The notes beneath the pieces are model-generated. The model was given only the letters and a program-made list of their open reading frames with translations. It made no database searches and was not told the DNA's origin. From positions 1 to 64,000 of the forward strand of contig JASHRF010000060.1 in NCBI GenBank assembly GCA_030037545.1: 64,000 nucleotides of DNA, written 5' to 3'. The translations under genes were made by a program, and so were the position numbers. Of this stretch, positions 1 to 64,000 are shown one piece after another. Origin of the DNA: Acidobacteriaceae bacterium. Its GTDB lineage: Bacteria; Acidobacteriota; Terriglobia; Terriglobales; Acidobacteriaceae. Within the stretch, counting starts at the first letter, position 1. Each line of letters opens with the position of its first letter.

Positions 1-923
1 ACCAGGCGAGCCTTTTCCTTAGCCGCCTCGGCGTCTTCCTGCGCATGGATGGCCTTCAGCATCGCAGCTACTTCCTTCACCTTGCCGGTAGGCACCGCCG
101 TCCACACGTTGCGATAGAAATGCACCACGCAACGTTGCCACCTCGCTTCCGGGTAGAACTCGGCCAGGTTCTCCACCAGTCCCAGGCACTTGTCGGAGAC
201 GAACAGCTCGACACCCTTCAGCCCGCGCTGCTTCAGCTCACGCAGGAACCCCGTCCAGCTCGGCCCATCTTCCTTGGCGCCTTCGCTCACTCCCAGAATC
301 TCGCGGTAGCCTGTCTGCGCCACGCCGATCGCAATCAGCACCGAGACGTTCTTCACCTCGCCGCCCCACGAGCGCTTCAGCCACAAGCCGTCGAGGAACA
401 CATACGGGAAGTCGCCCACCAGCGGCCGCTCGCGCCACTCGTCGATCTTGCCGTAAATCTTCTGGTTCAACTCGCTCACCGTCGAGGCCGACACCCGCGT
501 GCCCCACAGCGCCTGCGTGATGTCTTCCACCCGCCGCACGCTCACTCCCGCCAGGTACATCTCGATCAGCGCCTCTTCCACCGACGACTCCCGCCGCCGG
601 TAGCGCTCGATGATCGCCGTCTCAAACGGCAACGAACGCAGCTTCGGCACCGTCAACGTCACTTCGCCGGCCTTGGTCTGCAGCTGCCGATCATAGCTGC
701 CTGCCCGCGTATCCTTGCGGCCGTCTGTACGCTCGTACTTCCTGGCTCCGCATAGCCGGTCCGCTTCCGCGTCCAGCAGCGCGTTCAACGTCTCCTCCAC
801 CGTCGACCGCACCACCTCGTCCAAATGCGCCTGGATGCGCCCTTCGTCGATCTGCACTACCGGCCCGACGACCGGCTTTACTCCACTGGCTGACCCAACT
901 TCCGCTGCCATGGTTGGCTCCAT
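1..923 (-). mobile_element. IS256-family transposase, 3' end cut by window edge
   Basis: Reading leftwards from ATG 923 (alternative in-frame ATG at 911) gives 307 open codons running off the window. The protein shows IS256/Mutator hallmarks: YLAGVSVRRVEDITQALWG, a first catalytic Asp in FLDGLWLKRSWGG, the second in VSDKCLGL, and the family signature QRCVVHFYRN. The catalytic Glu would lie beyond position 1. A GGCGAGGA Shine-Dalgarno-like stretch precedes ATG 923. No stop or frameshift is seen in the visible part, so the transposase may be functional. Long open frames on the other strand here are its shadows. The upstream element end probably lies near 1000-1020, where the sequence turns AT-rich, but no terminal repeat can be proved without the other end. 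Call certain at family level. Confidence 0.93.
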
Positions 924-1170
924 CGTCCTCGCCTCAGAGGTCTTGCTCCCCCTGCTTGTACCAACCTACCAAGCTCCATCGCCAATCAAATGTGCGAAAA
1001 ATAGCGTACGTTATCGCCAACAACAGCACAACCCACACCCAGTACGCCGCGCCGCACAGGAAAAATGCTGCGCAGCGGAGCCGCAGCGACTCACCCTACC
1101 AGCAACGGACCACGCAGCGCGATAACCCGACGCAAGTGCTCATCTAGCAAGCCGTGGATTACCTCATTCG
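924..1170. other. IS256 upstream flank, no gene seen
   Basis: No coding sequence is supported here. The stretch AAATGTGCGAAAAATAGCG (about 990-1010) followed by TACGTTATCGCC is a plausible transposon-end sequence for the neighbouring IS256 element. That is only a guess, because the partner inverted repeat is outside the window. Confidence 0.3.
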
Positions 1171-1230
1171 CAGCTTGAAACAGGCAAGAGCGAGACCTTG
1201 ACCGCGTACCTGAAGGCAATGGCGCGGTTC
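1171..1230 (+). pseudogene. scrap of an ArdC-like (ssDNA-binding / antirestriction) gene
   Basis: A 20-codon stretch translates to LETGKSETLTAYLKAMARF with a preceding Gln. This matches, from memory, the N-terminal motif of ArdC/DUF1738-type proteins carried by plasmids and integrative elements (usually continuing with a HxYSxxN motif). Homology stops at 1230, where unrelated sequence begins. There is no start codon or usable frame around it, so it is a remnant. Its value is contextual: it marks conjugative-element DNA next to the IS256 copy. Confidence 0.45.
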
Positions 1231-1269
1231 GGAGGCAGGGCAAATCGCCCTGGCACCCACAGGTCCACG

Positions 1270-1408
1270 TTAGACAGGAGATTCGAAACCGGCGCGCGCT
1301 CTCGATTCCGGCATCGATTGCAACCTGCGGCTATCCAGGATCATGGCCGTCGGCTGGCTCTTGCGTCCCGCAAATTCGCGCAGCAGCATGCGCAGATCCT
1401 CAACCATC
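1270..1408 (-). pseudogene. IS5-family transposase fragment
   Basis: About 45 codons read VEDLRMLLREFAGRKSQP, then TAMILDSRRLQSMPESRARAGF. This is the IS5/IS4-type DDE motif block (compare the usual 'ARVLDSRTLQSTPESGxRAGYDGxKRKKGSK'), with the first catalytic Asp in ILDSR. The frame stops at 1270, before the remaining catalytic residues. It directly adjoins the LysR fragment at about 1410 in another frame, so the two are unrelated pieces joined by rearrangement. Confidence 0.6.
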
Positions 1409-1415
1409 GTCTCCA

Positions 1416-1571
1416 AACACGCTTCCTTATAGCGGATTTTCCGATGCCAAGGTATCTTCCGGCCGCTTCGAATGAGCCCTTTTCTGCCACCGCGAGAATA
1501 GCGATCTGCGCATCCATCGTTATCCTGAGTTGGCGCATCGCTGACACCTCGAATCGAGATCCGTAAACCAA
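1416..1571 (-). pseudogene. LysR-type regulator, N-terminal HTH fragment
   Basis: The frame starting at 1571 (more likely ATG 1538) encodes DAQIAILAVAEKGSFEAAGR and YLGIGKSAIRKRV, the winged-helix N-terminus of a LysR-type regulator. After KRV the sequence turns into nonsense relative to LysR, exactly where the IS5-family scrap begins in a different frame. The effector domain is absent, so this is a truncated pseudogene. Confidence 0.6.
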
Positions 1572-1649
1572 GGCGATCAGGAGAAACGGAAGAGGTACAG
1601 CTGATTCTGAATAATGTTATGGTGCTCCCCACCTTCAGTTTGTAAAGCA

Positions 1650-2375
1650 TTATCGACGCCGATTTGAGATCAGATCTAATCCGACGTGATGAAGATGCTC
1701 AAGCATCGCGTGTTCCGCTTCGTCGCCCTCGCCCTTGAGAATGGCGTCCACGATTCTCCGATGGTGATCGACCATTTGCTTACAATCAGGAGCGCTTGCG
1801 CCGGTGATTTCCCGGCTCCGGCGTAAGAGCCGGGCGAGCGCATTATTTAATTCGTTCAGAATCGGGTTACCAGCCGCTTCAATGATGGCGGTATGCAGCA
1901 GCAGGTCGTGTTCGGCAATGCCGCTCCAATCGGGGGCATTCTCGATTCTGGAACATTCCTCCTCGATGTGCCGCATTTGCGATTCATTGGCACGTGTTGC
2001 CGCTAGCCGCGCGGCTTTCGGTTCAAGCATCTTTCTCACTTCCAGCAGGTCCAGCAGGTTTACATCGGTGCGGCGCAATTCCACTCGCGCAGGCCATCCG
2101 GCACGCAGACCTTCCAGCGACTTGATATAGGTGCCGTCCCCGCGGCGGCTTTCAAGCACATCGAGAATGCTGAGCGCCTTAATACCCTCCCGAATCGCCG
2201 GACGGCCGACGCCGAGCTTGTCGGCCAAGACCCGCTCTGGCGGAAGAGCCATGCCGGGTGCGTAACCACCCTCATCAATGAAATCCCGCAGCATGGAGAG
2301 AACTTTTGAAGGGTCGGAGCGCTGGCGAAATGACGGTTTGCGTGATTGGTAAGACCTATTAACGGCAGTCGGCAT
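1650..2375 (-). CDS. GntR/FadR-family transcriptional regulator of the sugar cluster
   Basis: A 241-aa one-component regulator. The N-terminal winged helix (about residues 15-85) contains GMALPPERVLADKLGVGRPAIREGIKALS, typical of GntR. The C-terminal alpha-helical FCD domain has the metal/acid ligand pattern EHDLLLHTAIIEAAGN and DHHRRIVDAILKGE. I start at ATG 2375; upstream codons lack protein-like composition and a GGAG lies about 10 nt before this ATG. FadR-subfamily members bind TNGTNNNACNA-like operators and respond to sugar acids or fatty acids. Such sites occur within its own 5' codons, upstream of it, and before the divergent TonB-receptor gene, so autoregulation and control of the plus-strand operon are likely. 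The effector is unknown; the neighbouring dehydratase suggests an aldonate. Confidence 0.9.
   Translation of the reverse strand: MPTAVNRSYQSRKPSFRQRSDPSKVLSMLRDFIDEGGYAPGMALPPERVLADKLGVGRPAIREGIKALSILDVLESRRGDGTYIKSLEGLRAGWPARVELRRTDVNLLDLLEVRKMLEPKAARLAATRANESQMRHIEEECSRIENAPDWSGIAEHDLLLHTAIIEAAGNPILNELNNALARLLRRSREITGASAPDCKQMVDHHRRIVDAILKGEGDEAEHAMLEHLHHVGLDLISNRRR
2346..2358. promoter_or_regulatory. candidate GntR operator inside regulator gene
   Basis: TTGGTAAGACCTA nearly repeats the palindrome at 2662-2674 (TTGGTAAGACCAA) and fits the FadR-subfamily consensus TNGTNNNACNA. It lies in the first ten codons of the GntR gene. Confidence 0.5.
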
Positions 2376-2488
2376 TATGATGGCTCCAATCCGTTTGGGA
2401 AACGCCGATGAACTGCCTCGACGCGCCTCGCTAAAACTCACCAGCAGTATACGCGAGCTTGCAAATTCTGGTGCAATAAGCAGTATGA

Positions 2489-2537
2489 TGGTCTTGCGCT
2501 TTCCGCTGGTCTTAATCCTATAATAAAGGCAAGACCA
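2489..2537. promoter_or_regulatory. cluster of TGGTCTT half-sites upstream of GntR gene
   Basis: TGGTCTT occurs at 2489-2495 and 2507-2513, and its inverse AAGACCA at 2531-2537. The latter two form an inverted pair with a 17-nt AT-rich spacer. The same half-site makes up the palindromes at 2346 and 2661, so this is probably an array for the adjacent GntR protein in the divergent control region. Confidence 0.5.
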
Positions 2538-2613
2538 TTCAGGGAACACCAGTTCAAGCTGTCCCAGCTCAAGCGCTTTAACTCATTGAAAAATTTATAC
2601 ATAAAGATGCTAG

Positions 2614-2643
2614 TTGACAGAGCCTATTGCCGTATGCACTAAT
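2614..2643 (+). promoter_or_regulatory. candidate sigma-70 promoter of sugar operon
   Basis: A perfect -35 TTGACA (2614-2619) is followed after 18 nt by ACTAAT (2638-2643). The predicted start of transcription, near 2650, lies just upstream of the operator at 2661-2675. Confidence 0.5.
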
Positions 2644-2660
2644 TGGCACGTCTTCTGAAA

Positions 2661-2675
2661 ATTGGTAAGACCAAT
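2661..2675. promoter_or_regulatory. GntR operator in leader of receptor gene
   Basis: ATTGGTAAGACCAAT is an inverted repeat (ATTGGT/ACCAAT, 3-nt centre) matching the FadR/GntR operator form. It sits between the predicted promoter and the Shine-Dalgarno GGAGG at 2678-2682, a position suited to repression by the divergent GntR protein. Confidence 0.65.
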
Positions 2676-2687
2676 ATGGAGGCTGAA

Positions 2688-5600
2688 ATGGCTGTGACGA
2701 AGGAATCGGCAAAGGCACTGCGGGCGTTAGGCCAGCCGGGCTCATGGTTGGCAATGATGCTCGTGTTTGCGCTTGCTTTAGCGGCAGGTATCCCAGCGTT
2801 GGCGCAGGTCGGCAATTCTCGTATTCGCGGGGTCGTCACCGATCCGCAGGGTGGGGTTATCCCTCATGCCCAGGTTGTATTGACGAATGAAGAGACGGGC
2901 GTGAAGTCGACGACCCTTTCCGATGGGCAGGGGGAATATGTGTTCCCCGAAGTTCCGCTGGGCAGGTACGAAATACGGGTAGATGCCAAGGGCTTTAAGA
3001 CATTTCAGCATGCTGACCTGGTGCTGACCGCTGATCAACACCTCACCCTAAATGTGCCTATGGCTTTGGGCTCCGCAACAGAGATTGTGACCGTAACCGG
3101 TGAAGGCAGCCTCGTTGACACCCAGACCGGCGCGATCAAAAGCATTGTCGACCAGAAGAGCATCCGGGATTTGCCGCTCGAAAGCCGCGATGTGCGTCAG
3201 CTCGTGGCTCTTACTCAGGGCGTGATTGCGGTCGGGCCTACCTTCAACTCCGAGATCCAGAGTTCCACGCTACCCGGAACTCCGGATTTTACCTTCGACG
3301 GTGGACGCGAAAACACAGTGAATTACCTGCTGGATGGGGTAGACAACAATGATCCTTACACAAATGTCCCCGCTCCCTACCCGGACCCCGACGCGCTGTC
3401 TCAGTTCAGCGTGCAGACCAGCAACTTCGATGCGGAATACGGCAGGAACTCCGGCGGCATTGTCGATGCCATCACCAAATCGGGGAGCAACCGTTTGCAC
3501 GGCAGCGCCTATGAATTTCTGCGGGACAGCACATTCGGTCTGGATGCGAATGACTGGGGAACCAATCATTACACGCCGAATGCTCCGGAACCGTTCCTGC
3601 TCCAGCATCAGTTTGGTGGGTCGCTGGGCGGTCCCGTCTACATTCCGCATATCTACAACGGCCGTGATAAGTCTTTCTGGTTTGTTGCGGACCAGCAGAC
3701 GATTATCCATACGGCGGGCTCGGCTGCTAGCGTCACAATTCCAACTCCGGCCCAACGCGGGGCGACCAGCGCAAATGGCTGCAATGGTGCGGACCTTTCC
3801 TATTTCCTCCCCAGTAACCTCGCAAACCATTCCCAGGACAGTCGCAGCTTCATTGTGACGAATCCCATTACAGGCTCGCCATTTACCAACAACTGCATAC
3901 CTGCGGCGATGCTGGATAAAGCCGCAACCCAATTTTTTACCGACTACATGCCCGCTGCGCCAAACAGCACCGACCCCGCAACCCCGAACAACTATAGTTT
4001 TGCCGCGCCTCCCAGCGACACGGACCAAAACCAATTGACGGTTCGCGGCGATCAGAAGCTTTCCAACGCGAATCACCTGACGTTGCGCTATTACCGCTTC
4101 GGCTATAGCAGTGGCGAGGCGGCGGTATTGCCGACCAATATTGCATACGGAACCGCCGGTTTTCTTGGGAGCGTAGACAATGCCGCTGTCGAGCTGACTA
4201 CGGTATTTTCGCCGCATCTGGTCAATCTGGCCTACATCGGATATGCGCACATCTTCAGCTTTCCGGGCGCTCCTCCGCCGGGATACCCTACCTCTCACTC
4301 TCTAGGCCTCAACGTCTTCAGCATTCCACCGAACCCGTTGGATTTCGGCATCACTGGATGGACCGGGGCGGCTGGCACCGGCGCTGGAAGTCTTCCCAAT
4401 GACCGCAACGGCTTTCCCATCGGGGATACGCTCAATTATCAATTCGGAAACCATTCATTGAAATTCGGCGCTCAGATCGAGCGGGTGCAGCAGTACTACG
4501 ATTACAATGCGGCCTACCCCAACTTTTCTTTTAATGGAACCTTCAGTGGAGATGGTCTATCGGATTTTCTGATGGGGTATTTCTACCAACTAACGGAGGC
4601 AAGCCCGGAAATCCTGAATACGCGCTTCACTTCATGGGCGTTCTTTGGACAGGATAACTGGAAGGTGAACAATCGCCTGTCGCTGGATCTGGGTCTCCGG
4701 TGGGAGCCATGGCTGCCACCGCATTTTGTTGGCCCATTCAACCCGATCAGTGAAATCAGCGATTCCGCATTCGCCGCCGGCGTGCGCTCAACAGTTTTCC
4801 CAAACGCTCCTCCGGGATTGCTTTTCTACGGAGATAAGGGCGTTCCGCGGGGCGGGACAAATGCCGACTATAAAAATTTCTCTCCTCGGGTTGGCTTTGC
4901 CTATGAACTTGGTGGCTCGCAGAAGCAAGTGATTCGCGGGGCTTACGGCATCTTTTACGATCAACCGAAAAACGATCTCTACAATCACTTTCTGAATGGT
5001 GAGCCGTTCAATTTCACCGAATTTCTGACCAACACGAGTACCGCTCTTCTGAGTTGGGAGAACCCTTATAATGGGCAGCCGGATCCCGTGGGGACATTTG
5101 TCGGTGAAGGCACCAATCTCGGCCCAAGCGCCACCTTTACGTCAGATATAGCAGGCGAGCTGAGCTTTGAGACTTTTCACATGCCTTACATCCAGCAGTG
5201 GAATCTCACGTTGGAGCGGGAGTTGCCTTGGAATAGCCTTGCCAGGATCACCTATGTCGGCAATAAGGGAACGCACCTTGAATGGGCACGCGACGCGAAC
5301 ACACCGATTAACGGAACCGGACCGATCAGCACCTGGGCAAGTCCTGATGCCCGCCGTCCCTTGGCGCCCTATTTCAGCTATATCAATGGCCTGTACTGGG
5401 ACGGCTGGTCTAACTACAACGGTTTGCAGTTGAGCTTCGAGCACCGCTTCTCGCATGGCCTCTCGGCCACGGCCAATTACGAATGGTCAAAGGCGATGGA
5501 CAGCAACTCGGACTCTATGGAGTTTATCGCTCACGGCATTCAGAACCCGTATGACCTACCCGGCGAGTATGGACCTGCGGAGTACGATGTTCCCAATAAC

Positions 5601-6119
5601 TTCGTCGCTTCCTTTGTATACGTGCTTCCGATCCCCAGCACGCACAATCGCTACCTCGACGAAGTTGCGCGCGGCTGGCAGCTCAACGGCATCGCCTCTG
5701 TTCATAGCGAAACCCCTTACAGCATTTTCATCACTGAAGACAACATGCTGAACACGGAGAATTATCAGCGCGCGAAGCTGACGGGAATCAGTCCGAGCCT
5801 GCCTCATCCCTCGCGCATTGCCTGGTACAACACGGCAGCTTACACCGACCAATACACAGCGCTCACCGCCACGGACATCTCAGGGAGGGATAGTGGGATT
5901 CGAGGGCCCGCATACAGCAATCTCGATGCGAGTGCGTTTAAGAACTTCACTATCGAAGGTGTTACTACACAATTCCGCGTGCAGACTTTCAACGCGGTTA
6001 ACAATCCATCGCTGGGGATTGACGTAGGATCTCAATATCCCAGCAGCCCTGTGTTTGGGCAATTATCAACCTATAAGGGCGGGCGTATTGTAGAGTTTGG
6101 CATCCATACGTCCTTCTAG
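2688..6119 (+). CDS. TonB-dependent outer-membrane receptor (sugar cluster)
   Basis: A 1143-aa receptor. Start ATG 2688 has GGAGG five bases upstream and gives a clean signal peptide (MMLVFALALAAG, ending at about PALAQ). A carboxypeptidase-regulatory-like Ig domain follows (IRGVVTDPQGGVIPHAQVVL), then a plug domain (residues about 120-240, with NYLLDGVDNND and GGIVDAITKSGSNRLHG) and a long beta-barrel ending in GRIVEFGIHTSF. The terminal Phe is typical of BAM substrates. The architecture is the Oar-like TonB receptor class abundant in acidobacteria. As first gene of an operon with glycosidases, a symporter and sugar-acid enzymes, it likely imports an oligosaccharide or glycoside across the outer membrane. 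Substrate inferred from context only. Confidence 0.93.
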   Translation: MAVTKESAKALRALGQPGSWLAMMLVFALALAAGIPALAQVGNSRIRGVVTDPQGGVIPHAQVVLTNEETGVKSTTLSDGQGEYVFPEVPLGRYEIRVDAKGFKTFQHADLVLTADQHLTLNVPMALGSATEIVTVTGEGSLVDTQTGAIKSIVDQKSIRDLPLESRDVRQLVALTQGVIAVGPTFNSEIQSSTLPGTPDFTFDGGRENTVNYLLDGVDNNDPYTNVPAPYPDPDALSQFSVQTSNFDAEYGRNSGGIVDAITKSGSNRLHGSAYEFLRDSTFGLDANDWGTNHYTPNAPEPFLLQHQFGGSLGGPVYIPHIYNGRDKSFWFVADQQTIIHTAGSAASVTIPTPAQRGATSANGCNGADLSYFLPSNLANHSQDSRSFIVTNPITGSPFTNNCIPAAMLDKAATQFFTDYMPAAPNSTDPATPNNYSFAAPPSDTDQNQLTVRGDQKLSNANHLTLRYYRFGYSSGEAAVLPTNIAYGTAGFLGSVDNAAVELTTVFSPHLVNLAYIGYAHIFSFPGAPPPGYPTSHSLGLNVFSIPPNPLDFGITGWTGAAGTGAGSLPNDRNGFPIGDTLNYQFGNHSLKFGAQIERVQQYYDYNAAYPNFSFNGTFSGDGLSDFLMGYFYQLTEASPEILNTRFTSWAFFGQDNWKVNNRLSLDLGLRWEPWLPPHFVGPFNPISEISDSAFAAGVRSTVFPNAPPGLLFYGDKGVPRGGTNADYKNFSPRVGFAYELGGSQKQVIRGAYGIFYDQPKNDLYNHFLNGEPFNFTEFLTNTSTALLSWENPYNGQPDPVGTFVGEGTNLGPSATFTSDIAGELSFETFHMPYIQQWNLTLERELPWNSLARITYVGNKGTHLEWARDANTPINGTGPISTWASPDARRPLAPYFSYINGLYWDGWSNYNGLQLSFEHRFSHGLSATANYEWSKAMDSNSDSMEFIAHGIQNPYDLPGEYGPAEYDVPNNFVASFVYVLPIPSTHNRYLDEVARGWQLNGIASVHSETPYSIFITEDNMLNTENYQRAKLTGISPSLPHPSRIAWYNTAAYTDQYTALTATDISGRDSGIRGPAYSNLDASAFKNFTIEGVTTQFRVQTFNAVNNPSLGIDVGSQYPSSPVFGQLSTYKGGRIVEFGIHTSF

Positions 6120-6266
6120 GTGGGTCCTCAGTCGCGCCTGAGATCCGGCTGTTTGCAGCATTTCAGGCGCTCCGGGTTGTCTATTGGCGGAAATGCAATA
6201 TCATGCTTTTACCAGTTGCGAAAACGTGAAGAGCGGCTGCTTGCAAGCGCATTGGAGATATGTCGC

Positions 6267-7427
6267 GTGGAAATTACGCAGGTAAGGACTTGGCTGATCG
6301 AAGGAATCAAGTACAACTGGGTAATGGTCAAGGTCTACACCGATCAAGGGATCACTGGATCAGGCGAGGGCACGAACTGGCCTGGAAGCCCCCTGGTACT
6401 GGAAGCCTGCAGGCACGCAGGGGAATCCATCGTGGGCGAAGATCCGAGCCGGATCGACTACATTTGGACGAAGCTCTACCGCGACTTCAATTGGCTTGGA
6501 CAGGCTGGACCGGTGTTGAGCGCGATCAGCGCGATCGACATCGCGTTGTGGGACATCGCTGGAAAGCGTGCGGGAATGCCGGTCTACCAACTGCTGGGCG
6601 GCGCATACCGCAAGAAGATTAAGTTGTATGCAAATTACTGGTTTCTGGGCGGTGAAGGCACACCGGAGAACTACGCACAGCAAGCTGCGGAAGTGAAGGC
6701 AAAGGGATTCACCGCCTGCAAAATGGACCCATTCGCTCACGTGAATTACTGGTATGGAGAGGATCTTTCTGACAACCTCAGCCTGACAGAGGGCCAGAAA
6801 CGAACTGCAATCGAAAGACTTGTAGCGGTCCAGCAGGCAGTTGGCCCGGATTTTCCAATCGCGGTGGAAACCCACGCCATGCTGAACGGGCCCACCGCAA
6901 TCGAGATGGCCCACCGCATCGCCGCAGCCGGAATCAACTGCATGTGGTACGAGGAGCCGGCCGGGCCTGAATTCCCCGATGAGATCGCTGCGATCAAGCG
7001 GCAGATATCTTTGCCGGTGTGCGTCGGTGAGCGGCTGCACTCGCGATTCATGGCGAGGCCGATCCTGGAAAAGCATGCTGCGGACATATTGATGCCCGAC
7101 ATCACGCGATGCGGTGGAATTGGCGAAATGAAGAAGATCGCGACTATGTGCGAGGCTTACAATGTGCCCATTGCCCCGCATAACCCGAATGGTCCGATTT
7201 CAACGATCGCTGCAGCCCACGTGATGGCTTCGGTTCCAAACTTTTTCTTTCAGGAGTTCATGGTGACAGACGTGCCATGGCGCGACGCGGTACTCGATAA
7301 ACCGCTCCCGGTTCGTAATGGATTTTTTGAGCTTGATGACGCTCCGGGTCTCGGATTCGATTTGGTCGAAGAAGAGATGGAGCGGCATCCTGGCGTTACA
7401 AGCCGCCGGCCTGGGTTTTACATCTAG
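6267..7427 (+). CDS. enolase-superfamily sugar-acid dehydratase (galactonate dehydratase-like)
   Basis: A 386-aa mandelate racemase/muconate-lactonizing-type enzyme. I choose GTG 6267, preceded by GGAG nine bases upstream, giving the family N-terminus MEITQVRTWLIEGIKYNWVMVKV. Metal ligands and catalytic motifs are visible: AVETHAML (Glu and His), WYEEPAGPE, PVCVGERLHSRF, and MPDITRCGGIGEMKKIA with APHNPNGPIS (His base). These resemble D-galactonate dehydratase-type members, which remove water from an aldonate to give a 2-keto-3-deoxy acid. It follows the receptor by 147 bp and precedes an RraA-like aldolase and an SDR, fitting a non-phosphorylative pathway. Exact substrate (galactonate, fuconate or another aldonate) cannot be decided from sequence. 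Confidence 0.85.
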   Translation: MEITQVRTWLIEGIKYNWVMVKVYTDQGITGSGEGTNWPGSPLVLEACRHAGESIVGEDPSRIDYIWTKLYRDFNWLGQAGPVLSAISAIDIALWDIAGKRAGMPVYQLLGGAYRKKIKLYANYWFLGGEGTPENYAQQAAEVKAKGFTACKMDPFAHVNYWYGEDLSDNLSLTEGQKRTAIERLVAVQQAVGPDFPIAVETHAMLNGPTAIEMAHRIAAAGINCMWYEEPAGPEFPDEIAAIKRQISLPVCVGERLHSRFMARPILEKHAADILMPDITRCGGIGEMKKIATMCEAYNVPIAPHNPNGPISTIAAAHVMASVPNFFFQEFMVTDVPWRDAVLDKPLPVRNGFFELDDAPGLGFDLVEEEMERHPGVTSRRPGFYI

Positions 7428-7461
7428 ATTTGTTGTATTTTGGCAGCCGACAGCGGAGAAC

Positions 7462-8127
7462 ATGATGGAATGGAAGAACGATGCCGAACTTTTTCGCCTG
7501 ATGCGTCAGCATCTCTTTTCGGCGATCATTGGCGATGTGCTCGATTTACACGGATTTCATCACCAATTCCTGATGCCGGAGTGCAGGCCGCTGGATCCGC
7601 ACATGGTGGTTTGCGGCCGAGCTATGACGGTGCATGAGACGGATGTGTTTCAATTGCCAGATCCTCCCTTCGGATTGATGCTGAAGGCGCTCGACTCACT
7701 GCGGGAGCACGAGGTGTACGTTGCGGCGGGCTCTTCTGCCCGCTATGCGCTGTGGGGCGAATTGATGAGCACAGCCGCGCGCGCTCGTGGCGCGGTGGGT
7801 GCTGTGATGGCGGGTTATACCCGCGACACGAGCGGGATTCTGGCCATGGATTTTCCTGTCTTTTGTTACGGCAGCTATGCGCAGGATCAGCGCGGGCGTG
7901 GGCAAGTTGTCGATTTCAGAATTCCTCTTGAAATCAATGGAGTGACGATCCAACCAGGCGACATCATCTTTGGGGACATCGATGGTGTGGTTGTGCTGCC
8001 GAAAGAGATGGAGGGACCGGTGGTTACAACTGCTTTGGAGCAGGTGCGGAAGGAAAAGACCGCGCGCCAAATGCTTCTTGGTGGCGCTTCAGCGGAGAGC
8101 GTCTTTTCTGAAACCGGCGTGCTCTAA
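7462..8127 (+). CDS. RraA-like / HMG-aldolase-family protein
   Basis: A 221-aa member of the RraA/4-hydroxy-4-methyl-2-oxoglutarate aldolase fold. Seen motifs are IGDVLDLHG near the N-terminus, AVMAGYTRDTSGIL (the usual GGxRD catalytic loop, here AGYTRD with Arg-Asp kept), and NGVTIQPGDIIFGDIDGVVVLP, the family signature. Start ATG 7462 (or ATG 7465) has GGAG just upstream. It lies 34 bp after the dehydratase and 15 bp before the SDR. Family members either cleave 2-keto acids to pyruvate or bind RNase E. With a dehydratase alongside, an aldolase cleaving the 2-keto-3-deoxy acid is the better guess, replacing a DgoA- or KDG-type aldolase. Confidence 0.85.
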   Translation: MMEWKNDAELFRLMRQHLFSAIIGDVLDLHGFHHQFLMPECRPLDPHMVVCGRAMTVHETDVFQLPDPPFGLMLKALDSLREHEVYVAAGSSARYALWGELMSTAARARGAVGAVMAGYTRDTSGILAMDFPVFCYGSYAQDQRGRGQVVDFRIPLEINGVTIQPGDIIFGDIDGVVVLPKEMEGPVVTTALEQVRKEKTARQMLLGGASAESVFSETGVL

Positions 8128-8142
8128 GAGGTTAGTGAAAGT

Positions 8143-8952
8143 ATGAATTTCACAAACAAAGTGGCGGTAGTGACCGGCGCCGGATCCGGTATAGGGCAGG
8201 CATCTGCATTCGGCTTTGCATCGCGAGAAGCCGTTGTTGCTGTACTGGACCGTGATCGCGAGAGCGGGGAAGCCACAGCCGCTCACATTCGCCAGCAAGG
8301 GGGAACGGCCTCATTCTTCGCTGTCGATGTGAGTGTCCCCAATGAAGTGAAAAGCGCTGTTGAGGAGATCGTTTCCCGTTTCGTGGGTATCGATATACTC
8401 GCGCACTGTGCCGGTATTCAAAGCTATGGGAACGCCGTAAGCACGACAGAGGAGGGCTGGCGCAAAACGCTAGCCGTCGACCTTGACGGCGCATTCCTCG
8501 TCTCCAAATACGTCCTTCCGACAATGAAGAAGAGGGGCGGCGGTTCGATTGTAATTACAGGATCAACGCAGTCTCTGGTAGCACATCGCAACTCCGCGGC
8601 CTACGTGACCAGCAAACACGCGATAGTCGGTCTGGTCAGATCGATCGCATTGGACTTCGCTGCCAATAACATCCGGGCCAACTGCGTTCTTCCTGGAGCT
8701 ATTGACACGCCCATGCTGCGCTGGGGAGCGGCGCGCGACCCCAATCCCGAGCGAGTGATCGAAGCATGCCATAAGCTCGCGCTTCTAGGGAGGATGGGAA
8801 CACCGGAGGAAGTGGCCAATATGATCGTGTTCCTGTCGAGCGATCTGGCTTCTTACGTGACCGGAGCGACCGTCGTGGTCGATGGCGGACAGCTTGTCCC
8901 CTGCGGCGGAACAGCTTTCCAACTCATCGGAACGGGCGCGGAACCTGAGTAA
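8143..8952 (+). CDS. SDR-family NAD(P)-dependent dehydrogenase (sugar dehydrogenase candidate)
   Basis: A 269-aa classical short-chain dehydrogenase/reductase. The Rossmann motif TGAGSGIG is at about residues 11-18, with an NNAG equivalent as AHCAGIQ, active-site Ser in VITGSTQS, and YVTSKHA (Tyr/Lys). The C-terminal part has the usual PGAIDTPM and SYVTGATVVVDGG. Spacing to the RraA-like gene is 15 bp. In such clusters SDRs oxidise aldoses to aldonolactones or act on a deoxy-keto acid. Here galactose or a related aldose is a reasonable but unproven substrate given the GH27 alpha-galactosidase downstream. Confidence 0.9.
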   Translation: MNFTNKVAVVTGAGSGIGQASAFGFASREAVVAVLDRDRESGEATAAHIRQQGGTASFFAVDVSVPNEVKSAVEEIVSRFVGIDILAHCAGIQSYGNAVSTTEEGWRKTLAVDLDGAFLVSKYVLPTMKKRGGGSIVITGSTQSLVAHRNSAAYVTSKHAIVGLVRSIALDFAANNIRANCVLPGAIDTPMLRWGAARDPNPERVIEACHKLALLGRMGTPEEVANMIVFLSSDLASYVTGATVVVDGGQLVPCGGTAFQLIGTGAEPE

Positions 8953-8973
8953 TTCCCACGGTCAGGAGTATGT

Positions 8974-10758
<1,785 letters not shown>

Positions 10759-10811
10759 TGAGGGTTCAAGGCACGCAATGGTTTTTGCGCCATTTCCACC
10801 GAGGAGAAATT

Positions 10812-12461
10812 ATGCCGATCTGTAATGATTCGCGCCGTTCTCCGGCCGCTTCCCGCACATGCTGCGCGGCGCTCTTTGTGCTGATGATGCTTGCTGCAAC
10901 CGGGATGAGACCCGCGGTTGCGCAAACGCAAGTTTCCACTGGTCAGGATTACAGCACTCTCGCGCCGCTTCCACCCATGGGATGGGCAAGCTGGAATCAT
11001 TACTTCTGCGATTACGATGCCCAGACCATCCGCGATCAGGCGGATGCATTGGTCTCAAGCGGAATGCGCGATCTCGGATATAAGTACGTGCTCATTCAGG
11101 AGTGCATTGCTCCCGGACGCGATGCCGCCGGCAATTTGATCGTGGACGCGAAGCGCTTTCCGCAGGGGATGAAAGTCCTGGTCGATTACATTCATGCGCG
11201 AGGATTGAAGGCCGGTATCTATACCGATGTGGGACCTTACACCTGTTATCCTCATCCGCGCTATCAAGGCAGCTACGACCATGAGGAGCAGGATGCGAAG
11301 ACGTTTGCGTCCTGGGGCATGGATCTGGTGGAGATGGATTACTGCAATAAGCCGTCGGGAGTAACTGGGCGCGAAATTTACGAACGAATGGGGCGAGCAA
11401 TCCAGCACTCGGGCCGCGCCATGCTCTTCTATATCTGCTCCTGGGGCAACGAGCGGCCATGGGAGTGGGCACAGAATTTCGCGCAGCTATGGAGAACAGA
11501 TTTTGACATCAGCCTGGAGAAAAACCATGTGGACTGGAGCCGCATGGTTCGAAACTTCGAATCGAATGCGCGTGACGCGGATTTTACGGCGCCCGATAGC
11601 TGGAACGATCCGGACATGCTGGAAGTAGGCATCCCCGGCATGAACGCTCTTGAGGATCGAACCCACTTTTCGATGTGGGTGATTTCGGCCGCGCCGCTTT
11701 GGGCGGGAACCGATCTAACGCGTATGGACGCGGCCACGCGCGCAATTCTGACGAATAAAGAGGTGATCGCGGTCGATCAGGACCCGCTCGGGGCGGGCGT
11801 GGTCAAGATCAGCGGAAACGTGGATGGTCCGCAGGTGTGGGCCAAGCCTCTCCAGAGCATGACGAGCGGCGTGAAAGCCGTGCTGTTGGTCAATCTCGGC
11901 TCTGCCCCTGCCACTGTCTCGGTGCGATGGAGCGATTTGGGATTGAAGCCAAACGTGCGCGTTCGGGATTTGTGGCTGCATAGAGACCCGGGAAGCTTCG
12001 CAGAAGCGTATTCAACGCTGCTGCCTTCGCATGGGTCTCAGCTCCTGAAAGTCTCTGGGCAGTTTGACTGGGCAAAAGGGGCAGTATTCGAAGCGGAGTG
12101 GCCCGGCAACCAGCGAAAAGGTGGAGCAGAATTGCTTGTCTGCGGGGAATGCTCACGAGGCTTCGCCGTCAGTATCGGAGGAGTGGATGGACACGATCAG
12201 GGGTCCCTTATCCTGAATCGGCTGGATGTACCAGAAACTGGCTCCTACCAACTGGATCTCACCTATGTGAGGAATGGACTCGTAGACAAATGGATCGCGG
12301 TGCGGGTAAATGATGGCACATCTTCCAAGGTGAAAGCATTGATGCGCGAATGGAACTGGGTCTCCATTCCTGTTACGCTGCACGCCGGCAGAAACACCGT
12401 TGCCTTCACGTATTCGGGGACAGATACGTTCAATATCGACAAGGTGCGGCTCACCCGTTGA
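10812..12461 (+). CDS. secreted alpha-galactosidase, GH27, with C-terminal carbohydrate-binding-like module
   Basis: 549 aa. ATG 10812 has GAGGAG upstream and gives a signal peptide ending near AVAQ. The (beta/alpha)8 domain opens with PPMGWASWNHYFCDYD. The likely nucleophile is Asp176 in VEMDYCNKPSG, the acid/base is Asp232 in WRTDFDIS, and the conserved SWNDPDML block lies at 263-270. An all-beta domain follows, then a roughly 130-residue C-terminal module (AEWPGNQ...GSYQLDLTYVRNG...NTVAFTYSG) resembling CBM35/CBM6 folds. It removes terminal alpha-galactosyl residues in the periplasm or outside the cell. It sits 53 bp after the symporter in the GntR-linked operon. Confidence 0.92.
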   Translation: MPICNDSRRSPAASRTCCAALFVLMMLAATGMRPAVAQTQVSTGQDYSTLAPLPPMGWASWNHYFCDYDAQTIRDQADALVSSGMRDLGYKYVLIQECIAPGRDAAGNLIVDAKRFPQGMKVLVDYIHARGLKAGIYTDVGPYTCYPHPRYQGSYDHEEQDAKTFASWGMDLVEMDYCNKPSGVTGREIYERMGRAIQHSGRAMLFYICSWGNERPWEWAQNFAQLWRTDFDISLEKNHVDWSRMVRNFESNARDADFTAPDSWNDPDMLEVGIPGMNALEDRTHFSMWVISAAPLWAGTDLTRMDAATRAILTNKEVIAVDQDPLGAGVVKISGNVDGPQVWAKPLQSMTSGVKAVLLVNLGSAPATVSVRWSDLGLKPNVRVRDLWLHRDPGSFAEAYSTLLPSHGSQLLKVSGQFDWAKGAVFEAEWPGNQRKGGAELLVCGECSRGFAVSIGGVDGHDQGSLILNRLDVPETGSYQLDLTYVRNGLVDKWIAVRVNDGTSSKVKALMREWNWVSIPVTLHAGRNTVAFTYSGTDTFNIDKVRLTR

Positions 12462-12544
12462 AGCGGCTTGCAAACGAAGACAATTGTCAGTCCGAAAGGC
12501 GCGTTCCGTGGCCGCTCATGCGGGAAGCGCAAAAAGGAAATGAG

Positions 12545-13684
12545 ATGAATTCAACGAGCAGTCTCCGGCGCATCGCATTTCCGTTATTGCTGGCGGTAAG
12601 CCTCGTGTCCCCAATTCTTGCCCAGGCGCAGCGCTGGACGGAGGCACAGGCGAACGCGTGGTATGCAAAGCAGCCCTGGCTGGTTGGATCGGATTACATT
12701 CCCGGCGACGCCATCAACCAGCTCGAAATGTGGCAGGCCACCACATTCGATCCAAAAGAAATCGATCGCGAATTGAGGTGGGCGCAGGCGGCGGGCATGA
12801 ATACCATGCGCGTCTTTTTGCAGGATCAGCTCTGGCAACAGGATCCCGAGGGATTCAAGCACCGGCTTGACGTTTTTCTCGCGATTGCTGCCGGCCGCCA
12901 AATTCGGCCTATGTTTGTTCTCTTTGATTCGTGCTGGGATCCGTATCCCAAGCTTGGGCCGCAGCATCCACCGATTCCGGGAGTGCACAACTCCGGCTGG
13001 GTGCAGAGTCCGGGTGCCGTCGAGCTCGCGAATCCATCGGATTACCCGCGCTTGCGCGCGTATGTCCGCGGTGTCATCGGCGCGTTCGCTAACGATCCGC
13101 GCGTGTTGGCCTGGGATGTATGGAATGAACCGGACAACGACAACATCGGCTCCTACAACAAGGAGGAGTTGAAGAACAAAAACGAGATCATTCTCGAGCT
13201 TCTTCCGCAGGTATTTGCCTGGGCGCGTTCCGTACATCCGACGCAGCCACTTACAAGCGGCGTCTGGTACGGAGATTGGTCATCATTCTCTACGCTGTCT
13301 TCGATGGCAAAGACTCAGATTGAAAATTCCGACATCGTGACCTTCCACAACTATGGCTGGCCCGAGGATTTTGCGGACCGGGTGCAAGATCTCGAGCAAT
13401 ATCGCCGGCCAATCATTTGCACGGAGTACATGGCGCGCGGAGCCGGCAGCCTCATCGATACGATCCTGCCCATCGCAGAGAAATACGACGTGGGAGCAAT
13501 CAATTGGGGTTTGGTGGCAGGCAAAACGCAGACGTACTTACCTTGGGACTCATGGCAGCGTCCGTATGTGCTGGAGGATCCTCCGGTGTGGTACCACGAT
13601 CTCTTCCACCCGGATGGAACACCTTATCGAGAGAGAGAAATTCAAATAATCCGCAACCTTACTGGACATGCAAAGCTCAACTAA
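12545..13684 (+). CDS. secreted clan GH-A glycoside hydrolase (GH5-like)
   Basis: A 379-aa protein with a signal peptide cut near LAQAQ. Start ATG 12545 follows AAGGAAATGAG. The TIM-barrel pattern of clan GH-A retaining enzymes is clear: MNTMRVFLQDQLW, acid/base Glu195 in WDVWNEPDND, HNYGWPEDF, nucleophile Glu294 in ICTEYMAR, and a terminal INWGLVAGKTQTYLPWDSW. Often labelled 1,4-beta-xylanase or cellulase in annotations, but the exact family (GH5-like or a neighbour) and substrate cannot be fixed here. Its 3' end overlaps the start of the GH39-like remnant by 17 bp, so the three glycosidases were probably co-translated originally. Confidence 0.85.
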   Translation: MNSTSSLRRIAFPLLLAVSLVSPILAQAQRWTEAQANAWYAKQPWLVGSDYIPGDAINQLEMWQATTFDPKEIDRELRWAQAAGMNTMRVFLQDQLWQQDPEGFKHRLDVFLAIAAGRQIRPMFVLFDSCWDPYPKLGPQHPPIPGVHNSGWVQSPGAVELANPSDYPRLRAYVRGVIGAFANDPRVLAWDVWNEPDNDNIGSYNKEELKNKNEIILELLPQVFAWARSVHPTQPLTSGVWYGDWSSFSTLSSMAKTQIENSDIVTFHNYGWPEDFADRVQDLEQYRRPIICTEYMARGAGSLIDTILPIAEKYDVGAINWGLVAGKTQTYLPWDSWQRPYVLEDPPVWYHDLFHPDGTPYREREIQIIRNLTGHAKLN

Positions 13685-14190
13685 CCACCGTTCTTGGTGT
13701 ATTCCCGCACGCACGCTCCAGCAAATCCTGGCCCGTGGAGGAAGCTTGTTCCTCTGCGTTAGTCTCAGTCTCGGAGTGTGCTGCCGAAAACCAACTGCGC
13801 AAACGTTGAAGCAGACAACGGAGGTCGAGCGGTCTTCGGTTGTGCATAGCGTCACAGCCGATGCCGCACGACGGAGCGGCCCTCCACTGGTGAAGGGCAA
13901 ATTCGGTGTTTACCAGACGCGGCTGCGCAGCCTGAATACGATTCTCAGGTCGGAGCCTTATTTAACTGAAGCCCAGGTCCGAGATATTCGATACGAAATC
14001 GGAATCGGGAAACCAGGGGCGCTTGCCAGGGATCAGATCACGGGGGACCTGGCAGACCCGCATTATGATTTCATGCACTTTCGATGCACTGATAAATTCC
14101 TGGAGACGAGCAGACATCCAGCCGCTCTTTGCGTTTACGTACTGCCCGTTGCCGCTTCAGTCTCCTGATGACCCGAATGCATGGAAATCT
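13668..14190 (+). pseudogene. GH39-like glycosidase, frameshifted and truncated
   Basis: Starting at ATG 13668 the frame gives a hydrophobic leader and then LVKGKFGVYQTRLRSLNTIL and VRDIRYEIGIGKPGALARDQ, the N-terminus of a GH39/xylosidase-like protein as I recall it from acidobacteria. A single extra T in the run 14079-14081 shifts the frame. The homologous sequence continues in the next frame as FDALINSWRRADIQPLFAFT and ends at 14190 (NAWKS). No catalytic Glu residues remain. The gene is dead: one frameshift plus loss of about two thirds. It abuts a conjugation-gene remnant on the opposite strand. Confidence 0.65.
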
Positions 14191-14769
14191 CGCCATATCG
14201 GTCTGCTGTGACGGATCGAGGGAATGGCTGGCCGATTCCAATGTTTCTATGTCCGCCTCGCGTTTCTGCTCATTGGCCGGGATCGTGCCGAGCGTTTGCA
14301 GGCTGCTGGCCGTGACCGCATCGTTCAAATCGCTGGTCGCGCCCTCCGCCGCGATCTGCCGCTGCCCGCTGGTTGTGATTGAACTGTACTGCGGCCGTAC
14401 GGTAGTGCGTGGAATGGATGCCTGCTGATAGGCGTACTGCGCGCCTACGCCGGTGTTGGCGGAGTTCATCCACTGCTACGAGTTGCCGGAAGTGTTGGCG
14501 GCCTGGTTCAGACCCGACCAATACGTCGAAGGCGAGAGATACGGTTGATAGAGGCTTTGCAGCGCGAGCGATAGCTGGTGAATCAGGTTATACGTTGCGA
14601 TCGCGTTATCAGCCAGCTTGACGCAGTTGGTGAAGATGTTCTGCCCCTGTTCAATCTGCTCAATGGCATGGGCGGACTGTGTAGGGTCGTAAACGACGCC
14701 GGAGCCGAACTGCGCGTAAGCGGCAGCGCAGCCGTGCCTCAAATTAAACTTGCATTGAGCAGCGGGCAC
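14191..14769 (-). pseudogene. TrbJ/VirB5-like conjugal transfer protein remnant
   Basis: On the minus strand, 14769-14479 encodes YAQFGSGVVYDPTQSAHAIEQ followed by NCVKLADNAIATYNLIHQL and ends at an in-frame TAG (14476-14478). The same frame continues from 14475 as QWMNSANTGVGAQYAYQQAS, then TSDLNDAVTASSLQTLGTIP, until TDMA at 14191. Composition and motif order match the periplasmic TrbJ/VirB5 family of conjugative type IV systems (helical, mature N-terminus QFGSGVVYDPT). The internal amber stop and missing C-terminus mark it as a pseudogene. No other tra/trb gene is nearby. Confidence 0.55.
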
Positions 14770-14906
14770 ATCAGTGGCTTTTCGAACCGTATGTTAAGGA
14801 CGGCATTCGGGTGAACCTCAGGGTGAACGTCGTCCACCCCCGTTGACGAGAATGTTTATCGGATAAATAAGACAGGCTTCGCCTCTTCCAATTCGTGCTG
14901 CGGTGC

Positions 14907-15848
14907 TCAGACTTCCACCGGCAAATCCGCGGAGAGGATTTTCATGGGCGTAAGGCCGCGCTGGCGGAGGGCGCGCAGGCTGAGGGCGTCGTAGCGCTTG
15001 GCCAGGCGGCGGCCGTTATGGTCCACTACCAGGCGGCAGTGGAACCACGCTGGATCGCTAAGCCCAAGGGCGCGGTTGAGCAGAATCTGGCGCGCCGTGG
15101 ATAGGAGCAGATCGGCGCCGCGCACGACTTCGGTGATGCGCATGGCTGCGTCGTCGACCACGCAGGCGAGCTGGTAACTGGGCACGTCGTCACGCCGCCA
15201 GATTACGAAGTCGCCGAAATCGACGCCGGCCACAAAGCGCTGCAGGCCCAGGTTGCGATCCTCGAATTCAATAGCGGTTCCATCGGGAACTCGGAAACGC
15301 CAGTTGATACCTTGCGGCGATTCCTGGTCGACCGTGGTAGGTCCGGGAAGCTGTGGTGCGTGGCCCTGCAAGGAGCGGCAGGTGCCGGGATAGATGGGCT
15401 CGTCGTCGAGGGCATCGAGCTTTCCGGATGGACGCTGCGCATTGTCGCCTACGCGCTCGTGTGGCGCGTTGACCGCCGCTTCAAGATCCTTGCGTGAGCA
15501 GCGGCAGGGAAACAGATAACCGCGGCGCAGCAGCTTGCGCCACGCAGCCAGATAGTAGGAGCGGCGCTTGCTCTGCACGTAGGGCGCGAACGGCCCGCCG
15601 CGATCGGGGCCCTCCTGCCAGCGAATGCCCAGCCAGCGCAGGTCTTCGAGCGCGGCATCGGCGTAGAGGGCTTTGCTGCGCTCGGGGTCCAGGTCTTCCA
15701 TGCGCATGACGAGCGCGCCGCCGGCCTCGCGCGCGCGCTGCCACGCGGCCCAGAAGGTGCGCGCATGGCCCACGTGCAGGTACCCGGTGGGCGAAGGCGC
15801 GAGTCGGCCGCGATACGCAGAGGTTGGCGTTGGAGGCGGACTGGCCAT
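14907..15848 (-). CDS. gluQ: glutamyl-Q tRNA(Asp) synthetase
   Basis: 313 aa, the size of GluQRS (YadB) rather than full glutamyl-tRNA synthetase (about 480 aa). The class I catalytic core begins RGRLAPSPTGYLHVGHARTF (HIGH-type motif HVGH), has the zinc-site pattern FPCRCSRKDL, a tRNA-like loop EVVRGADLLLSTARQILL, and ends with the KMSKS-equivalent GRRLAKRYDALSL. The anticodon-binding domain is missing, as expected. The enzyme attaches glutamate to queuosine at position 34 of tRNA(Asp). It stands alone, with about 70 bp to the next gene, and looks intact. Confidence 0.95.
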   Translation of the reverse strand: MASPPPTPTSAYRGRLAPSPTGYLHVGHARTFWAAWQRAREAGGALVMRMEDLDPERSKALYADAALEDLRWLGIRWQEGPDRGGPFAPYVQSKRRSYYLAAWRKLLRRGYLFPCRCSRKDLEAAVNAPHERVGDNAQRPSGKLDALDDEPIYPGTCRSLQGHAPQLPGPTTVDQESPQGINWRFRVPDGTAIEFEDRNLGLQRFVAGVDFGDFVIWRRDDVPSYQLACVVDDAAMRITEVVRGADLLLSTARQILLNRALGLSDPAWFHCRLVVDHNGRRLAKRYDALSLRALRQRGLTPMKILSADLPVEV

Positions 15849-15916
15849 GGTACGACCAGTCTAGTCAGACGCCGGTGCGCGGCATATGGCAGCTTTGATT
15901 CCGGCGAACGTTGAAC

Positions 15917-16411
15917 TTAGTTGGAATAGTCGCGATGGGAGTGGGAGTACTGGTCGATATCGTCGTCCAGGTATTTGGGATCGACGGAGAGCTGCACCAC
16001 GTCCATCTCGTTGCCATCCAGATCGATCACAAACATGCCCATGCGCTGCCCCTCGGACCGGGTGAAGATGAGAGTCTGCTCATTTCCCCAGCGGCTGGTG
16101 TCGCGAATGGCGCGCTCCCAGTCCGGCCCCAGCTTCTGCTCGACCATGCGATTCAACGTGTCGCCGTCGACGGGAGTGGCGAAATTCTCAAACTCTGCAA
16201 TGTGCATGCTGCTCACGCCGCTGTGGGTGGATTTGCGGGCCACGAAATTCGCGAGCCCGAGAAAGGGAATGCGCGTGGCGCGCACGTGATATTGATGCTC
16301 GATGGAGTTAATCACGCCGTTGAAGCCATGCGCATCGGAGTCCGCGGCCAGGACAGAGGCCGGAATCAGCAGCGCCGTGAAAACCATCGGAATCCAAAGG
16401 AACCTTCTCAT
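15917..16411 (-). CDS. secreted protein, DUF4252-like paralogue
   Basis: 164 aa with a signal peptide (MRRFLWIPMVFTALLIPASVLA). The mature part shows the layout of DUF4252 proteins: FENFATPVDGDTLNRMVEQK, then WGNEQTLIFTRSEGQRMGMFVIDLDGNEMDVV. Its ATG overlaps the stop of the upstream gene by four bases (ATGA at 16408-16411), so the two are translationally coupled. The context, an ECF sigma factor and a small membrane protein, suggests an envelope-stress or surface function. Molecular role unknown. Confidence 0.75.
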   Translation of the reverse strand: MRRFLWIPMVFTALLIPASVLAADSDAHGFNGVINSIEHQYHVRATRIPFLGLANFVARKSTHSGVSSMHIAEFENFATPVDGDTLNRMVEQKLGPDWERAIRDTSRWGNEQTLIFTRSEGQRMGMFVIDLDGNEMDVVQLSVDPKYLDDDIDQYSHSHRDYSN

Positions 16412-17031
16412 TCGTCACCGCCTTTTGCATCTTTGTTCTTGTCTTTCGTTTTTGCCGTTACGCTTCCCAGCGCGCCCAGTCCGCTCAGGCCCTTGAGCTG
16501 ACCGAGCTGGTCCATGCGGATGGGCCCCAGGATGAGCACGATGGAGATTTCCTTTGGCTCAGCGTCGAGAATGAACATGCCGCGCGATTCGCCGTTGACC
16601 ATCTTGACCATCACGTCGGTGCTTTCGCGGCTTTTGCGCTCGCGGTCGCGCACTATTGGAGTCCACTGGCTGGTCTCGAAGTACTGGCGCAACTGCTCCA
16701 ACTGCTCCGGCGTGTAATCGCCGTCCTTTTCGAATTCGTAATCGCGCACATAGATTCCGTCGAGGCCCTGAATGAGTTTTCGCGCCTCAACATCGTCCTC
16801 ATCCTTGCCGCTCATGAACTGGGCAGCGAAATCGAGCATGTTTTTACCCAGCGTGACCTCGGTTACGTTGGAGGCGCGCGCCGCCAGCTCTTTTTCAACC
16901 GGCGGCGGCGCCGGCAGCGGCACGGGTTGCGCGGCTTGCGCGCCGCTTGCGTTCTGCGCCTGCAGGGCGAGCAGTGGCGCGGCCAGCAGAGCGGAGAATG
17001 CGAGGAGCATCATAACAGGTCGGTTGGTCAC
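16408..17031 (-). CDS. DUF4252-domain secreted protein
   Basis: 207 aa from GTG 17031, preceded by AGAGGA seven bases upstream. A signal peptide (LLAFSALLAAPLLALQAQ) is followed by a Pro/Ala-rich linker, then EVTLGKNMLDFAAQFMSGKD, LIQGLDGIYVRDYEFEKDGD and VNGESRGMFILDAEPKEISI with a terminal Leu/Gly-rich helix. This is the DUF4252 pattern, in which domain-bearing genes commonly accompany ECF sigma factors. It lies 29 bp after the membrane-protein gene and overlaps the next gene by 4 bp, so one operon is likely. Function unknown. Confidence 0.8.
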   Translation of the reverse strand: MTNRPVMMLLAFSALLAAPLLALQAQNASGAQAAQPVPLPAPPPVEKELAARASNVTEVTLGKNMLDFAAQFMSGKDEDDVEARKLIQGLDGIYVRDYEFEKDGDYTPEQLEQLRQYFETSQWTPIVRDRERKSRESTDVMVKMVNGESRGMFILDAEPKEISIVLILGPIRMDQLGQLKGLSGLGALGSVTAKTKDKNKDAKGGDE

Positions 17032-17060
17032 GTTCGGTCCTCTTTCTACACGGCGTTTTT

Positions 17061-17378
17061 TTATTGCGCGTCGCGAGTGTTGGCATTGAGCTGAGCATTC
17101 ATCCGGTTGAGGGCGTGGCCGGCGATGCGCAGCGCGGTCAATACCTGCTGGCGCGCGGCCTCGCCTTTGCGGCGCTGTTCGGCACTGCGCCACAGCAATG
17201 CTCCACCTAATACGGCGACCAGCACCAACGCCGCGGCCAGCCGCTCGAACCAGAGCACGCGCCGGTGTTGTTGTGCGGTCCTGCGCTGCCGGCGCCGCTC
17301 CATTACCTTGCGCTTGAGGCTGGGCGGCGCCGGACGACGCTCCAGCGCCTGCCGCAATTCCCGTTCAAACTCGTCCAT
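17061..17378 (-). CDS. small membrane protein, probable anti-sigma partner
   Basis: 105 aa: a highly basic N-terminal segment (LKRKVMERRRQRRTAQQHRR), one transmembrane helix (about residues 44-62, FERLAAALVLVAVLGGALLW) and a short soluble tail. It overlaps the upstream ECF sigma gene by 14 bp, the usual position for an anti-sigma factor, although it is shorter than most and no ZAS/Cys-His motif is present. Role as sigma-binding or membrane-anchoring partner is inferred from position only. Confidence 0.75.
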   Translation of the reverse strand: MDEFERELRQALERRPAPPSLKRKVMERRRQRRTAQQHRRVLWFERLAAALVLVAVLGGALLWRSAEQRRKGEAARQQVLTALRIAGHALNRMNAQLNANTRDAQ

Positions 17379-17919
17379 CGTTCAAAACTCCCTTCGGCGT
17401 CCTGTCGGCTCTCACGTAGTCTTTCAACTGGCTTGCCGCTTTAGCGCGCAGCAGCTTGAGGCCGCGCTGCAGGTTGCTCTTTACGGTAGCCAGCGGCGCA
17501 TTGAGCGTGGCTGCGATTTCTTCGGGTGTGAGGTCCTCCTGGTAGCGGAGCACGAGAGCGGCCCGGTGCGCGGCGGGCAGAGTGGCCAGCAACCGGTCAA
17601 GCTCAGCCGCCAGCGGCGAACTGCGCTCTTCAGGCTGAGCGCCATGGGTTTCGTCGATTTCGACCCACAGATCCACTCCGCGTACGCGTCGCCGGCGCAG
17701 CGCATCGGCAGCGCGGCTCATGGTTACCCGTCTCAGCCAACGGCAGGCATGGAGCGGGCTTTCCAGCTTCATCAAATGCCGGTCCAGATCCAGAAAAACA
17801 TCCTGCGCAATCTCTTCGGACAAGCCCCGGTCTGCGGTCATGCGCACGGCGAGCGAGAAGACCATCGACTGGTGCTCGTCGACGAGCTGTTCGAAGCCGG
17901 GCTGCCAGTCGCGAGCCAT
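17365..17919 (-). CDS. ECF-type RNA polymerase sigma factor
   Basis: 184 aa. Region 2 is visible in FEQLVDEHQSMVFSLAVRMT and SEEIAQDVFLDLDRHL, followed by WLRRVTMSRAADALRRRR. Region 4 is LATLPAAHRAALVLRYQEDL and TPEEIAATLNAPLATVKSNL. There is no long linker or C-terminal extension. It is the first gene of a minus-strand operon (sigma, membrane partner, DUF4252, DUF4252-like). Such sigma factors usually direct transcription of their own operon; no clear ECF promoter was identified upstream. Confidence 0.93.
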   Translation of the reverse strand: MARDWQPGFEQLVDEHQSMVFSLAVRMTADRGLSEEIAQDVFLDLDRHLMKLESPLHACRWLRRVTMSRAADALRRRRVRGVDLWVEIDETHGAQPEERSSPLAAELDRLLATLPAAHRAALVLRYQEDLTPEEIAATLNAPLATVKSNLQRGLKLLRAKAASQLKDYVRADRTPKGVLNDGRV

Positions 17920-18141
17920 AAATTGCTGCTACCTTTCTATTCCGCAGGAAATGCGCGGGCGGGATGCAGAGATTTACGCAGATGGGAAGAAAAAGTTCAG
18001 GGGAGCGGAATGGGGATGGGGTGGACGAGGCGGCCAGGTTACTGACGGCGTAAGGACTACTTTGGGTTCGTGCTATCCCAGGTCCCAAAAGCGGGACCCG
18101 GGCACCCAGGATTGGTACAAAATCAAGCGCGGCGCCGCGCT

Positions 18142-19092
18142 TTACGCCTCGACTCCCGGCGGAATGAGCAGGTTGACGGCTTCCGGTACCACATCGATGC
18201 GCACCGGCAGCGAGCCCAGCACTTCCCCGTCGGCCTCGACGAAGAGGGTCTCGCGCGAGCCGTTGTAAGCGCGGCACTCCACATGGCCGGTTTCGATAAG
18301 ATCGATTCTTTTTGTGAAGGTATGGCGACCCGCAAGCACGCCCATAAGAAAGTTGAAATAATCCAGGCGGCTGCGCGTTTGAAAGGCGATCAGGTGGAGC
18401 GAGTCGCTGTGCAGCGTGGCGCCGGGGGCCAGGCGGCGCACGGCCCCGCCAAACGAGCGCACCCGCACAGCCAGCAACTGCGAAGCGGTAAAGACGCGGT
18501 GCTCGGGATGGCCGTTGGGCACAAGCTCGGCCTCAAAGAGCGGAAACCGGTGAGTGGCCCAGATGCGGAAGGCTTCAACGAGATAGAGCGCGTAGCCGAA
18601 GCGGCGCTTGAGGCCGGAATCGAGCCGCGACATCAGCAGGGCGTCCGGTCCGATGCCCGCGGCGACGAGAAAATAGCGCGAGCCGGGATTGCCATCCAGA
18701 CTGGAATACCGGATGCGGCCCACGGGGATACGCACCGGAACAGCCTGAAGCAGTTTCCGCACCACTTTGTCCGGCGCGGCCACGAGGCATAGATTGGAGG
18801 CCAGCGCGTTGGCTGTGCCCAGCGGAATGACGCCCAGCGCGGTTTCGGTTCCCACCAGGACCTGCAGAATTTCGTGAACGGTGCCATCTCCGCCGCAGGC
18901 GATGACGGCATCGCAGCCCTGGCGAACGGCCTCGCGGGCGTGCGCCATGCCGCTGCCCGGAGTTCCGGCTTTGAAGGTCTCGACGGCAACGCCGGCCTCG
19001 CGCAACACGGCCACCGCCTGCTCGAGAGCGGCAGCGCGCCGGGCGGAGAAGCGGCCGGAAATTGGGTTGTAGATCAGCGCGACGCGGCGCAT
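18142..19092 (-). CDS. diacylglycerol kinase-family lipid kinase
   Basis: 316 aa with the DAGK catalytic layout: VALIYNPISGRFSARRAAAL at the N-terminus, the nucleotide loop IACGGDGTVHEILQVL, then VIPLGTANALASNL. The C-terminal beta domain ends FVEADGEVLGSLPVRIDVVP. This family (DgkB/YegS type) phosphorylates diacylglycerol or related lipids with ATP at the cytoplasmic face of the membrane. It is flanked by about 220 bp (ECF sigma side) and 200 bp, so it is probably a single-gene unit. Confidence 0.92.
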   Translation of the reverse strand: MRRVALIYNPISGRFSARRAAALEQAVAVLREAGVAVETFKAGTPGSGMAHAREAVRQGCDAVIACGGDGTVHEILQVLVGTETALGVIPLGTANALASNLCLVAAPDKVVRKLLQAVPVRIPVGRIRYSSLDGNPGSRYFLVAAGIGPDALLMSRLDSGLKRRFGYALYLVEAFRIWATHRFPLFEAELVPNGHPEHRVFTASQLLAVRVRSFGGAVRRLAPGATLHSDSLHLIAFQTRSRLDYFNFLMGVLAGRHTFTKRIDLIETGHVECRAYNGSRETLFVEADGEVLGSLPVRIDVVPEAVNLLIPPGVEA

Positions 19093-19292
19093 GGCTACAT
19101 TGAATGACGTGGCTGGGGCTGGAATGTTTTTTGGCCTCTCTGCCCAATCCTCGCAGACGGAATGAATGGCTCTTGAACAGCCGGTAAATATCGCGGCGGG
19201 CGAACCTTAAATGGAACTGGCAGTTCTGGGACAAATCATTCTTGCATGTTTGGAGGACGGCAAGGACGGCCGGGTTGCACCCATACCGCCGT

Positions 19293-21701
19293 TTACCGTG
19301 TCGTCGAAGTCACGACATCGAGGTCGGTGTCGAAGGAGAGCCTGGCAATGATGGCGTCAAGCTGCGCTTGCGCCTCGTCGCGCTGTTGTTCGAGATCCGC
19401 CTGATTCTTGCGCGCCGCCTGGAGTTGGTCTTCGGCCTGATTCAGCTCATCGACAAAGCGCCTGGCAGCGTCGTTGCCCTTGAGGGCAGTGATGTTGTCC
19501 CGGTCGCGCGCCTCGTCGCCGGCCAGGGTCTTCTGTTGCTGGTCGTTCTCATCGAGTTTGCGATTGAAATCGGTCAATGCGGTCTCCGCGTCGATAGCTG
19601 GGCGCAGCTTTTCTTCCAGCGCCGGCGAATACCTGCTGACGGTGACGAGAAAATCGCCGTTATTGAACTGCGACCCGATGCCAATGCTCTCTGAGAGCTT
19701 GGCGCGCTCGGCCACGTGCAGATCGGCGGACTGGTGCGGCTCGACGGCGACGCGGAAGCGATAGGCTGTAGCCGTGGTTTCGTCGGGCTTGGTGTCGGAA
19801 TCGAGTTGGGAGTTGGGGCGGCGCGTGTGCTCGATGACCACGGCCCGGGTTTCATCGGCGGCATTGGTGATGGTGTAAGTATTCTCTGTTACTTCGCTGG
19901 TGGTTTCGACCATCATGCCATCGTGGACCGCGATATGACGCAGCGTACGCGTATCGTTGTAGCCGCTGCGACGAACCCTGACCGCCTGATCGACGGCGTA
20001 CGAAAGCAGGCGCTTTTCGCCGGGATGAACGGGATCGAGCAAACCCTCGCCGGCAAATTCACCGTTTTCGAATATGGAAAAACTGCCGGCGTCGAGGGTG
20101 AGTTTGGAAGTGTTATCGAGCCAGACAGCGCGCAAGGGCGTGTTGCCCTTGTCGCTCCACAGGGTCACGTGCTCGGCAGGCAGGTCCTGTTGCAGGATGG
20201 GCACCATGGCCGACTCGTTTTTGTGGATGGTGACGGGCTGGGCGAGCGCGTATTCGAAGAAGTCGTCGAAGGCGTTGGCGGAGACATCGCCCTGTTCCAT
20301 GGCGTCAGAGGCGCGGTAGACGCCGCCAACATGGTAGAAGCCGCCGCCGGCGTTCCCGCCCAGGCCAGGGCCGTAGCCGCTGCCCGAGCCAAGGCCGCCA
20401 GAGGCGCCGGGAGCAGCCGGGGCCAAAGCTGCGAGACTCCCTTGTACCACCGTGACCATCTGGGACGCCGCCCCAACATTGAGACTGACATTCGCCGTAG
20501 CCGTCGAAAGGGCACCAACATCGATGTTGCGCTGATAGCCCTGGAACCCTCTCGCCACAACCGTGAGCGTGTACAGGCCGGGCGTCAGCGGCGAGATGGT
20601 GAAGCTGCCGTCGCTCGAGGTGCTGCTGGTCGTGGTTGCGTTCGTTCCCTGCGCCGTTGCGGTAACCGTTGCGCCGGGAATAACCGCGCCGGTGGTATCG
20701 GTGACGATGCCGGAGATGGCTCCCGAGCTAACAGTCTCCGCCGCCTCGTGCGTCTGCGGCGTGGTCTGCGCCGCTGTCGCAATTGGGATCACCGGCCGGC
20801 GAGCATAGATCGGCTGCGAGAGCGGCTGGATGAAGCTCTGCGGCGCGCCTGCAACCAGCGAGAGCTGCACATTGTCCCAATCCACGCCCACGGTGTTGTC
20901 CACCACCGCCCAACCCTGCACGGTGGCGCTGCCGTTGGGATCGCGCGGGAAGACGATGCGGTAGGTGGACTTCCACACCGGCACTTCGCTGATGTAGCTG
21001 ACCTGCAACTGGCGTTCGCCCTGGCCGCGGTCTTCGAGCGTGAGGTGCCGGGTCTGCTGATTCTGCGCCGAGGCAACGATTTCAAGATAGCTGGCGAATT
21101 GCTTTTCGAGCGATGCGTCGAGCATGCGCACGGAGACCGCATCCGTCAGCTCCGCCGTGCGCAGCGCGCCGGTATCTGTAGCGACGATCAGATAGTAACG
21201 ATCCTCTGAGGTCGTCCCGCTCTTGTCCGTCTCTTTGCGATGTTCAAGATTGACCAGCCTTCCCGTAAGCGGAGCGCCTGCGCCCGTCACTTCCACGCGT
21301 TGCCCGCACAGCGCCCGGTAGACGGAGAGTGTCATGGGATGGACCTTGAGTCCCAGTGACAGCGAATTCAATTGCTGGTCGATGGGCGTGGTGGAGTTGT
21401 AGCTGACCGCGCTCACCATGCCGCCGTTGCTGTCGAGCGCAGTTAGCGATTGCAGCACGTCGTTCAACTGCGAAGAGGTAAAATCGATGGCCACGCGCTG
21501 GTTGCCGTTGACGGTTCCACTGTGCTCGAAGTAGCCAACGCCGTTTTTGTAGAGCACCACCTTGCGCACGGGCAAGTCGTTAGGGGCGGCGGGCTGCGCG
21601 GCTGCGGGCGATGCCGCCTTTACCGTCGAAATGTCGGGACGCTGGGCTACAAGCACGAGGGCGAAGACAGAGAGCAAAACGGCAGGAAAAACCCGAATCA
21701 T
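19293..21701 (-). CDS. DUF4139 protein with inserted carboxypeptidase-like Ig domain and Gly-rich loop
   Basis: 802 aa. ATG 21701 has a perfect AAGGAGG six bases upstream, so the in-frame upstream codons are excluded. A signal peptide precedes VRKVVLYKNGVGYFEHSGTV, a DUF4139-family opening. The DUF4139 core includes YISEVPVWKSTYRIVF and WAVVDNTVGVDWDNVQLSLV. Between about residues 330 and 420 a CarboxypepD_reg-like domain is inserted (ISGIVTDTTGAVIPGATVTA), the same kind that begins TonB receptors, then a Gly/Ser loop (ASGGLGSGSGYGPGLGGNAG). The protein resumes with DUF4139 strands and finishes with a coiled coil (LNQAEDQLQAARKNQADLEQ). Exported; function unknown. Confidence 0.9.
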   Translation of the reverse strand: MIRVFPAVLLSVFALVLVAQRPDISTVKAASPAAAQPAAPNDLPVRKVVLYKNGVGYFEHSGTVNGNQRVAIDFTSSQLNDVLQSLTALDSNGGMVSAVSYNSTTPIDQQLNSLSLGLKVHPMTLSVYRALCGQRVEVTGAGAPLTGRLVNLEHRKETDKSGTTSEDRYYLIVATDTGALRTAELTDAVSVRMLDASLEKQFASYLEIVASAQNQQTRHLTLEDRGQGERQLQVSYISEVPVWKSTYRIVFPRDPNGSATVQGWAVVDNTVGVDWDNVQLSLVAGAPQSFIQPLSQPIYARRPVIPIATAAQTTPQTHEAAETVSSGAISGIVTDTTGAVIPGATVTATAQGTNATTTSSTSSDGSFTISPLTPGLYTLTVVARGFQGYQRNIDVGALSTATANVSLNVGAASQMVTVVQGSLAALAPAAPGASGGLGSGSGYGPGLGGNAGGGFYHVGGVYRASDAMEQGDVSANAFDDFFEYALAQPVTIHKNESAMVPILQQDLPAEHVTLWSDKGNTPLRAVWLDNTSKLTLDAGSFSIFENGEFAGEGLLDPVHPGEKRLLSYAVDQAVRVRRSGYNDTRTLRHIAVHDGMMVETTSEVTENTYTITNAADETRAVVIEHTRRPNSQLDSDTKPDETTATAYRFRVAVEPHQSADLHVAERAKLSESIGIGSQFNNGDFLVTVSRYSPALEEKLRPAIDAETALTDFNRKLDENDQQQKTLAGDEARDRDNITALKGNDAARRFVDELNQAEDQLQAARKNQADLEQQRDEAQAQLDAIIARLSFDTDLDVVTSTTR

Positions 21702-21866
21702 TATTCCTCCTTCATGGTGCATTGAGGCGGTCCTTCGACAATGGAACGGGATTGCTTGCGTTTCTTGCAGGATAATTGCTGTTTTCTTTGACTCCGCGGC
21801 CCGAGAAAAGGTTCCCGGCGTTTCCTGCGCCTACCCATTATCATGGCCGCAGGGAGGCCTGACGCC

Positions 21867-22628
21867 ATGAAGCTTTCAGGGAACACGATTCTCATCACCG
21901 GCGGCGGTTCGGGCATCGGCCGCGGGCTGGCCGAGGCCTTTCATAAGCTGGGCAATCAGGTGGTGATTGCCGGGCGCCGCAGGCAGGCGCTGGATGAAAC
22001 CACGGCGGCCAATCCCGGGATGAAGTCGTTTACCGTCGACATGCAGGATGGGGAGGCTATCAAGGAAATTGCGGCGCGCACCGTGGACGAATTTCCAGCG
22101 CTTAATGTGGTGGTGAACAATGCCGGCATCATGCGCGCGGAAAAGCTGCTGGCGCAGGCCCCCGGTTTGGCCGACGCGGAGGCCACGGTGGCCACCAATC
22201 TGCTTGGGCCGATCCGGCTGACCGCGGCGCTGCTGCCGCACCTGGAGAAGCAGCCTCAAGCGGCGGTGATGAACGTCTCCTCGGGCTTGGCGTTTCTGCC
22301 CCTCGCCCTCACACCCACGTATTGCGCGACCAAGGCTGCCATTCACTCCTACACGCTGAGCCTGCGCTACCAGCTTCGTAAGACACATATTGAAGTTCTG
22401 GAGCTGATTCCGCCTTACGTGCAGACGCACCTGATGGGCGGCGTGGACGATCCGCGCGCCATGCCGCTAGGGCAGTTCATCGGCGAAGTGATGGAAATTC
22501 TCGACCGGCAACCCACGCCGCCGGAGGTCGTGGTAGAGAACGTGAAGAACCTGCGCTTTGCCGCTGAAGGTGGCAGGTTCGACGCCATCTTCAACGGGCT
22601 AAACGGCTCGATGAGCGGCGAGAGTTAG
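21867..22628 (+). CDS. SDR-family oxidoreductase, DltE-like
   Basis: 253 aa. ATG 21867 is chosen because GGGAGG lies nine bases upstream; an in-frame ATG at 21843 lacks one. The classical SDR motifs are NTILITGGGSGIGRGLAEAF, NVVVNNAGIM, VMNVSSGLAFLPL and YCATKAAIHSY. The C-terminal half (VLELIPPYVQTHLMGGVDDP) resembles DltE/YciK-like SDRs, whose substrates are not defined. It is divergent from the DUF4139 gene with about 165 bp between them. Cytoplasmic, NAD(P)-dependent; substrate unknown. Confidence 0.9.
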   Translation: MKLSGNTILITGGGSGIGRGLAEAFHKLGNQVVIAGRRRQALDETTAANPGMKSFTVDMQDGEAIKEIAARTVDEFPALNVVVNNAGIMRAEKLLAQAPGLADAEATVATNLLGPIRLTAALLPHLEKQPQAAVMNVSSGLAFLPLALTPTYCATKAAIHSYTLSLRYQLRKTHIEVLELIPPYVQTHLMGGVDDPRAMPLGQFIGEVMEILDRQPTPPEVVVENVKNLRFAAEGGRFDAIFNGLNGSMSGES

Positions 22629-22709
22629 ATACGGGGTTTGCTGTTCGCGGTGCCGATCAGTTTGGCGAGAAGCGGAGCAAGCTGAAGAAGAGGCTGTTAG
22701 ATCCCTGCA

Positions 22710-23279
22710 TCACAGCGATTCTGCCTCAATGGTGAGGGTCCCGGTATAGGTGCCGGCCGGCAATGTCGTCTGGTTGGCGAGGTCGATCTCCAGACTCAGG
22801 TCGTAGATGAAGGAGGTTCCTTTAGTTTCGTCCCCGGTGACCGTCTTCGTGGCGAGTTCAAGACTCGCCCCGGCGATACCGACCCCGCTATAAGTATTCG
22901 TAAAGGCCGTATAGGCGGTTGGGATGCCGCCAGTTACTTCTCCCAAAATCTCCGACGATGGGATGTCTACGCCGGCGTCGGCCAAGGCCGCGGCCGCAGT
23001 GCTGAAGTATCCGTAGAGGGTGATGGTGCAGCCGCCAGTGCAGTTGCCCTCCCACGTGGTGGTGATGGCGACGGTTTCGGCGCTGGAGGTCCGTCCGGCA
23101 ACCAGAGTGATATCAACCGGGGTGGGAGAAGCGGTTACCGTAAGCGACCTGGCCTCGACCTCCGGCACAACCACTTGCGGTCTGATTTGCCCCACGCGAA
23201 TCGCCTGCGCCGCCGCCACCCAGGGTGCGCTCAAGACCACACCGGCTATCAATCCCACGCCCACGATCCATTTCCGCAT
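22710..23279 (-). CDS. secreted beta-rich protein, candidate fimbrial subunit (3)
   Basis: 189 aa with a signal peptide ending near APWVAAAQA. Mature protein is rich in Thr/Ala/Val with alternating hydrophobic residues (SLTVTASPTPVDITLVAGRT, SAETVAITTTWEGNCTGGCT) and ends LPAGTYTGTLTIEAESL, the G-strand-like terminus seen in pilin-type Ig folds and spore-coat-U-like subunits. It holds one Cys pair (NCTGGC). It shares layout and ending with the proteins at 25699-26241 and 26440-27027. It lies 10 bp after the usher-like gene, so it is the last gene of the five-gene locus. Subunit role is inferred. Confidence 0.7.
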   Translation of the reverse strand: MRKWIVGVGLIAGVVLSAPWVAAAQAIRVGQIRPQVVVPEVEARSLTVTASPTPVDITLVAGRTSSAETVAITTTWEGNCTGGCTITLYGYFSTAAAALADAGVDIPSSEILGEVTGGIPTAYTAFTNTYSGVGIAGASLELATKTVTGDETKGTSFIYDLSLEIDLANQTTLPAGTYTGTLTIEAESL

Positions 23280-23289
23280 GACCAGTGTC

Positions 23290-24948
23290 CTATTTTCTGC
23301 TCAGCGTTACGCGCTCCACCACGATCACGATCTCCGGAGCATTGTCTTTCCCGCTGCTGCGCACATTCTCAGGCGCCGAGACCACGTTCCAGGCGGCTCC
23401 GCCAAGAAACTGGGCCGGCATCACCTTGAGCACATGAGTGTGCGGCTTGCGTTCCCTGACGAAGAATACTCCATCGTCGTCGGTGTAAACGAGGAGCTTG
23501 TCGATCATGAGAGCGGCGCCGGAGACCGGTCGCCCGCTCGCGTCCACCACTCGCCCGCGAATGATGCTGGAACCGATGGCGCCCTGCGCCAGTTTCTCTC
23601 CTCCACCGGGCGCGCCCCACGCTCCCTGGCGGGTCATCACGGCCTGCGAATCAGCGGTGTACTGCAGACTGCCGTCGGGCGCCACAAACGTGGCCCCGTG
23701 CAGGGTGAGGCCGTGAATGACATGAAGCTGGACGTCGAGGATGAGCGCCTGCTCGAATGGATTGCTATTGCGCTGGGGAATATAGAAGGTCTGGTAACCG
23801 GCGGTGATACTGGCTACGTTGGAAAGAAAGCCGCCTCCGAAGGAAACTGTAGTTTGCCCCTGCGAGCGGCTCACCATCTCGGACACATTCAGTCTTGGGT
23901 TGACCTTTTCATTGAAATTGGCCAGGAAATCTCTTATTTTGGGCGTGTTGTTCGGCCGGCTCTCAAGATAGCTGGACGAGGCTTGAAGAAACGGTAAAAG
24001 ACTGCGCCCGATGGTATATGCGGTGGCATTGTTCCAGGTTCCCTGGTAGTTGGAGTGATAGAGAGACGCGGACACGTTAGTCCTGGCCACGAAAATGTTT
24101 CCCGAGCCTTCGTCCACCGAGCTCTGCACGCTGGACGTGGAGTTGGTGACCGGAGAGAGAAAGTTCTGCCGTCCGCCACTCACGGTGAAGTATTTGGAGG
24201 GGCGCAACGTAACGATGGCATTTTCGCGGTTCGGCTCACTGAACAGCGGCGCCGCCACCGCCACGCGGCGAAAGTTACTGCCGGCCTCGATATAGGCCGC
24301 CTTGACATCGATCCAGGGACGAAGGAAATCGAAGCTGGCGGCGCCGTAGGGCTGGTTTGCGCCCACGCCGCCGGAAAGCGCGAAATCGGTCTTGGCCGCC
24401 GGTTGCCACTGCAGGCTCTGGATGGCCGTGACCTGCTGCGAAAACACCATATCCGATGAGAGCTGAAGGCTGGGACCAATGCGACGCTTCAGGAAGAGGA
24501 TTCCGGCAGGCTCCTCAGCGCGCACACCATCCACAAACGGACTTTCAAATTCCGAAGAGGTGGCTCCGCCAAAGGCGAAGATATCGGTATTCCCAATCTT
24601 TGTGGTGATCCCTGCGCCCAGGGCGACCAGGTAGTCGCTGGAATCGAAGATATCGGTGGGAAGCACAAAGTGGATATAGTCGCTGCCGGCTACATAGGTC
24701 GAGTGCCCCATTTTTCCGGTGAGATTGGCGCCGCCCACCAGCTGGCCGGAGACAATGCCGGCGCCCAGCGAAGCATCATAACTGGGTCCGCGCGCGGAGA
24801 TGGTGGCGCCCTGCGCCTGGTAAAGGCTGGAGGAGCCGCCGTTGACTTCGAAGACCTGGCCGCGCAGGTGCGGGACTGCGAAGACGATGAGGAGGGTCAG
24901 GGCTGAAATCCGCAACCCGCTGCGTGCTGCCTTGCTTTCCATCATCAC
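23290..24948 (-). CDS. usher-like outer-membrane beta-barrel protein with C-terminal Ig-like domain
   Basis: 552 aa. A signal peptide (LRISALTLLIVFAVPHLRGQ) is followed by about 400 residues of amphipathic beta strands (YDASLGAGIVSGQLVGGANL, TVSFGGGFLSNVASITAGYQ), consistent with an outer-membrane barrel. A C-terminal domain has the carboxypeptidase-regulatory/usher-tail pattern IRGRVVDASGRPVSGAALMI and DDDGVFFVRERKPHTHVLKV. Its ATG overlaps the chaperone-like gene by 4 bp (24945-24948). Classical ushers are about 800 aa with separate N-terminal, plug and two C-terminal domains, so this would be a minimal version. The alternative is a generic porin-like barrel. Export-pore function is inferred from the neighbours. 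Confidence 0.65.
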   Translation of the reverse strand: MMMESKAARSGLRISALTLLIVFAVPHLRGQVFEVNGGSSSLYQAQGATISARGPSYDASLGAGIVSGQLVGGANLTGKMGHSTYVAGSDYIHFVLPTDIFDSSDYLVALGAGITTKIGNTDIFAFGGATSSEFESPFVDGVRAEEPAGILFLKRRIGPSLQLSSDMVFSQQVTAIQSLQWQPAAKTDFALSGGVGANQPYGAASFDFLRPWIDVKAAYIEAGSNFRRVAVAAPLFSEPNRENAIVTLRPSKYFTVSGGRQNFLSPVTNSTSSVQSSVDEGSGNIFVARTNVSASLYHSNYQGTWNNATAYTIGRSLLPFLQASSSYLESRPNNTPKIRDFLANFNEKVNPRLNVSEMVSRSQGQTTVSFGGGFLSNVASITAGYQTFYIPQRNSNPFEQALILDVQLHVIHGLTLHGATFVAPDGSLQYTADSQAVMTRQGAWGAPGGGEKLAQGAIGSSIIRGRVVDASGRPVSGAALMIDKLLVYTDDDGVFFVRERKPHTHVLKVMPAQFLGGAAWNVVSAPENVRSSGKDNAPEIVIVVERVTLSRK

Positions 24949-25640
24949 TTCGCATCACTGCCCGCAACCACCGGTTGTTGGAGCGTGGAGTGCTCGAGCT
25001 GGAACAGAATGGTCTGTGGCGGCTCCTTCTCGCTCCAGCTCAGCTCAAGATGACGGGTTCCGCCGGGCAGAAGCGGGAACCCTGGGTCTGTCTCCGACAG
25101 GTTGCCGGAATCGATACGCACCTGCTGCACGCGCTCCAGGTCCACGCCGCGATTGTCAAGGTCGCAGACTACCTTGCCTGTCTTGGCGTTCCAGGCCGCC
25201 TGCGTCACCGCGACCATGCCTTTGGAGCGCTGCTTTTTGGGATAGATGTACACCGTGTGAGGGAGCAGGATACGCACGTCCATGCTGCCCGCATGATGCG
25301 GCGGCGAAAAGGCGGAGTAGATGGTGAACCAGGCCGGCAGCTTGTCGGCCGTGGCCTTGTAGAAAACGTAGTAGGTCTGGCCGGGGTCAATGCGGAAGCT
25401 CATGCTCGACAGCTTGAGGTGAATGTCCGGATCGAGCGGCCGGTAGACGCCATTCCCATTGGGAGCGATGCTGAAGCTGTGCGGCTCCAGCACCACCACC
25501 ATGGGAACCAGCGCGTTATTGGTGAGCGCAATGCGCCCCGCGGCCTTGCCCGTGTACTCCACGATGACAGGAGACACGGTTTGGGCAAACGAGCAACATC
25601 CCGAGAAAAAAAGCGCGAAGCTCAACCCTATCCGCAGCAA
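24945..25640 (-). CDS. PapD-like periplasmic chaperone (candidate)
   Basis: 231 aa. Start TTG 25640 is fixed by AGGAGGG eight bases upstream. After a signal peptide (ALFFSGCCSFAQ) come two probable Ig-like domains: GRIALTNNALVPMVVVLEPH, then SSMSFRIDPGQTYYVFYKAT followed by LPAWFTIYSAFSP and MDVRILLPHTVYIYPKK, then a second domain from QRSKGMVAVTQ. This spacing mirrors fimbrial chaperones (N-terminal strand pairs, a basic linker, 'LPxxVxIxPK'). The canonical Arg/Lys cleft pair cannot be confirmed by eye. It overlaps the usher-like gene by 4 bp and follows a subunit gene, the order expected of a chaperone-usher operon. Confidence 0.65.
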   Translation of the reverse strand: MLRIGLSFALFFSGCCSFAQTVSPVIVEYTGKAAGRIALTNNALVPMVVVLEPHSFSIAPNGNGVYRPLDPDIHLKLSSMSFRIDPGQTYYVFYKATADKLPAWFTIYSAFSPPHHAGSMDVRILLPHTVYIYPKKQRSKGMVAVTQAAWNAKTGKVVCDLDNRGVDLERVQQVRIDSGNLSETDPGFPLLPGGTRHLELSWSEKEPPQTILFQLEHSTLQQPVVAGSDAK

Positions 25641-25698
25641 GACAGTGACCCTCCTGGAATCCAGGTGCAGCGCCCACTCGCGAAGGCGCTGCCGCGCA

Positions 25699-26241
25699 TT
25701 AATTGGCTTGCGCCGTCAAGGTCAGTGTGCCCTGATAGGTATCAGCGGGCACCGACACACCGGTCAGGTTGATGGCCATATTCAGGCTGTCGGAACGGTT
25801 GCCAACCGGATGCGCGGCGGTGATCGCGTCCGTGAACAAGACCAGACTGCCTCCCGAGGAGAACGGAGTAAGTGTTCCCCCGTTTATCGCACCCTCAACT
25901 GCCGTGGCGGGAATGGTGCCGGTGCCGCCGTTGGTTTGGTCAGTCAGAGCCGCCGTGGGCGTGCTAAAAGACGCGGTCAGGGTAACCGTATTGGAAGCGG
26001 AGGTCAGTATCCAGCTGGTGGTGATATTCGACGTCGATGTAACCGTCGGCGAGATGCCTCCGGCCACAAGAGCGATGGTCGGCATGGAGGCGGGGGCGGT
26101 AATGGTCAGGGATTCGGCCAGCGTAGCATTCACAGTAACGCTGGCGGACGCGGTTGCGCAGTAAGCCGCGGGGCTGGCTGCAAGAACGATGCCGAGGCTC
26201 AGGATAAGCCCGGCGAACACAGATTGGGAAAAGCGTAACAT
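25699..26241 (-). CDS. secreted beta-rich protein, candidate fimbrial subunit (2)
   Basis: 180 aa from ATG 26241, with GAGGAG nine bases upstream (an ATG at 26256 overlaps that ribosome-binding site and is disfavoured). The signal peptide ends near SPAAYC. The mature sequence is almost all beta and very low in charge: SVTVNATLAESLTITAPASM, SNITTSWILTSASNTVTLTA, and the ending VPADTYQGTLTLTAQAN. No Cys pair remains in the mature protein. The pattern fits archaic (spore coat U-like) pilin subunits that donate an N-terminal strand. It lies 58 bp upstream of the chaperone-like gene. Confidence 0.7.
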   Translation of the reverse strand: MLRFSQSVFAGLILSLGIVLAASPAAYCATASASVTVNATLAESLTITAPASMPTIALVAGGISPTVTSTSNITTSWILTSASNTVTLTASFSTPTAALTDQTNGGTGTIPATAVEGAINGGTLTPFSSGGSLVLFTDAITAAHPVGNRSDSLNMAINLTGVSVPADTYQGTLTLTAQAN

Positions 26242-26289
26242 GGAGGGTCTCCTCATTGACTTTCACCGGTGACCTCGAAGCAGGGGACC

Positions 26290-26309
26290 CACAGGAAGTA
26301 TTTCCTGTG
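26290..26309. promoter_or_regulatory. perfect 8-bp-arm palindrome between subunit genes
   Basis: CACAGGAA-GTAT-TTCCTGTG forms an 8-bp stem with a 4-nt loop in the 198-bp gap upstream of subunit 2. There is no T-run, so an operator or a transcript-processing hairpin that sets subunit ratios is as likely as a terminator. Confidence 0.45.
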
Positions 26310-26439
26310 CGGCTTCAGTTGTTTGGTAGCCCGGTTTAAATTGACCCTAACTTAAACACGGTTGTTTTGAAATACAACAAAAATGGAGCGGAGTAACCAA
26401 GAGGCGCAACCAGCGTCCGGAGGCGGTAACTCTAAGGTG

Positions 26440-27027
26440 TTAGAGGGCTTCGGCGAGAATGACGAGCAAGCCGGAGGCGCGGCTGGAGTATGGTTGGGTT
26501 GTATTGGCGGCGTCGATCGCGAACCGGATTTTGTCCACTCGGGAGGTATATTTGCTGGCTACTCCCAGGCGCTGGGTGAAGAGACTGAGCCCGATGCCAG
26601 AGGCGAGGCTGCCAGACTGGGTGACTGGGGCGAAAGGAGTAGCGGGCCCAGCGGCGGACGGGTCGAAGGCCTTCGCCGGCAAGAGGCTCTGCAGCCTGCC
26701 TCCGGTCTGCGCAAGCGGGTCCGGAGCAAAGTAACCGACCAGCCGCAGGGTGGTGCAATCGCGGCGAATGGCCCACGACGTGGTAAGGGCGAGGGCAGGC
26801 GGGATGTTGTCACCGAATTGCGATGCCGGGACGGCTGCTGGCGCCGCAGACACGGACAAGGACTCAAGCGTAGCCACCAGCATTACCGTTGCCGACCGCG
26901 AAGTGAGCGGCGACAGTCTCCCCCGCGGGCTGGAGCCGAACTGGCAGAAGGCCAGCGGCGACAGCGGCACAGCGGTCAGAAGCAGGCAGGTCGCGCCGCG
27001 TAGAAGATGATTCCCGCATACCCTCAT
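26440..27027 (-). CDS. secreted protein, candidate fimbrial subunit or tip (1)
   Basis: 195 aa from ATG 27027, with GGAG seven bases upstream. A signal peptide ends near LSPLAFC. The mature part has ATVMLVATLESLSVSAAPAA, LALTTSWAIRRDCTTLRLVG and the ending YSSRASGLLVILAEAL. It shares the position of key strands with the other two candidate subunits ('TTSW', the hydrophobic C-terminal strand) but is richer in Arg/Pro, so it may be a specialised tip or an initiating subunit. It is first in the minus-strand locus and divergent from dnaB across 259 bp. Confidence 0.6.
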   Translation of the reverse strand: MRVCGNHLLRGATCLLLTAVPLSPLAFCQFGSSPRGRLSPLTSRSATVMLVATLESLSVSAAPAAVPASQFGDNIPPALALTTSWAIRRDCTTLRLVGYFAPDPLAQTGGRLQSLLPAKAFDPSAAGPATPFAPVTQSGSLASGIGLSLFTQRLGVASKYTSRVDKIRFAIDAANTTQPYSSRASGLLVILAEAL

Positions 27028-27286
27028 TGGAATTCTCCGTATTATGTGATGCCTGCACTATCGGCAGCGGCAGGACGAAGTTGAGAGAACATCCAACTAT
27101 AGAGCGCAGGGCCAGGGGTACAAATTGATCGAAGGAGGCGCGACAGTTGAGCTTAGCGGACGCCCCGCGGCGGCGCGCGCCCGGTCGCAATGAGACTGTG
27201 ACTAGGGTGGGCGACCGGCCAATTTGCCCTCCTTTTCCGAATTTTCCTAGCTATGCCACAACCTTCCCTGCGCCTACACTTTGTCC

Positions 27287-28672
27287 ATGGCCACCATCCC
27301 AGACCTCAGACTGGACGCCGGGCTGCCCGCCAACCTGGACGCGGAGAAGACGATTCTGGGCGCCATCCTGCTGGACAATGCGGCCCACGCCGAGGCTGCC
27401 GAAAAGCTCCAGGCCGGCGATTTCTCGCTCGACTCCCACCAGCGTATCTTCCTGCGCATGACGGAGCTGCGGGACTCGCAGCGGACGGTGGACATTGTTA
27501 CGCTGGCCGAGGAGCTGGCCCGTTACAAGGAGATTGAAGCAGTGGGCGGCGTGGCTTACCTCGCGTCGCTTACCGAGGGTCTGCCGCGCCGGCCGGTGAT
27601 CGAAGAATACATCCGCATCGTCAAGGACAAGAGCCTGCTGCGGCGGCTGATGAGCATCTGCTCGGCAGCCATTGCGCGGGCGGCTGACCAGAGCGAGACA
27701 GCGCTGGAGGTGCTGGGCGACGCCGAGGCCAAGCTGCTGGAGGTGAGCGAAAAGGGCATCACGCGCGGGCTACAGCCGCTGGACCAGATCGTCGCAGACT
27801 CGTTCGGGTCGATCGACAACTTGTATAAGCACAGCCGCGCGGTGACGGGATTGGCGACGGAGTTCTACAAGTTCGACGAGATGACCAGCGGCTTGCAGAA
27901 GGGCGAGCTGATCATTATCGCGGCGCGGCCGTCCATGGGCAAAACGGCTCTGGCCATTAACATTGCGCAAAATGCGGCGGTCATTCACAAGGCGACGGTA
28001 GCGATCTTCAGCCTGGAGATGAACAAGGAGTCGCTGCTGCGGCGCATGCTGGCCACACAGGCGCGGGTAGACCAGCGCAAGCTGCAAACCGGCTTCCTGG
28101 GCCGCGAGGATCACAATAGGCTGCAACACGCGCTGGAGCAGCTCGTTGAAGCGAAGCTGTTCATCGACGATTCAGCGGGCACGACACTGGCCGAAATGCG
28201 GGCCAAGGCGCGGCGGCTGAAGCAGACGGCCGGCGGTCTGGACCTGGTGGTGGTGGATTACCTGCAACTGATGTCGGCCACACCGTCGTCGGCGGGCGGC
28301 AAGCGCTACGAGAACCGGACGCAGGAGGTTTCGGCCATTTCGCGCGGGCTGAAGGCGCTGGCCAAGGAACTGAACGTGCCGGTGGTGACGCTGTCGCAGC
28401 TCTCGCGCGCCAGCGAACGGCGCGGCGAAGATAAGCGGCCCATGCTCAGCGACCTGCGTGAGTCGGGATCGATCGAGCAGGACGCCGACGTGGTGGCGTT
28501 CATTCATCGCGACTCGTATTACAACCGCGACGAGGAGATGTCGGACGCAGACCGCGCCAAGTCGGAGATCATTTTGGCCAAGCAGCGCAACGGGCCAACG
28601 GGCACGGTGATCCTGAACTTCATCTCCCGGTACACCAGCTTCGATAATCCGGAGACGGCGCATGAGGGGTGA
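27287..28672 (+). CDS. dnaB: replicative DNA helicase DnaB
   Basis: 461 aa. ATG 27287 gives the expected N-terminal domain (NLDAEKTILGAILLDN, then VDIVTLAEELARYKEIEAVG). The RecA-like domain has Walker A AARPSMGKTALAINIA, Walker B LDLVVVDYLQLM, and the H4-type block LKALAKELNVPVVTLSQLSR with RESGSIEQDADVVAFIHRD and an arginine-finger region KQRNGPTGTV. No intein interrupts the Walker A or H4 sites, where DnaB inteins are common. No strong ribosome-binding site is seen. It is the ring helicase that unwinds DNA at the replication fork. It stands apart from rpsR/rplI, its frequent neighbours. Confidence 0.97.
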   Translation: MATIPDLRLDAGLPANLDAEKTILGAILLDNAAHAEAAEKLQAGDFSLDSHQRIFLRMTELRDSQRTVDIVTLAEELARYKEIEAVGGVAYLASLTEGLPRRPVIEEYIRIVKDKSLLRRLMSICSAAIARAADQSETALEVLGDAEAKLLEVSEKGITRGLQPLDQIVADSFGSIDNLYKHSRAVTGLATEFYKFDEMTSGLQKGELIIIAARPSMGKTALAINIAQNAAVIHKATVAIFSLEMNKESLLRRMLATQARVDQRKLQTGFLGREDHNRLQHALEQLVEAKLFIDDSAGTTLAEMRAKARRLKQTAGGLDLVVVDYLQLMSATPSSAGGKRYENRTQEVSAISRGLKALAKELNVPVVTLSQLSRASERRGEDKRPMLSDLRESGSIEQDADVVAFIHRDSYYNRDEEMSDADRAKSEIILAKQRNGPTGTVILNFISRYTSFDNPETAHEG

Positions 28673-28734
28673 TCAGGATCAGGACCAGTTGTCGTGGTCA
28701 GTTGCCAGTTGCCGACGGTCAGTGGATAGCGGGT

Positions 28735-28871
28735 CTAGCAGCCTGTGGAGAAAGTCAAAAATTCAAGAAAAACCACTCCTCAGCGGCTAAAGCCGCATTG
28801 ATTTGAGACCGCTTACGGCGCGGCTGAAGCCGTGCCCCTTTCAAAACTCGACTTTTACCACAGGCTGCTAG
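28735..28871. repeat. MITE-like palindromic repeat, copy A
   Basis: A 137-bp element bounded by 22-bp terminal inverted repeats (28735-28756 and 28850-28871; 20 of 22 match; tip CTAGCAGCCTGTGG). The core contains hairpin GCGGCTAAAGCCGC (28783-28796) and a second hairpin GCGCGGCTGAAGCCGTGC, then CCCTTTCAAAAC. The same core, with related tips, occurs at 33764, 50713 and 52480. It carries no open frame. It lies 63 bp after dnaB and may also act as a terminator. Confidence 0.75.
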
Positions 28872-29672
28872 TGTACCCCTCTCCCTATTTCTGAGCGGAA
28901 ATATTTGAAAACAAAGGGCGCCGGGCGACTGACCGGTTGCCATCTGTCTGACTCTGCCGTGTTTGTTTGCAATTTTTTGATTTTACGACACTTACCGCGC
29001 TTTCTGCTGCGGGTGTGATTTATCTCACCCCGGGGGGGAGGGGGGTGGTCAATTTTTTCGCTCCTTTCCGTTGTGGAGTGTTTTGCAACTCACGCAGCAT
29101 GAAGGAGTTGCGAGACCGGAAGCCAATCGAAGACCGCGTGGGAATGCCTCTGCGCGATGCGTGCAAACGCGCATTTTGCGGGGGCAAGACGAGTCCATTT
29201 TTGAGCGGCAACGAGAGTCACCGTGTCCTGGTGACGGTTTGTGCTCCACCCCAGCGACGGCACCTGTGGCCGGAGGCCGCGGAGGAAAAAGCCCACTCGG
29301 CTGAAAGGGCTCCGAGCTACATCTACTCTGGTTCCGCCGCAGGCGCTTACGCTTTTACGCGGGCCGGAGGCGCGGGCGGCGGAGTTGGCCGATTCGGCGG
29401 CGATCTGATCCATCTTTCTTGCCTCAAAACCATCATGCGCCGAAAGGGAAAAAACTCTGCAAATAGGGCCGGAAAAATTTTGCGGAGGTAAGTGGCTGGA
29501 CGACTGGGGGTTGCGGGCGGAAGCGCGGGAAAGATTGGAGGGCGGGGGATTGACAGCGGAAATGCGCGGGCCAGGGCGGCGCGGGTTTGCGGGGTAGTTT
29601 GCGAATCGATTGAAGCTCGCTTGGGGGCGGTAGCCGGAAAGCGGGAGCGGCGCTTGTTCACGGGCGCATGTT
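28872..29672. other. intergenic stretch without a convincing gene; G-run
   Basis: About 800 bp in which the open frames have poor protein composition. A purine tract (about 29032-29048: seven G, A, six G, T, GG) could form a quadruplex. From about 29490 rightwards, fragments of two frames look faintly protein-like (charged, helical) and may be the decayed 5' part of the small gene at 29673-30002. No tRNA or known RNA was recognised. Confidence 0.4.
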
Positions 29673-30002
29673 TTGCCCAGAGAGCGGCTCAAGTTGAGTC
29701 AGCGTGGGGCTGCTTGGGCCGATCGGGATCGTCGCCTGGCGAGGTTGGTACGTTGCTGCCAGGATTTGCAGAAAATCCAAACCCTGAAGGCTAATTGCTA
29801 CAGGAGAGCCCTCAATCAAGCTGAGATTTCGGCGAGCCGGATGCTTATGGCGGCGGGTCGGGCAACAAAACGAGACCGGGAGGCATCGAAGACGAAATAC
29901 CAGCACGCGCACTCACCCAACCGTCTCGACGGGATGGATGTTGACCCTGCATTGTGCGATCAGTTTTGCGACCAATTTGTGCGATACAGGATAGCCCCAT
30001 GA
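29673..30002 (+). CDS. possible small charged helical protein
   Basis: A 109-codon frame (TTG 29673) with strongly helical, charged sequence (LSQRGAAWADRDRRLARLVR, LQKIQTLKANCYRRALNQAE). Its stop overlaps the ATG of the MEDS gene by four bases (29999-30002), which favours a real, coupled gene. Against this: no ribosome-binding site, no recognised family, and a less protein-like C-terminus. It may be the surviving 3' part of a decayed gene. Confidence 0.3.
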   Translation: MPRERLKLSQRGAAWADRDRRLARLVRCCQDLQKIQTLKANCYRRALNQAEISASRMLMAAGRATKRDREASKTKYQHAHSPNRLDGMDVDPALCDQFCDQFVRYRIAP

Positions 30003-30643
30003 ACACAGAAACTTGTCCAATCGACCTTGCGCGGGGCCAGCTTGGCCAGGCGCGGCGCGTCTGCGCGTTCTTCAACAGCCGCGATGAGGAATATCGCACC
30101 CTGACACCCTTCATCAAGGAGGGGATCGACCAGGGACAGAAGGCTTTCCACATTGTTGACAAAAAGCTGAAGGCGGACCACCTGAGCAGGTTGAAACAGG
30201 CAGGAATCGACACCGAAGCCGCAATGGCCAACGGCCAATTCGAAGCTCGGCCGTGGGAAGAAGCGTACCTGCGGGGCGACAGGTTCGACCAGGATGCCAT
30301 GCTGGCGCTGGTGGAGCAGGTCATCCAGGAGGGGGCCTGCTATCCTTTGAGCCGGTTGATCGGGCACATGGAATGGGCCACCTTCAGCAAGCATGGGGTG
30401 GAAGACCTGGCCGAGTACGAGACTCGTCTCAATTCCATGCTTCCCAAGTACGACGCGCCTTCCATATGCGCCTATGACCTAAGCAAATTCGGTACAGGCG
30501 TGGCATTCGATATTCTGCGCACCCACCCGATGGTGATCGTGGGCGGAACGCTGCAGATGAACCCCTTCTATGTACCTCCGGACGAGTTCCTGTCAGAACT
30601 TCGCGGGCGGCGAACGGGAAGGAAAGCGGTGGCATTGGCCTAA
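29999..30643 (+). CDS. MEDS-domain sensory protein
   Basis: 214 aa. ATG 29999 has AGGA eight bases upstream. The sequence RRVCAFFNSRDEEYRTLTPF, IKEGIDQGQKAFHIVDKKLK and ICAYDLSKFGTGVAFDILRT matches the MEDS (methanogen/methylotroph DcmR sensory) domain as I know it. No kinase or DNA-binding domain is attached, so it is a stand-alone sensor. The next gene begins 3 bp after its stop and encodes a GAF-PAS protein, so the two probably act as one sensory unit. MEDS ligands are thought to be small or hydrophobic molecules; none is indicated here. Confidence 0.8.
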   Translation: MNTETCPIDLARGQLGQARRVCAFFNSRDEEYRTLTPFIKEGIDQGQKAFHIVDKKLKADHLSRLKQAGIDTEAAMANGQFEARPWEEAYLRGDRFDQDAMLALVEQVIQEGACYPLSRLIGHMEWATFSKHGVEDLAEYETRLNSMLPKYDAPSICAYDLSKFGTGVAFDILRTHPMVIVGGTLQMNPFYVPPDEFLSELRGRRTGRKAVALA

Positions 30644-30646
30644 CCC

Positions 30647-31567
30647 ATGGACCCGGTCCAGATATCAGACGATCCGCGGCAGATGCAGCGGATCATTCGC
30701 AATCTGCTGGCGCTCTCAGCCCTACCCGCGGCATGGGCGGGGTGCGAGGGGCGCGAGATTGCGGAAGGGTGCCTGGATGTGCTGCGAGGGCTGCTGCACG
30801 TGGATCTGGGCTTCATCCAGATCTGCGATCCGGAGACGATGGGGAAATGTGAGGCGGTCTGTGGTCCCGGCGGGTATTTGTTTGCGGACTGGGTATGCGA
30901 GCAGCAGTTGAATGACAGCCCCACGCTTCACCACAGCGTGTCTACCTACGCGGCCGGAGGCAATTCGCTGTGCGTGGTGATGCTCCCCATTGGGATGAAC
31001 GCCATCAGCGGGACGGTGGCGCTGGCCTCCGCAAAGGAGGAGTTCCCTGACAAAACCGATCTGCTGCTGGCCTCGGTGGCCGCCAATCACGCTTCCACGG
31101 CCTTCCGGACAACCATGCTGATGAAGGAGCGCGCGCGCGCCACGGAATCGCTGCGCCGGCAGGAAGAGATGAACCGAAAAATCCTGGAGAGCGGACACGA
31201 CGGCATCAAAGTGCTGCTTCGGGATGGGACCGTGGATTATCTGAACCCTCCCGCGGCGAGAGCCCTGGAGCTCGACAACCCTTGCCAGGTGCTGGGAAGG
31301 CGCTGGGTGGAGCTTTGGGAAGGCGAGGATCGCGTGAAGGCGGAGCGCGCCGTGCGCGGGGCCCTGGAGGGACGCGAAGGCCGGTTTCAGGGCACGCGTC
31401 TCACGTTTAAGGGAAATCAGCGCTGGTGGGACGTGGTGGTGATGCCGATGTCCGGTGCCGATGGAGCAGTGGAGAAATTGCTGACCGTATCGCGCGACGT
31501 AACGGTGATTCGCGAAGCGGGGGCGGCGACGGCTTCAGAGCAAAGGCAAATTCCAGCCGGGATCTAG
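30647..31567 (+). CDS. GAF-PAS sensor protein without output domain
   Basis: 306 aa. The N-terminal half is GAF-like (LGFIQICDPETMGKCEAVCG, VVMLPIGMNAISGTVALASA). A helical linker (RATESLRRQEEMNRKILESG) leads into a PAS fold (HDGIKVLLRDGTVDYLNPPA, then VLGRRWVELWEGEDR, and RWWDVVVMPMSGADG) that closes with LLTVSRDVTVIREA. In most relatives a HisKA/HATPase module follows; here the frame stops soon after with no homologous continuation seen in other frames. It is either a genuine adaptor for the MEDS protein or a kinase that lost its catalytic half. Confidence 0.8.
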   Translation: MDPVQISDDPRQMQRIIRNLLALSALPAAWAGCEGREIAEGCLDVLRGLLHVDLGFIQICDPETMGKCEAVCGPGGYLFADWVCEQQLNDSPTLHHSVSTYAAGGNSLCVVMLPIGMNAISGTVALASAKEEFPDKTDLLLASVAANHASTAFRTTMLMKERARATESLRRQEEMNRKILESGHDGIKVLLRDGTVDYLNPPAARALELDNPCQVLGRRWVELWEGEDRVKAERAVRGALEGREGRFQGTRLTFKGNQRWWDVVVMPMSGADGAVEKLLTVSRDVTVIREAGAATASEQRQIPAGI

Positions 31568-31738
31568 AAGTATCACTGACCGGGGCCGGCATGTCTACTA
31601 GCGGCTGGAGTGGCACGCGACCTGCTGTGGCTGGGTCTCCGGCCGTGCCCTGATTCGAGAGCCGCGATATCGCGCTTACGGCGCGAGTAAAACTCATGGC
31701 CATTACAAATCCGTCTCCCGAGGCATCGCCGCCGGGCT
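31568..31738. repeat. degenerate palindromic-repeat relic
   Basis: The gap holds GGTCTCCGGCCGTGCCCTGATTCGAGAG and CGCTTACGGCGCGAG-type pieces that recall the right half of the MITE-like repeats (GCCGTGCCCTTTCAAA), but no terminal inverted repeats remain. No gene seen. Confidence 0.3.
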
Positions 31739-32440
31739 TCACACTGCATTCAGGATGCGCGCGACGCGGCCGGCGATCAGCCCGGCAGGGGATTCGCCGG
31801 GCGGGATTTCCAGCAATTCCACAGGGAAGGCGATGCTAAGCGGGCGCAGGACGAGGCGATTGAGCTGGAAGTCGAGGAAGCGGAGGCGCAGGTGGGCTCC
31901 GTGGCGGACCGCGTAGACGCTGGGGCGACTGGGCTCGTAGGAGATGAGGGAGGTGTAATGGCGGTCGAGGAGGACGAGGGCCTCGGGCATGACCATCGGC
32001 TCCATGGCCATGGCGTCGGAGGAGGGAATGCGCACGGCCACAAAGCGCTGCCAGGCGTGACGGGGCCGCGGGGGGCGGGCATGGAGCGACCGGAGCACGC
32101 CAGCGGGCAGATGGAGCATGGACTGCACCGCGGACGGGCGCACGTATGGCTCGAACAGAGCCACGGCGTGGGAAACCACGGGAACCGAGTCGCGTTCGGT
32201 TTCGCCGGACAGGTTCTCCGCCGGTGAGGCTGGAAGCAGGTCTTGCGCAGCCAAGAGCTGCGCGGCCAGGATGCGATCCATGGCCGGTAGCGAGAGGCGG
32301 CGGCGGTTGTGCAGAAAACTGGAGAGATGCGGCTGTCCGAGACCGGTTTGACGGGCCAGGAGCGAGACACTGAGCGTTCCCCGCTGTATCCTGCGCAGCA
32401 GTTCCAGCCGGAGCCGCTCATGCATCTGCGTGAAATTCAT
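31739..32440 (-). CDS. XRE-type HTH regulator with degenerate S24/LexA-like domain
   Basis: 233 aa from ATG 32440 (TTG 32464 is an in-frame alternative). The N-terminal helix-turn-helix is SVSLLARQTGLGQPHLSSFL with HNRRRLSLPAMDRIL. The C-terminal half resembles cI/LexA-like S24 folds: FVAVRIPSSDAMAMEPMVMP occupies the place of the nucleophile motif (usually GxSMxP), followed by LVLLDRHYTSL and LRLRFLDFQLNRLVLRPLS. The Lys of the Ser/Lys dyad seems replaced by Arg, so self-cleavage is unlikely. Probable repressor with an unknown target. It is convergent with the GAF-PAS gene. Confidence 0.75.
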   Translation of the reverse strand: MNFTQMHERLRLELLRRIQRGTLSVSLLARQTGLGQPHLSSFLHNRRRLSLPAMDRILAAQLLAAQDLLPASPAENLSGETERDSVPVVSHAVALFEPYVRPSAVQSMLHLPAGVLRSLHARPPRPRHAWQRFVAVRIPSSDAMAMEPMVMPEALVLLDRHYTSLISYEPSRPSVYAVRHGAHLRLRFLDFQLNRLVLRPLSIAFPVELLEIPPGESPAGLIAGRVARILNAV

Positions 32441-32957
32441 CTGTGGATCGTTCGCCACCAGCAATGAGAAGGGCTGGCCACTCTTTTCACCCGGAAAAGC
32501 GAAATGAGAGATCGGCCCCTATTTTCGGTGGTTCACCGTGGAATGGAAAGCTCTGCGCGAGAAAAAGATGCGGATGGGTTGACGGAGAGGACACAGATCC
32601 CTAGATTGGGTCTACTTTATCGCACATCGGTTGTGGGAAAGATGGAGGAAACCATCGACGTCCGCGGAGTTGCCGCGGGACGGAGAAGCATTCTCCGGAC
32701 CGGGCAAGGAACGCGGCGGGGGCTGATTTTGCCCCGGTTTCCCGTTCCCATTCGAAGCACCTCGAAAGCCGGGGCGCGGACGCACCGAAGCGCGACATTC
32801 CGGGATCTGCGCGCAAAGGTCATGGCACCCAATACGAGATTCGAATCGGCAATCCCCCATCAGGCCGCAAGAAGCCTGAGTTGCCGGATCGGGTTCTCTT
32901 CATCCCGCGGAACAGGAGGCACCGTCCGGGCGATGAGGGAAATACGGAGAATTGCTC
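32441..32957. other. intergenic stretch with a candidate promoter
   Basis: Open frames here have poor composition and are not supported as genes. TTGACG (32579-32584) followed after 17 nt by TAGATT (32602-32607) is a candidate sigma-70 promoter reading towards the small CxxC gene at 32958. That would leave a leader of about 350 nt in which I recognise no known riboswitch. Confidence 0.35.
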
Positions 32958-33185
32958 ATGGAAGTGCGCGTGCAATTGAAAATTTGCGAAGGATGTGGTT
33001 GCCTTTGGTACCGAACCTATACCGACGAGAGCGTTTACTGCAGGAGCTGTGAGACGAAGCTCGAAGGCTTTCCCTCACCGGAAAGCCGCAAACGGCGGGG
33101 ACGCCCGAGCGGCAAACGCGCCGCGGCGGGCAAGCGGCTGGCGCAGATCTATGCGGTAGCGGAAGCAGCAGGAGGCGCTGCATGA
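32958..33185 (+). CDS. small CxxC zinc-ribbon-like protein
   Basis: 75 aa. ATG 32958 has GGAG eight bases upstream. The first half has two Cys pairs, LKICEGCGCLWYR and YCRSCE, forming a CxxC-x(about 16)-CxxC zinc-ribbon-like site. The second half is very basic (SRKRRGRPSGKRAAAGKRLA) with a GRP AT-hook-like motif, so it may bind nucleic acid. Its stop overlaps the start of the sigma-region-4-like gene (ATGA, 33182-33185), implying coupled translation. No family name recognised. Confidence 0.75.
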   Translation: MEVRVQLKICEGCGCLWYRTYTDESVYCRSCETKLEGFPSPESRKRRGRPSGKRAAAGKRLAQIYAVAEAAGGAA

Positions 33186-33676
33186 GCGCAGCCCTGCAGT
33201 TGCCAGCCGTGTGGGCCGCAAGCCCGGTTCGGGCTCCTGTTCCAAGCCGGCCGGGATGGCGGTCGTGCGCTGAAACTCAAAGTGCCGCCGGCGCGAAATC
33301 GCCGGTTATCAGCCTGGGCTTCTATCGGCGCCATACCGACCGCCTGTTGCGGCGTTATCTGTACGCGTCGATGCAGGTGGGTCGAGCGCCCTCGATCCTG
33401 GGCGACCCGGTGGGACGCGGATGGGCCTCAAGCCGCCCGGTGCGCACCTTTGAAGACGCCCTGGTGTTTGTGCTCGACGTGGAACGCTGCCTGAGCCGGC
33501 TGAATCTGCTCGAGAGGGAAATCCTGAGCCGCATTGTGCTGCAGGCTTACACGCAGGAAGAGACTGCGGTGCTGATGGGCATGAGCTTGCGCACGGTCAG
33601 CTACCGGCTGAACCGCGCGCTCGACCGGCTCACGGAACAGCTACTGGAAAACGGGTTGCTGATTTTGCCGGAGTAA
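33182..33676 (+). CDS. sigma-70 region 4-like DNA-binding protein
   Basis: 164 aa. The C-terminal 75 residues look like sigma region 4: VLDVERCLSRLNLLEREILS, then AYTQEETAVLMGMSLRTVSY and RLNRALDRLTEQLLE. The N-terminal 90 residues lack the region 2 core-binding motifs, so it is not a normal sigma factor. It could be a truncated ECF-like factor or a dedicated regulator. It is coupled by a 4-bp overlap to the CxxC/AT-hook-like protein. Confidence 0.75.
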   Translation: MSAALQLPAVWAASPVRAPVPSRPGWRSCAETQSAAGAKSPVISLGFYRRHTDRLLRRYLYASMQVGRAPSILGDPVGRGWASSRPVRTFEDALVFVLDVERCLSRLNLLEREILSRIVLQAYTQEETAVLMGMSLRTVSYRLNRALDRLTEQLLENGLLILPE

Positions 33677-33763
33677 TCTCGAGACAGGGAATGCAGCCTG
33701 CGGAGGCGAGCCTTCGCAGGCTGCTCGTCTTTGAAAGTCTTTCCGGACCACGGAGAATACACT

Positions 33764-33884
33764 AGAAGCGGTTTCATAACCCGTCTGTCATCGTCCCTCA
33801 GAGGCCAAAGCCCCACGTTTTTGGGGAACTGATTGGCACGGCCTAAGCCGTGCCCTTTCCAAACAGGGTTAGGAAACAGCTTCT
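33764..33884. repeat. MITE-like palindromic repeat, copy C
   Basis: A 121-bp element with 19-bp terminal inverted repeats (33764-33782, 33866-33884; tip AGAAGC, then GTTTC, then TAACCC; 2 mismatches). The core keeps CCCTCAGAGGCCAAAGCC and GGCACGGCCTAAGCCGTGCC plus CTTTCCAAA, aligned with copies A and B. It fills most of the 389-bp gap before the esterase gene. Confidence 0.7.
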
Positions 33885-34065
33885 TATGCCTGCGCACGCA
33901 CTTGTGTTCTCCCGCCTTGCGACCGGAGAAAGTCGCAAGGATGGGGCACGGCAGTTTGTTTCCATACCAGCGGGTTGTTTCTTTGGCGCGGCAGGTGGCT
34001 CTGGTATGGTGGACGGGTTCCGCGGTTCGTGAGCCGAGCCAGGCTGGAATTTAAAGGAGGGACGG

Positions 34066-35127
34066 ATGAAGCCGGCCATATGTCTTGTTGCATTTTTCGT
34101 TGCCGCGATGGCGGCCGCACAGCAGCCCGCGGCAACCGCGGCGGCGCAGGCGCCGGACCGCGACACCAGCTACATCGACGCCGATGGCACGGCGCACGTC
34201 ACGCGGGTGGTGCCGATTCCTCAGACCATTAGCCCCGAGGCGCGCGCATTGCTGGCGCGGAGGATTCCGGATGCGGCGCCGCCGCAATCGCTGGCCGATC
34301 GGCGCGCGGGCACGGATGCCTACACGGCGCGGGCACGCGTGGAGTGGAGCAGGATCTGCCCGAATCAGATTGTCGAGACGCAGATGGCGGGGGTTCCGGT
34401 GCGGGTGGTTACGCCCGAAGACATATCGGCGGCCGATCGCGATAAGGTGCTGCTCAACCTGCACGGCGGAGGGTTCAACTCGGATTCGGGCTCCTACACC
34501 GAGTCGATTCCGATTGCGTACTACACAAAGATGAAAGTGGTGGCCGTGCTCTACCGGCTGGCGCCAGAGCATCCGTTTCCCGCGGCTGTAGATGACTCCG
34601 TGGCGGTGTACAGGGAGCTGCTGAAGAGCTACAAGCCGGACCATATTGTGATCTACGGAACGTCGGCGGGCGCGATTTTGACCGGGGAAGTGGCCGTGAA
34701 GCTGAAGCAGCTTGGGCTGCCGATGCCGGCGGCGCTGGGCATCTTCAGCGGCATGGGCGACTTTGCGCGCAATGGCGACTCGATGGCGCTGTTTTCGCTG
34801 CGTGGACTTTCGGGGCCGCTCGAGGCGCCCAGCGCGCCGCACGATTCGTTTTACATCGGCAGCACCGATGCGCGCGACCCGGTGCTCTCGCCGGTCTACG
34901 CCGATCTGCGCGGGCTGCCGCCTACGCTGTTCATTACGTCAACGCGCGATCTGCTGCTCAGCGGGACCGTGAACCTGCAACGCGCGTTTTTGCGCGCGGG
35001 GGTGGACGCGCGGCTGGTGGTCTTCGACGCGCTGGCTCATGCCTTCTGGTACGATCCGACGTTACCGGAGGCCGTCGAGGCCAATCACATGATGGCGGAT
35101 TTCATGGTGAAACAACTGGGGCGGTGA
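34066..35127 (+). CDS. secreted alpha/beta-hydrolase, HSL-type esterase
   Basis: 353 aa. ATG 34066 follows AAAGGAGGGACGG. The signal peptide ends near MAAAQQ. It has the hormone-sensitive-lipase (family IV) pattern: oxyanion loop HGGG at 133-136, nucleophile Ser200 in GTSAG, YRLAPEHPFPAAVDD, Asp295 in STRDLLL and His325 in ALAHAFWYD. The triad is complete, so it should be an active carboxylesterase in the periplasm or outside the cell, acting on short acyl esters. No operon partner. Confidence 0.92.
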   Translation: MKPAICLVAFFVAAMAAAQQPAATAAAQAPDRDTSYIDADGTAHVTRVVPIPQTISPEARALLARRIPDAAPPQSLADRRAGTDAYTARARVEWSRICPNQIVETQMAGVPVRVVTPEDISAADRDKVLLNLHGGGFNSDSGSYTESIPIAYYTKMKVVAVLYRLAPEHPFPAAVDDSVAVYRELLKSYKPDHIVIYGTSAGAILTGEVAVKLKQLGLPMPAALGIFSGMGDFARNGDSMALFSLRGLSGPLEAPSAPHDSFYIGSTDARDPVLSPVYADLRGLPPTLFITSTRDLLLSGTVNLQRAFLRAGVDARLVVFDALAHAFWYDPTLPEAVEANHMMADFMVKQLGR

Positions 35128-35472
35128 CGGGTACCGCGACCTAAAGATTTGTGGTCTACCGGGTGTCAAAGCCGAGATCCGGGGCACCCCAGGTCGCGGG
35201 GTCACGAGCGACTTGACGCGAGAAATCGAGGGCGCCTCGTTAAAGCACCTCCCGTAGCATTTTTGGAAAAATGTGTTACCGTGTTCACCCGGATGTAATT
35301 CACATCGTCCTGCACCGATCATGCGTCGCCGGCGCGGTTCCCGGGTTTGCAGGAGGCATTTCCGGTTTGGTTCGATGTTGGTTTTTACTTGAGGAAAAAG
35401 CCACCTGGCGGATGCTTCGCTTTTCACCCCCTGGAGAACCGCTATGAACGGCGGAGCGCCAGAGGAGGTGCC
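35128..35472. other. intergenic leader, no gene seen
   Basis: No supported frame. Since an intact ribosome-binding site and start of a TonB-receptor remnant follow at 35473, this is probably the old promoter and leader of that receptor; no promoter can be assigned with confidence. Confidence 0.3.
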
Positions 35473-35634
35473 ATGTTGCTCCGGCTGCTCTTCTGGCCCA
35501 ACCGCCGCAACGCGCGGAATTTTCGTTTTCTCAATTTTCGCCTTCTGCAGGCGCCGGCGGTACTGGCTCTGATTCTTTTCGCGGCCGATTTGCATGGTGC
35601 AACGGGAGGCAGTATCTCCGCGACGGTTCGCGAT
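35473..35634 (+). pseudogene. beheaded TonB-dependent receptor: start and signal peptide only
   Basis: ATG 35473 has AGAGGAGG upstream. The frame encodes a signal peptide (FRLLQAPAVLALILFAADLH, then GATGG) and SISATVRD, the first strand of the carboxypeptidase-like domain that opens acidobacterial TonB receptors (usually GSISGTVxDxSGAxIPxA). After Asp at 35634 the similarity ends, and 90 bp later lies the stop of the convergent ADOP permease. About 1100 codons are missing, probably by deletion or insertion of the permease/PadR unit. Confidence 0.5.
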
Positions 35635-35726
35635 CTTGCGGTACTTGAATTGTTGCACTGGAACCGTCAAGGAAGAGCGGCTTACCGGTGGTTCACGGTC
35701 GCATGTTTGAGGGCTTGCTCCTCCTC

Positions 35727-38531
35727 TTATTCGTGCCGTAGCGCTTCCATCGGCTGCACGCCCGCCGCGCGCCGTGCCGGAATCCAGCAGGAAGCGAGCG
35801 CAACCAATAGCAACAGCAAGACGCCGGAACAAAGAGTGAGCGGATCGTAGGGCGCAATGCCGTAGAGCATCGTCTTGATGAGCCGCGCCAAGAGGAGAGC
35901 GCCCGCGACACCGGCGACAATCCCGGCCACGGCAATCCACGTACTCTCGCGCAGGATCATGCCGCGCACCTGTTGCGGCTGCGCGCCCAAAGCGAGGCGT
36001 ATCCCGATCTCATTCGTTCGCTGCGCCACCGAGTAGGCCATGACCCCGTAGATACCTACGGCGGCCAGCGCCAGCGCCAGCAACCCGAATCCCGAGGTTA
36101 GCGTCACGAACAGATGCTCCTGTTGCAGGTCTTCAGCTATTTGCTCGTCCTGCGTGCGTACATTCACCAGTGGAAGATCGGGATCAATCGCCTGAGTGGC
36201 CCTTCGCAACTCCGACACAATCGCTTCCGGCCCCATCAGCGTGCGAATCTCATAGGTCATCGCGCCCACCCGCACCTGCTGCACATAGGGCAGAAAGAAC
36301 TGCGGCGGCGGTTCATCGCGAAGATTGGTGTAGCTCGTATCCGAGCAGATACCCACGATCCGAATCGTCTGGTTCGTGTTCTGATTATCGTGCCCGTGCA
36401 TGTCGTGCAGACTGGTCTGGAAGAGTTTTCCAATGGGGTTCTGCCAGGGAAACCGTGCGCGTGCCAAGCTCTCGTTAATGATGCCCACCTTCGCTGAAGT
36501 ACGCGTGTCCTGCGGTCCAAATGACCGACCCGCCACAATCGGTATTCCCATCGTCTCGAAGAACCGGTCGCCTACGAGGTTGTAGTCTTCCCCCTGGCTT
36601 TTGAGCGGGTCGTATTTTTCCCCTTCAGGAAGAAAGTCCGTAGACGACAAACTGTCTGACAGGTAGGAGACAGTGGCCGCCGTTACCGACTCCACTCCCG
36701 GTATCGCCGCAAAAGCCTGTTCCAGCCTCTGGTGCAACAGAATGTCCTTGCCTGCCGGGTACCGGCTCTCCGGTGGGTCGATCACCGCCAGCAGCAGATG
36801 GTCGGTCCGGAATCCCACGTTCACGGCGCTCAGCCCCGCCAGCGTTCGGATAAACAACCCCGCGCCAATTACCAGCAGCGTGGAAAGCGCAACCTGGAAA
36901 CTCACCAGCGCCTTGCCGTCCATGCCCTTGCGCCGCCGCGTCGTGGTCTGCGTCGTCTCCTTCAGCCCGTGCGCCACCTCTCCACGCGCCGCCGCAAATG
37001 CCGGGGCCAGTCCAAACAGAATTCCGGTCAAGATGGTAACTCCTGCGGTAAATGCAAAGACCATCCAATCGAAGTGCACAGCAAAATACGTGTGCTCCTG
37101 CTCGTTCCCGATCATCTTCGGCAGGATGTTTCGCCCCAGATAGCCGGCCAGCAAGCCGCCCGCGCCGCCCAAAGCAGCCAGCAGCAGGCTCTCCACCAGC
37201 ATTTGCCGCGCGATGCGTAGCCGCCCCGCTCCCAGCGCCATGCGTACGCTCATCTCCCGCAGCCGCTGTGCGCCGCGCGCCAGCATCAGGTTGGCAATGT
37301 TGGCGCACGCCAGCAGCAGCACCAGCCCCACCAGAGTCACCAGCACCGTCATCGGCTTCGCGTACGTCTTCTCCTGCTCGAAAAGGCCCCGGCTCCCGTC
37401 GCTCAGATCCAATCGCGGTATCTCCTCTCCCGCACGTACTGTCTCCGTGGCGCGGACGGCCGCCGCAAACTGCGTATCCAAGGCTGCCTGCGCCTGCGCC
37501 TCTCTCACTCGGGGCAGCGCGCGGCCCATCACGCTCACCCACCACTCATGTGTGCTCGCAAGCAGCGATAACTCGTGAGGGCCGTCCCACGAGGCTGGCG
37601 AAACCAGGGGCTGCATAGCCAGGGGCACAAACAAATCGGGCGAAGACAACATGCTGGCCGCACCCGTAAATCCCCTCGGGTTTACCCCCACAATCGTCAG
37701 CGGAACATCGTTGAGCTTGATGATCTGTCCCAGCACTGCCGGCGAGCGGCCAAACTCCCGCTCCCACAGGCCGTCGCTGATAACGGCCACGGCTCCCTGT
37801 CCGGGCGCGGCATCGTCCGAGGGCAGAATGGCTCGCCCCAACACCGGTCGCACCCCGAGCGCATCGTAATAATTACCGGAAATCATCTCTGTCTCGACGC
37901 GTTGCGCCTCTTCCCGGATGGTCGCGTTCATCACCGTGTCCTTGAACGCAAACAGATCGTCGAGCACGTGGCTTTCGGCCCTGAGCTCTTGATACACCGG
38001 ATAGGTAAATACATTGCTCTCCACGCGCCCGCCAGGCAGCGGGTTCGCACGCCCCCATACATCGTGGACAGCCACACGTCCCTTCGTGCCCGTCCACTCC
38101 AGCAGCCGCAACTGGTCGGCATGACGAACGTCCAGCCGTTCATACAACAACCGCCGAGCCAGCGAAAAGATGGTCGCATTCACGCCGATCGCCAGCGCCA
38201 GCGAAATCACCGCAACGGCCGTAAACCCTGGACTCTTGCGCAAGATGCGAGTGGCGTAGCAGAGATCGGCTGCGATTTCGTCGAACCAGCGGAGGCCAAG
38301 CGAAGCGCGCATTCCTTCCTTGTGAACCAGGGCGGAGCCGAGTTCAATGCGGGCGCGGCGTGCGGCTTCAGCAGGCGAGTGGCTGGCGCGGATGAGATCG
38401 ACAGTGAGCAGTTCGAGATGATCCGCGAGTTCAGTTTCCATGTCAGCCTCGAGGCGGCTGCGATGGAAGACAGCACGAAACCAGGAGCGGGGTTGAGTAC
38501 GTACGCGAGTCACAAAGCTGCGCAAGCTCAT
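35727..38531 (-). CDS. ADOP-type FtsX/MacB-like ABC permease
   Basis: 934 aa from ATG 38531, with GGAGGGAGC directly upstream. The N-terminal cytoplasmic region (MSLRSFVTRVRTQPRSWFRA, then HRSRLEADMETELADHLELL) is the extra domain typical of acidobacterial duplicated-orphan permeases. Next come MacB periplasmic core and FtsX domains, twice: KSPGFTAVAVISLALAIGVN, then LVGLVLLLACANIANLMLAR, and at the C-terminus LFVTLTSGFGLLALALAAVG with RTNEIGIRLALGAQPQQV. About ten TM helices; no ATPase gene nearby, as usual for this group. The 4-bp overlap with padR indicates co-expression. Role, probably macrolide/peptide export or envelope signalling, is unproven. Confidence 0.93.
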   Translation of the reverse strand: MSLRSFVTRVRTQPRSWFRAVFHRSRLEADMETELADHLELLTVDLIRASHSPAEAARRARIELGSALVHKEGMRASLGLRWFDEIAADLCYATRILRKSPGFTAVAVISLALAIGVNATIFSLARRLLYERLDVRHADQLRLLEWTGTKGRVAVHDVWGRANPLPGGRVESNVFTYPVYQELRAESHVLDDLFAFKDTVMNATIREEAQRVETEMISGNYYDALGVRPVLGRAILPSDDAAPGQGAVAVISDGLWEREFGRSPAVLGQIIKLNDVPLTIVGVNPRGFTGAASMLSSPDLFVPLAMQPLVSPASWDGPHELSLLASTHEWWVSVMGRALPRVREAQAQAALDTQFAAAVRATETVRAGEEIPRLDLSDGSRGLFEQEKTYAKPMTVLVTLVGLVLLLACANIANLMLARGAQRLREMSVRMALGAGRLRIARQMLVESLLLAALGGAGGLLAGYLGRNILPKMIGNEQEHTYFAVHFDWMVFAFTAGVTILTGILFGLAPAFAAARGEVAHGLKETTQTTTRRRKGMDGKALVSFQVALSTLLVIGAGLFIRTLAGLSAVNVGFRTDHLLLAVIDPPESRYPAGKDILLHQRLEQAFAAIPGVESVTAATVSYLSDSLSSTDFLPEGEKYDPLKSQGEDYNLVGDRFFETMGIPIVAGRSFGPQDTRTSAKVGIINESLARARFPWQNPIGKLFQTSLHDMHGHDNQNTNQTIRIVGICSDTSYTNLRDEPPPQFFLPYVQQVRVGAMTYEIRTLMGPEAIVSELRRATQAIDPDLPLVNVRTQDEQIAEDLQQEHLFVTLTSGFGLLALALAAVGIYGVMAYSVAQRTNEIGIRLALGAQPQQVRGMILRESTWIAVAGIVAGVAGALLLARLIKTMLYGIAPYDPLTLCSGVLLLLLVALASCWIPARRAAGVQPMEALRHE

Positions 38532-38884
38532 GCTCCCTCCGGGGTGGCGCGCAGGATTCCGTTGATTACTTCGGACATTCGCGTCCACTTCTCAGTTTCC
38601 TGTTTCAAACGCGCACGGCCTGCCGCGGTCAGACGGTAATACTTGGCGCGCCGGTTATTTTCGCTCTCGCCCCATGAACTGGCGATCGCTCCCTGGTGCT
38701 CAAGCCGATACAGCGCCGGGTAGAGCGAGCCTTGTTGAATGGCCAGCCCTTCGCCGGAAATCTGCCGGATGCGAAGCAGCACACCGTATCCGTGGAGCGA
38801 CCCGAGCGAAACTGCTTTAAGGATCAGCATGTCCAGCGTGCCCTGAAGCAGATCCATCTGCCGGTGATCGAGCTCTTGACCCAA
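38528..38884 (-). CDS. PadR-family transcriptional regulator
   Basis: 118 aa from TTG 38884, with AGGAGG eight bases upstream. The compact winged helix reads LLQGTLDMLILKAVSLGSLH, GYGVLLRIRQ, IQQGSLYPALYRLEHQGAI and NRRAKYYRLTAAGRARL, the standard acidobacterial PadR pattern. Its stop overlaps the ADOP permease start by 4 bp. A perfect inverted repeat 19 bp upstream of its start is the likely operator, so autorepression relieved by an unknown ligand is expected. Confidence 0.93.
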   Translation of the reverse strand: MGQELDHRQMDLLQGTLDMLILKAVSLGSLHGYGVLLRIRQISGEGLAIQQGSLYPALYRLEHQGAIASSWGESENNRRAKYYRLTAAGRARLKQETEKWTRMSEVINGILRATPEGA

Positions 38885-38902
38885 GCTCTTTCCTCCTCGA
38901 CC

Positions 38903-38936
38903 TTCTAGGAGAGAGGATAGCGCGACTCTCCTAGAA
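38903..38936. promoter_or_regulatory. PadR operator: perfect 11-bp inverted repeat
   Basis: TTCTAGGAGAG (38903-38913) and CTCTCCTAGAA (38926-38936) are exact inverse copies separated by 12 nt. They lie immediately upstream of the padR ribosome-binding site, a position suited to autoregulation. Confidence 0.65.
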
Positions 38937-39147
38937 CGTCAAAGAGTAGAAAGCCGCGAACCTATCATGCGGCCCCTACCCCAAAATTGGCCACCCGAAA
39001 GGCGGCCGAGTCCGCAGGCGGGCGAAGAGAGGTCAAAGGTCAGTGTGGACGATCCTACCGCGACCCATCAAAAGAGCCCGCTGGCTGCGCTTTTCAAGGG
39101 AAGAACGCGGATTTCTCAACAATAGGCACCGCCATTCAGGCCGACAC

Positions 39148-41139
39148 TCACATGGGGTGGGGGTCGGGCACAACTGTGACCGTAATCTGCGAAGGGTACT
39201 GGGCAGAGTGGTGCACCGAATTGTGCGCAACCACACCCGTGGTTTCGTCCCAGTTATTACCGCCGGTATTCAGATTCCGGTCGAAGCGTGGGAAATTGCT
39301 GCTGGAGATCTCTATGCGCAGGGAGTGCCCGGCCGGAAAATAGTCGCTGGTCTGCATGGGCTGAAAGGTGACTTTGTAAACTTCGCCGTCTTTCATCCAC
39401 ACCAGAGGCTTGTCATAGCCGTCACGATACCGCATGCGCTGGATCGTTTCGTCCAGATTGTACGCCACGCCCTCGGGATCCACGTCGATGACCTTCACCG
39501 TGAAGTCCGTATCTTTGGCGTCAGACCCCACATAAAGCGTCACGTTGATGGGGCCGCTCACTTCCGTGCCTTCTTTGAAAGGCTCGCTGGTGTAAACCAA
39601 GATGTCGTTGCGCGCCTCCATCTTCCGCTGATCCATGGCTCCGGGAATCACGGCGTTCCCTTCGCAGCAAACATTGCCGCCGTAGGAGGGAACGGGATTC
39701 ATCGGGTCATAGGTGAAACGGTCTGCGGCACTGCTGGCCGGCGGAACCGGCACCAATGCGCCATCTCCATAAAGGCTATTGGCCTTGCCGCTGCTTGATA
39801 AGTAGAAAGTAAGAGTCTTGGAACCCGCGGGAGGCCACGTGTTAGCCGTCTCCCAGCGGTTCTCGCCCATCACGTAATATTGAATCTTCGGCATCGTCTC
39901 CAGAACGTGATTGTCTTCGCCCTTGAGAAAGTGATCGAACCATCCATAGGTGAGTTTGTCCGTGTCGAGATGCACTTCTCCCATGTCGCGTTCGCCCACC
40001 ACCGTGTGTTCGGTTCCAGGGGCAGGGAGCCCACGGTAATAGCCGCAGTGGCCGGTCGGAGCAATTACGGCATACTGCTCATTTGCGATCTCCGGCTTTG
40101 CCGTCTGGCGCACAAAGTTGTAGGCTGCGAGGTTAGGGCCGATGGAAACGTCGTACCAGGACATAAACCACAATCCCGGCACATTGATCTTCATGCTGTC
40201 ATTCCACAGGCCGCCCTTGTACCAGGCAGGATCGTTGGGCGTGCGCTCGATCATGGCCCCGCCGGTGGCTACCGGCATGGGATCGGAGAAGATGCCGGGA
40301 GGGCCGCCCACAGCCTTAATGATGTCTTTTTCCGGCAAGTGCCACAGGGCTTTCGACCAGTCCACAGGAGGAAAATGATCCGCCAGATCGAAAGCCCTGG
40401 AAACGCGAATCAGATCTTCCTGAGAAGTGCCGGGAGGAAACATCGGTCTGACCTGGTTCTGTTCGCCGTAAAGCCAGTCGATAAAGAGCATTTGCACGGC
40501 GCCGCCACGGTACCAGTTTCCCTGCTCATAGTAGGGACCGACACGGCCCACGCCGGCTCCAAATCCCATGGGAATAAAAGCAGCGTCCGACGGATTGCCC
40601 CGCGCCGTAACCGCCAGTTGCCACTCCGCGGTCGAGGAGCAGCCGATGGTGCCGACTTTCCCGTTCGACCAGGGCTGGGCAGCAATCCATGAGAATTCGT
40701 CATCACCGTCCGTCAGCGGCGGCCCCAGGATGTCGTAGTTTCCTTCGGAGAAGAAATGCCCGCGCTCGTTGATTTCGACATAAGCATAGCCCCGTTTCAC
40801 CGCTTCAAGCTCCGCAGACATATTTCGCGGCGCGCCCAGGCTCACATCCCAGTAGTTAAAGTTATAGGGCGTGCGCACAAACACGGTCGGATACTTCTTT
40901 GAAGTATCTTTCGGAACATAGATGTCGGCGGCCATGTGCAAGCCGTCGCGCATCGGGATCATGACTTTGCGATCGATGATGGCCGCCGACTCCAGCTCAT
41001 CCTCAATTGCATTCTGCTTCGCGATTTGTTCCAGCTCCTCGGGAGTGCGCGTGCGCTGCTGTGCGAAACCATTAGAAACAAGGCTTCCCGAGATTATCAG
41101 GAGCAACGCAGTGCAATAGAAGGCGGTTTGTCTTGGCAT
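39148..41139 (-). CDS. secreted CocE/NonD-family hydrolase
   Basis: 663 aa. ATG 41139 is preferred because GGAGG lies six bases upstream; the ATG at 41145 touches it. The signal peptide ends near NGFAQQ. The alpha/beta-hydrolase domain of the X-Pro dipeptidyl-peptidase/CocE class is evident: [40 protein letters not shown], then the nucleophile elbow [15 protein letters not shown] (GCSSTA instead of the commoner GxSYxG). A C-terminal jelly roll follows ([20 protein letters not shown]). It likely cleaves an amide or ester in the periplasm. Downstream of the receptor at 41355-44771 on the same strand. Confidence 0.88.
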
Positions 41140-41354
41140 GTTCATCCTCCGCTACAAGGTCATTGCAATTGTATCCGTGAAAGTACAGAATCCAGGCGCG
41201 TTCCATTTTTTCATTCGGCTGCGTCCGGACGACTCGCCACAGCGCCGAGCCGGTCATGCACTACCAAACCTCGGCACGAGGCGGGATGACAGTGCCAGCA
41301 GGCGGGAACGGATTGTGGGAGGTACCGGTATCCATGGCGTCGGCCCTGCCAGGT

Positions 41355-44300
41355 TTAGAACTCAAGTACGCCTTTGATCTGAAGGAGTCTCGGCGAGTTG
41401 TCTCCGCCCAAGCCGACCCCAAAGAGCGAGCTGGGCGATCCGACAGCACTAATGATCTGCCCAAAAGTGGAATCGGCGAGGTCAGGGTCGGGAATGGCGA
41501 AATTCGGATGGTTGAATATGTTATAGGCCTGTGCCCCGATGCCGAATTTCATGCCCTCGCGGAGCGGTATGTTGGTCATCTTCATAAGGCCAAAATCGGA
41601 CTCGACAAACATCGGTCCCCGGAATTGATTCAGTGCCTGGTTCCCGAATCCTGTCGCCGCTGAGGTGAACTGGCTCGCCAGCAGGCAGGCGTTCTTCGGG
41701 CTGCTGCAGGAAGGCACGCTACCCCCGTTGAAGTTGGCGAAAATTCCGTACGCCGGGGCCGGAACGCCGGCGCTGGACGAATAGTTCTGTCCAGCCAGCG
41801 CCGCGTCGGTCGCGCTGTCGTAGACTGTGAACGGGAAGCCCGAATGCACATAAAACGTCTCAGAGAGCTGCCACCCGTCAATGAGACTGTTAAGAGCGCC
41901 CGGCCCGTGAAGGAACTTCGCGAAGGGCACCATCCATACATAATCGGCGGTCATCCCGCTGTGGACATCGAAATTCGCGTTCCCGTAGGATAGTTTCGGA
42001 TTGTAGGGATCCTCGATGTATCGTGGATTACCAGTGCCGATTTCGTCGGTGAGGGCGTGACTGTACGTGTAATTTGCCTGGACCACCGAAGAGCCGAAGT
42101 GATCCGCGAACTGAATGGTCGCGCCGTTGTAACTGGAAATCCCCTCGTCTTCCATCAACGTCACTGTGCCGAATCGCGGGTCGGGAGCCGTGGCTGGCAG
42201 CCCCGCAAAACCGGTGGCGTACGCATTAACCGATCCGTTCTGGATCCAGCCATGGATCTCATGGTTCCCGACATATCCCACCGTAGCCACCGCATCCCTC
42301 CACAGTGCGCGCTCCACCTCCAGGCTCCACTTGGTTACCAGCGGCTCCGGCAATTGGGCGACGGCTTCCTGTAACTGCGGGGGAGAGAAACCCGGTACCG
42401 CAGCCTCGAATTGCGCCAGCGTGTAGCCCTGGCTGTATCCCGATGTGAAGGCCGAGGTATCGCTGGCCGTCTGGGCGAACAGGTTTCCGCTCTGGCTAGG
42501 CGCGAGCGGACCGCTGCTGGCGATAAAGGTGTTGATCAGCGGCGAGTTCTCGGCCTGATTGAAGGCTATGTTATCGGGAACATTGTCGTAAAACAATCCA
42601 ATGCCGCCGCGGACCACGGTGGCCCGATTAACCCCAAACGGCTGCCAGGCGAACCCGAGGCGCGGTTGCCATTCCAGAGCCTGCAGGTTATAGAGTCCCT
42701 GATGCAGGCCGGTCACCAGAGCCTTGTTATAAGGAGTGTCCACGTTGTGATCGAGCTCGGAGAAGGGCACCGTGGTTCGCGCGAAGCAGTTCTTCTGGCA
42801 AACCGGATTGGTCGCATGATCCAGGCGGAGCGCCAGGGTGAGGGTGAAGGCATCCTTCACTTTCCAGCTATCCTGGATAAATCCTCCCATATGAGCTTGC
42901 GCCAGCGGTTCCCAGCCATTGGTCAAGAAAGATTGGACCAGCGTCGAATAGTCGCTACCTCCCGCCGCCACGCTGGCCTGATCGATGCCGCCATCGAAAA
43001 ACGCGTCTGCCGTATTGGCCGTCAGTAAACCAATGTTGTTGCCGTAGTAACTGATTCCCTCATCGTAGCGGCTGAAATCGAAACCGGCCTTGAGGGAGTG
43101 ATCGTGGATGATCTTAGTCAGATCGTCGGAAAAGTGATAGTCGGTTAACGCCTGCAGGGCAGGGAAATCTGCGTCTATCCCACCCAGGGTGGTGAAGGTT
43201 CCATCGCCGAACTGGAGATCGGTCGGAAACGCCGCCAGAGTGGCCGGTGCGATCGCCGTTGTAGGTGAGCCGGGCGGCGCAAATTCAATATGGAAATGCT
43301 CGACCGACGTATCGAACTCGTTGACAAGGCTGGCCGACAGCGTTGAGGTCCAGGAAAAAGCACCCGTCTGCACCAGCTGAGCGCTGTCAACGTCAAAGAG
43401 GGGGTTGATGGGATCCGTATAGGTGGCCTGCGTTCCATCGTCGACTTTGAAATGTCCAAAAATGTGATTGTTCGCGTTGATATTCCAGTCGATGCGGGAA
43501 GTGAGGATCTCCTCCGGATTGAAGTTCCCCGCCGTGGAACGGAAATTCAGCGCGCAGGGCACGCCCGAGCCAAGACCGGTAAAGCCGTTACAGCCGAGAG
43601 GATCGGTTCCGTTCCCCGGCACCGCGCGCGATGCGCCCGCCGCCGAGTTGTATAGATTGAAAATGCCCTGTCCCAGGCCGGTTCCGCCTCCTGCCGGACA
43701 AGTCACCGTTTTTCCGCTGGCATCCGTCAGCGTCAAATTCTGGCAGTAAAACGGAATCGATGCGGTCAGGCCATTCGCTGTCAGGTTCTCAATGGTCGCC
43801 GCCTCAAACTGCTGGCTTGGAATGAGAGCGAGCGCGCTGGTAGGCAGCATAATGCGGACACCCTCCGTATCGGCGAAGAAGAAGAGCCTGTCGTGCAGGA
43901 TGGGACCGCCGACCGAAGCGGCCCACTGGTTGACGTTATCGAAGGGTCTTGGGGTATCGCTCAAGTTGTTGAAATAGTCGTTGGCGTTAAACGCGCGGCC
44001 ATTCCAGAAATATTTCGCGTTTCCGTGAAACTGATTCGAACCGGATTTGGTCACGATGGTATCGTTAGAACCGGCCAGGTAGCCGTACTGGCCCGTATAC
44101 TCAGTTGCGGAAACCGTAACTTCCTGTATCTCATTCAGTCCCAGCAGAAGGTTCGATGAACCGCCGTTGGTTGAGTTACCGTCGGGATTGATATCCTCCA
44201 TCCCATTCTCGATCAGCAGATTCGAATTCGTCGTTATCCCATACATCGAGGGAAACAGATCGCCGGTCATCACTGCGCCGGGAGACATCTGCAGCAGCGA

Positions 44301-44771
44301 GTTGACGTCATTCCCCGGCACGGGAACTTGCTGCAGCTGCGTAGTCTCAAGGGTCGTCGAGATATCGGCGTTGGTCGTCTGGAGTGTCGGCGGCAGGGAT
44401 GACACTAAAACCGTTTGCGTAGCGCTGCCTACCGCAAGGCGGAAGTTCACGGTCGTGGTCTGGCCGACGTTAACGGTTGTGTCCTGCCGCGACGTATTGA
44501 AGCGCGGGGCCGACGCAGTTACGGTATATTGGCTGGGCTGCAGGATGGTGAACTGATAGAAGCCCGAACCGTTTGTCTTGGCGCGTATCGTATCGCCGGT
44601 CGCCTTGTTGGTGACGGTGATAGCAGCGCCCGGCAAAACAGCTCCACCGGCGTCCTGAACGACACCGCTGAGTGCGCCCGTGACATTGGACTGCCCGCGC
44701 ACGGCAATCGGAAGCATCAACAACAGGGAAACACAAAGGGAAAAAATTGCACCAGAGTAAATCCGCTGCAT
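41355..44771 (-). CDS. TonB-dependent outer-membrane receptor (hydrolase cluster)
   Basis: 1138 aa from ATG 44771, with GGAGGAGCC directly upstream. The signal peptide (LCVSLLLMLPIAVRG) is followed by the carboxypeptidase-like domain LSGVVQDAGGAVLPGAAITV, a plug (VPGNDVNSLLQMSPGAVMTG, SGSNQFHGNAKYFWNGRAFN) and a long barrel ending LLQIKGVLEF with terminal Phe. Two CocE/NonD hydrolases on the same strand, before and after it, suggest uptake of a peptide-, ester- or amide-type compound processed in the periplasm. A tandem 20-bp repeat upstream may be its operator. Confidence 0.93.
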   Translation of the reverse strand: MQRIYSGAIFSLCVSLLLMLPIAVRGQSNVTGALSGVVQDAGGAVLPGAAITVTNKATGDTIRAKTNGSGFYQFTILQPSQYTVTASAPRFNTSRQDTTVNVGQTTTVNFRLAVGSATQTVLVSSLPPTLQTTNADISTTLETTQLQQVPVPGNDVNSLLQMSPGAVMTGDLFPSMYGITTNSNLLIENGMEDINPDGNSTNGGSSNLLLGLNEIQEVTVSATEYTGQYGYLAGSNDTIVTKSGSNQFHGNAKYFWNGRAFNANDYFNNLSDTPRPFDNVNQWAASVGGPILHDRLFFFADTEGVRIMLPTSALALIPSQQFEAATIENLTANGLTASIPFYCQNLTLTDASGKTVTCPAGGGTGLGQGIFNLYNSAAGASRAVPGNGTDPLGCNGFTGLGSGVPCALNFRSTAGNFNPEEILTSRIDWNINANNHIFGHFKVDDGTQATYTDPINPLFDVDSAQLVQTGAFSWTSTLSASLVNEFDTSVEHFHIEFAPPGSPTTAIAPATLAAFPTDLQFGDGTFTTLGGIDADFPALQALTDYHFSDDLTKIIHDHSLKAGFDFSRYDEGISYYGNNIGLLTANTADAFFDGGIDQASVAAGGSDYSTLVQSFLTNGWEPLAQAHMGGFIQDSWKVKDAFTLTLALRLDHATNPVCQKNCFARTTVPFSELDHNVDTPYNKALVTGLHQGLYNLQALEWQPRLGFAWQPFGVNRATVVRGGIGLFYDNVPDNIAFNQAENSPLINTFIASSGPLAPSQSGNLFAQTASDTSAFTSGYSQGYTLAQFEAAVPGFSPPQLQEAVAQLPEPLVTKWSLEVERALWRDAVATVGYVGNHEIHGWIQNGSVNAYATGFAGLPATAPDPRFGTVTLMEDEGISSYNGATIQFADHFGSSVVQANYTYSHALTDEIGTGNPRYIEDPYNPKLSYGNANFDVHSGMTADYVWMVPFAKFLHGPGALNSLIDGWQLSETFYVHSGFPFTVYDSATDAALAGQNYSSSAGVPAPAYGIFANFNGGSVPSCSSPKNACLLASQFTSAATGFGNQALNQFRGPMFVESDFGLMKMTNIPLREGMKFGIGAQAYNIFNHPNFAIPDPDLADSTFGQIISAVGSPSSLFGVGLGGDNSPRLLQIKGVLEF

Positions 44772-44788
44772 GGCTCCTCCGTGTGGGA

Positions 44789-44834
44789 CTTAAGTAAGCA
44801 CATCTTAATGGCGGCTTAAGTAATTACATCTTAA
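44789..44834. promoter_or_regulatory. tandem 20-bp operator-like repeats before TonB receptor gene
   Basis: CTTAAGTAAGCACATCTTAA (44789-44808) and CTTAAGTAATTACATCTTAA (44815-44834) differ at two central bases and repeat at a 26-bp period. Each unit has CTTAA ends pointing at a variable centre, like a regulator binding site, and they begin 17 bp upstream of the receptor start. Confidence 0.55.
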
Positions 44835-45174
44835 GGGCGCCTCACTCGACACAAGCAGATTCTCGCGCATACTCACAGCGGGCAGCATGATTTGAATCGA
44901 GAACGGCGCTAAGAGCGAGGATCCCGCGAAACAGTAGCGATCAACCTGAGGAAAGCGCTACGCAGGCCTTGGGGCAGAGCACCAGCACAAGGCTTTCTAG
45001 CACAACGTGAAATTCCGTGTCAACAAAAAACCTTGCGGACTTTCCCCGGGATTTCTTCAGACTGACCTGCTGAGGGCAAGTTCGAGTTGGGTGTCCGGGG
45101 AAGATTCCGGCGGCGGATGGAAGGCACTGGGGTAGACGGCGCTGGAGCACCGCTCACTCGTCCTTGCTTCGCGG
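44835..45174. other. intergenic region upstream of TonB receptor, no gene seen
   Basis: About 340 bp between the receptor's repeat operators and the stop of the second hydrolase. No frame of protein-like composition was found; it presumably holds the receptor promoter, but no -35/-10 pair stands out. Confidence 0.3.
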
Positions 45175-47130
45175 CTACTCTTGTTGCGCCACCGGGAGAT
45201 TGATATATGTGCCGTGGCCAGGAGTGCAATAGATGCGCTGAGTGGCCTCCTTGTAGTCGTCGGCCGCGGCGTTGAAGATATTCGCGACGAAGGTCTGCGG
45301 GTTGCGATCGTACAGCGGAAACCAACTGGACTGGACTTGCACCATAATCCGGTGCCCGGGGAGAAAGATGTGATCGACCGCAGGCAAAAAGAAGTCATAC
45401 GGCAGCGGCTTATTCGGGATTAGCGGTGCAGGGTGCGACAGGCTCTCGCGATAGCGGCCGCGGAAGATATCCATGGCCACGGCCAGCTCGTAGCCGCCCA
45501 TATCAGCCTCCTCGGCGTCCTGCTGCGGGTAGACGTCGATCAGCTTGACGACCCAGTCGGAATCGGTGCCGCTCGTAGAAGCAACCAGGTGTACCTCGGG
45601 ACGCCCGCTTACTCGTACCGCATCTTGCAATACCGGAGTCTCGTAGGTCTCAACGTCGGGGCGCGCCGAAGCCGGGCGCTGATCGCCGACCAGCCACTCA
45701 GGCCAGGTGCTGGTTTGGGCGGCCGGTACCGGACGCGGGCGGTAGGGCACGGGCGTCGCCGGATTCGAAACGTACTGGTCATACTCGGTTCCGCTCGAGG
45801 ACTGTGGCGGCTCGAAGCCCAGCCCATGATCGGCGCGCAAATAGAGCGGCTTCTCCACGATGGTGCAGTCGCCAGGGCAGGCCGGCCACGCCGGCAACTG
45901 TTCCCACCGGTTAGCGCCAGTGAGAAACGCATTGACGTGCGCAAGATGCGCGTCGGGTCCCTGCTCCTGGAGATGCTGGGCCAGGAAGGGCAGCAGAATG
46001 TGCTCGTCAAAGTACGCCGAAGTATCCGAGCCAAAGTTGAGTGCGCCCAGGTGCGTGCCCTGTGTGGCCTCCTGCCCATGGAACCAGGGCCCCAAAGCCA
46101 GATACAGGTTCTCGCGATTCGAGGCCTGGGCATAGAGCGCGCGGTATACAGCCAGCGCTCCATAAATGTCTTCCTGATCCCATTCGCCCGCAACCAGCAG
46201 AGTAGGAACCGTCAAGGGTTCCTTGGCCAGTATTTTGTCGACCGCCTGGTCCTGCCAGAATTCGTCGTAAGAGGGGTTGTTAACGATCTTATTCCAGAAT
46301 CCGAGTTGCCCCATGCCGTACTCGGCCGCGATCGCGCTGGGGTTGACGGCGTCGAGATACATGCTGTAGTCGTCGCGGTAATCGCTCCACCACTTGTCAG
46401 TGTCTGCACGCGTCGCTTCCTGCGAGTAGATGTAGGGCATCATCTGTTCGCGGAAGGCGCCATAGTGGAACCAGTCGTCGCCCATCCAGCCATCCACCAT
46501 GGGATTCTCCGGCACCGCCGCTTTGAGAGCCGGATTGGGGTGAACCAGACCCATCAGGGCCTCGAAGCCGTCGTAGGATATCCCCATGATGGCTACGCGT
46601 CCATTGCTCTGCGGCACGTTTTTCACCAGCCAGCCGATGGTGTCGGAAGCATCGGTAGCGTCGGAAACCGGCGTGGGATTGAGTGGACCGCGGACGTAAC
46701 GGTTCATGACGTAATCGCCCTCGGATCCGTACTTGCCGCGTACGTCCTGAAACACATGGATGTAACCGGCCTTGAGCGCCCAGTCCCGAGCCTCGCGCTC
46801 GCGGGTACTGAAACGGTCAGCATCGTACGGCGTGCGCTCCAGAACGATTCCGGCGTGCTGCGCGTCTTTCGGTATCACAATCACGGTGTTGAGCTTGATG
46901 CCGTCGCGCATAGGAATCTGCACCACCGTGCGCGTGTAACTCAGTTCCCGGGTCACCGGTTTGAAATGCTCCGGAATCTCGCTGGGCAGACTGGGATAAA
47001 GCGACTGTGATGGTGAAGAATTCGAAGGCTGCTGTTGCGCAGCCCCACCCTGGGCATCAGTCACGAACAACGCCGAGGCCAGCAGGAGGGGCAGCGCGCG
47101 TATGGCAAGGAGGCGCACGCAATTCATCAT
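45175..47130 (-). CDS. secreted CocE/NonD-family hydrolase (glutaryl-7-ACA acylase-like)
   Basis: 651 aa with a signal peptide ending near VTDAQG. The catalytic domain has VVQIPMRDGIKLNTVIVIPK, GYIHVFQDVRGKYGSEGDYV, the nucleophile Ser185 in IMGISYDGFEALMG, an Asp in LLVAGEWDQEDIYG and a His in LALGPWFHGQEA, so the triad looks complete. The C-terminal jelly roll includes DSDWVVKLIDVYPQQDAEEA and PGHRIMVQVQSSWFPLYDRN. Relatives act on cocaine-like esters, alpha-amino-acid esters, cephalosporin side chains or X-Pro peptides; this one cannot be narrowed. About 400 bp separates it from the receptor gene it precedes. Confidence 0.92.
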   Translation of the reverse strand: MMNCVRLLAIRALPLLLASALFVTDAQGGAAQQQPSNSSPSQSLYPSLPSEIPEHFKPVTRELSYTRTVVQIPMRDGIKLNTVIVIPKDAQHAGIVLERTPYDADRFSTREREARDWALKAGYIHVFQDVRGKYGSEGDYVMNRYVRGPLNPTPVSDATDASDTIGWLVKNVPQSNGRVAIMGISYDGFEALMGLVHPNPALKAAVPENPMVDGWMGDDWFHYGAFREQMMPYIYSQEATRADTDKWWSDYRDDYSMYLDAVNPSAIAAEYGMGQLGFWNKIVNNPSYDEFWQDQAVDKILAKEPLTVPTLLVAGEWDQEDIYGALAVYRALYAQASNRENLYLALGPWFHGQEATQGTHLGALNFGSDTSAYFDEHILLPFLAQHLQEQGPDAHLAHVNAFLTGANRWEQLPAWPACPGDCTIVEKPLYLRADHGLGFEPPQSSSGTEYDQYVSNPATPVPYRPRPVPAAQTSTWPEWLVGDQRPASARPDVETYETPVLQDAVRVSGRPEVHLVASTSGTDSDWVVKLIDVYPQQDAEEADMGGYELAVAMDIFRGRYRESLSHPAPLIPNKPLPYDFFLPAVDHIFLPGHRIMVQVQSSWFPLYDRNPQTFVANIFNAAADDYKEATQRIYCTPGHGTYINLPVAQQE

Positions 47131-47254
47131 GGCTGATTTTCAGCATACATCCAAATGAATGCCTTTGGACCCTCTCCGCCAGTGCGAAAACCGCGCCCGA
47201 TCACGGGAACCACGCCAAGGTCGCGGAAAGAACCGGCGCTCGCCCGGGAGCCGG

Positions 47255-47467
47255 TCACCGCTTGCAGGCTCTCCGCGTCTTCAACGTAAACCCCCATGGC
47301 GCGTAAACATCCAGCGACTGGAAAACCGTGTTCTCCCGCTTCCAGTCCAGGTAATCGAAATACGAAAAGTGGTACTGCTTGCCCATAGTTGTGGTCTCAT
47401 ACAGCACCACCAGCCGGTTCGGCTGCGTATGCGGCAGCGGCCGGATCAGCCTGCCATGTATCCTCAA
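47255..47467 (-). pseudogene. fragment of an ADOP/MacB-type permease
   Basis: About 60 codons encode RLVVLYETTTMGKQYHFSYF and DYLDWKRENTVFQSLDVYAP with WGFTLK, the periplasmic core segment shared by ADOP permeases ('xxRLVVLYExxPxxGxxxFSYPDFLDWQRQNxVFexxAVY'). The frame then hits nonsense and a stop at 47255. No membrane segments remain. A scrap of a second permease of the type seen at 35727-38531, not a gene. Confidence 0.6.
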
Positions 47468-47524
47468 TTTCGCTGCGGCGTCGGTGGCTCGGGGGATGTA
47501 TCATCCGCGGGACGTCAAAGCTGT

Positions 47525-47557
47525 TTGACATGAACGATATGAACCATATTAAATCGT
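47525..47557 (+). promoter_or_regulatory. promoter of molybdate-type ABC operon with overlapping palindrome
   Basis: TTGACA (47525-47530), 16 nt, TATTAA (47547-47552) forms a good sigma-70 promoter. An interrupted inverted repeat ACGATAT ... ATCGT (47534-47557) covers the -10 region, a placement suited to a repressor such as ModE. Identity of the regulator is unknown; no modE is in the window. Confidence 0.5.
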
Positions 47558-47602
47558 AGCGGCGCGTCCCTCAGGCACGTTTGTCCGCTCTTCAGAAGGA
47601 CC

Positions 47603-48553
47603 ATGGCATACTCGTCGGAAAAATTCACGAGGAGGAAATTTGCCACTGCCGGGGGCAGGTTTGCGCTTGGGACGATTGGCGCCGTTTCGTTCCCCTTCCA
47701 GTTGCCGGCTGCTGCGCTGCCGGTTTTGGACGTCGCTTACGCCGGTTCTATGGGCTCGATGATGGAGGGCCCTTTGAAGGCCGCGGTCCGCAGCGACTTG
47801 CACTTGGATATGCACGGACGCGCGCAAGGATCGAACGCCCTGGCGCGGCTAATCGTGGGCAACACTATCCGGCCGGACGTGTTCATTTCCGTCACGCCCG
47901 GTCCTATGATGACGGTGCTGCACTCGGGCAAAGCCAAATCCGCCCAACCCGTGGCGCACACCGAAATGGTGATTGCCTATAGCCCGCAGAGCCGGTTCGC
48001 ATCGCAGTTTGAAGCTGCAGCCAGGGGGAAAGCTCAATGGTGGAAAGTTTTGGAGCAACCGGGCTTGCGCTTCGGACGCACCGATCCGATTGCGGATCCG
48101 CAAGGGCGAAATATTATTTTCACCCTGATGCTGGCGACGCAAATGTACCATCAGCCGGATTTGGTCGAGAAGACGCTCGGCCCAACTATTAACTCCAAGC
48201 AGATATTTAGCGAGCCGACCGTTCTGGCCCGGTTGCAAAGCGGCGAGCTTGACGCGTCCTCGGCCTACAAAATCCAGCCGGGCCCGTTTCATCTTCCCTA
48301 TATTTCCTTGCCACGGCAGCTCAACCTCAGTTCGGAGGGCGTGCGCCAGGATAATCCAAACTTGAGCCTCACCGTCGGGGGCAAGACGTACTATCCCGAG
48401 CCGCTGATCTATTACGCGGCGGCTCTGAGCGATTCTCTGAATCCCAAAGGAGCCGCGGAATTCGTCAGATGGCTAAAGGGCAGCGAAGCGCAATCAATTT
48501 TCGGGCGCTACGATTACGACCCACCGGACGGGGCTTCCACGCTTCGCGCGTGA
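47603..48553 (+). CDS. molybdate/tungstate-type ABC substrate-binding protein (WtpA/ModA-like)
   Basis: 316 aa. A twin-arginine-like leader (KFTRRKFATAGGRFALGTIG) precedes the mature lobe LDVAYAGSMGSMMEGPLKAA. Then come SNALARLIVGNTIRPDVFIS and TEMVIAYSPQSRFASQFEAA, and FGRTDPIADPQGRNIIFTLM, the ligand-lobe pattern of the WtpA/ModA class that binds tetrahedral oxyanions. It overlaps the permease start by four bases (48550-48553). With the downstream permease and ATPase it forms a complete importer; molybdate or tungstate is most likely, sulfate possible. Confidence 0.88.
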   Translation: MAYSSEKFTRRKFATAGGRFALGTIGAVSFPFQLPAAALPVLDVAYAGSMGSMMEGPLKAAVRSDLHLDMHGRAQGSNALARLIVGNTIRPDVFISVTPGPMMTVLHSGKAKSAQPVAHTEMVIAYSPQSRFASQFEAAARGKAQWWKVLEQPGLRFGRTDPIADPQGRNIIFTLMLATQMYHQPDLVEKTLGPTINSKQIFSEPTVLARLQSGELDASSAYKIQPGPFHLPYISLPRQLNLSSEGVRQDNPNLSLTVGGKTYYPEPLIYYAAALSDSLNPKGAAEFVRWLKGSEAQSIFGRYDYDPPDGASTLRA

Positions 48554-49323
48554 TTGTCAGCCGCCGCTGGGTCGCGCGCCTCGGGGCCGCAGCGTTTGCC
48601 CTGGCGCTGCTCTATCCCCTGTCGGCGCTTTTCGCCCACATCGGCGCGTGGCAATGGGATGCGCAAGTGCGCGGCCCGGCGCTGTCATCGGTACGCGTAT
48701 CCATGTTGCTGACCACCGTCGCGATGCTGATCGTAGTCGCCATCGGCACGCCGGTGGCCGCCTACATCGCGCATTGTAAGGCTGAGGAACGCCTCTTGTG
48801 GCAAGCGGTCTTGCTGATCCCAATTCTGTTGCCGCCCCTCGCTCTCGGTATTCTTTTCACTTTGGCCTTCGGGCCTTACGGCGGCGTTGGCCGGCTGCTG
48901 AATCACTGGGGCGTGGCCATGACCAACAGCGCCACGGCTTTCGTGGCTACGCAAGTTTACGTGGGCATGGGCTATTTTGTTTTGGGCGCGGTCGCGGCCC
49001 TGGACGCTGTTCCGCCCATGCTCCAAAAGCATGCCGCTTTGCTGGGGCTCACTCCGCTAAAAGTCTTTTTCCGAGTGACGCTGCCGTTGGCGCGCCTGGG
49101 CCTCGCCGTGGCGCTGAGCATCGCCTGGGTTCGTGCGGTCGGAGAATTCGGCGCTGTCGTGGTTACTGCGTATTATCCTTCCGGTATGCCGGTGCAGCTC
49201 TGGGTGGATCTGCAAAGCTTTGGCTTGCCCGCGGTGATGCCGCTGCTGGTGATCTTCCTCGCGGTAACTTTGCCCCTCCCGTGGTTGGCTCACGTTTTGG
49301 CGCAGCGTCGAAGCAATGCTTGA
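48550..49323 (+). CDS. ABC transporter permease, ModB/WtpB-like
   Basis: 257 aa from GTG 48550, whose GTGA overlaps the stop of the binding-protein gene. About six TM helices are visible (LGAAAFALALLYPLSALFAH, VSMLLTTVAMLIVVAIGTPV, LLIPILLPPLALGILFTLAF). The cytoplasmic EAA-like coupling loop is AALLGLTPLKVFFRVTLPLA. Typical size for molybdate permeases. Its 3' end overlaps the ATPase start by 8 bp, so the three genes are translationally linked. Confidence 0.9.
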   Translation: MIVSRRWVARLGAAAFALALLYPLSALFAHIGAWQWDAQVRGPALSSVRVSMLLTTVAMLIVVAIGTPVAAYIAHCKAEERLLWQAVLLIPILLPPLALGILFTLAFGPYGGVGRLLNHWGVAMTNSATAFVATQVYVGMGYFVLGAVAALDAVPPMLQKHAALLGLTPLKVFFRVTLPLARLGLAVALSIAWVRAVGEFGAVVVTAYYPSGMPVQLWVDLQSFGLPAVMPLLVIFLAVTLPLPWLAHVLAQRRSNA

Positions 49324-50023
49324 GGCCGAATTCACCAAGTACCGCCGCGATTTCGAGGTTCGCGTTTCGCTGCAGCTCGGCGCCGCGCAATCGGTGGGTT
49401 TGTTCGGTGCCTCGGGCGCGGGCAAAAGCACGGTGCTCGCGTGTATCGCCGGCATCGAACAGCCGGACGACGGCCACATCGATCTCGGAGGCCTGCGCCT
49501 TTTCCCCCCGTCTCTTTCTCTGTATCAACGCCCGGTCGGCTATCTCACGCAAGAGCCCAGCCTGTTTCCTCATCTCAGCGTTGGCGAAAATGTAACGTTT
49601 GGCGTGCCGAAGCGCGGAGCGTCCCACCCGGAGCGTCTCTCCTGGATCGCAACACTGAAGGACCGACTGAAGCTCGCGCCGCTCTGGGACGCTTCCGCTG
49701 CGCGCATTTCGGGCGGCCAGGCGCGTCGCGTTGCCCTGGCTCGGATGCTGGCGCGAAAGCCGCCGCTAGTGTTGCTTGACGAGCCGTTTGCCGGCCTCGA
49801 CCGCCAACTGGTGCGCGAGCTGATTGACGATCTGATTTTCTGGAGCAAGACAATCGGCTTCAGCATGATCGTCGTCGATCACCAATCCGACGTGCTGATG
49901 CGCCTCTGCCCGGAATCGGTAATCGTGTTGGAGCAGGGACAGGTAGTTCAGCGCGGTGCCTGGAGCGACATTTGCAGCGCCCCGGCGACCCCGCTGCTGC
50001 GCTTGCTTCTGGCGCAACTTTAG
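49316..50023 (+). CDS. ABC transporter ATP-binding protein, ModC-like
   Basis: 235 aa, lacking the C-terminal Mop domain of full ModC (about 350 aa). Walker A is GASGAGKST, the Q-loop region YLTQEPSLFPHLSVGENVTF, the signature ISGGQARRVALARML, Walker B LVLLDEPFAGLD and the switch His in VVDHQSDVL. It energises the permease and binding protein upstream. The short form resembles WtpC/ModF-less ATPases that have no substrate-sensing domain. Confidence 0.92.
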   Translation: MLEAEFTKYRRDFEVRVSLQLGAAQSVGLFGASGAGKSTVLACIAGIEQPDDGHIDLGGLRLFPPSLSLYQRPVGYLTQEPSLFPHLSVGENVTFGVPKRGASHPERLSWIATLKDRLKLAPLWDASAARISGGQARRVALARMLARKPPLVLLDEPFAGLDRQLVRELIDDLIFWSKTIGFSMIVVDHQSDVLMRLCPESVIVLEQGQVVQRGAWSDICSAPATPLLRLLLAQL

Positions 50024-50026
50024 ATA

Positions 50027-50155
50027 GCCGGAGGCGCTGCTGGTTCCATCGTAGAGGTAAAGATTGCCCGCACCGTCAACGCCCACGCTCAAGCCATTGG
50101 AGTTGCCGAATGCGGCATCCGCGGCCGGGCAATGCGGGAAGTCATCGCCCGGCAC
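50027..50155 (-). pseudogene. NHL-repeat (beta-propeller) protein fragment
   Basis: In the minus frame the sequence GNSNGLSVGVDGAGNLYLYD followed by GTSSASG looks like one blade of the NHL-type repeats found in large secreted acidobacterial proteins. There is no continuation on either side, as the ABC ATPase gene begins immediately. A relic or chance similarity. Confidence 0.35.
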
Positions 50156-50176
50156 TCTTTTATGCCGGTATGCCAG

Positions 50177-50743
50177 TTATTGATGCGCGAATCCGGTTGC
50201 GGCGCCCACGCCGTGCGCCGCAATTCCTATCGCCGGCGCGGTCCACCAGAAGCGCGAAAGATGCTTTTTCAGCCAGTAACTGGTGAATGAACCGTAGCCG
50301 ACCAGCGCAAAATCGACGCCGATTTGCCCTCCAAGCGACGATGGCATCAGGGGATTTCCCTCCCGGCATTGGTGGTCGGCTATGCAGCGATGTGTCATTG
50401 CGATGTCGAGCCCGGCCATCCCCAGGTGCAGGCTGTTGAGCAAAAAGTAGCGTGCATCGGGGGTGCGCGGAGCCAATGCGGCGGGCGCGCGCACAAGGCT
50501 CCCTTCCGACGCCGGGGCCGGCGCAGTGATGATCGATGGCGCCGCGGAAGATGAAGTCGCGGAAGCGGGTCCAGAGGAGAAGACCTTTGAAGGATCGGAA
50601 GTTGGCGCAGTCAGCTTTGCCGACAACTGGGCGTTTGGTTGGATCTGCCCGAAGGGAATCGCAGCTTGCCGCGCAGAGCACGTCAATCCCCCCATCAGGA
50701 TCGCGATTCCTGCAGCGTGTTTTAAGAATCGTTCAACGACCAT
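50177..50743 (-). CDS. hypothetical exported/membrane protein, DUF5658-like tail
   Basis: 188 aa with a signal peptide (KHAAGIAILMGGLTCSA) and a Ser/Ala/Pro-rich linker. The C-terminal half is two hydrophobic segments around DIAMTHRCIADHQCREGNPL, MPSSLGGQIGVDFALVGYGS and SRFWWTAPAIGIAAHGVGAA. The small residues, the 'DxxxT...ExNPL' spacing and the two helices are reminiscent of DUF5658-type membrane proteins. Function unknown. Its first codons overlap the left end of a MITE-like repeat. Confidence 0.65.
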   Translation of the reverse strand: MVVERFLKHAAGIAILMGGLTCSARQAAIPFGQIQPNAQLSAKLTAPTSDPSKVFSSGPASATSSSAAPSIITAPAPASEGSLVRAPAALAPRTPDARYFLLNSLHLGMAGLDIAMTHRCIADHQCREGNPLMPSSLGGQIGVDFALVGYGSFTSYWLKKHLSRFWWTAPAIGIAAHGVGAATGFAHQ

Positions 50744-50834
50744 AGGCTGCCACCTCTCAGGGGAGAAAGCCTGTGGTTGTTTATCGGCCCCTTGCGGTGC
50801 GGCTCAGGTCGTGCCCTGATTTGAAACACATTTT
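50713..50834. repeat. MITE-like palindromic repeat, copy D (diverged)
   Basis: About 122 bp. The left tip AGCGTGTTTTAAGAAT closely matches copy B's AGCGTGTTTCAAAAAT; the right end GATTTGAAACACATTTT is its decayed inverse. Between them are CCTCTCAGGGGAGAAAGCC and GGTGCGGCTCAGGTCGTGCC, diverged forms of the shared core. The left tip overlaps the first codons of the membrane-protein gene at 50177-50743. Confidence 0.5.
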
Positions 50835-50973
50835 CGAGAAAGAATTGGAGAGCCGGTGTTGAAACGCAGGATCTTTTTTGTGGCCGGGACTCGCGAGTCA
50901 ATATGCAGAGCACCCGCTTTCTCTTGCCCCGGCCTGGGACCGATTTGCAAAAGCAAGTGCGACATGGCATACA

Positions 50974-52266
50974 ATGTTCGCGTTGTCGGTCACCCCTATT
51001 TACGAGACCGCAGGAGCGGCTAAAGCCGCAGTTGCATCAGTTCGGCGCACCCCGGTTGTGGTCGGCGTCTGGCTGTTTCTGCTGCTTATCTTTTCCACCG
51101 TTACGGTCTTCGTGCGGGACGCCTGGGCGCTCGAATCCTTTCAGATCGGCATCTTTGTTCTGCTCGCCGCCTACCTGCTGGCAGGAATTCGCAGAGAGCG
51201 GGAGGGGATGGCCGCGGGCTGGGCGCCGTGGCTCGTCTACCTGATTCCATGTTGGGGTGTGTTCCAGCTTTGGGCGCATACCACCGCTTCCACGTTTGAA
51301 ACCCGGGAAGCAGTTCTCAAATGGAGCGCGTTAGCCGGAGTGTTCTTTCTAACTCAAGTGGTGGCTGGCTCCAGACGGCAACGGCGCATCTTTCAGAGTG
51401 CTTTCCTGTGCTTTGCCACCGCGATGGCCGTGCTCTGCCTGGCGCAACTCTTCACTGCAAACGGCCGGGTACTTTGGGCATTTCCCACCGGATACCCGTT
51501 TGTATTCGCAACCTTTCAGTACTCTAACAACTACGCGCAATTTGTTGAGGTCGCCCTGCCCATTGCCCTCTGGCGAGCCTTGTGCGAAGGCCCGCGGTCG
51601 TGGGGCTATACGCTTTGCGGGGGTGTTCTCTATGCGTCGGTCGTCGGCACCGGCTCACGCGCCGGCGCAGCCCTGTGCACAGCAGAACTGGCGGCCATGC
51701 TCATCATCGGGCTGGCGAAGTTGCGCCATCCGCAGACCGGCTTGCCTTCCCGCTCGACGGCGGCCATGCTCGTCATGGTTCCCGCTCTTGCGGCGATTTT
51801 CACTCTTGCCGTTGGGTGGGAGCACGTCTGGCGGCGGCTTGAACAGAAAGACCCATATCTTGGGCGGTCGTATTTCCTGGTCGCGGTTGCGAACATGGCG
51901 AAGCAGCGCCCGCTGACCGGCTACGGCCTGGGGACTTTCCCGGAGGTCTACCAGCGCTATGCCGTCAGAGATTTCTCGTTCTACGCCAACCACGCACACA
52001 ACGACTGGGCAGAATTTGCTGCTGACGGTGGAATTCCCTTTCTGCTTCTGGTGCTGATCCCGTTTGCCGCTGCGGTGCCCGCAGCCGTTCGAAATCCCTG
52101 GGGGATCGGCTTGATTGCCGTCATGTTGCACGCATGTGTGGACTATCCGTTTCCGCGTCCCGCCGTCTCCGGGTGGATGTTTGCCATGCTCGCCCTCCTC
52201 TATATGACGCGGACGATGGGCGTAAGCTCAAGCGCAGCCAAAGAGCTGCGCCATCTCGTTCGCTAG
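50974..52266 (+). CDS. O-antigen ligase/polymerase-like membrane protein (Wzy/WaaL type)
   Basis: 430 aa if started at ATG 50974; GTG 51058 is an alternative, since the first 28 codons include the repeat-core hairpin GCGGCTAAAGCCGC (51014-51027) and are not family-like. About 11 TM helices (VVGVWLFLLLIFSTVTVFVR, IGIFVLLAAYLLAG, GVFFLTQVVA). The large periplasmic loop has the Wzy_C pattern FQYSNNYAQFVEVALPIALW, VVGTGSRAGAALCTAELAAM and FYANHAHNDWAEFAADGGIP. It probably polymerises or ligates exopolysaccharide repeat units at the inner membrane, serving the export genes from 56 kb onwards. Confidence 0.85.
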   Translation: MFALSVTPIYETAGAAKAAVASVRRTPVVVGVWLFLLLIFSTVTVFVRDAWALESFQIGIFVLLAAYLLAGIRREREGMAAGWAPWLVYLIPCWGVFQLWAHTTASTFETREAVLKWSALAGVFFLTQVVAGSRRQRRIFQSAFLCFATAMAVLCLAQLFTANGRVLWAFPTGYPFVFATFQYSNNYAQFVEVALPIALWRALCEGPRSWGYTLCGGVLYASVVGTGSRAGAALCTAELAAMLIIGLAKLRHPQTGLPSRSTAAMLVMVPALAAIFTLAVGWEHVWRRLEQKDPYLGRSYFLVAVANMAKQRPLTGYGLGTFPEVYQRYAVRDFSFYANHAHNDWAEFAADGGIPFLLLVLIPFAAAVPAAVRNPWGIGLIAVMLHACVDYPFPRPAVSGWMFAMLALLYMTRTMGVSSSAAKELRHLVR

Positions 52267-52325
52267 GGCCTGCGTGATTCGGAAATCGCTCGGGGACGGG
52301 CGCCGGTCAGGAGACTCGCACGACA

Positions 52326-52345
52326 GCCGGTCTGAAGACCGGTGT
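52326..52345. terminator. hairpin after the polymerase gene
   Basis: CCGGTCT-GA-AGACCGG (52327-52342) is a perfect GC-rich stem 60 bp downstream of the stop at 52266. No T-run follows, so it may be a REP-like hairpin rather than an intrinsic terminator. Confidence 0.4.
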
Positions 52346-52479
52346 TGCTATTTCGCGCCGTTCCTAATCATGCGTTCTAGCAACCAGCCGATAAGAGCGG
52401 CGCTTTAAGCTCCGCGAAAGATCCGCGACAAACGAATCTTCCCACTGTTGCGTTTTAGAGGTCGTGAAAAGTGTCTTTT

Positions 52480-52630
52480 CTTACAGCGTGTTTCAAAAAT
52501 GCTGCTGGGACAATCAAGGAACCCTCCCTCAGCGGCTAAAGCCGCATAAACGGCGGATGTTGCACGGCACGGCTTGCCCAGAGGGCGCCCACCGTGCCCT
52601 TCAAAACCTATTTTTGAAACACGCTCTAAG
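52480..52630. repeat. MITE-like palindromic repeat, copy B (best preserved)
   Basis: A 151-bp element with 21-bp terminal inverted repeats (52480-52500, 52610-52630; 20 of 21 match; inner 16 bp AGCGTGTTTCAAAAAT perfect). The core has CCCTCAGCGGCTAAAGCCGC, GGCACGGCTTGCCC and CACCGTGCCCTTCAAAAC. It lies 8 bp beyond the stop of the TPR gene. No coding capacity. Confidence 0.8.
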
Positions 52631-52637
52631 GAAAAAG

Positions 52638-53879
52638 TCACTTGGCGGCATCGCCATCCGGACGTGGTAATTGCGAAGCTGCTGTGGCCTCGATGCGGGT
52701 TGATTGCATCACAAGCATGCCTGAAACTCGCGGTGTTCCTAATGTTCTTCGGTATTTGAGACGCAGGCGCACAAGCAGAGTATTCGGGGGAACGGAAAAT
52801 CTCATGAAAGAAGTCGCCAATACCTCGCTGGAAAGATCAGAGGATTCCGCAAGGACAGCGTTCGAACTTGCATCAACTGCCTGCCAATGAATTCCCGTGG
52901 CCAATGGAATATCTTCAGTGCGATACGAATACGTCAGCAAGTAATTGCCGGGCGCCAGTGGCAGGATCTGCTCAGCGATCGTGCAGTCCTCCGGCTGCAC
53001 GCCGGTAAATTCCGTTTCCAGCCCGGACGCTCCCGGCCAGGAATGGAGGCCGGAGTACTCAGGAAATGCCCAGTCGAAGCTGACAGGAAGAGGTTCTCGT
53101 TTGAAGCCGGCATTATTCGGCACAGTGTCGTCGGCAACCACCCAGCCGCGCCGGATCAGCAGGCGCCACAAGCCATCCGCTGCCGTTGCTGCGTTGGCGG
53201 CAAGCAGCCGGTTGACAAGCGCGAGAAGCAGCGCGCCATCAGCTTGCGCGTCGCCGGCGCGCACCAGGCGCGGCGCAATTTCGGCTGCCGCCTGCAGTTG
53301 ATCCTTGGCCAGCAGGAAAACAACATACTGGCGGATCAGCGCTGGATTGTCATTGAGGATTGCCTTCGAAATCTTTTCCGGATCTGGCGCCACGCGCCAG
53401 CACAGCTCAAAAAGTGGCCCGACGTCGTCCGCCGGCATTGCGGCAGCCTTGCGCGACCATACCCAGAATGCCGGCATGTTGTCGCGGCGAAAATAGAAGT
53501 TGGCCAGGCTCCAGCGGGGAAGATAGGTGTGGTCCACATCGAATGCGTCCAGCAACAGCTCCTCGGCGCGGCGATAATTTCCCTGCGACTCATACTGCAA
53601 TCCCAACTCGATATCCGCCTGGGCATTGTAGCGATCCAGGCTTTGCGCTTTGGCCAGCAGCTCCATCGCATGATCTCGATCGAGCAGCGACAGGCGCATG
53701 TAGTATTCCCAATCGTCAGGCGCCAAAGCAATGGCCGCGCGCACCGATTGGCTGGTGTCTTGATGGAAGAGGCGGTCTGCACGTGCCAGCTTCCATGAGC
53801 ACCAGATTCCGAGACAGCAAGCCGCGGCTATCCCGGTGCGAAGCGCGAACACAATGAACCGGCGATGAAGCGGCATCAT
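52638..53879 (-). CDS. membrane-anchored TPR protein of the polysaccharide locus
   Basis: 413 aa from ATG 53879 (a second ATG follows). One N-terminal TM helix (FIVFALRTGIAAACCLGIWC) is followed by TPR-like helical repeats: DDWEYYMRLSLLDRDHAMEL, LAKAQSLDRYNAQADIELGL and QYESQGNYRRAEELLLDAFD. The last 160 residues are beta-rich (EQILPLAPGNYLLTYSYRTE, NTLLVRLRLKYRRTLGTPRV). Such TPR proteins are often found with O-antigen-ligase-like proteins in acidobacterial exopolysaccharide loci and are thought to help synthesis or export. It runs convergent to the polymerase gene and divergent from the FecR-like gene. Confidence 0.8.
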   Translation of the reverse strand: MMPLHRRFIVFALRTGIAAACCLGIWCSWKLARADRLFHQDTSQSVRAAIALAPDDWEYYMRLSLLDRDHAMELLAKAQSLDRYNAQADIELGLQYESQGNYRRAEELLLDAFDVDHTYLPRWSLANFYFRRDNMPAFWVWSRKAAAMPADDVGPLFELCWRVAPDPEKISKAILNDNPALIRQYVVFLLAKDQLQAAAEIAPRLVRAGDAQADGALLLALVNRLLAANAATAADGLWRLLIRRGWVVADDTVPNNAGFKREPLPVSFDWAFPEYSGLHSWPGASGLETEFTGVQPEDCTIAEQILPLAPGNYLLTYSYRTEDIPLATGIHWQAVDASSNAVLAESSDLSSEVLATSFMRFSVPPNTLLVRLRLKYRRTLGTPRVSGMLVMQSTRIEATAASQLPRPDGDAAK

Positions 53880-54097
53880 GACTAATCCGCAAGCATAGCA
53901 TCGCGAGCAATGGCATCCCATGTTTCCGTGAAGAGATGCACGGCCGCTTCGCAATTCGAAGTGGAAAAAGCGGCGGTTTCTCCCTACGAGCCCTGGGGCG
54001 GCATCGGCAACACAGGTTGGCCCCTGCTTCAAGTGCAACAGTTCCAATCTGTTGCCCCCGCGGTTTCACCGCAGCTTCCGTAGGCGCGGCTTGCGGT

Positions 54098-54134
54098 GTA
54101 AGACACACGTCTTACGCAAATAATTGATTATAAT
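54098..54134 (+). promoter_or_regulatory. palindrome plus -10 box before FecR-like gene
   Basis: GTAAGAC-ACAC-GTCTTAC (54098-54115) is a perfect inverted repeat ending 13 bp before a consensus -10, TATAAT (54129-54134), where a -35 would lie. No -35 hexamer is visible, so activator dependence is likely. A direct repeat of GCGTATAG(A/G)TGGAG (54165-54178, 54186-54199) follows in the leader. Confidence 0.45.
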
Positions 54135-54244
54135 GAAGATAAATTTGCAGTTGGGGCGATTCTGGCGTATAGATGGAGGCGTATAGCGTATAGGTGGAGG
54201 GGCGGGGTTTGTAGTGTCTTCACTGCTGGGCAAGGAGGGCGGAG

Positions 54245-55075
54245 ATGTTGAGGAAAGTGGAGGCCGTCGCAGTAATCATGCTGATGTTATCTTATGCGGC
54301 GGCTGCAACCGTGTCGATTGGCACCGCCAGCGCCCGCGGCGACATGCGCGTAGACAACTACACGGTTCAGGGCAATGCAACTCTCTTCGATGGATCTCAA
54401 ATCGAGACGGGACAGGCCAGCGCGGACCTTCGCTTGCAAAAAGGCATCGAGATCATACTGGGCAGAAGCTCGCGCGCCACCTTATACCGCGACCGCATGG
54501 TTCTTGAGCAGGGAGAAACCGAATTGACTGCGTCCGCTGCCTTTCGGCTGGAAGCAAGCGTTGTCCGCGTGACTGCGAACAACCTGGATTCACGCTGGAC
54601 AGTTTCGCTCAAGCCGGGAAACACGGTAGAGGTTACCGCGTTGACTGGAGCGGTCGGCGTCACGAATGAGCATGGCATCATGCTGGCCGACGTTCTCCCC
54701 GGCCAGCCACTTTCTTTTGCCATGCAGCAGGGCGCCAGCGGTTCGGCACCAGGCGGCGGCAGTTCGGCATTTGTCGGTACAGGCGTCCTGCATAACAGTA
54801 ACGGCCACTACTTTTTCACCGTGACGGCGACTGGCGTCACCTATGAGCTCATGGGTGTGGAAGCCAAACTTGCCGGCCTCGCTGGACAGACTCTCACGAT
54901 CACCGGCACGATCGATCCGAACGTTGCGCCTGTACCTCCAGCGACCACCGTGGTCCAGGTCAAGAAGTACAAAAAGGGCGCCGCGGCTCTACTCATCACC
55001 GGCATCATTGTTGCGGCCGGCATCGGGGCTGGAGTGGGTATCTACGAAGCCGGCAAGCCTTCGGCAAGCCCGTAG
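54245..55075 (+). CDS. exported FecR-like protein with C-terminal membrane helix
   Basis: 276 aa. ATG 54245 follows AAGGAGGGCGGAG. A signal peptide (VIMLMLSYAAAATVS) leads into a FecR-type beta domain: GDMRVDNYTVQGNATLFDGS, QIETGQASADLRLQKGIEI, VRVTANNLDSRWTVSLKPGN and TVEVTALTGAVGVTNEHG. The protein closes with a basic patch (VQVKKYKKG) and a hydrophobic segment (AALLITGIIVAAGIGAGVGI). FecR-like domain proteins without the anti-sigma part occur in polysaccharide loci and may sense or bind surface polymers. It is alone between two long gaps. Confidence 0.78.
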   Translation: MLRKVEAVAVIMLMLSYAAAATVSIGTASARGDMRVDNYTVQGNATLFDGSQIETGQASADLRLQKGIEIILGRSSRATLYRDRMVLEQGETELTASAAFRLEASVVRVTANNLDSRWTVSLKPGNTVEVTALTGAVGVTNEHGIMLADVLPGQPLSFAMQQGASGSAPGGGSSAFVGTGVLHNSNGHYFFTVTATGVTYELMGVEAKLAGLAGQTLTITGTIDPNVAPVPPATTVVQVKKYKKGAAALLITGIIVAAGIGAGVGIYEAGKPSASP

Positions 55076-55963
55076 TCAGTCAAATCAGGTGCGCTCTTTC
55101 ACCTTGAAATCCCTAACGATGGCAAGGTTACATTGACTACTCTTAAGCGGATCGCTGCTGCATTTGGTGCTCCGTTGCAGGGCAGATCCCCCAGACTGCA
55201 AATCCCGGACCGTTTCGGTTACGGAGCTATGAGAACCTTGAAACAGCACCACTGCCGAATGGCGCATCGCGTCGTTCAATGCGGTCTCATTTGTCATACA
55301 TTGGATTCTTGGCGAGATCCGTCTACATGCTTATAAGCATAAGGAAAGAAATAAAGTTACATGAAATCCGCGAAGAACTTACAAAAACGCGAAGCGTCAA
55401 TCGATTGATTTACATTTTTCCCCTTGCATCCACTCCGAATCCCGTGATATTCTTCGATCCGACTTTAAAGGCATCTCCAAGTTGCCTGGCGAACCTCCGC
55501 GTCCTTGCAACTCACTAAGTGAACGCCGACTGACGAGTGCGTGCGAAGCGCCGCTGGGGACGATCCTGAGGCATGGGATCGAAAAAGGCGGAGCCTGCGC
55601 TGAGGCCCTTCCGAGCCGTAGTCGTTGAATTGGCCGCCAGAATCAGGCTGGCAAACTACGTAAGCTCACAAATTTTCACGCCTCCCCAAAAATCGATGAC
55701 AAATTGTTGTGTGCGGAAACCCGCTCCGCACCTTTCGCGCTCTTGACATTTCACGCGGCGGCAGTGCCGGTGCCAGCTTTCATCTCTAACGCAATCCTCC
55801 GCAGCTACTGAAGCGGGCAGGGGTTCCATCAACGGAGCGGGCACTCCAGCCTGTGCGCTGCCCTCTGTTCCTCCGATCCGTTACGAGCGTACTAACGATC
55901 GGTCACGCGCATCGGCTGAAGAAAGCCAGCGCGCGGAATCCGGAAAAGGCGTCCGAGTCTTAA
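55076..55963 (+). promoter_or_regulatory. 888-bp gap with promoter and long leader of the polysaccharide operon
   Basis: No gene is supported. TTGCAT (55424-55429), 18 nt, TATTCT (55448-55453), in an AT-rich stretch, is the best promoter for the genes starting at 55964. It would leave a leader of about 500 nt containing stems such as CGATCC ... GGATCG (55561-55581) and GGCGGAGCC. No known riboswitch consensus was recognised, although a cyclic-di-GMP-type or other regulatory RNA would fit the downstream genes. Confidence 0.45.
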
Positions 55964-56236
55964 ATGACAGTCCTGAAACCACGATCACGCATGGTTAGCG
56001 TCCGACTGTCCGAAGAGGAGTACCTTGCCCTTCGCGACCTATGTTCGGTAACGGGGGCGCGCAGTGTATCGGACCTGACGCGCGATGCAATGCACATGGT
56101 CCTGCGCGGTGCGCATCGCGATGGTTTTCTCGGCTTCTACATGGACGAGTTCCGGAATCAAATGAGAAATCTCGATAATAAGATTGAACGGCTGGCCGTC
56201 GATTTTGCATCCTTCAAATCCGAGGCGAAACATTGA
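55964..56236 (+). CDS. ribbon-helix-helix-like small regulator of the polysaccharide operon
   Basis: 90 aa from ATG 55964 (ATG 55991 possible). The first 45 residues fit a ribbon-helix-helix fold: MVSVRLSEEEYLALRDLCSV and SVSDLTRDAMHMVLRG, as in CopG/Arc-type DNA-binding proteins. The C-terminal part (FRNQMRNLDNKIERLAVDFA) is a short coiled coil, suitable for dimerisation. Its stop lies beside the frame of the polysaccharide export gene, 57 bp before that gene's likely start, so it is probably the first gene of the operon and may regulate it. Confidence 0.75.
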   Translation: MTVLKPRSRMVSVRLSEEEYLALRDLCSVTGARSVSDLTRDAMHMVLRGAHRDGFLGFYMDEFRNQMRNLDNKIERLAVDFASFKSEAKH

Positions 56237-56292
56237 TTGCAGCCGCAGAAGTGATTGCGACTTGCGCCACTGATTTAGAGGAGAGGAACGGC

Positions 56293-57294
56293 ATGCAGCA
56301 CCTCGGCTTCTGGGGGTTGAGTATGAAACTTATCTTCTGTCTGCTGCTGGCACTCGTGGCCACGCCAACCATAGCGCAGCAAAAACCGCCGGAGCAAACA
56401 GGCGCGGGAGCGACTTCACTGAATGAAGATTTCAATCTGCCCCCTGAAAGCGTGGGACCAAGCGACCTGTTGGGGATTTCGGTGTACGATTCGCCCGAAC
56501 TCACCCGGTCCGTTCGTGTCGATGACGATGGCGCCATCCGGTTGCCCATGGTTACGCAACCGATCCAGGTAGCGGGGCTCAATCCGGCCGAAATCGGAAC
56601 CGCGATCACCAAAGCGTTGGTGGAGAACAACGTCCTGGTGGAGCCCATCGTGACGGTCACCATATTGGAGTACCGCAGCCGTCCTATCACGGTGATGGGA
56701 GCGGTGCGCAATCCAATCGTGTTTCAAGCCGATGGCCCAGTCACACTTCTGGACGCCATCTCGCGCGCCGGGGGACTAGCCGAGAATGCCGGCTCGGAGA
56801 TCCTGCTCAGCCGTCCGCCATCGGCCACCGGGGACAAATCGACTACGCTTACCCAACGTATTCCTATCCAGTCTTTCTTGAATCTTAACGAAGCTGTGGC
56901 AAATCTGAGGCTCGAAGGCGGAGATGTTATCCGCGTTCCCGTGGCCGGCCAGGTTTTTGTACTGGGCAGCGTGAAAAACGCGGGGGCATTTTATGTGCCT
57001 GACGGCTCAGAGAGCAGCGTGATGAAGGCTTTGGCGATTTCAGGAGGACTGGGCGAACATCCAGCACACGTAGCCTACATCTACCGTGTTGAAGGCGGTT
57101 CTGGGGGACGGAACGAGATTCCGATAGAACTCCAAAAAATCATGGACCGGAAGGCTCCTGACGTTGCCCTGGTGGCAAATGACATTTTGTACATTCCGTC
57201 TGCAAACGGACGTCGCATCAGCGCCAAGGTTCTGGAAACATCCCTTGGTGTTGCAATCGCGGTCGGTACAACTTTGCTCTACATATATCACTAA
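56293..57294 (+). CDS. polysaccharide export outer-membrane protein (Wza/BexD-like)
   Basis: 333 aa from ATG 56293, preceded by GAGAGGA five bases upstream (ATG 56323 gives a shorter signal peptide and cannot be excluded). After the signal peptide (LIFCLLLALVATPTIAQ) comes the Poly_export domain VGPSDLLGISVYDSPELTRS and VRVDDDGAIRLPMVTQPIQV. Two SLBB-like domains follow (ITVMGAVRNPIVFQADGPVT, VFVLGSVKNAGAFYVPDGSE). A C-terminal hydrophobic stretch is LGVAIAVGTTLLYIYH. No lipobox Cys is seen. It forms the outer-membrane channel for exopolysaccharide, working with the tyrosine kinase encoded 21 bp downstream. Confidence 0.92.
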   Translation: MQHLGFWGLSMKLIFCLLLALVATPTIAQQKPPEQTGAGATSLNEDFNLPPESVGPSDLLGISVYDSPELTRSVRVDDDGAIRLPMVTQPIQVAGLNPAEIGTAITKALVENNVLVEPIVTVTILEYRSRPITVMGAVRNPIVFQADGPVTLLDAISRAGGLAENAGSEILLSRPPSATGDKSTTLTQRIPIQSFLNLNEAVANLRLEGGDVIRVPVAGQVFVLGSVKNAGAFYVPDGSESSVMKALAISGGLGEHPAHVAYIYRVEGGSGGRNEIPIELQKIMDRKAPDVALVANDILYIPSANGRRISAKVLETSLGVAIAVGTTLLYIYH

Positions 57295-57315
57295 GCTGCG
57301 CATGGAGGTCTTATT

Positions 57316-59541
57316 GTGTCGCATCAAGCAGGATTACCGGAAGTACTGCCGCCTCCTCAGTTGCCGAATCATCAGACGGCCTCTGCTTACTATGCGCCCA
57401 TTTCCGTGCAGCAGGAAATCGAGCCGGAAGCGCCCGCCGTACCGTTGTCGCACTATCTCTGGGTCCTGCGCCGGCATTGCTGGAAGATAGCCGTTTTCGT
57501 TGTGACATGTGTGGTTATCACCGGGCTGCTTTGCGCCCGGCTGCAGCCGATTTATGAATCCACGGCTACAGTGGCTATTAACGCTCAGTCTCCCTCGCAA
57601 GCCGTGGGCCAGGATGTGCTGCCACTTTGGGTCGATTGGGATGCGTTTCTCGACACGCAGATCCAACTCATTCAATCGGATTCAGTGCTCCGGCCGGTGG
57701 CTGAGCAATATCATTTACTCAACCTCGGCGGTCGAACCGGCCACGACCGTTCGCAAGAGGTGCAACAGACAGCCGCAGCGCCCGTCAGCCTTGGCAATCT
57801 CAAAGTCACTCGTCCCAAGGGGACTTATCTCTTACTTATCAGCTACCGCTCCTCCGATCCGCGTCTGGCCGCGGACGTGGCCAACGCCATCGCCAAGTCG
57901 TATCTCGCCCACACCTACGACCTGCGTATTGAGTCCTCGACCTACCTTTCGTCCTTCCTGGAAAAGCAGCTCGATGAGCTCAAGGCAAAGATGGAGCAGT
58001 CGAGCATGGCGCTGGCGCAGTTCGAAAAGGATCTGGACGTCATCAATCCCGATGAAAAGACAAACATCCTTTCGGCGCGGTTGCTCCAGTTGAATACGGA
58101 CTACACCAACGCTCAGGCCGACAGGGTCAACAAGGAAGCCGCCTGGAATATCATCCAGTCCGGATCCTTATCGGCGGAACAGGTTTCATCGCAAGGCGAT
58201 GCGCTGGCCCAGGTCAATGATCATTTGACCCTTGCGCGCCAGCACTTTGCCTTGGTTAAGGCGACTTACGGCTCTTCGCATCCGGAATACCGCAAAGCCG
58301 CCTCGGAACTGGCCGAAGCGGAGAAGCAGTTCGAAGATGCTCGCGAAAATATCGTTGAACGCGTAGCGGCGCAGTATCGCGAGGCCCTCAACCGAGAGCA
58401 GATGCTCGAGAGCGCTGTCACGGAGACAAAGGCGGAGTGGGATCACCTCAACGCCCGCTCTTTTGAGTATCAGCAGTTGAAGCAGGAGGCGGATACCGAC
58501 AAAAGCCTCTACGATGAGCTGATGCGCAAAATCCGGGAGGCCAATATTAACTCCGGCTTCCAGAACAACAACATCAGCATTGCCGATTTCGCGCGGCCGG
58601 CGCTTGCCCCGGTGTACCCCAACACCAGGCGGTACCTCGTTCTCGCGTTTTTCGCTTCACTGCTCCTGGCCGTGTTGGCGGCAATCCTGCATGACTCGCT
58701 CGACACCACGCTGCGCGATCCCGCCGAGGCCAGCCGTTTTCTGGGAACCGATGTCATAGCGAGCCTGCCCACCGACCGAGTCGCGGCGCAACTACCCAGA
58801 CCTGCCGGAATTGAGCCCGGCGATACAATTGCTCCCAGGCCTGTTCCAGTCTCGAATGGCAAGCGGCAAAACCGCTCAACCTCCGCGTTCGAAGAGGCCG
58901 TCCGCACTTTGCGCAACACCATTCTTCTTTCGGATTTTGAGGGACGCCTCTGCTCCATCGCCTTCACCAGTTCCGTTCCTTCCGAGGGCAAAAGCACCCT
59001 GGCGGCCCATTTTGCCATTGCCAATGCGGATCGCGGCAGGAAGACGCTGCTCGTGGACAGCGACTTGCGCCGGCCCGGCCTGCATTCAAAGTTCGCGCTT
59101 TCCCCGCGCGAGGGTCTGTCCAACGTCCTCACCGGGGAAATGCTTTGGCAGGAAGCTGTCCTGCCGATCGATGGCATGCCGAACCTGCGCTTGCTTCCTT
59201 CGGGTCCCGGCTCGCATCGCGCCGCCGATCTCATTGGCCCCCGTCTCTCCACGCTTCTGGATGAGTTTGGCAAAGAATACGATCTGGTGATTCTGGACTC
59301 TCCGCCGCTGCTGGGCTTTGCAGAAAGCCTGCAGATTGCCTCGGCCGCTGACGGCGTTGTTATCGTAAACCGCGCCGGAGATACCAAACGCAAGGCCGTC
59401 GCCGCAGTCGTCTCCACTCTCAATCGCCTTCGCGCCAACATTATCGGCGTCGTCCTGAACCAAGTTAGCCAAAACACCTCCGATGGCTACGCGGGTTACG
59501 GCTACTACCACTACAGCCACTACCGCAAGGCGGAAGAATAA
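57316..59541 (+). CDS. polysaccharide co-polymerase and tyrosine autokinase (Wzc-like)
   Basis: 741 aa from GTG 57316 (GGAGG seven bases upstream). The N-terminal Wzz domain has TM1 at about 58-75 (KIAVFVVTCVVITGLLCARL), a long periplasmic coiled coil, and TM2 (YLVLAFFASLLLAVLAAIL). The BY-kinase domain has Walker A PSEGKST (555-561), Walker A' LLVDSDLRRPG and Walker B LVILDSPP. The C-terminus carries a Tyr cluster (YAGYGYYHYSHY) for autophosphorylation. It controls chain length and export together with the Wza-like protein upstream. No cognate low-molecular-weight phosphatase gene is in the window. Confidence 0.95.
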   Translation: MSHQAGLPEVLPPPQLPNHQTASAYYAPISVQQEIEPEAPAVPLSHYLWVLRRHCWKIAVFVVTCVVITGLLCARLQPIYESTATVAINAQSPSQAVGQDVLPLWVDWDAFLDTQIQLIQSDSVLRPVAEQYHLLNLGGRTGHDRSQEVQQTAAAPVSLGNLKVTRPKGTYLLLISYRSSDPRLAADVANAIAKSYLAHTYDLRIESSTYLSSFLEKQLDELKAKMEQSSMALAQFEKDLDVINPDEKTNILSARLLQLNTDYTNAQADRVNKEAAWNIIQSGSLSAEQVSSQGDALAQVNDHLTLARQHFALVKATYGSSHPEYRKAASELAEAEKQFEDARENIVERVAAQYREALNREQMLESAVTETKAEWDHLNARSFEYQQLKQEADTDKSLYDELMRKIREANINSGFQNNNISIADFARPALAPVYPNTRRYLVLAFFASLLLAVLAAILHDSLDTTLRDPAEASRFLGTDVIASLPTDRVAAQLPRPAGIEPGDTIAPRPVPVSNGKRQNRSTSAFEEAVRTLRNTILLSDFEGRLCSIAFTSSVPSEGKSTLAAHFAIANADRGRKTLLVDSDLRRPGLHSKFALSPREGLSNVLTGEMLWQEAVLPIDGMPNLRLLPSGPGSHRAADLIGPRLSTLLDEFGKEYDLVILDSPPLLGFAESLQIASAADGVVIVNRAGDTKRKAVAAVVSTLNRLRANIIGVVLNQVSQNTSDGYAGYGYYHYSHYRKAEE

Positions 59542-59651
59542 GCCTTTTCCATGCCCCCGCCCGCTTCCCGTTTGATTGAGCGGCAAGAGCTGGGAAGCAC
59601 GCGCTCCGGGGCTTATCTGCTCGATCCAAAACAAAATACGAAGGTCACCCA

Positions 59652-60482
59652 ATGGCTGTTGCAACAGCGCAGGATTACACCCCGCCTGCTCTTGCCGAGA
59701 CCTCGGTCTGCATCCTCGGCTCGCGCGTTCAACTGGTAACGGCATCCCGCACTGCCGATTACATGGAGCGCTGGATCTGCATGCGCGACGGGCGCTGCCG
59801 CCAGATAGTCACCACCGGCTTTCATGGCCTTATGGAGGCGCACAAGAAACCGGGGTTGCGCGCCATCCTCAACCAGGCCGATCTGTGGGCGCCTGACGGT
59901 ATCGCGCCGGTCTGGCTGGCCCGCCTTCGCGGCCACCGCCACGCTGTGCGCGCACCCGGCGCCGAGATCATGCGCGAATTCTTCACCCGCGCCCAGGAAA
60001 GACATTACAGCAGTTATTTTTACGGTGACACCGACGCCACACTTTCGGATCTAACCGGCACCGTGGCCCGCTTTTATCCCGGCCACCGCATCGCCGGCGC
60101 CTATTCGCCGCCCTTTCGAGCCCTCACTCGTGCAGAGGACAATGTCATCATCGACCGCATTAACGCCTCAGGCGCCGATGTTCTGTGGGTCGCCCTGGGC
60201 ATGCCCAAGCAGGACGTCTGGATCCATGAACACCTGCAGCGCCTCAATGTGCACGTGGCCGTCGGCGTGGGCGCGGCATTCGCCTTCGTTGCCAGAACCG
60301 TGAGCCGCTGCCCCGAGTGGATCGGCGACGCCGGATTTGAGTGGGCCTACCGATTCCTCCGCGAGCCCGCCAAACTCTGGCGCCGCGATCTCATCGACGG
60401 CCCCCGCTTCATCTTTCACGCGGCAATGGAATTCCTGCGAAACGGCAACTCGATGATCAGCCCTTCAAACAATGCCGAGTGA
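59652..60482 (+). CDS. WecG/TagA/CpsF-family glycosyltransferase
   Basis: 276 aa. ATG 59652 gives the full GT26 domain: CILGSRVQLVTASRTADYME, then ADLWAPDGIAPVWLAR, the nucleotide-sugar loop VRAPGAEIMREFF, YFYGDTDATL, DVLWVALGMPKQDVWIHEHL and GVGAAFAFVARTVSRCPEWI with GFEWAYRFLREPAKLWRRDL. Family members add N-acetylmannosamine or glucose-type residues to a lipid-linked sugar at the membrane. It starts 110 bp after the kinase gene, in which no further gene is seen. The usual undecaprenyl-phosphate initiating transferase (WbaP-like) is absent from this window. Confidence 0.92.
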   Translation: MAVATAQDYTPPALAETSVCILGSRVQLVTASRTADYMERWICMRDGRCRQIVTTGFHGLMEAHKKPGLRAILNQADLWAPDGIAPVWLARLRGHRHAVRAPGAEIMREFFTRAQERHYSSYFYGDTDATLSDLTGTVARFYPGHRIAGAYSPPFRALTRAEDNVIIDRINASGADVLWVALGMPKQDVWIHEHLQRLNVHVAVGVGAAFAFVARTVSRCPEWIGDAGFEWAYRFLREPAKLWRRDLIDGPRFIFHAAMEFLRNGNSMISPSNNAE

Positions 60483-60553
60483 GCGCGGCGCCGCGGCCAT
60501 GCGGGATGGGGATATCTGGCCATCGCACTGAGTCTTGCGGCTTGTCCGATTGC

Positions 60554-62089
60554 ATGATGCAAACCGAGCAAAAACCTGCGATCCAGGTTGACGTCAGTGG
60601 GCGGATGCTGGCCCGCAATACGATGCTGAACCTTGCCGGCCAGGTCGCGCCGCTTCTGGTCGCCATCTTCACCGTTCCTTACGTGATCCATCACTTGGGT
60701 CCGGACCGTTACGGCCTGCTGGCGTTGGCCGGCATTGTGGTGGGTTATTTCGCGCTTTTCAATCTGGGCATCGGCCCGGCTACCACCAAGTACGTTGCCG
60801 AGCTTTTGGGCCGGGGAGAAATCGACAAACTGCCGCAGCAGGTGTGGACGGCGGTTGCCAGCCAGACCTGCCTTGGCCTGGCAGGCGGCGCCATGCTGGC
60901 CGCCGCGTCTCCCTTTCTGGTTGAGCGTCTGCTTAAGATTCCTGCTGGCCTTCACCCCCAGGCCCACGCGATTTTTCTGATCATGGCCGCCGCCCTGCCC
61001 ATAGACTTTGTCGCGGGCTCGTTCCGCGGAGTGCTGTCGGCTGCACAGCGCTTTGACCTGCTGAACGTTGTCGACGTTCCCGTCGGCTCTCTCATGGGGC
61101 TTATGCCCGCCGCCGCGATTGCGCTTGGCTACGGTCTGCCCGCCATTGTGCTCTTCCTGCTGCTGCTGCGCGTGGCTTCAGCCGCAGTCGTGATCGTGCT
61201 TTCCATCCGGATTTATCCTACTTTGCGCTGCATTCGCTTCAATTTTGGTCTGGTTCGCGCTCTGCTCGGCTTTGGAGGCTGGGTCACCATCTCCGGCGCC
61301 GTTGGTCCGGTCCTGGTCTATTTTGACCAGTTCCTGATCGGCGCGGTCCTTTCCATAGCTGCCGTGGGCTTTTACACGCCGCCTTACTCTATTGCGGGCA
61401 AGCTGAGTGTTCTGCCGGGCTGCCTTGTCACTACGCTGTTCCCGGCCTTCAGCGCCTCGGCCGGCCGAGGCGATTCGGAGTGGATCAGGAAGACCCTCAT
61501 TCGATCGCTTAAGTTTCTGATCTTGATCGTAGGTCCGGCGGCGCTGCTGCTGGCCTTCTTTGCCCGCCCGCTTTTGACATTTTGGCTGGGCGCAAATTTC
61601 GCCGATGAGGGCACACTGGCCCTCCAGATTCTGGCCGGCGGGGTTCTGATCAACGCACTTGCCTATATTCCGTCCAGTCTTTTGCAGGGTATAGGCCGGC
61701 CCGACCTCACCGCCAAGTTTCACCTCGCTGAGCTGCCCATCCACATCGGCTTGGTTTGGTTTCTGGTTTTTCATTTCGGCTTACCCGGCGCGGCGCTGGC
61801 ATGGACGTTCCGCGTTGCACTTGACTTTGTTCTGCTCCTCGCAGCGGCATGCTGGCTTACCCGCACTTCGCCCCGTCTGATCGCAGGCAGAGAGATACGG
61901 CGCAGCTCTGGAACCCTTGTGGTCCTGGGGATGGGGCTGCTGCTGCTCTGGTCCTCAGCTCACGCGTTCATGACGGACGCGGCCTTCACCCTGCTCTTGA
62001 GTGGCGGATTCTTGTTCGCCGTATGGCATTACGTTCTCAATAAGGAGGAAAAATGGCAGATCAAGCTCTGGCTCAAGCTGGCGCGCTGA
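60554..62089 (+). CDS. polysaccharide flippase, Wzx-like (MOP superfamily)
   Basis: 511 aa from ATG 60554 (ATG 60557 follows directly). About 12-14 TM helices begin with RMLARNTMLNLAGQVAPLLV and AIFTVPYVIHHLGPDRYGLL, the characteristic first two helices of Wzx/RfbX proteins. Later LVYFDQFLIGAVLSIAAVGF and YTPPYSIAGKLSVLPG match the family's central half. It moves lipid-linked repeat units across the inner membrane for polymerisation by a Wzy-type protein such as that at 50974. The methyltransferase gene starts 37 bp before its stop. Confidence 0.92.
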   Translation: MMQTEQKPAIQVDVSGRMLARNTMLNLAGQVAPLLVAIFTVPYVIHHLGPDRYGLLALAGIVVGYFALFNLGIGPATTKYVAELLGRGEIDKLPQQVWTAVASQTCLGLAGGAMLAAASPFLVERLLKIPAGLHPQAHAIFLIMAAALPIDFVAGSFRGVLSAAQRFDLLNVVDVPVGSLMGLMPAAAIALGYGLPAIVLFLLLLRVASAAVVIVLSIRIYPTLRCIRFNFGLVRALLGFGGWVTISGAVGPVLVYFDQFLIGAVLSIAAVGFYTPPYSIAGKLSVLPGCLVTTLFPAFSASAGRGDSEWIRKTLIRSLKFLILIVGPAALLLAFFARPLLTFWLGANFADEGTLALQILAGGVLINALAYIPSSLLQGIGRPDLTAKFHLAELPIHIGLVWFLVFHFGLPGAALAWTFRVALDFVLLLAAACWLTRTSPRLIAGREIRRSSGTLVVLGMGLLLLWSSAHAFMTDAAFTLLLSGGFLFAVWHYVLNKEEKWQIKLWLKLAR

Positions 62090-62805
62090 AGCTGCCGGCC
62101 GGGCAAAGCTCAGGCCCGCGATATACGCTGCGTTATAAGCTCGCCTGGAGATGGAGAGCGTGTCGAAGCTGGGCGCACTACGTGCTCGTCGGAAGGCGCA
62201 AGGGCCTGCCCGCGCTGCTCGATTTTGTTCTCGGAAACCATTACCTTAAGGCGTGCCAGGTACCCGGCGAGCTGGCGGCTCTTGGTGAAATCCTTGCCGA
62301 GCACCGGCCGGGCAGAGCGCTTGAGATCGGTACCGCTGGAGGTGGCACACTTCTTTTTCTCGCCCGCCTGGCAAGTCCGCACGCGACGATTGTGAGCGTC
62401 GATCTGAGGGGCGGGATGTTCGGCGGAGGCTACAGCGCCTGGCGCAGGTGGCTCTATCAGCGCTTCGCCTGCCGCGGCCAGCGGATGTGCCTTCTTCAAG
62501 GCGATTCGCATTCCGCGGAGATGCTCGAACGGGTCAAGGCTGCGCTTGCAGACCAGCCACTGGATTACCTTTTTATTGACGGCGATCACCGGTATGACGG
62601 CGTAAAGCGTGACTTCGAGATGTACGGGCCGCTGGTCCGGAAAGGCGGGTTGATTGCCTTCCATGACATCGTGGAAGGACCTTCCGATGCCGTTGGAGGC
62701 GTGCCGCGATTTTGGCGCGAGGTTAAACCACAATACCACCATCGAGAGATTATCAATGACCCGCTCCAGGGCGGATTCGGAATCGGACTCCTTTGTGTGG
62801 AATAG
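62053..62805 (+). CDS. class I SAM-dependent methyltransferase
   Basis: 250 aa. ATG 62053 has AAGGAGG five bases upstream, inside the flippase gene, so the genes overlap by 37 bp. The SAM-binding loop is ALEIGTAGGGTLLFLARLAS, followed by TIVSVDLRGGMFGGG and the acidic motif YLFIDGDHRYDGVKRDFEMY with PLVRKGGLIAFHDIVE, the Methyltransf_24 arrangement. The final YHHREIINDPLQGGFGIGLL is typical. It probably methylates a sugar or lipid-linked intermediate of the exopolysaccharide. Confidence 0.9.
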   Translation: MADQALAQAGALKLPAGQSSGPRYTLRYKLAWRWRACRSWAHYVLVGRRKGLPALLDFVLGNHYLKACQVPGELAALGEILAEHRPGRALEIGTAGGGTLLFLARLASPHATIVSVDLRGGMFGGGYSAWRRWLYQRFACRGQRMCLLQGDSHSAEMLERVKAALADQPLDYLFIDGDHRYDGVKRDFEMYGPLVRKGGLIAFHDIVEGPSDAVGGVPRFWREVKPQYHHREIINDPLQGGFGIGLLCVE

Positions 62806-62887
62806 CTGCGCCGCAAGGCGACCATCACTGTCACGAATCCTGCGCCTTATGCATCGATTCTCATCATCCGGATTAGGCATTTGATTT

Positions 62888-63883
62888 ATGGCGCCGCCAA
62901 GCGCAAAACCGCACTTGATGAATGAGGCTATGGAGAAGGGTGATGGTTTTATTACCCGCGCCGTGGACTCCAATCGTTCCTTGGAGCAATGGGAGCGTGT
63001 GGCGGGGTGGTGTGCTTCGTCGCTTTTAAGACGGGCGATGCCAGCCGCGCTTAGAGACGTACTGCGGGAACCAGTGACACGGATATTGGCTCGGCATGCA
63101 ACACGCCATTTACCACGGGACAAAGAGTTCGATCAGCCAGTGGAATATGCCGCTGCGAGCGCGTACTTATCTATTATTGTGCCGGTCCACGATGCGCCGG
63201 AGGTAACCGGGCGCTGCCTGATCGGCTTGCAGAAGTATGCTTCAAAAGCAGAGATTATTCTGGTCGACGACGCCTCAAAACTCGATGAGACCATCGAACT
63301 CATTGACAGCTTCGCAGAGCGCAACAACTGGAAGGTAATTCGCCACTCGAAAGCGCTGGGGCACAGCGCAGCTTGCGGCGCCGGGGCCAGTCTTGCTACC
63401 GGGACCTATCTTTGTCTTTTGAACTCCGACACAGTTGTTACCCCGTGGTGCTGGCGGCCCATCGTGCAAGCATTCGAGGACAATCCGGATATCGGTGTGG
63501 CTGGGCCTTCGACGAGTTTTTCAGGAACCCCGCAAAGCCTCCCCTTGGCGTTCTCTGCGCGCTTCTATCTAAATGACAGTCAGGTCTGCGAGTATGCAAG
63601 GCGCTTGTTAGCGCCACACTTGAACGCCGTTCTCAGAGATCTGCCATGGGTTTCCGGATTTGCCTTTTTCATAAGGCGTAGCCTTTGGGAACAGCTTCGC
63701 GGCTTTGACCGCAATCTTCCTGATTTGGGCAATGAAGTTGAACTTTGCATACGCGTTCTGCGGATGGGGCATCGCGTGGTATGGGTTCGCAACTCCTATA
63801 TTCATCACCTCGGCGGCGCGAGCTACAGCAAGACGACCGGCGACACCTATGTTGGCGCGATCGAGTCGATGCAGATTATCTGA
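62888..63883 (+). CDS. glycosyltransferase family 2 protein
   Basis: 331 aa from ATG 62888. After an 85-residue helical N-terminal region comes the GT-A domain: YLSIIVPVHDAPEVTGRCLI, IILVDDASKLDETIELI, TGTYLCLLNSDTVVTPWCWR (NSD in place of DxD), and the acceptor end RGFDRNLPDLGNEVELCIRV. The frame stops at TGA 63881-63883, a little after HHLGGASYSKT, close to the normal end of such enzymes. It adds a sugar to the growing repeat unit. It follows the methyltransferase by 82 bp. Confidence 0.9.
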   Translation: MAPPSAKPHLMNEAMEKGDGFITRAVDSNRSLEQWERVAGWCASSLLRRAMPAALRDVLREPVTRILARHATRHLPRDKEFDQPVEYAAASAYLSIIVPVHDAPEVTGRCLIGLQKYASKAEIILVDDASKLDETIELIDSFAERNNWKVIRHSKALGHSAACGAGASLATGTYLCLLNSDTVVTPWCWRPIVQAFEDNPDIGVAGPSTSFSGTPQSLPLAFSARFYLNDSQVCEYARRLLAPHLNAVLRDLPWVSGFAFFIRRSLWEQLRGFDRNLPDLGNEVELCIRVLRMGHRVVWVRNSYIHHLGGASYSKTTGDTYVGAIESMQII

Positions 63884-64000
63884 AGCAGAAATGCCGCTGT
63901 TGTGACCCTTGGAGGCACCGGCGTGATCTATCCTCCGCGTGACCTGGAGGCGGTAAAGCGCGCGGGAACTGCCTTTGAGAGTTGCTGTCCCACGCACGCA
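63884..64000 (+). pseudogene. fragment of a glycosyltransferase-like protein, cut by window edge
   Basis: In the same frame as the preceding GT2 gene, beyond its stop, the sequence reads VVTLGGTGVIYPPRDLEAVK then AFESCCPTHA. This resembles the C-terminal GGxGVLYPPGxLxxxxxxFLxLCPTADD motif of a different glycosyltransferase-like family. No ribosome-binding site or start codon that would make a complete protein is seen, so a 5'-truncated remnant is likelier than a gene, but the rest lies outside the window. Confidence 0.4.

Follow-up and report, generated by a model that had tools for sequence, protein, structure and literature searches.

A putative reduced chaperone-usher pathway with a small usher-like barrel in an Acidobacteriaceae genome

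Introduction

Does a compact five-gene locus in an acidobacterial genome encode a chaperone-usher pathway, and how much of the known machinery does it retain? In the usher FimD, a 24-stranded barrel and its plug jointly span residues 140-665, preceded by a periplasmic N-terminal domain and followed by two C-terminal domains; the N-terminal domain recruits chaperone-subunit complexes, and the plug closes the resting pore (PMC12122975). We analysed a window of 64,000 nucleotides from an Acidobacteriaceae genome (the whole stretch of DNA examined; contig JASHRF010000060.1) and find it likely that its locus at 22710-27027 encodes a reduced chaperone-usher pathway, probably with a putative donor-strand polymerisation of subunits.

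Results

Organization of the locus

The locus consists of five minus-strand open reading frames (ORFs), transcribed in the order s3, s2, chaperone, barrel, s1 (Table 1), with a 4 bp overlap between chaperone and barrel and 10 bp between barrel and s1; all ORFs of the original prediction, which was made from the letters alone, are present with the order and junctions it gave. The chaperone gene starts with TTG, preceded by a CAGGAGGG site, and the barrel ORF is counted from GTG, with an ATG one codon on as the likelier start. Signal-like hydrophobic N-terminal segments were seen by eye in all five proteins. An NCBIfam scan of these proteins returned noise only, a Pfam scan returned sub-threshold noise beyond the CarboxypepD_reg and CarbopepD_reg_2 matches of the barrel, and promoter and terminator scans of the locus gave no excess over shuffles.

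Table 1 Features of the locus and the basis on which each was assigned
Feature	Position	Strand	Basis
s3, first small secreted subunit, 195 aa	26440..27027	-	ORF and family alignment
s2, putative major subunit, 185 aa	25699..26256	-	ORF and family alignment
PapD-like two-domain periplasmic chaperone, 231 aa	24945..25640	-	profile alignment and model
Minimal usher-like outer-membrane barrel, one C-terminal CarboxypepD_reg/transthyretin-like domain, 552 aa	23290..24948	-	model and profile
s1, subunit downstream of barrel, 189 aa	22710..23279	-	ORF and family alignment

The spacer separating s2 from the chaperone gene contains a G+C-rich hairpin (window 25641-25698, minus strand; -26.1 kcal/mol, z -1.5). 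Hairpins are marked in five other loci (L049, L050, L057, L058 and L074; z -2.1 to -5.3) but inconspicuous in most of the 29 loci folded, and may tune the expression of subunit versus machinery. Elsewhere in the window, an 809-aa protein (19293-21722, minus strand), which we presume to resemble DUF4139-type proteins, carries mid-protein a stretch (IVTDTTGAVIPGATVTAT...) that we likewise take to be CarboxypepD_reg-like. Two TonB-dependent receptor-like frames of >1100 aa are also present (3948-4991, plus strand, under the family cut-off; 42597-43163, minus strand), among 25 such matches in the genome as a whole.

A two-domain chaperone detected by profile comparison

The protein predicted to be a two-Ig chaperone is near certain to be a PapD-like chaperone. 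A profile of 32 chaperones of this family aligned with 13 chaperones (12 distinct) from acidobacterial ordinary-usher loci at 98.6% over 208 columns covering both domains, compared with 0.2-0.3% in a reversed-profile control; the value was 98.2% with seven chaperones of other loci added and 55.1% against those seven alone. These relatives are of archaic type, CsuC-like across both domains, and a profile of nine ordinary-usher-locus chaperones matched CsuC at 2.9e-30. The AlphaFold model (pLDDT 77.5, pTM 0.48) likewise has two beta domains, their orientation unsettled, and its Foldseek matches include CfaA, CupB2, CsuC and YadV. Because unrelated Ig proteins match the model equally well, more weight falls on the sequence profile. 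Foldseek ranks 4 and 5 for this model are taken by WxLIP of Enterococcus faecium (9i25, 9i1y; E ~7e-4).

The standard chaperone profile PF00345 (PapD_N) matched neither a set of 26 diverse chaperones at E <= 0.1 nor a set of 32 closer ones at E <= 1, and nothing in the window's own genome, and sequence searches of solved structures, with single proteins and with profiles, returned nothing relevant for the chaperone. A lipoprotein reading, raised by SGCC just before the likely cleavage site in the window protein, was rejected because many relatives, inspected by eye, have no such Cys.

An usher-like barrel lacking N-terminal domain and plug

In the model of the barrel (pLDDT 59), 25 strand elements fall within residues 31-419. 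Among solved structures it comes closest to ushers, with porins and TonB receptors ranking behind them, in line with the original prediction of an usher-like barrel: Foldseek ranks 1-9 are all ushers despite many competing large barrels, and matches 10-50 have TM-scores of 0.21-0.30. A barrel-only profile also favoured ushers (29.2%; 14.7% for 13 PF00577 ushers) over TonB (5.9%, 20 sequences) and OprB (0.3%, 19 sequences), which served as control barrels because Porin_O_P, present in a single one of the 21 relative genomes, was too rare for the purpose. TonB receptors did match at 82.6%, but this match is restricted to what we take to be their N-terminal CarboxypepD_reg-like domain (columns 40-95). 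With this evidence it seems unlikely that a genuine chaperone and its subunits are combined here with an unrelated porin-like or TonB-like exporter, the usher likeness being convergent or a model artefact. The barrel is probably an usher homologue, an assignment that draws mainly on a low-confidence predicted fold and on gene order rather than on sequence.

The protein ends, as predicted, in a carboxypeptidase-like domain, scoring 28.5 bits in the window against a Pfam cut-off of 32.3 and present at E <= 0.1 in all 25 barrels scanned, the window's included. This transthyretin-like domain aligns colinearly with an usher C-terminal domain (24.0% when taken alone); one such domain is present instead of the two of FimD and PapC; CooC_C matches were weak (0.052 and 0.19). 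The PF00577 Usher profile matched none of the 25 barrels, and sequence searches of solved structures reached the barrel only through its CarboxypepD_reg domain.

The mature start is conserved at Q31 (552-aa ORF numbering; 31/31), right before the first strand, and is preceded by a signal-sized segment of 17-38 residues except in L053, L063 and L064, where the deviation probably reflects start choice, since these ORFs overlap the chaperone ORF. No insertion of at least 12 aa was found in the barrel of 29 full-length relatives or in one truncated relative, and the longest gap between model strands, 19 residues (129-147), is too short for a plug. Neither an usher N-terminal domain nor a plug was found in any of the 29 full-length relatives. 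The window barrel resembles FimD and PapC in its low-confidence predicted fold but differs from them in having no PF00577 match, no N-terminal domain and no plug. At ~425 residues, the window barrel is near the FimD barrel minus its plug, the FimD range of 140-665 including the plug (PMC12122975).

Two usher-like barrels in other loci (L059:3696-5741 and L060:3888-5936) are extended beyond the C-terminal domain by a SPOR domain (5.5e-19 and 2.9e-18). SPOR domains bind peptidoglycan, and the barrel C-terminus should therefore face the periplasm, as in ushers; in these two loci the domain could tie the machine to peptidoglycan.

Subunits with and without a donor-like segment

The three small proteins, predicted to be alike and secreted, form one family, and a search of this assembly (88.7% complete) with a profile that included all three found no further members. 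s3 has a donor-like N-terminal segment (SATVMLVATLESL) and a divergent C-terminal strand, and is a possible adaptor or terminator. s2, judged by position the probable major subunit, combines a donor-like segment (ASVTVNATLAESL) with the C-terminal strand DTYQGTLTLTAQAN. s1 has no donor-like segment. In donor-strand exchange, as established for chaperone-usher pili, the subunit that is exported first can do without a donor strand, which makes s1 the natural tip candidate.

The same division is seen across loci. Of 47 upstream genes, 42 carry the donor-like segment, and two of the five that lack it are N-terminally short ORFs; of 17 downstream genes, one carries it, with one more (L071) doubtful by eye; opposite-strand genes have it in one of six cases by motif and three of six by eye. 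A stricter first motif gave 36/47, 0/17 and 2/6, respectively. The test of this difference by gene position (Fisher's exact P = 6e-10) ignores kinship and uses a motif defined after viewing the alignment. Both subunit types are found in 20 of 31 loci, and L063, L066 and L067 have a donor-less gene upstream on the opposite strand; in the 11 loci without both types, the tip may come from another family. The profile match to known pilins was weak. Faint domain hints of pilins (SCPU 0.36 for s1; SEF14_adhesin at best 0.01, in 2 of 28 subunits) are not relied on, and sequence searches of solved structures gave nothing relevant for the subunits.

Linkage and distribution of the genes

Protein searches at E <= 0.001 returned 866 chaperone and 255 barrel proteins, counting the window's own; the analysis covered the best 120 of each. 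A deep chaperone profile, applied within the window's own family, matched 26 of 200 genomes, in 25 of which (window included) a barrel adjoins the chaperone, one of these barrels being shortened; the arrangement is therefore not due to chance, and the predicted co-occurrence of the genes is borne out. We compared 31 loci besides the window, 25 retrieved through the chaperone and 6 through the barrel. A same-strand barrel lies beside the chaperone in 30 of them, with spacing from a 230 bp overlap to a 31 bp gap, and a chaperone is adjacent in all six barrel-retrieved loci; the L066 barrel is cut short at 333 aa. Only L072 departs from this pattern, and its chaperone has the lowest score as well. 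This diverged chaperone-like gene (L072:5919-6803) has no P-H-T motif in its G1 strand and is not accompanied by a family barrel or subunit in the 12 kb retrieved.

Iterative searches from the three window subunits found 67 further family members in the compared loci, with at least one member in 31 of 32 loci, window included. Chaperone and barrel identities were strongly correlated (31 pairs, Mantel r = 0.93, a value that none of 1000 permutations reached).

Barrel loci with named records (n = 14) come from Granulicella in three cases, each a strain, and in the other eleven from bins that bear the label Acidobacteriaceae or Acidobacteria. The barrel profile matched 15 of 297 phylum genomes, with at most four candidates scored per genome, such that misses are possible. 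The barrel proper was covered in five of the 297 (own included), all in the window's own family, and the other ten matches were confined to profile positions 409-524, the C-terminal region. A tblastn search of a plasmid collection with the barrel found no copy, and a search from the three most diverged barrels returned seven proteins, none with a PF00577 label.

Ordinary ushers (PF00577; open frames of 788-889 aa) occurred in 6 of 200 family genomes, and PF00577 had no match in the window's own genome. No genome had both an ordinary usher and this chaperone, a lack of overlap that is not significant because only ~0.8 would be expected in what are apparently the same 200 genomes.

Other Acidobacteriota carry a second pathway (L125, L126, L130 and L134) with subunit, PapD-like chaperone, barrel protein and subunit in the same gene order as the window locus, but with an usher-like protein of ~900 aa and another subunit type. 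Seven usher-like proteins (from these four loci and L127, L129 and L131) aligned with 13 ordinary ushers at 99.0%. The four loci, and also L127 and L131, were reached through PF00345, and their usher-like proteins are ~900 aa or larger; a larger subunit is found in four of the PF00345-reached loci, whose genomes have no PF00577 match.

Signature residues and comparison with known systems

P24, W104, Y131, N163, R170, G187 and P192 are invariant in all 32 aligned chaperones, and H128 is present in 31. The strand D1 proline (Pro59 in CsuC) is given as the sole invariant residue of the chaperone superfamily, and Arg89, Tyr196 and Arg174 as the archaic carboxylate anchor of CsuC (PMC4654587). Equivalent positions were taken from hhalign columns together with an alignment to CsuC. 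The Pro59 site corresponds to residue 79 (S79 in the window), which is T in 13, A in 10, S in 6, E in 2 and N in 1 of the chaperones, with no proline at 78-81 in any of the 32. Arginine is not kept at the Arg89 site in strand F1, residue 109 (A19, S9, F3, N1), and the Tyr196 site is P189 in 31 of 32. Arg174 is retained as R170 (32/32), which lies seven residues past the conserved N163, just as Arg174 follows a conserved Asn at that distance.

For the classical Arg/Lys anchor of domain 1, no conserved basic residue was found at 22-29 (13 of 32 chaperones have R at residue 23). H128 and Y131 coincide with, or come no further than three residues from, the approximate position of the classical lysine, which we take from a FaeE alignment. 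The G1 region alternates in the manner of a donor strand: hydrophobic residues occupy position 122 in 31, position 124 in 31 and position 126 in 32 of 32 chaperones (one Ala), whereas position 123 is polar and position 121 mostly so; the CsuC donor residues sit in another phase according to the hhalign columns. We infer a new subunit anchor formed by R170 with H128/Y131.

Csu genes run CsuA/B-A-B-C-D-E. The window locus has a similar subunit-chaperone-usher-subunit order, and among its subunits an N-terminal donor-like strand, absent from s1, and a C-terminal strand that closes the protein are likewise seen. An ordinary archaic (sigma) system that has diverged beyond database reach would explain this order and the archaic-type relatives of the chaperone, but is very unlikely given the absence of usher N-terminal domain and plug from all full-length relatives, the replacement of Pro59, Arg89 and Tyr196, and the absence of ordinary ushers from the 26 chaperone genomes, the last with the low expected overlap noted above. 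The tip candidate also has one domain, whereas CsuE has two (PMC9452303). Still less probable is a non-covalent surface or periplasmic complex of unpolymerised Ig-like proteins such as WxL with WxLIP, the 'chaperone' being a structural partner. WxLIP is among the top structural matches, but the sequence profile points to fimbrial chaperones, and this reading gives no evident role to the conserved outer-membrane barrel, to the donor-like segments or to a donor-less subunit encoded downstream of the barrel.

Discussion

The original prediction of a minimal chaperone-usher-like pathway is supported, with usher homology of the barrel resting mainly on the fold and gene order described above and with fibre and secretion putative. 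Judged on the defining features that were tested, it falls outside the classical, alternative and archaic classes as described, though it appears to work like them. Among the papers listed from the openly accessible journal literature on chaperone-usher systems in acidobacteria and on plug-less ushers, no title or abstract opening describes such a locus.

In the reduced chaperone-usher pathway that we propose, Sec would carry all five proteins across the inner membrane, and the chaperone G1 strand (V122/I124/L126) would complete each unfinished Ig-like subunit while its free C-terminus is gripped by R170 in the second chaperone domain and H128/Y131 in the first. The chaperone would then hand subunits to the barrel. 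As the barrel has no N-terminal domain, recruitment and handover would have to use its single periplasmic C-terminal domain. Donor-less s1 would be exported first to become the tip, after which the N-terminal V-x-L-x-A-x-L-like segment of each next s2 (and s3) would take the place of the chaperone strand in a donor-strand exchange, with the chain being pushed out through a ~24-stranded pore without a plug.

We consider it an even call whether these loci represent a separate chaperone-usher clade, seen here in Acidobacteriaceae, in which the usher has shed its N-terminal domain and plug, a transthyretin-like domain recruits and hands over subunits, and a new Arg/Tyr/His anchor has arisen. If so, this would be the smallest usher known to us, and nature would have provided a minimal catalyst for donor-strand exchange. 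A natural system without plug and N-terminal domain would reveal which usher parts are essential for donor-strand exchange and secretion, and would show how a large pore stays safe without a plug. It would also place a surface-fibre system in soil bacteria where it is nearly invisible to the standard profile, PF00577 being found in 6 of 200 family genomes compared to 26 of 200 for the chaperone.
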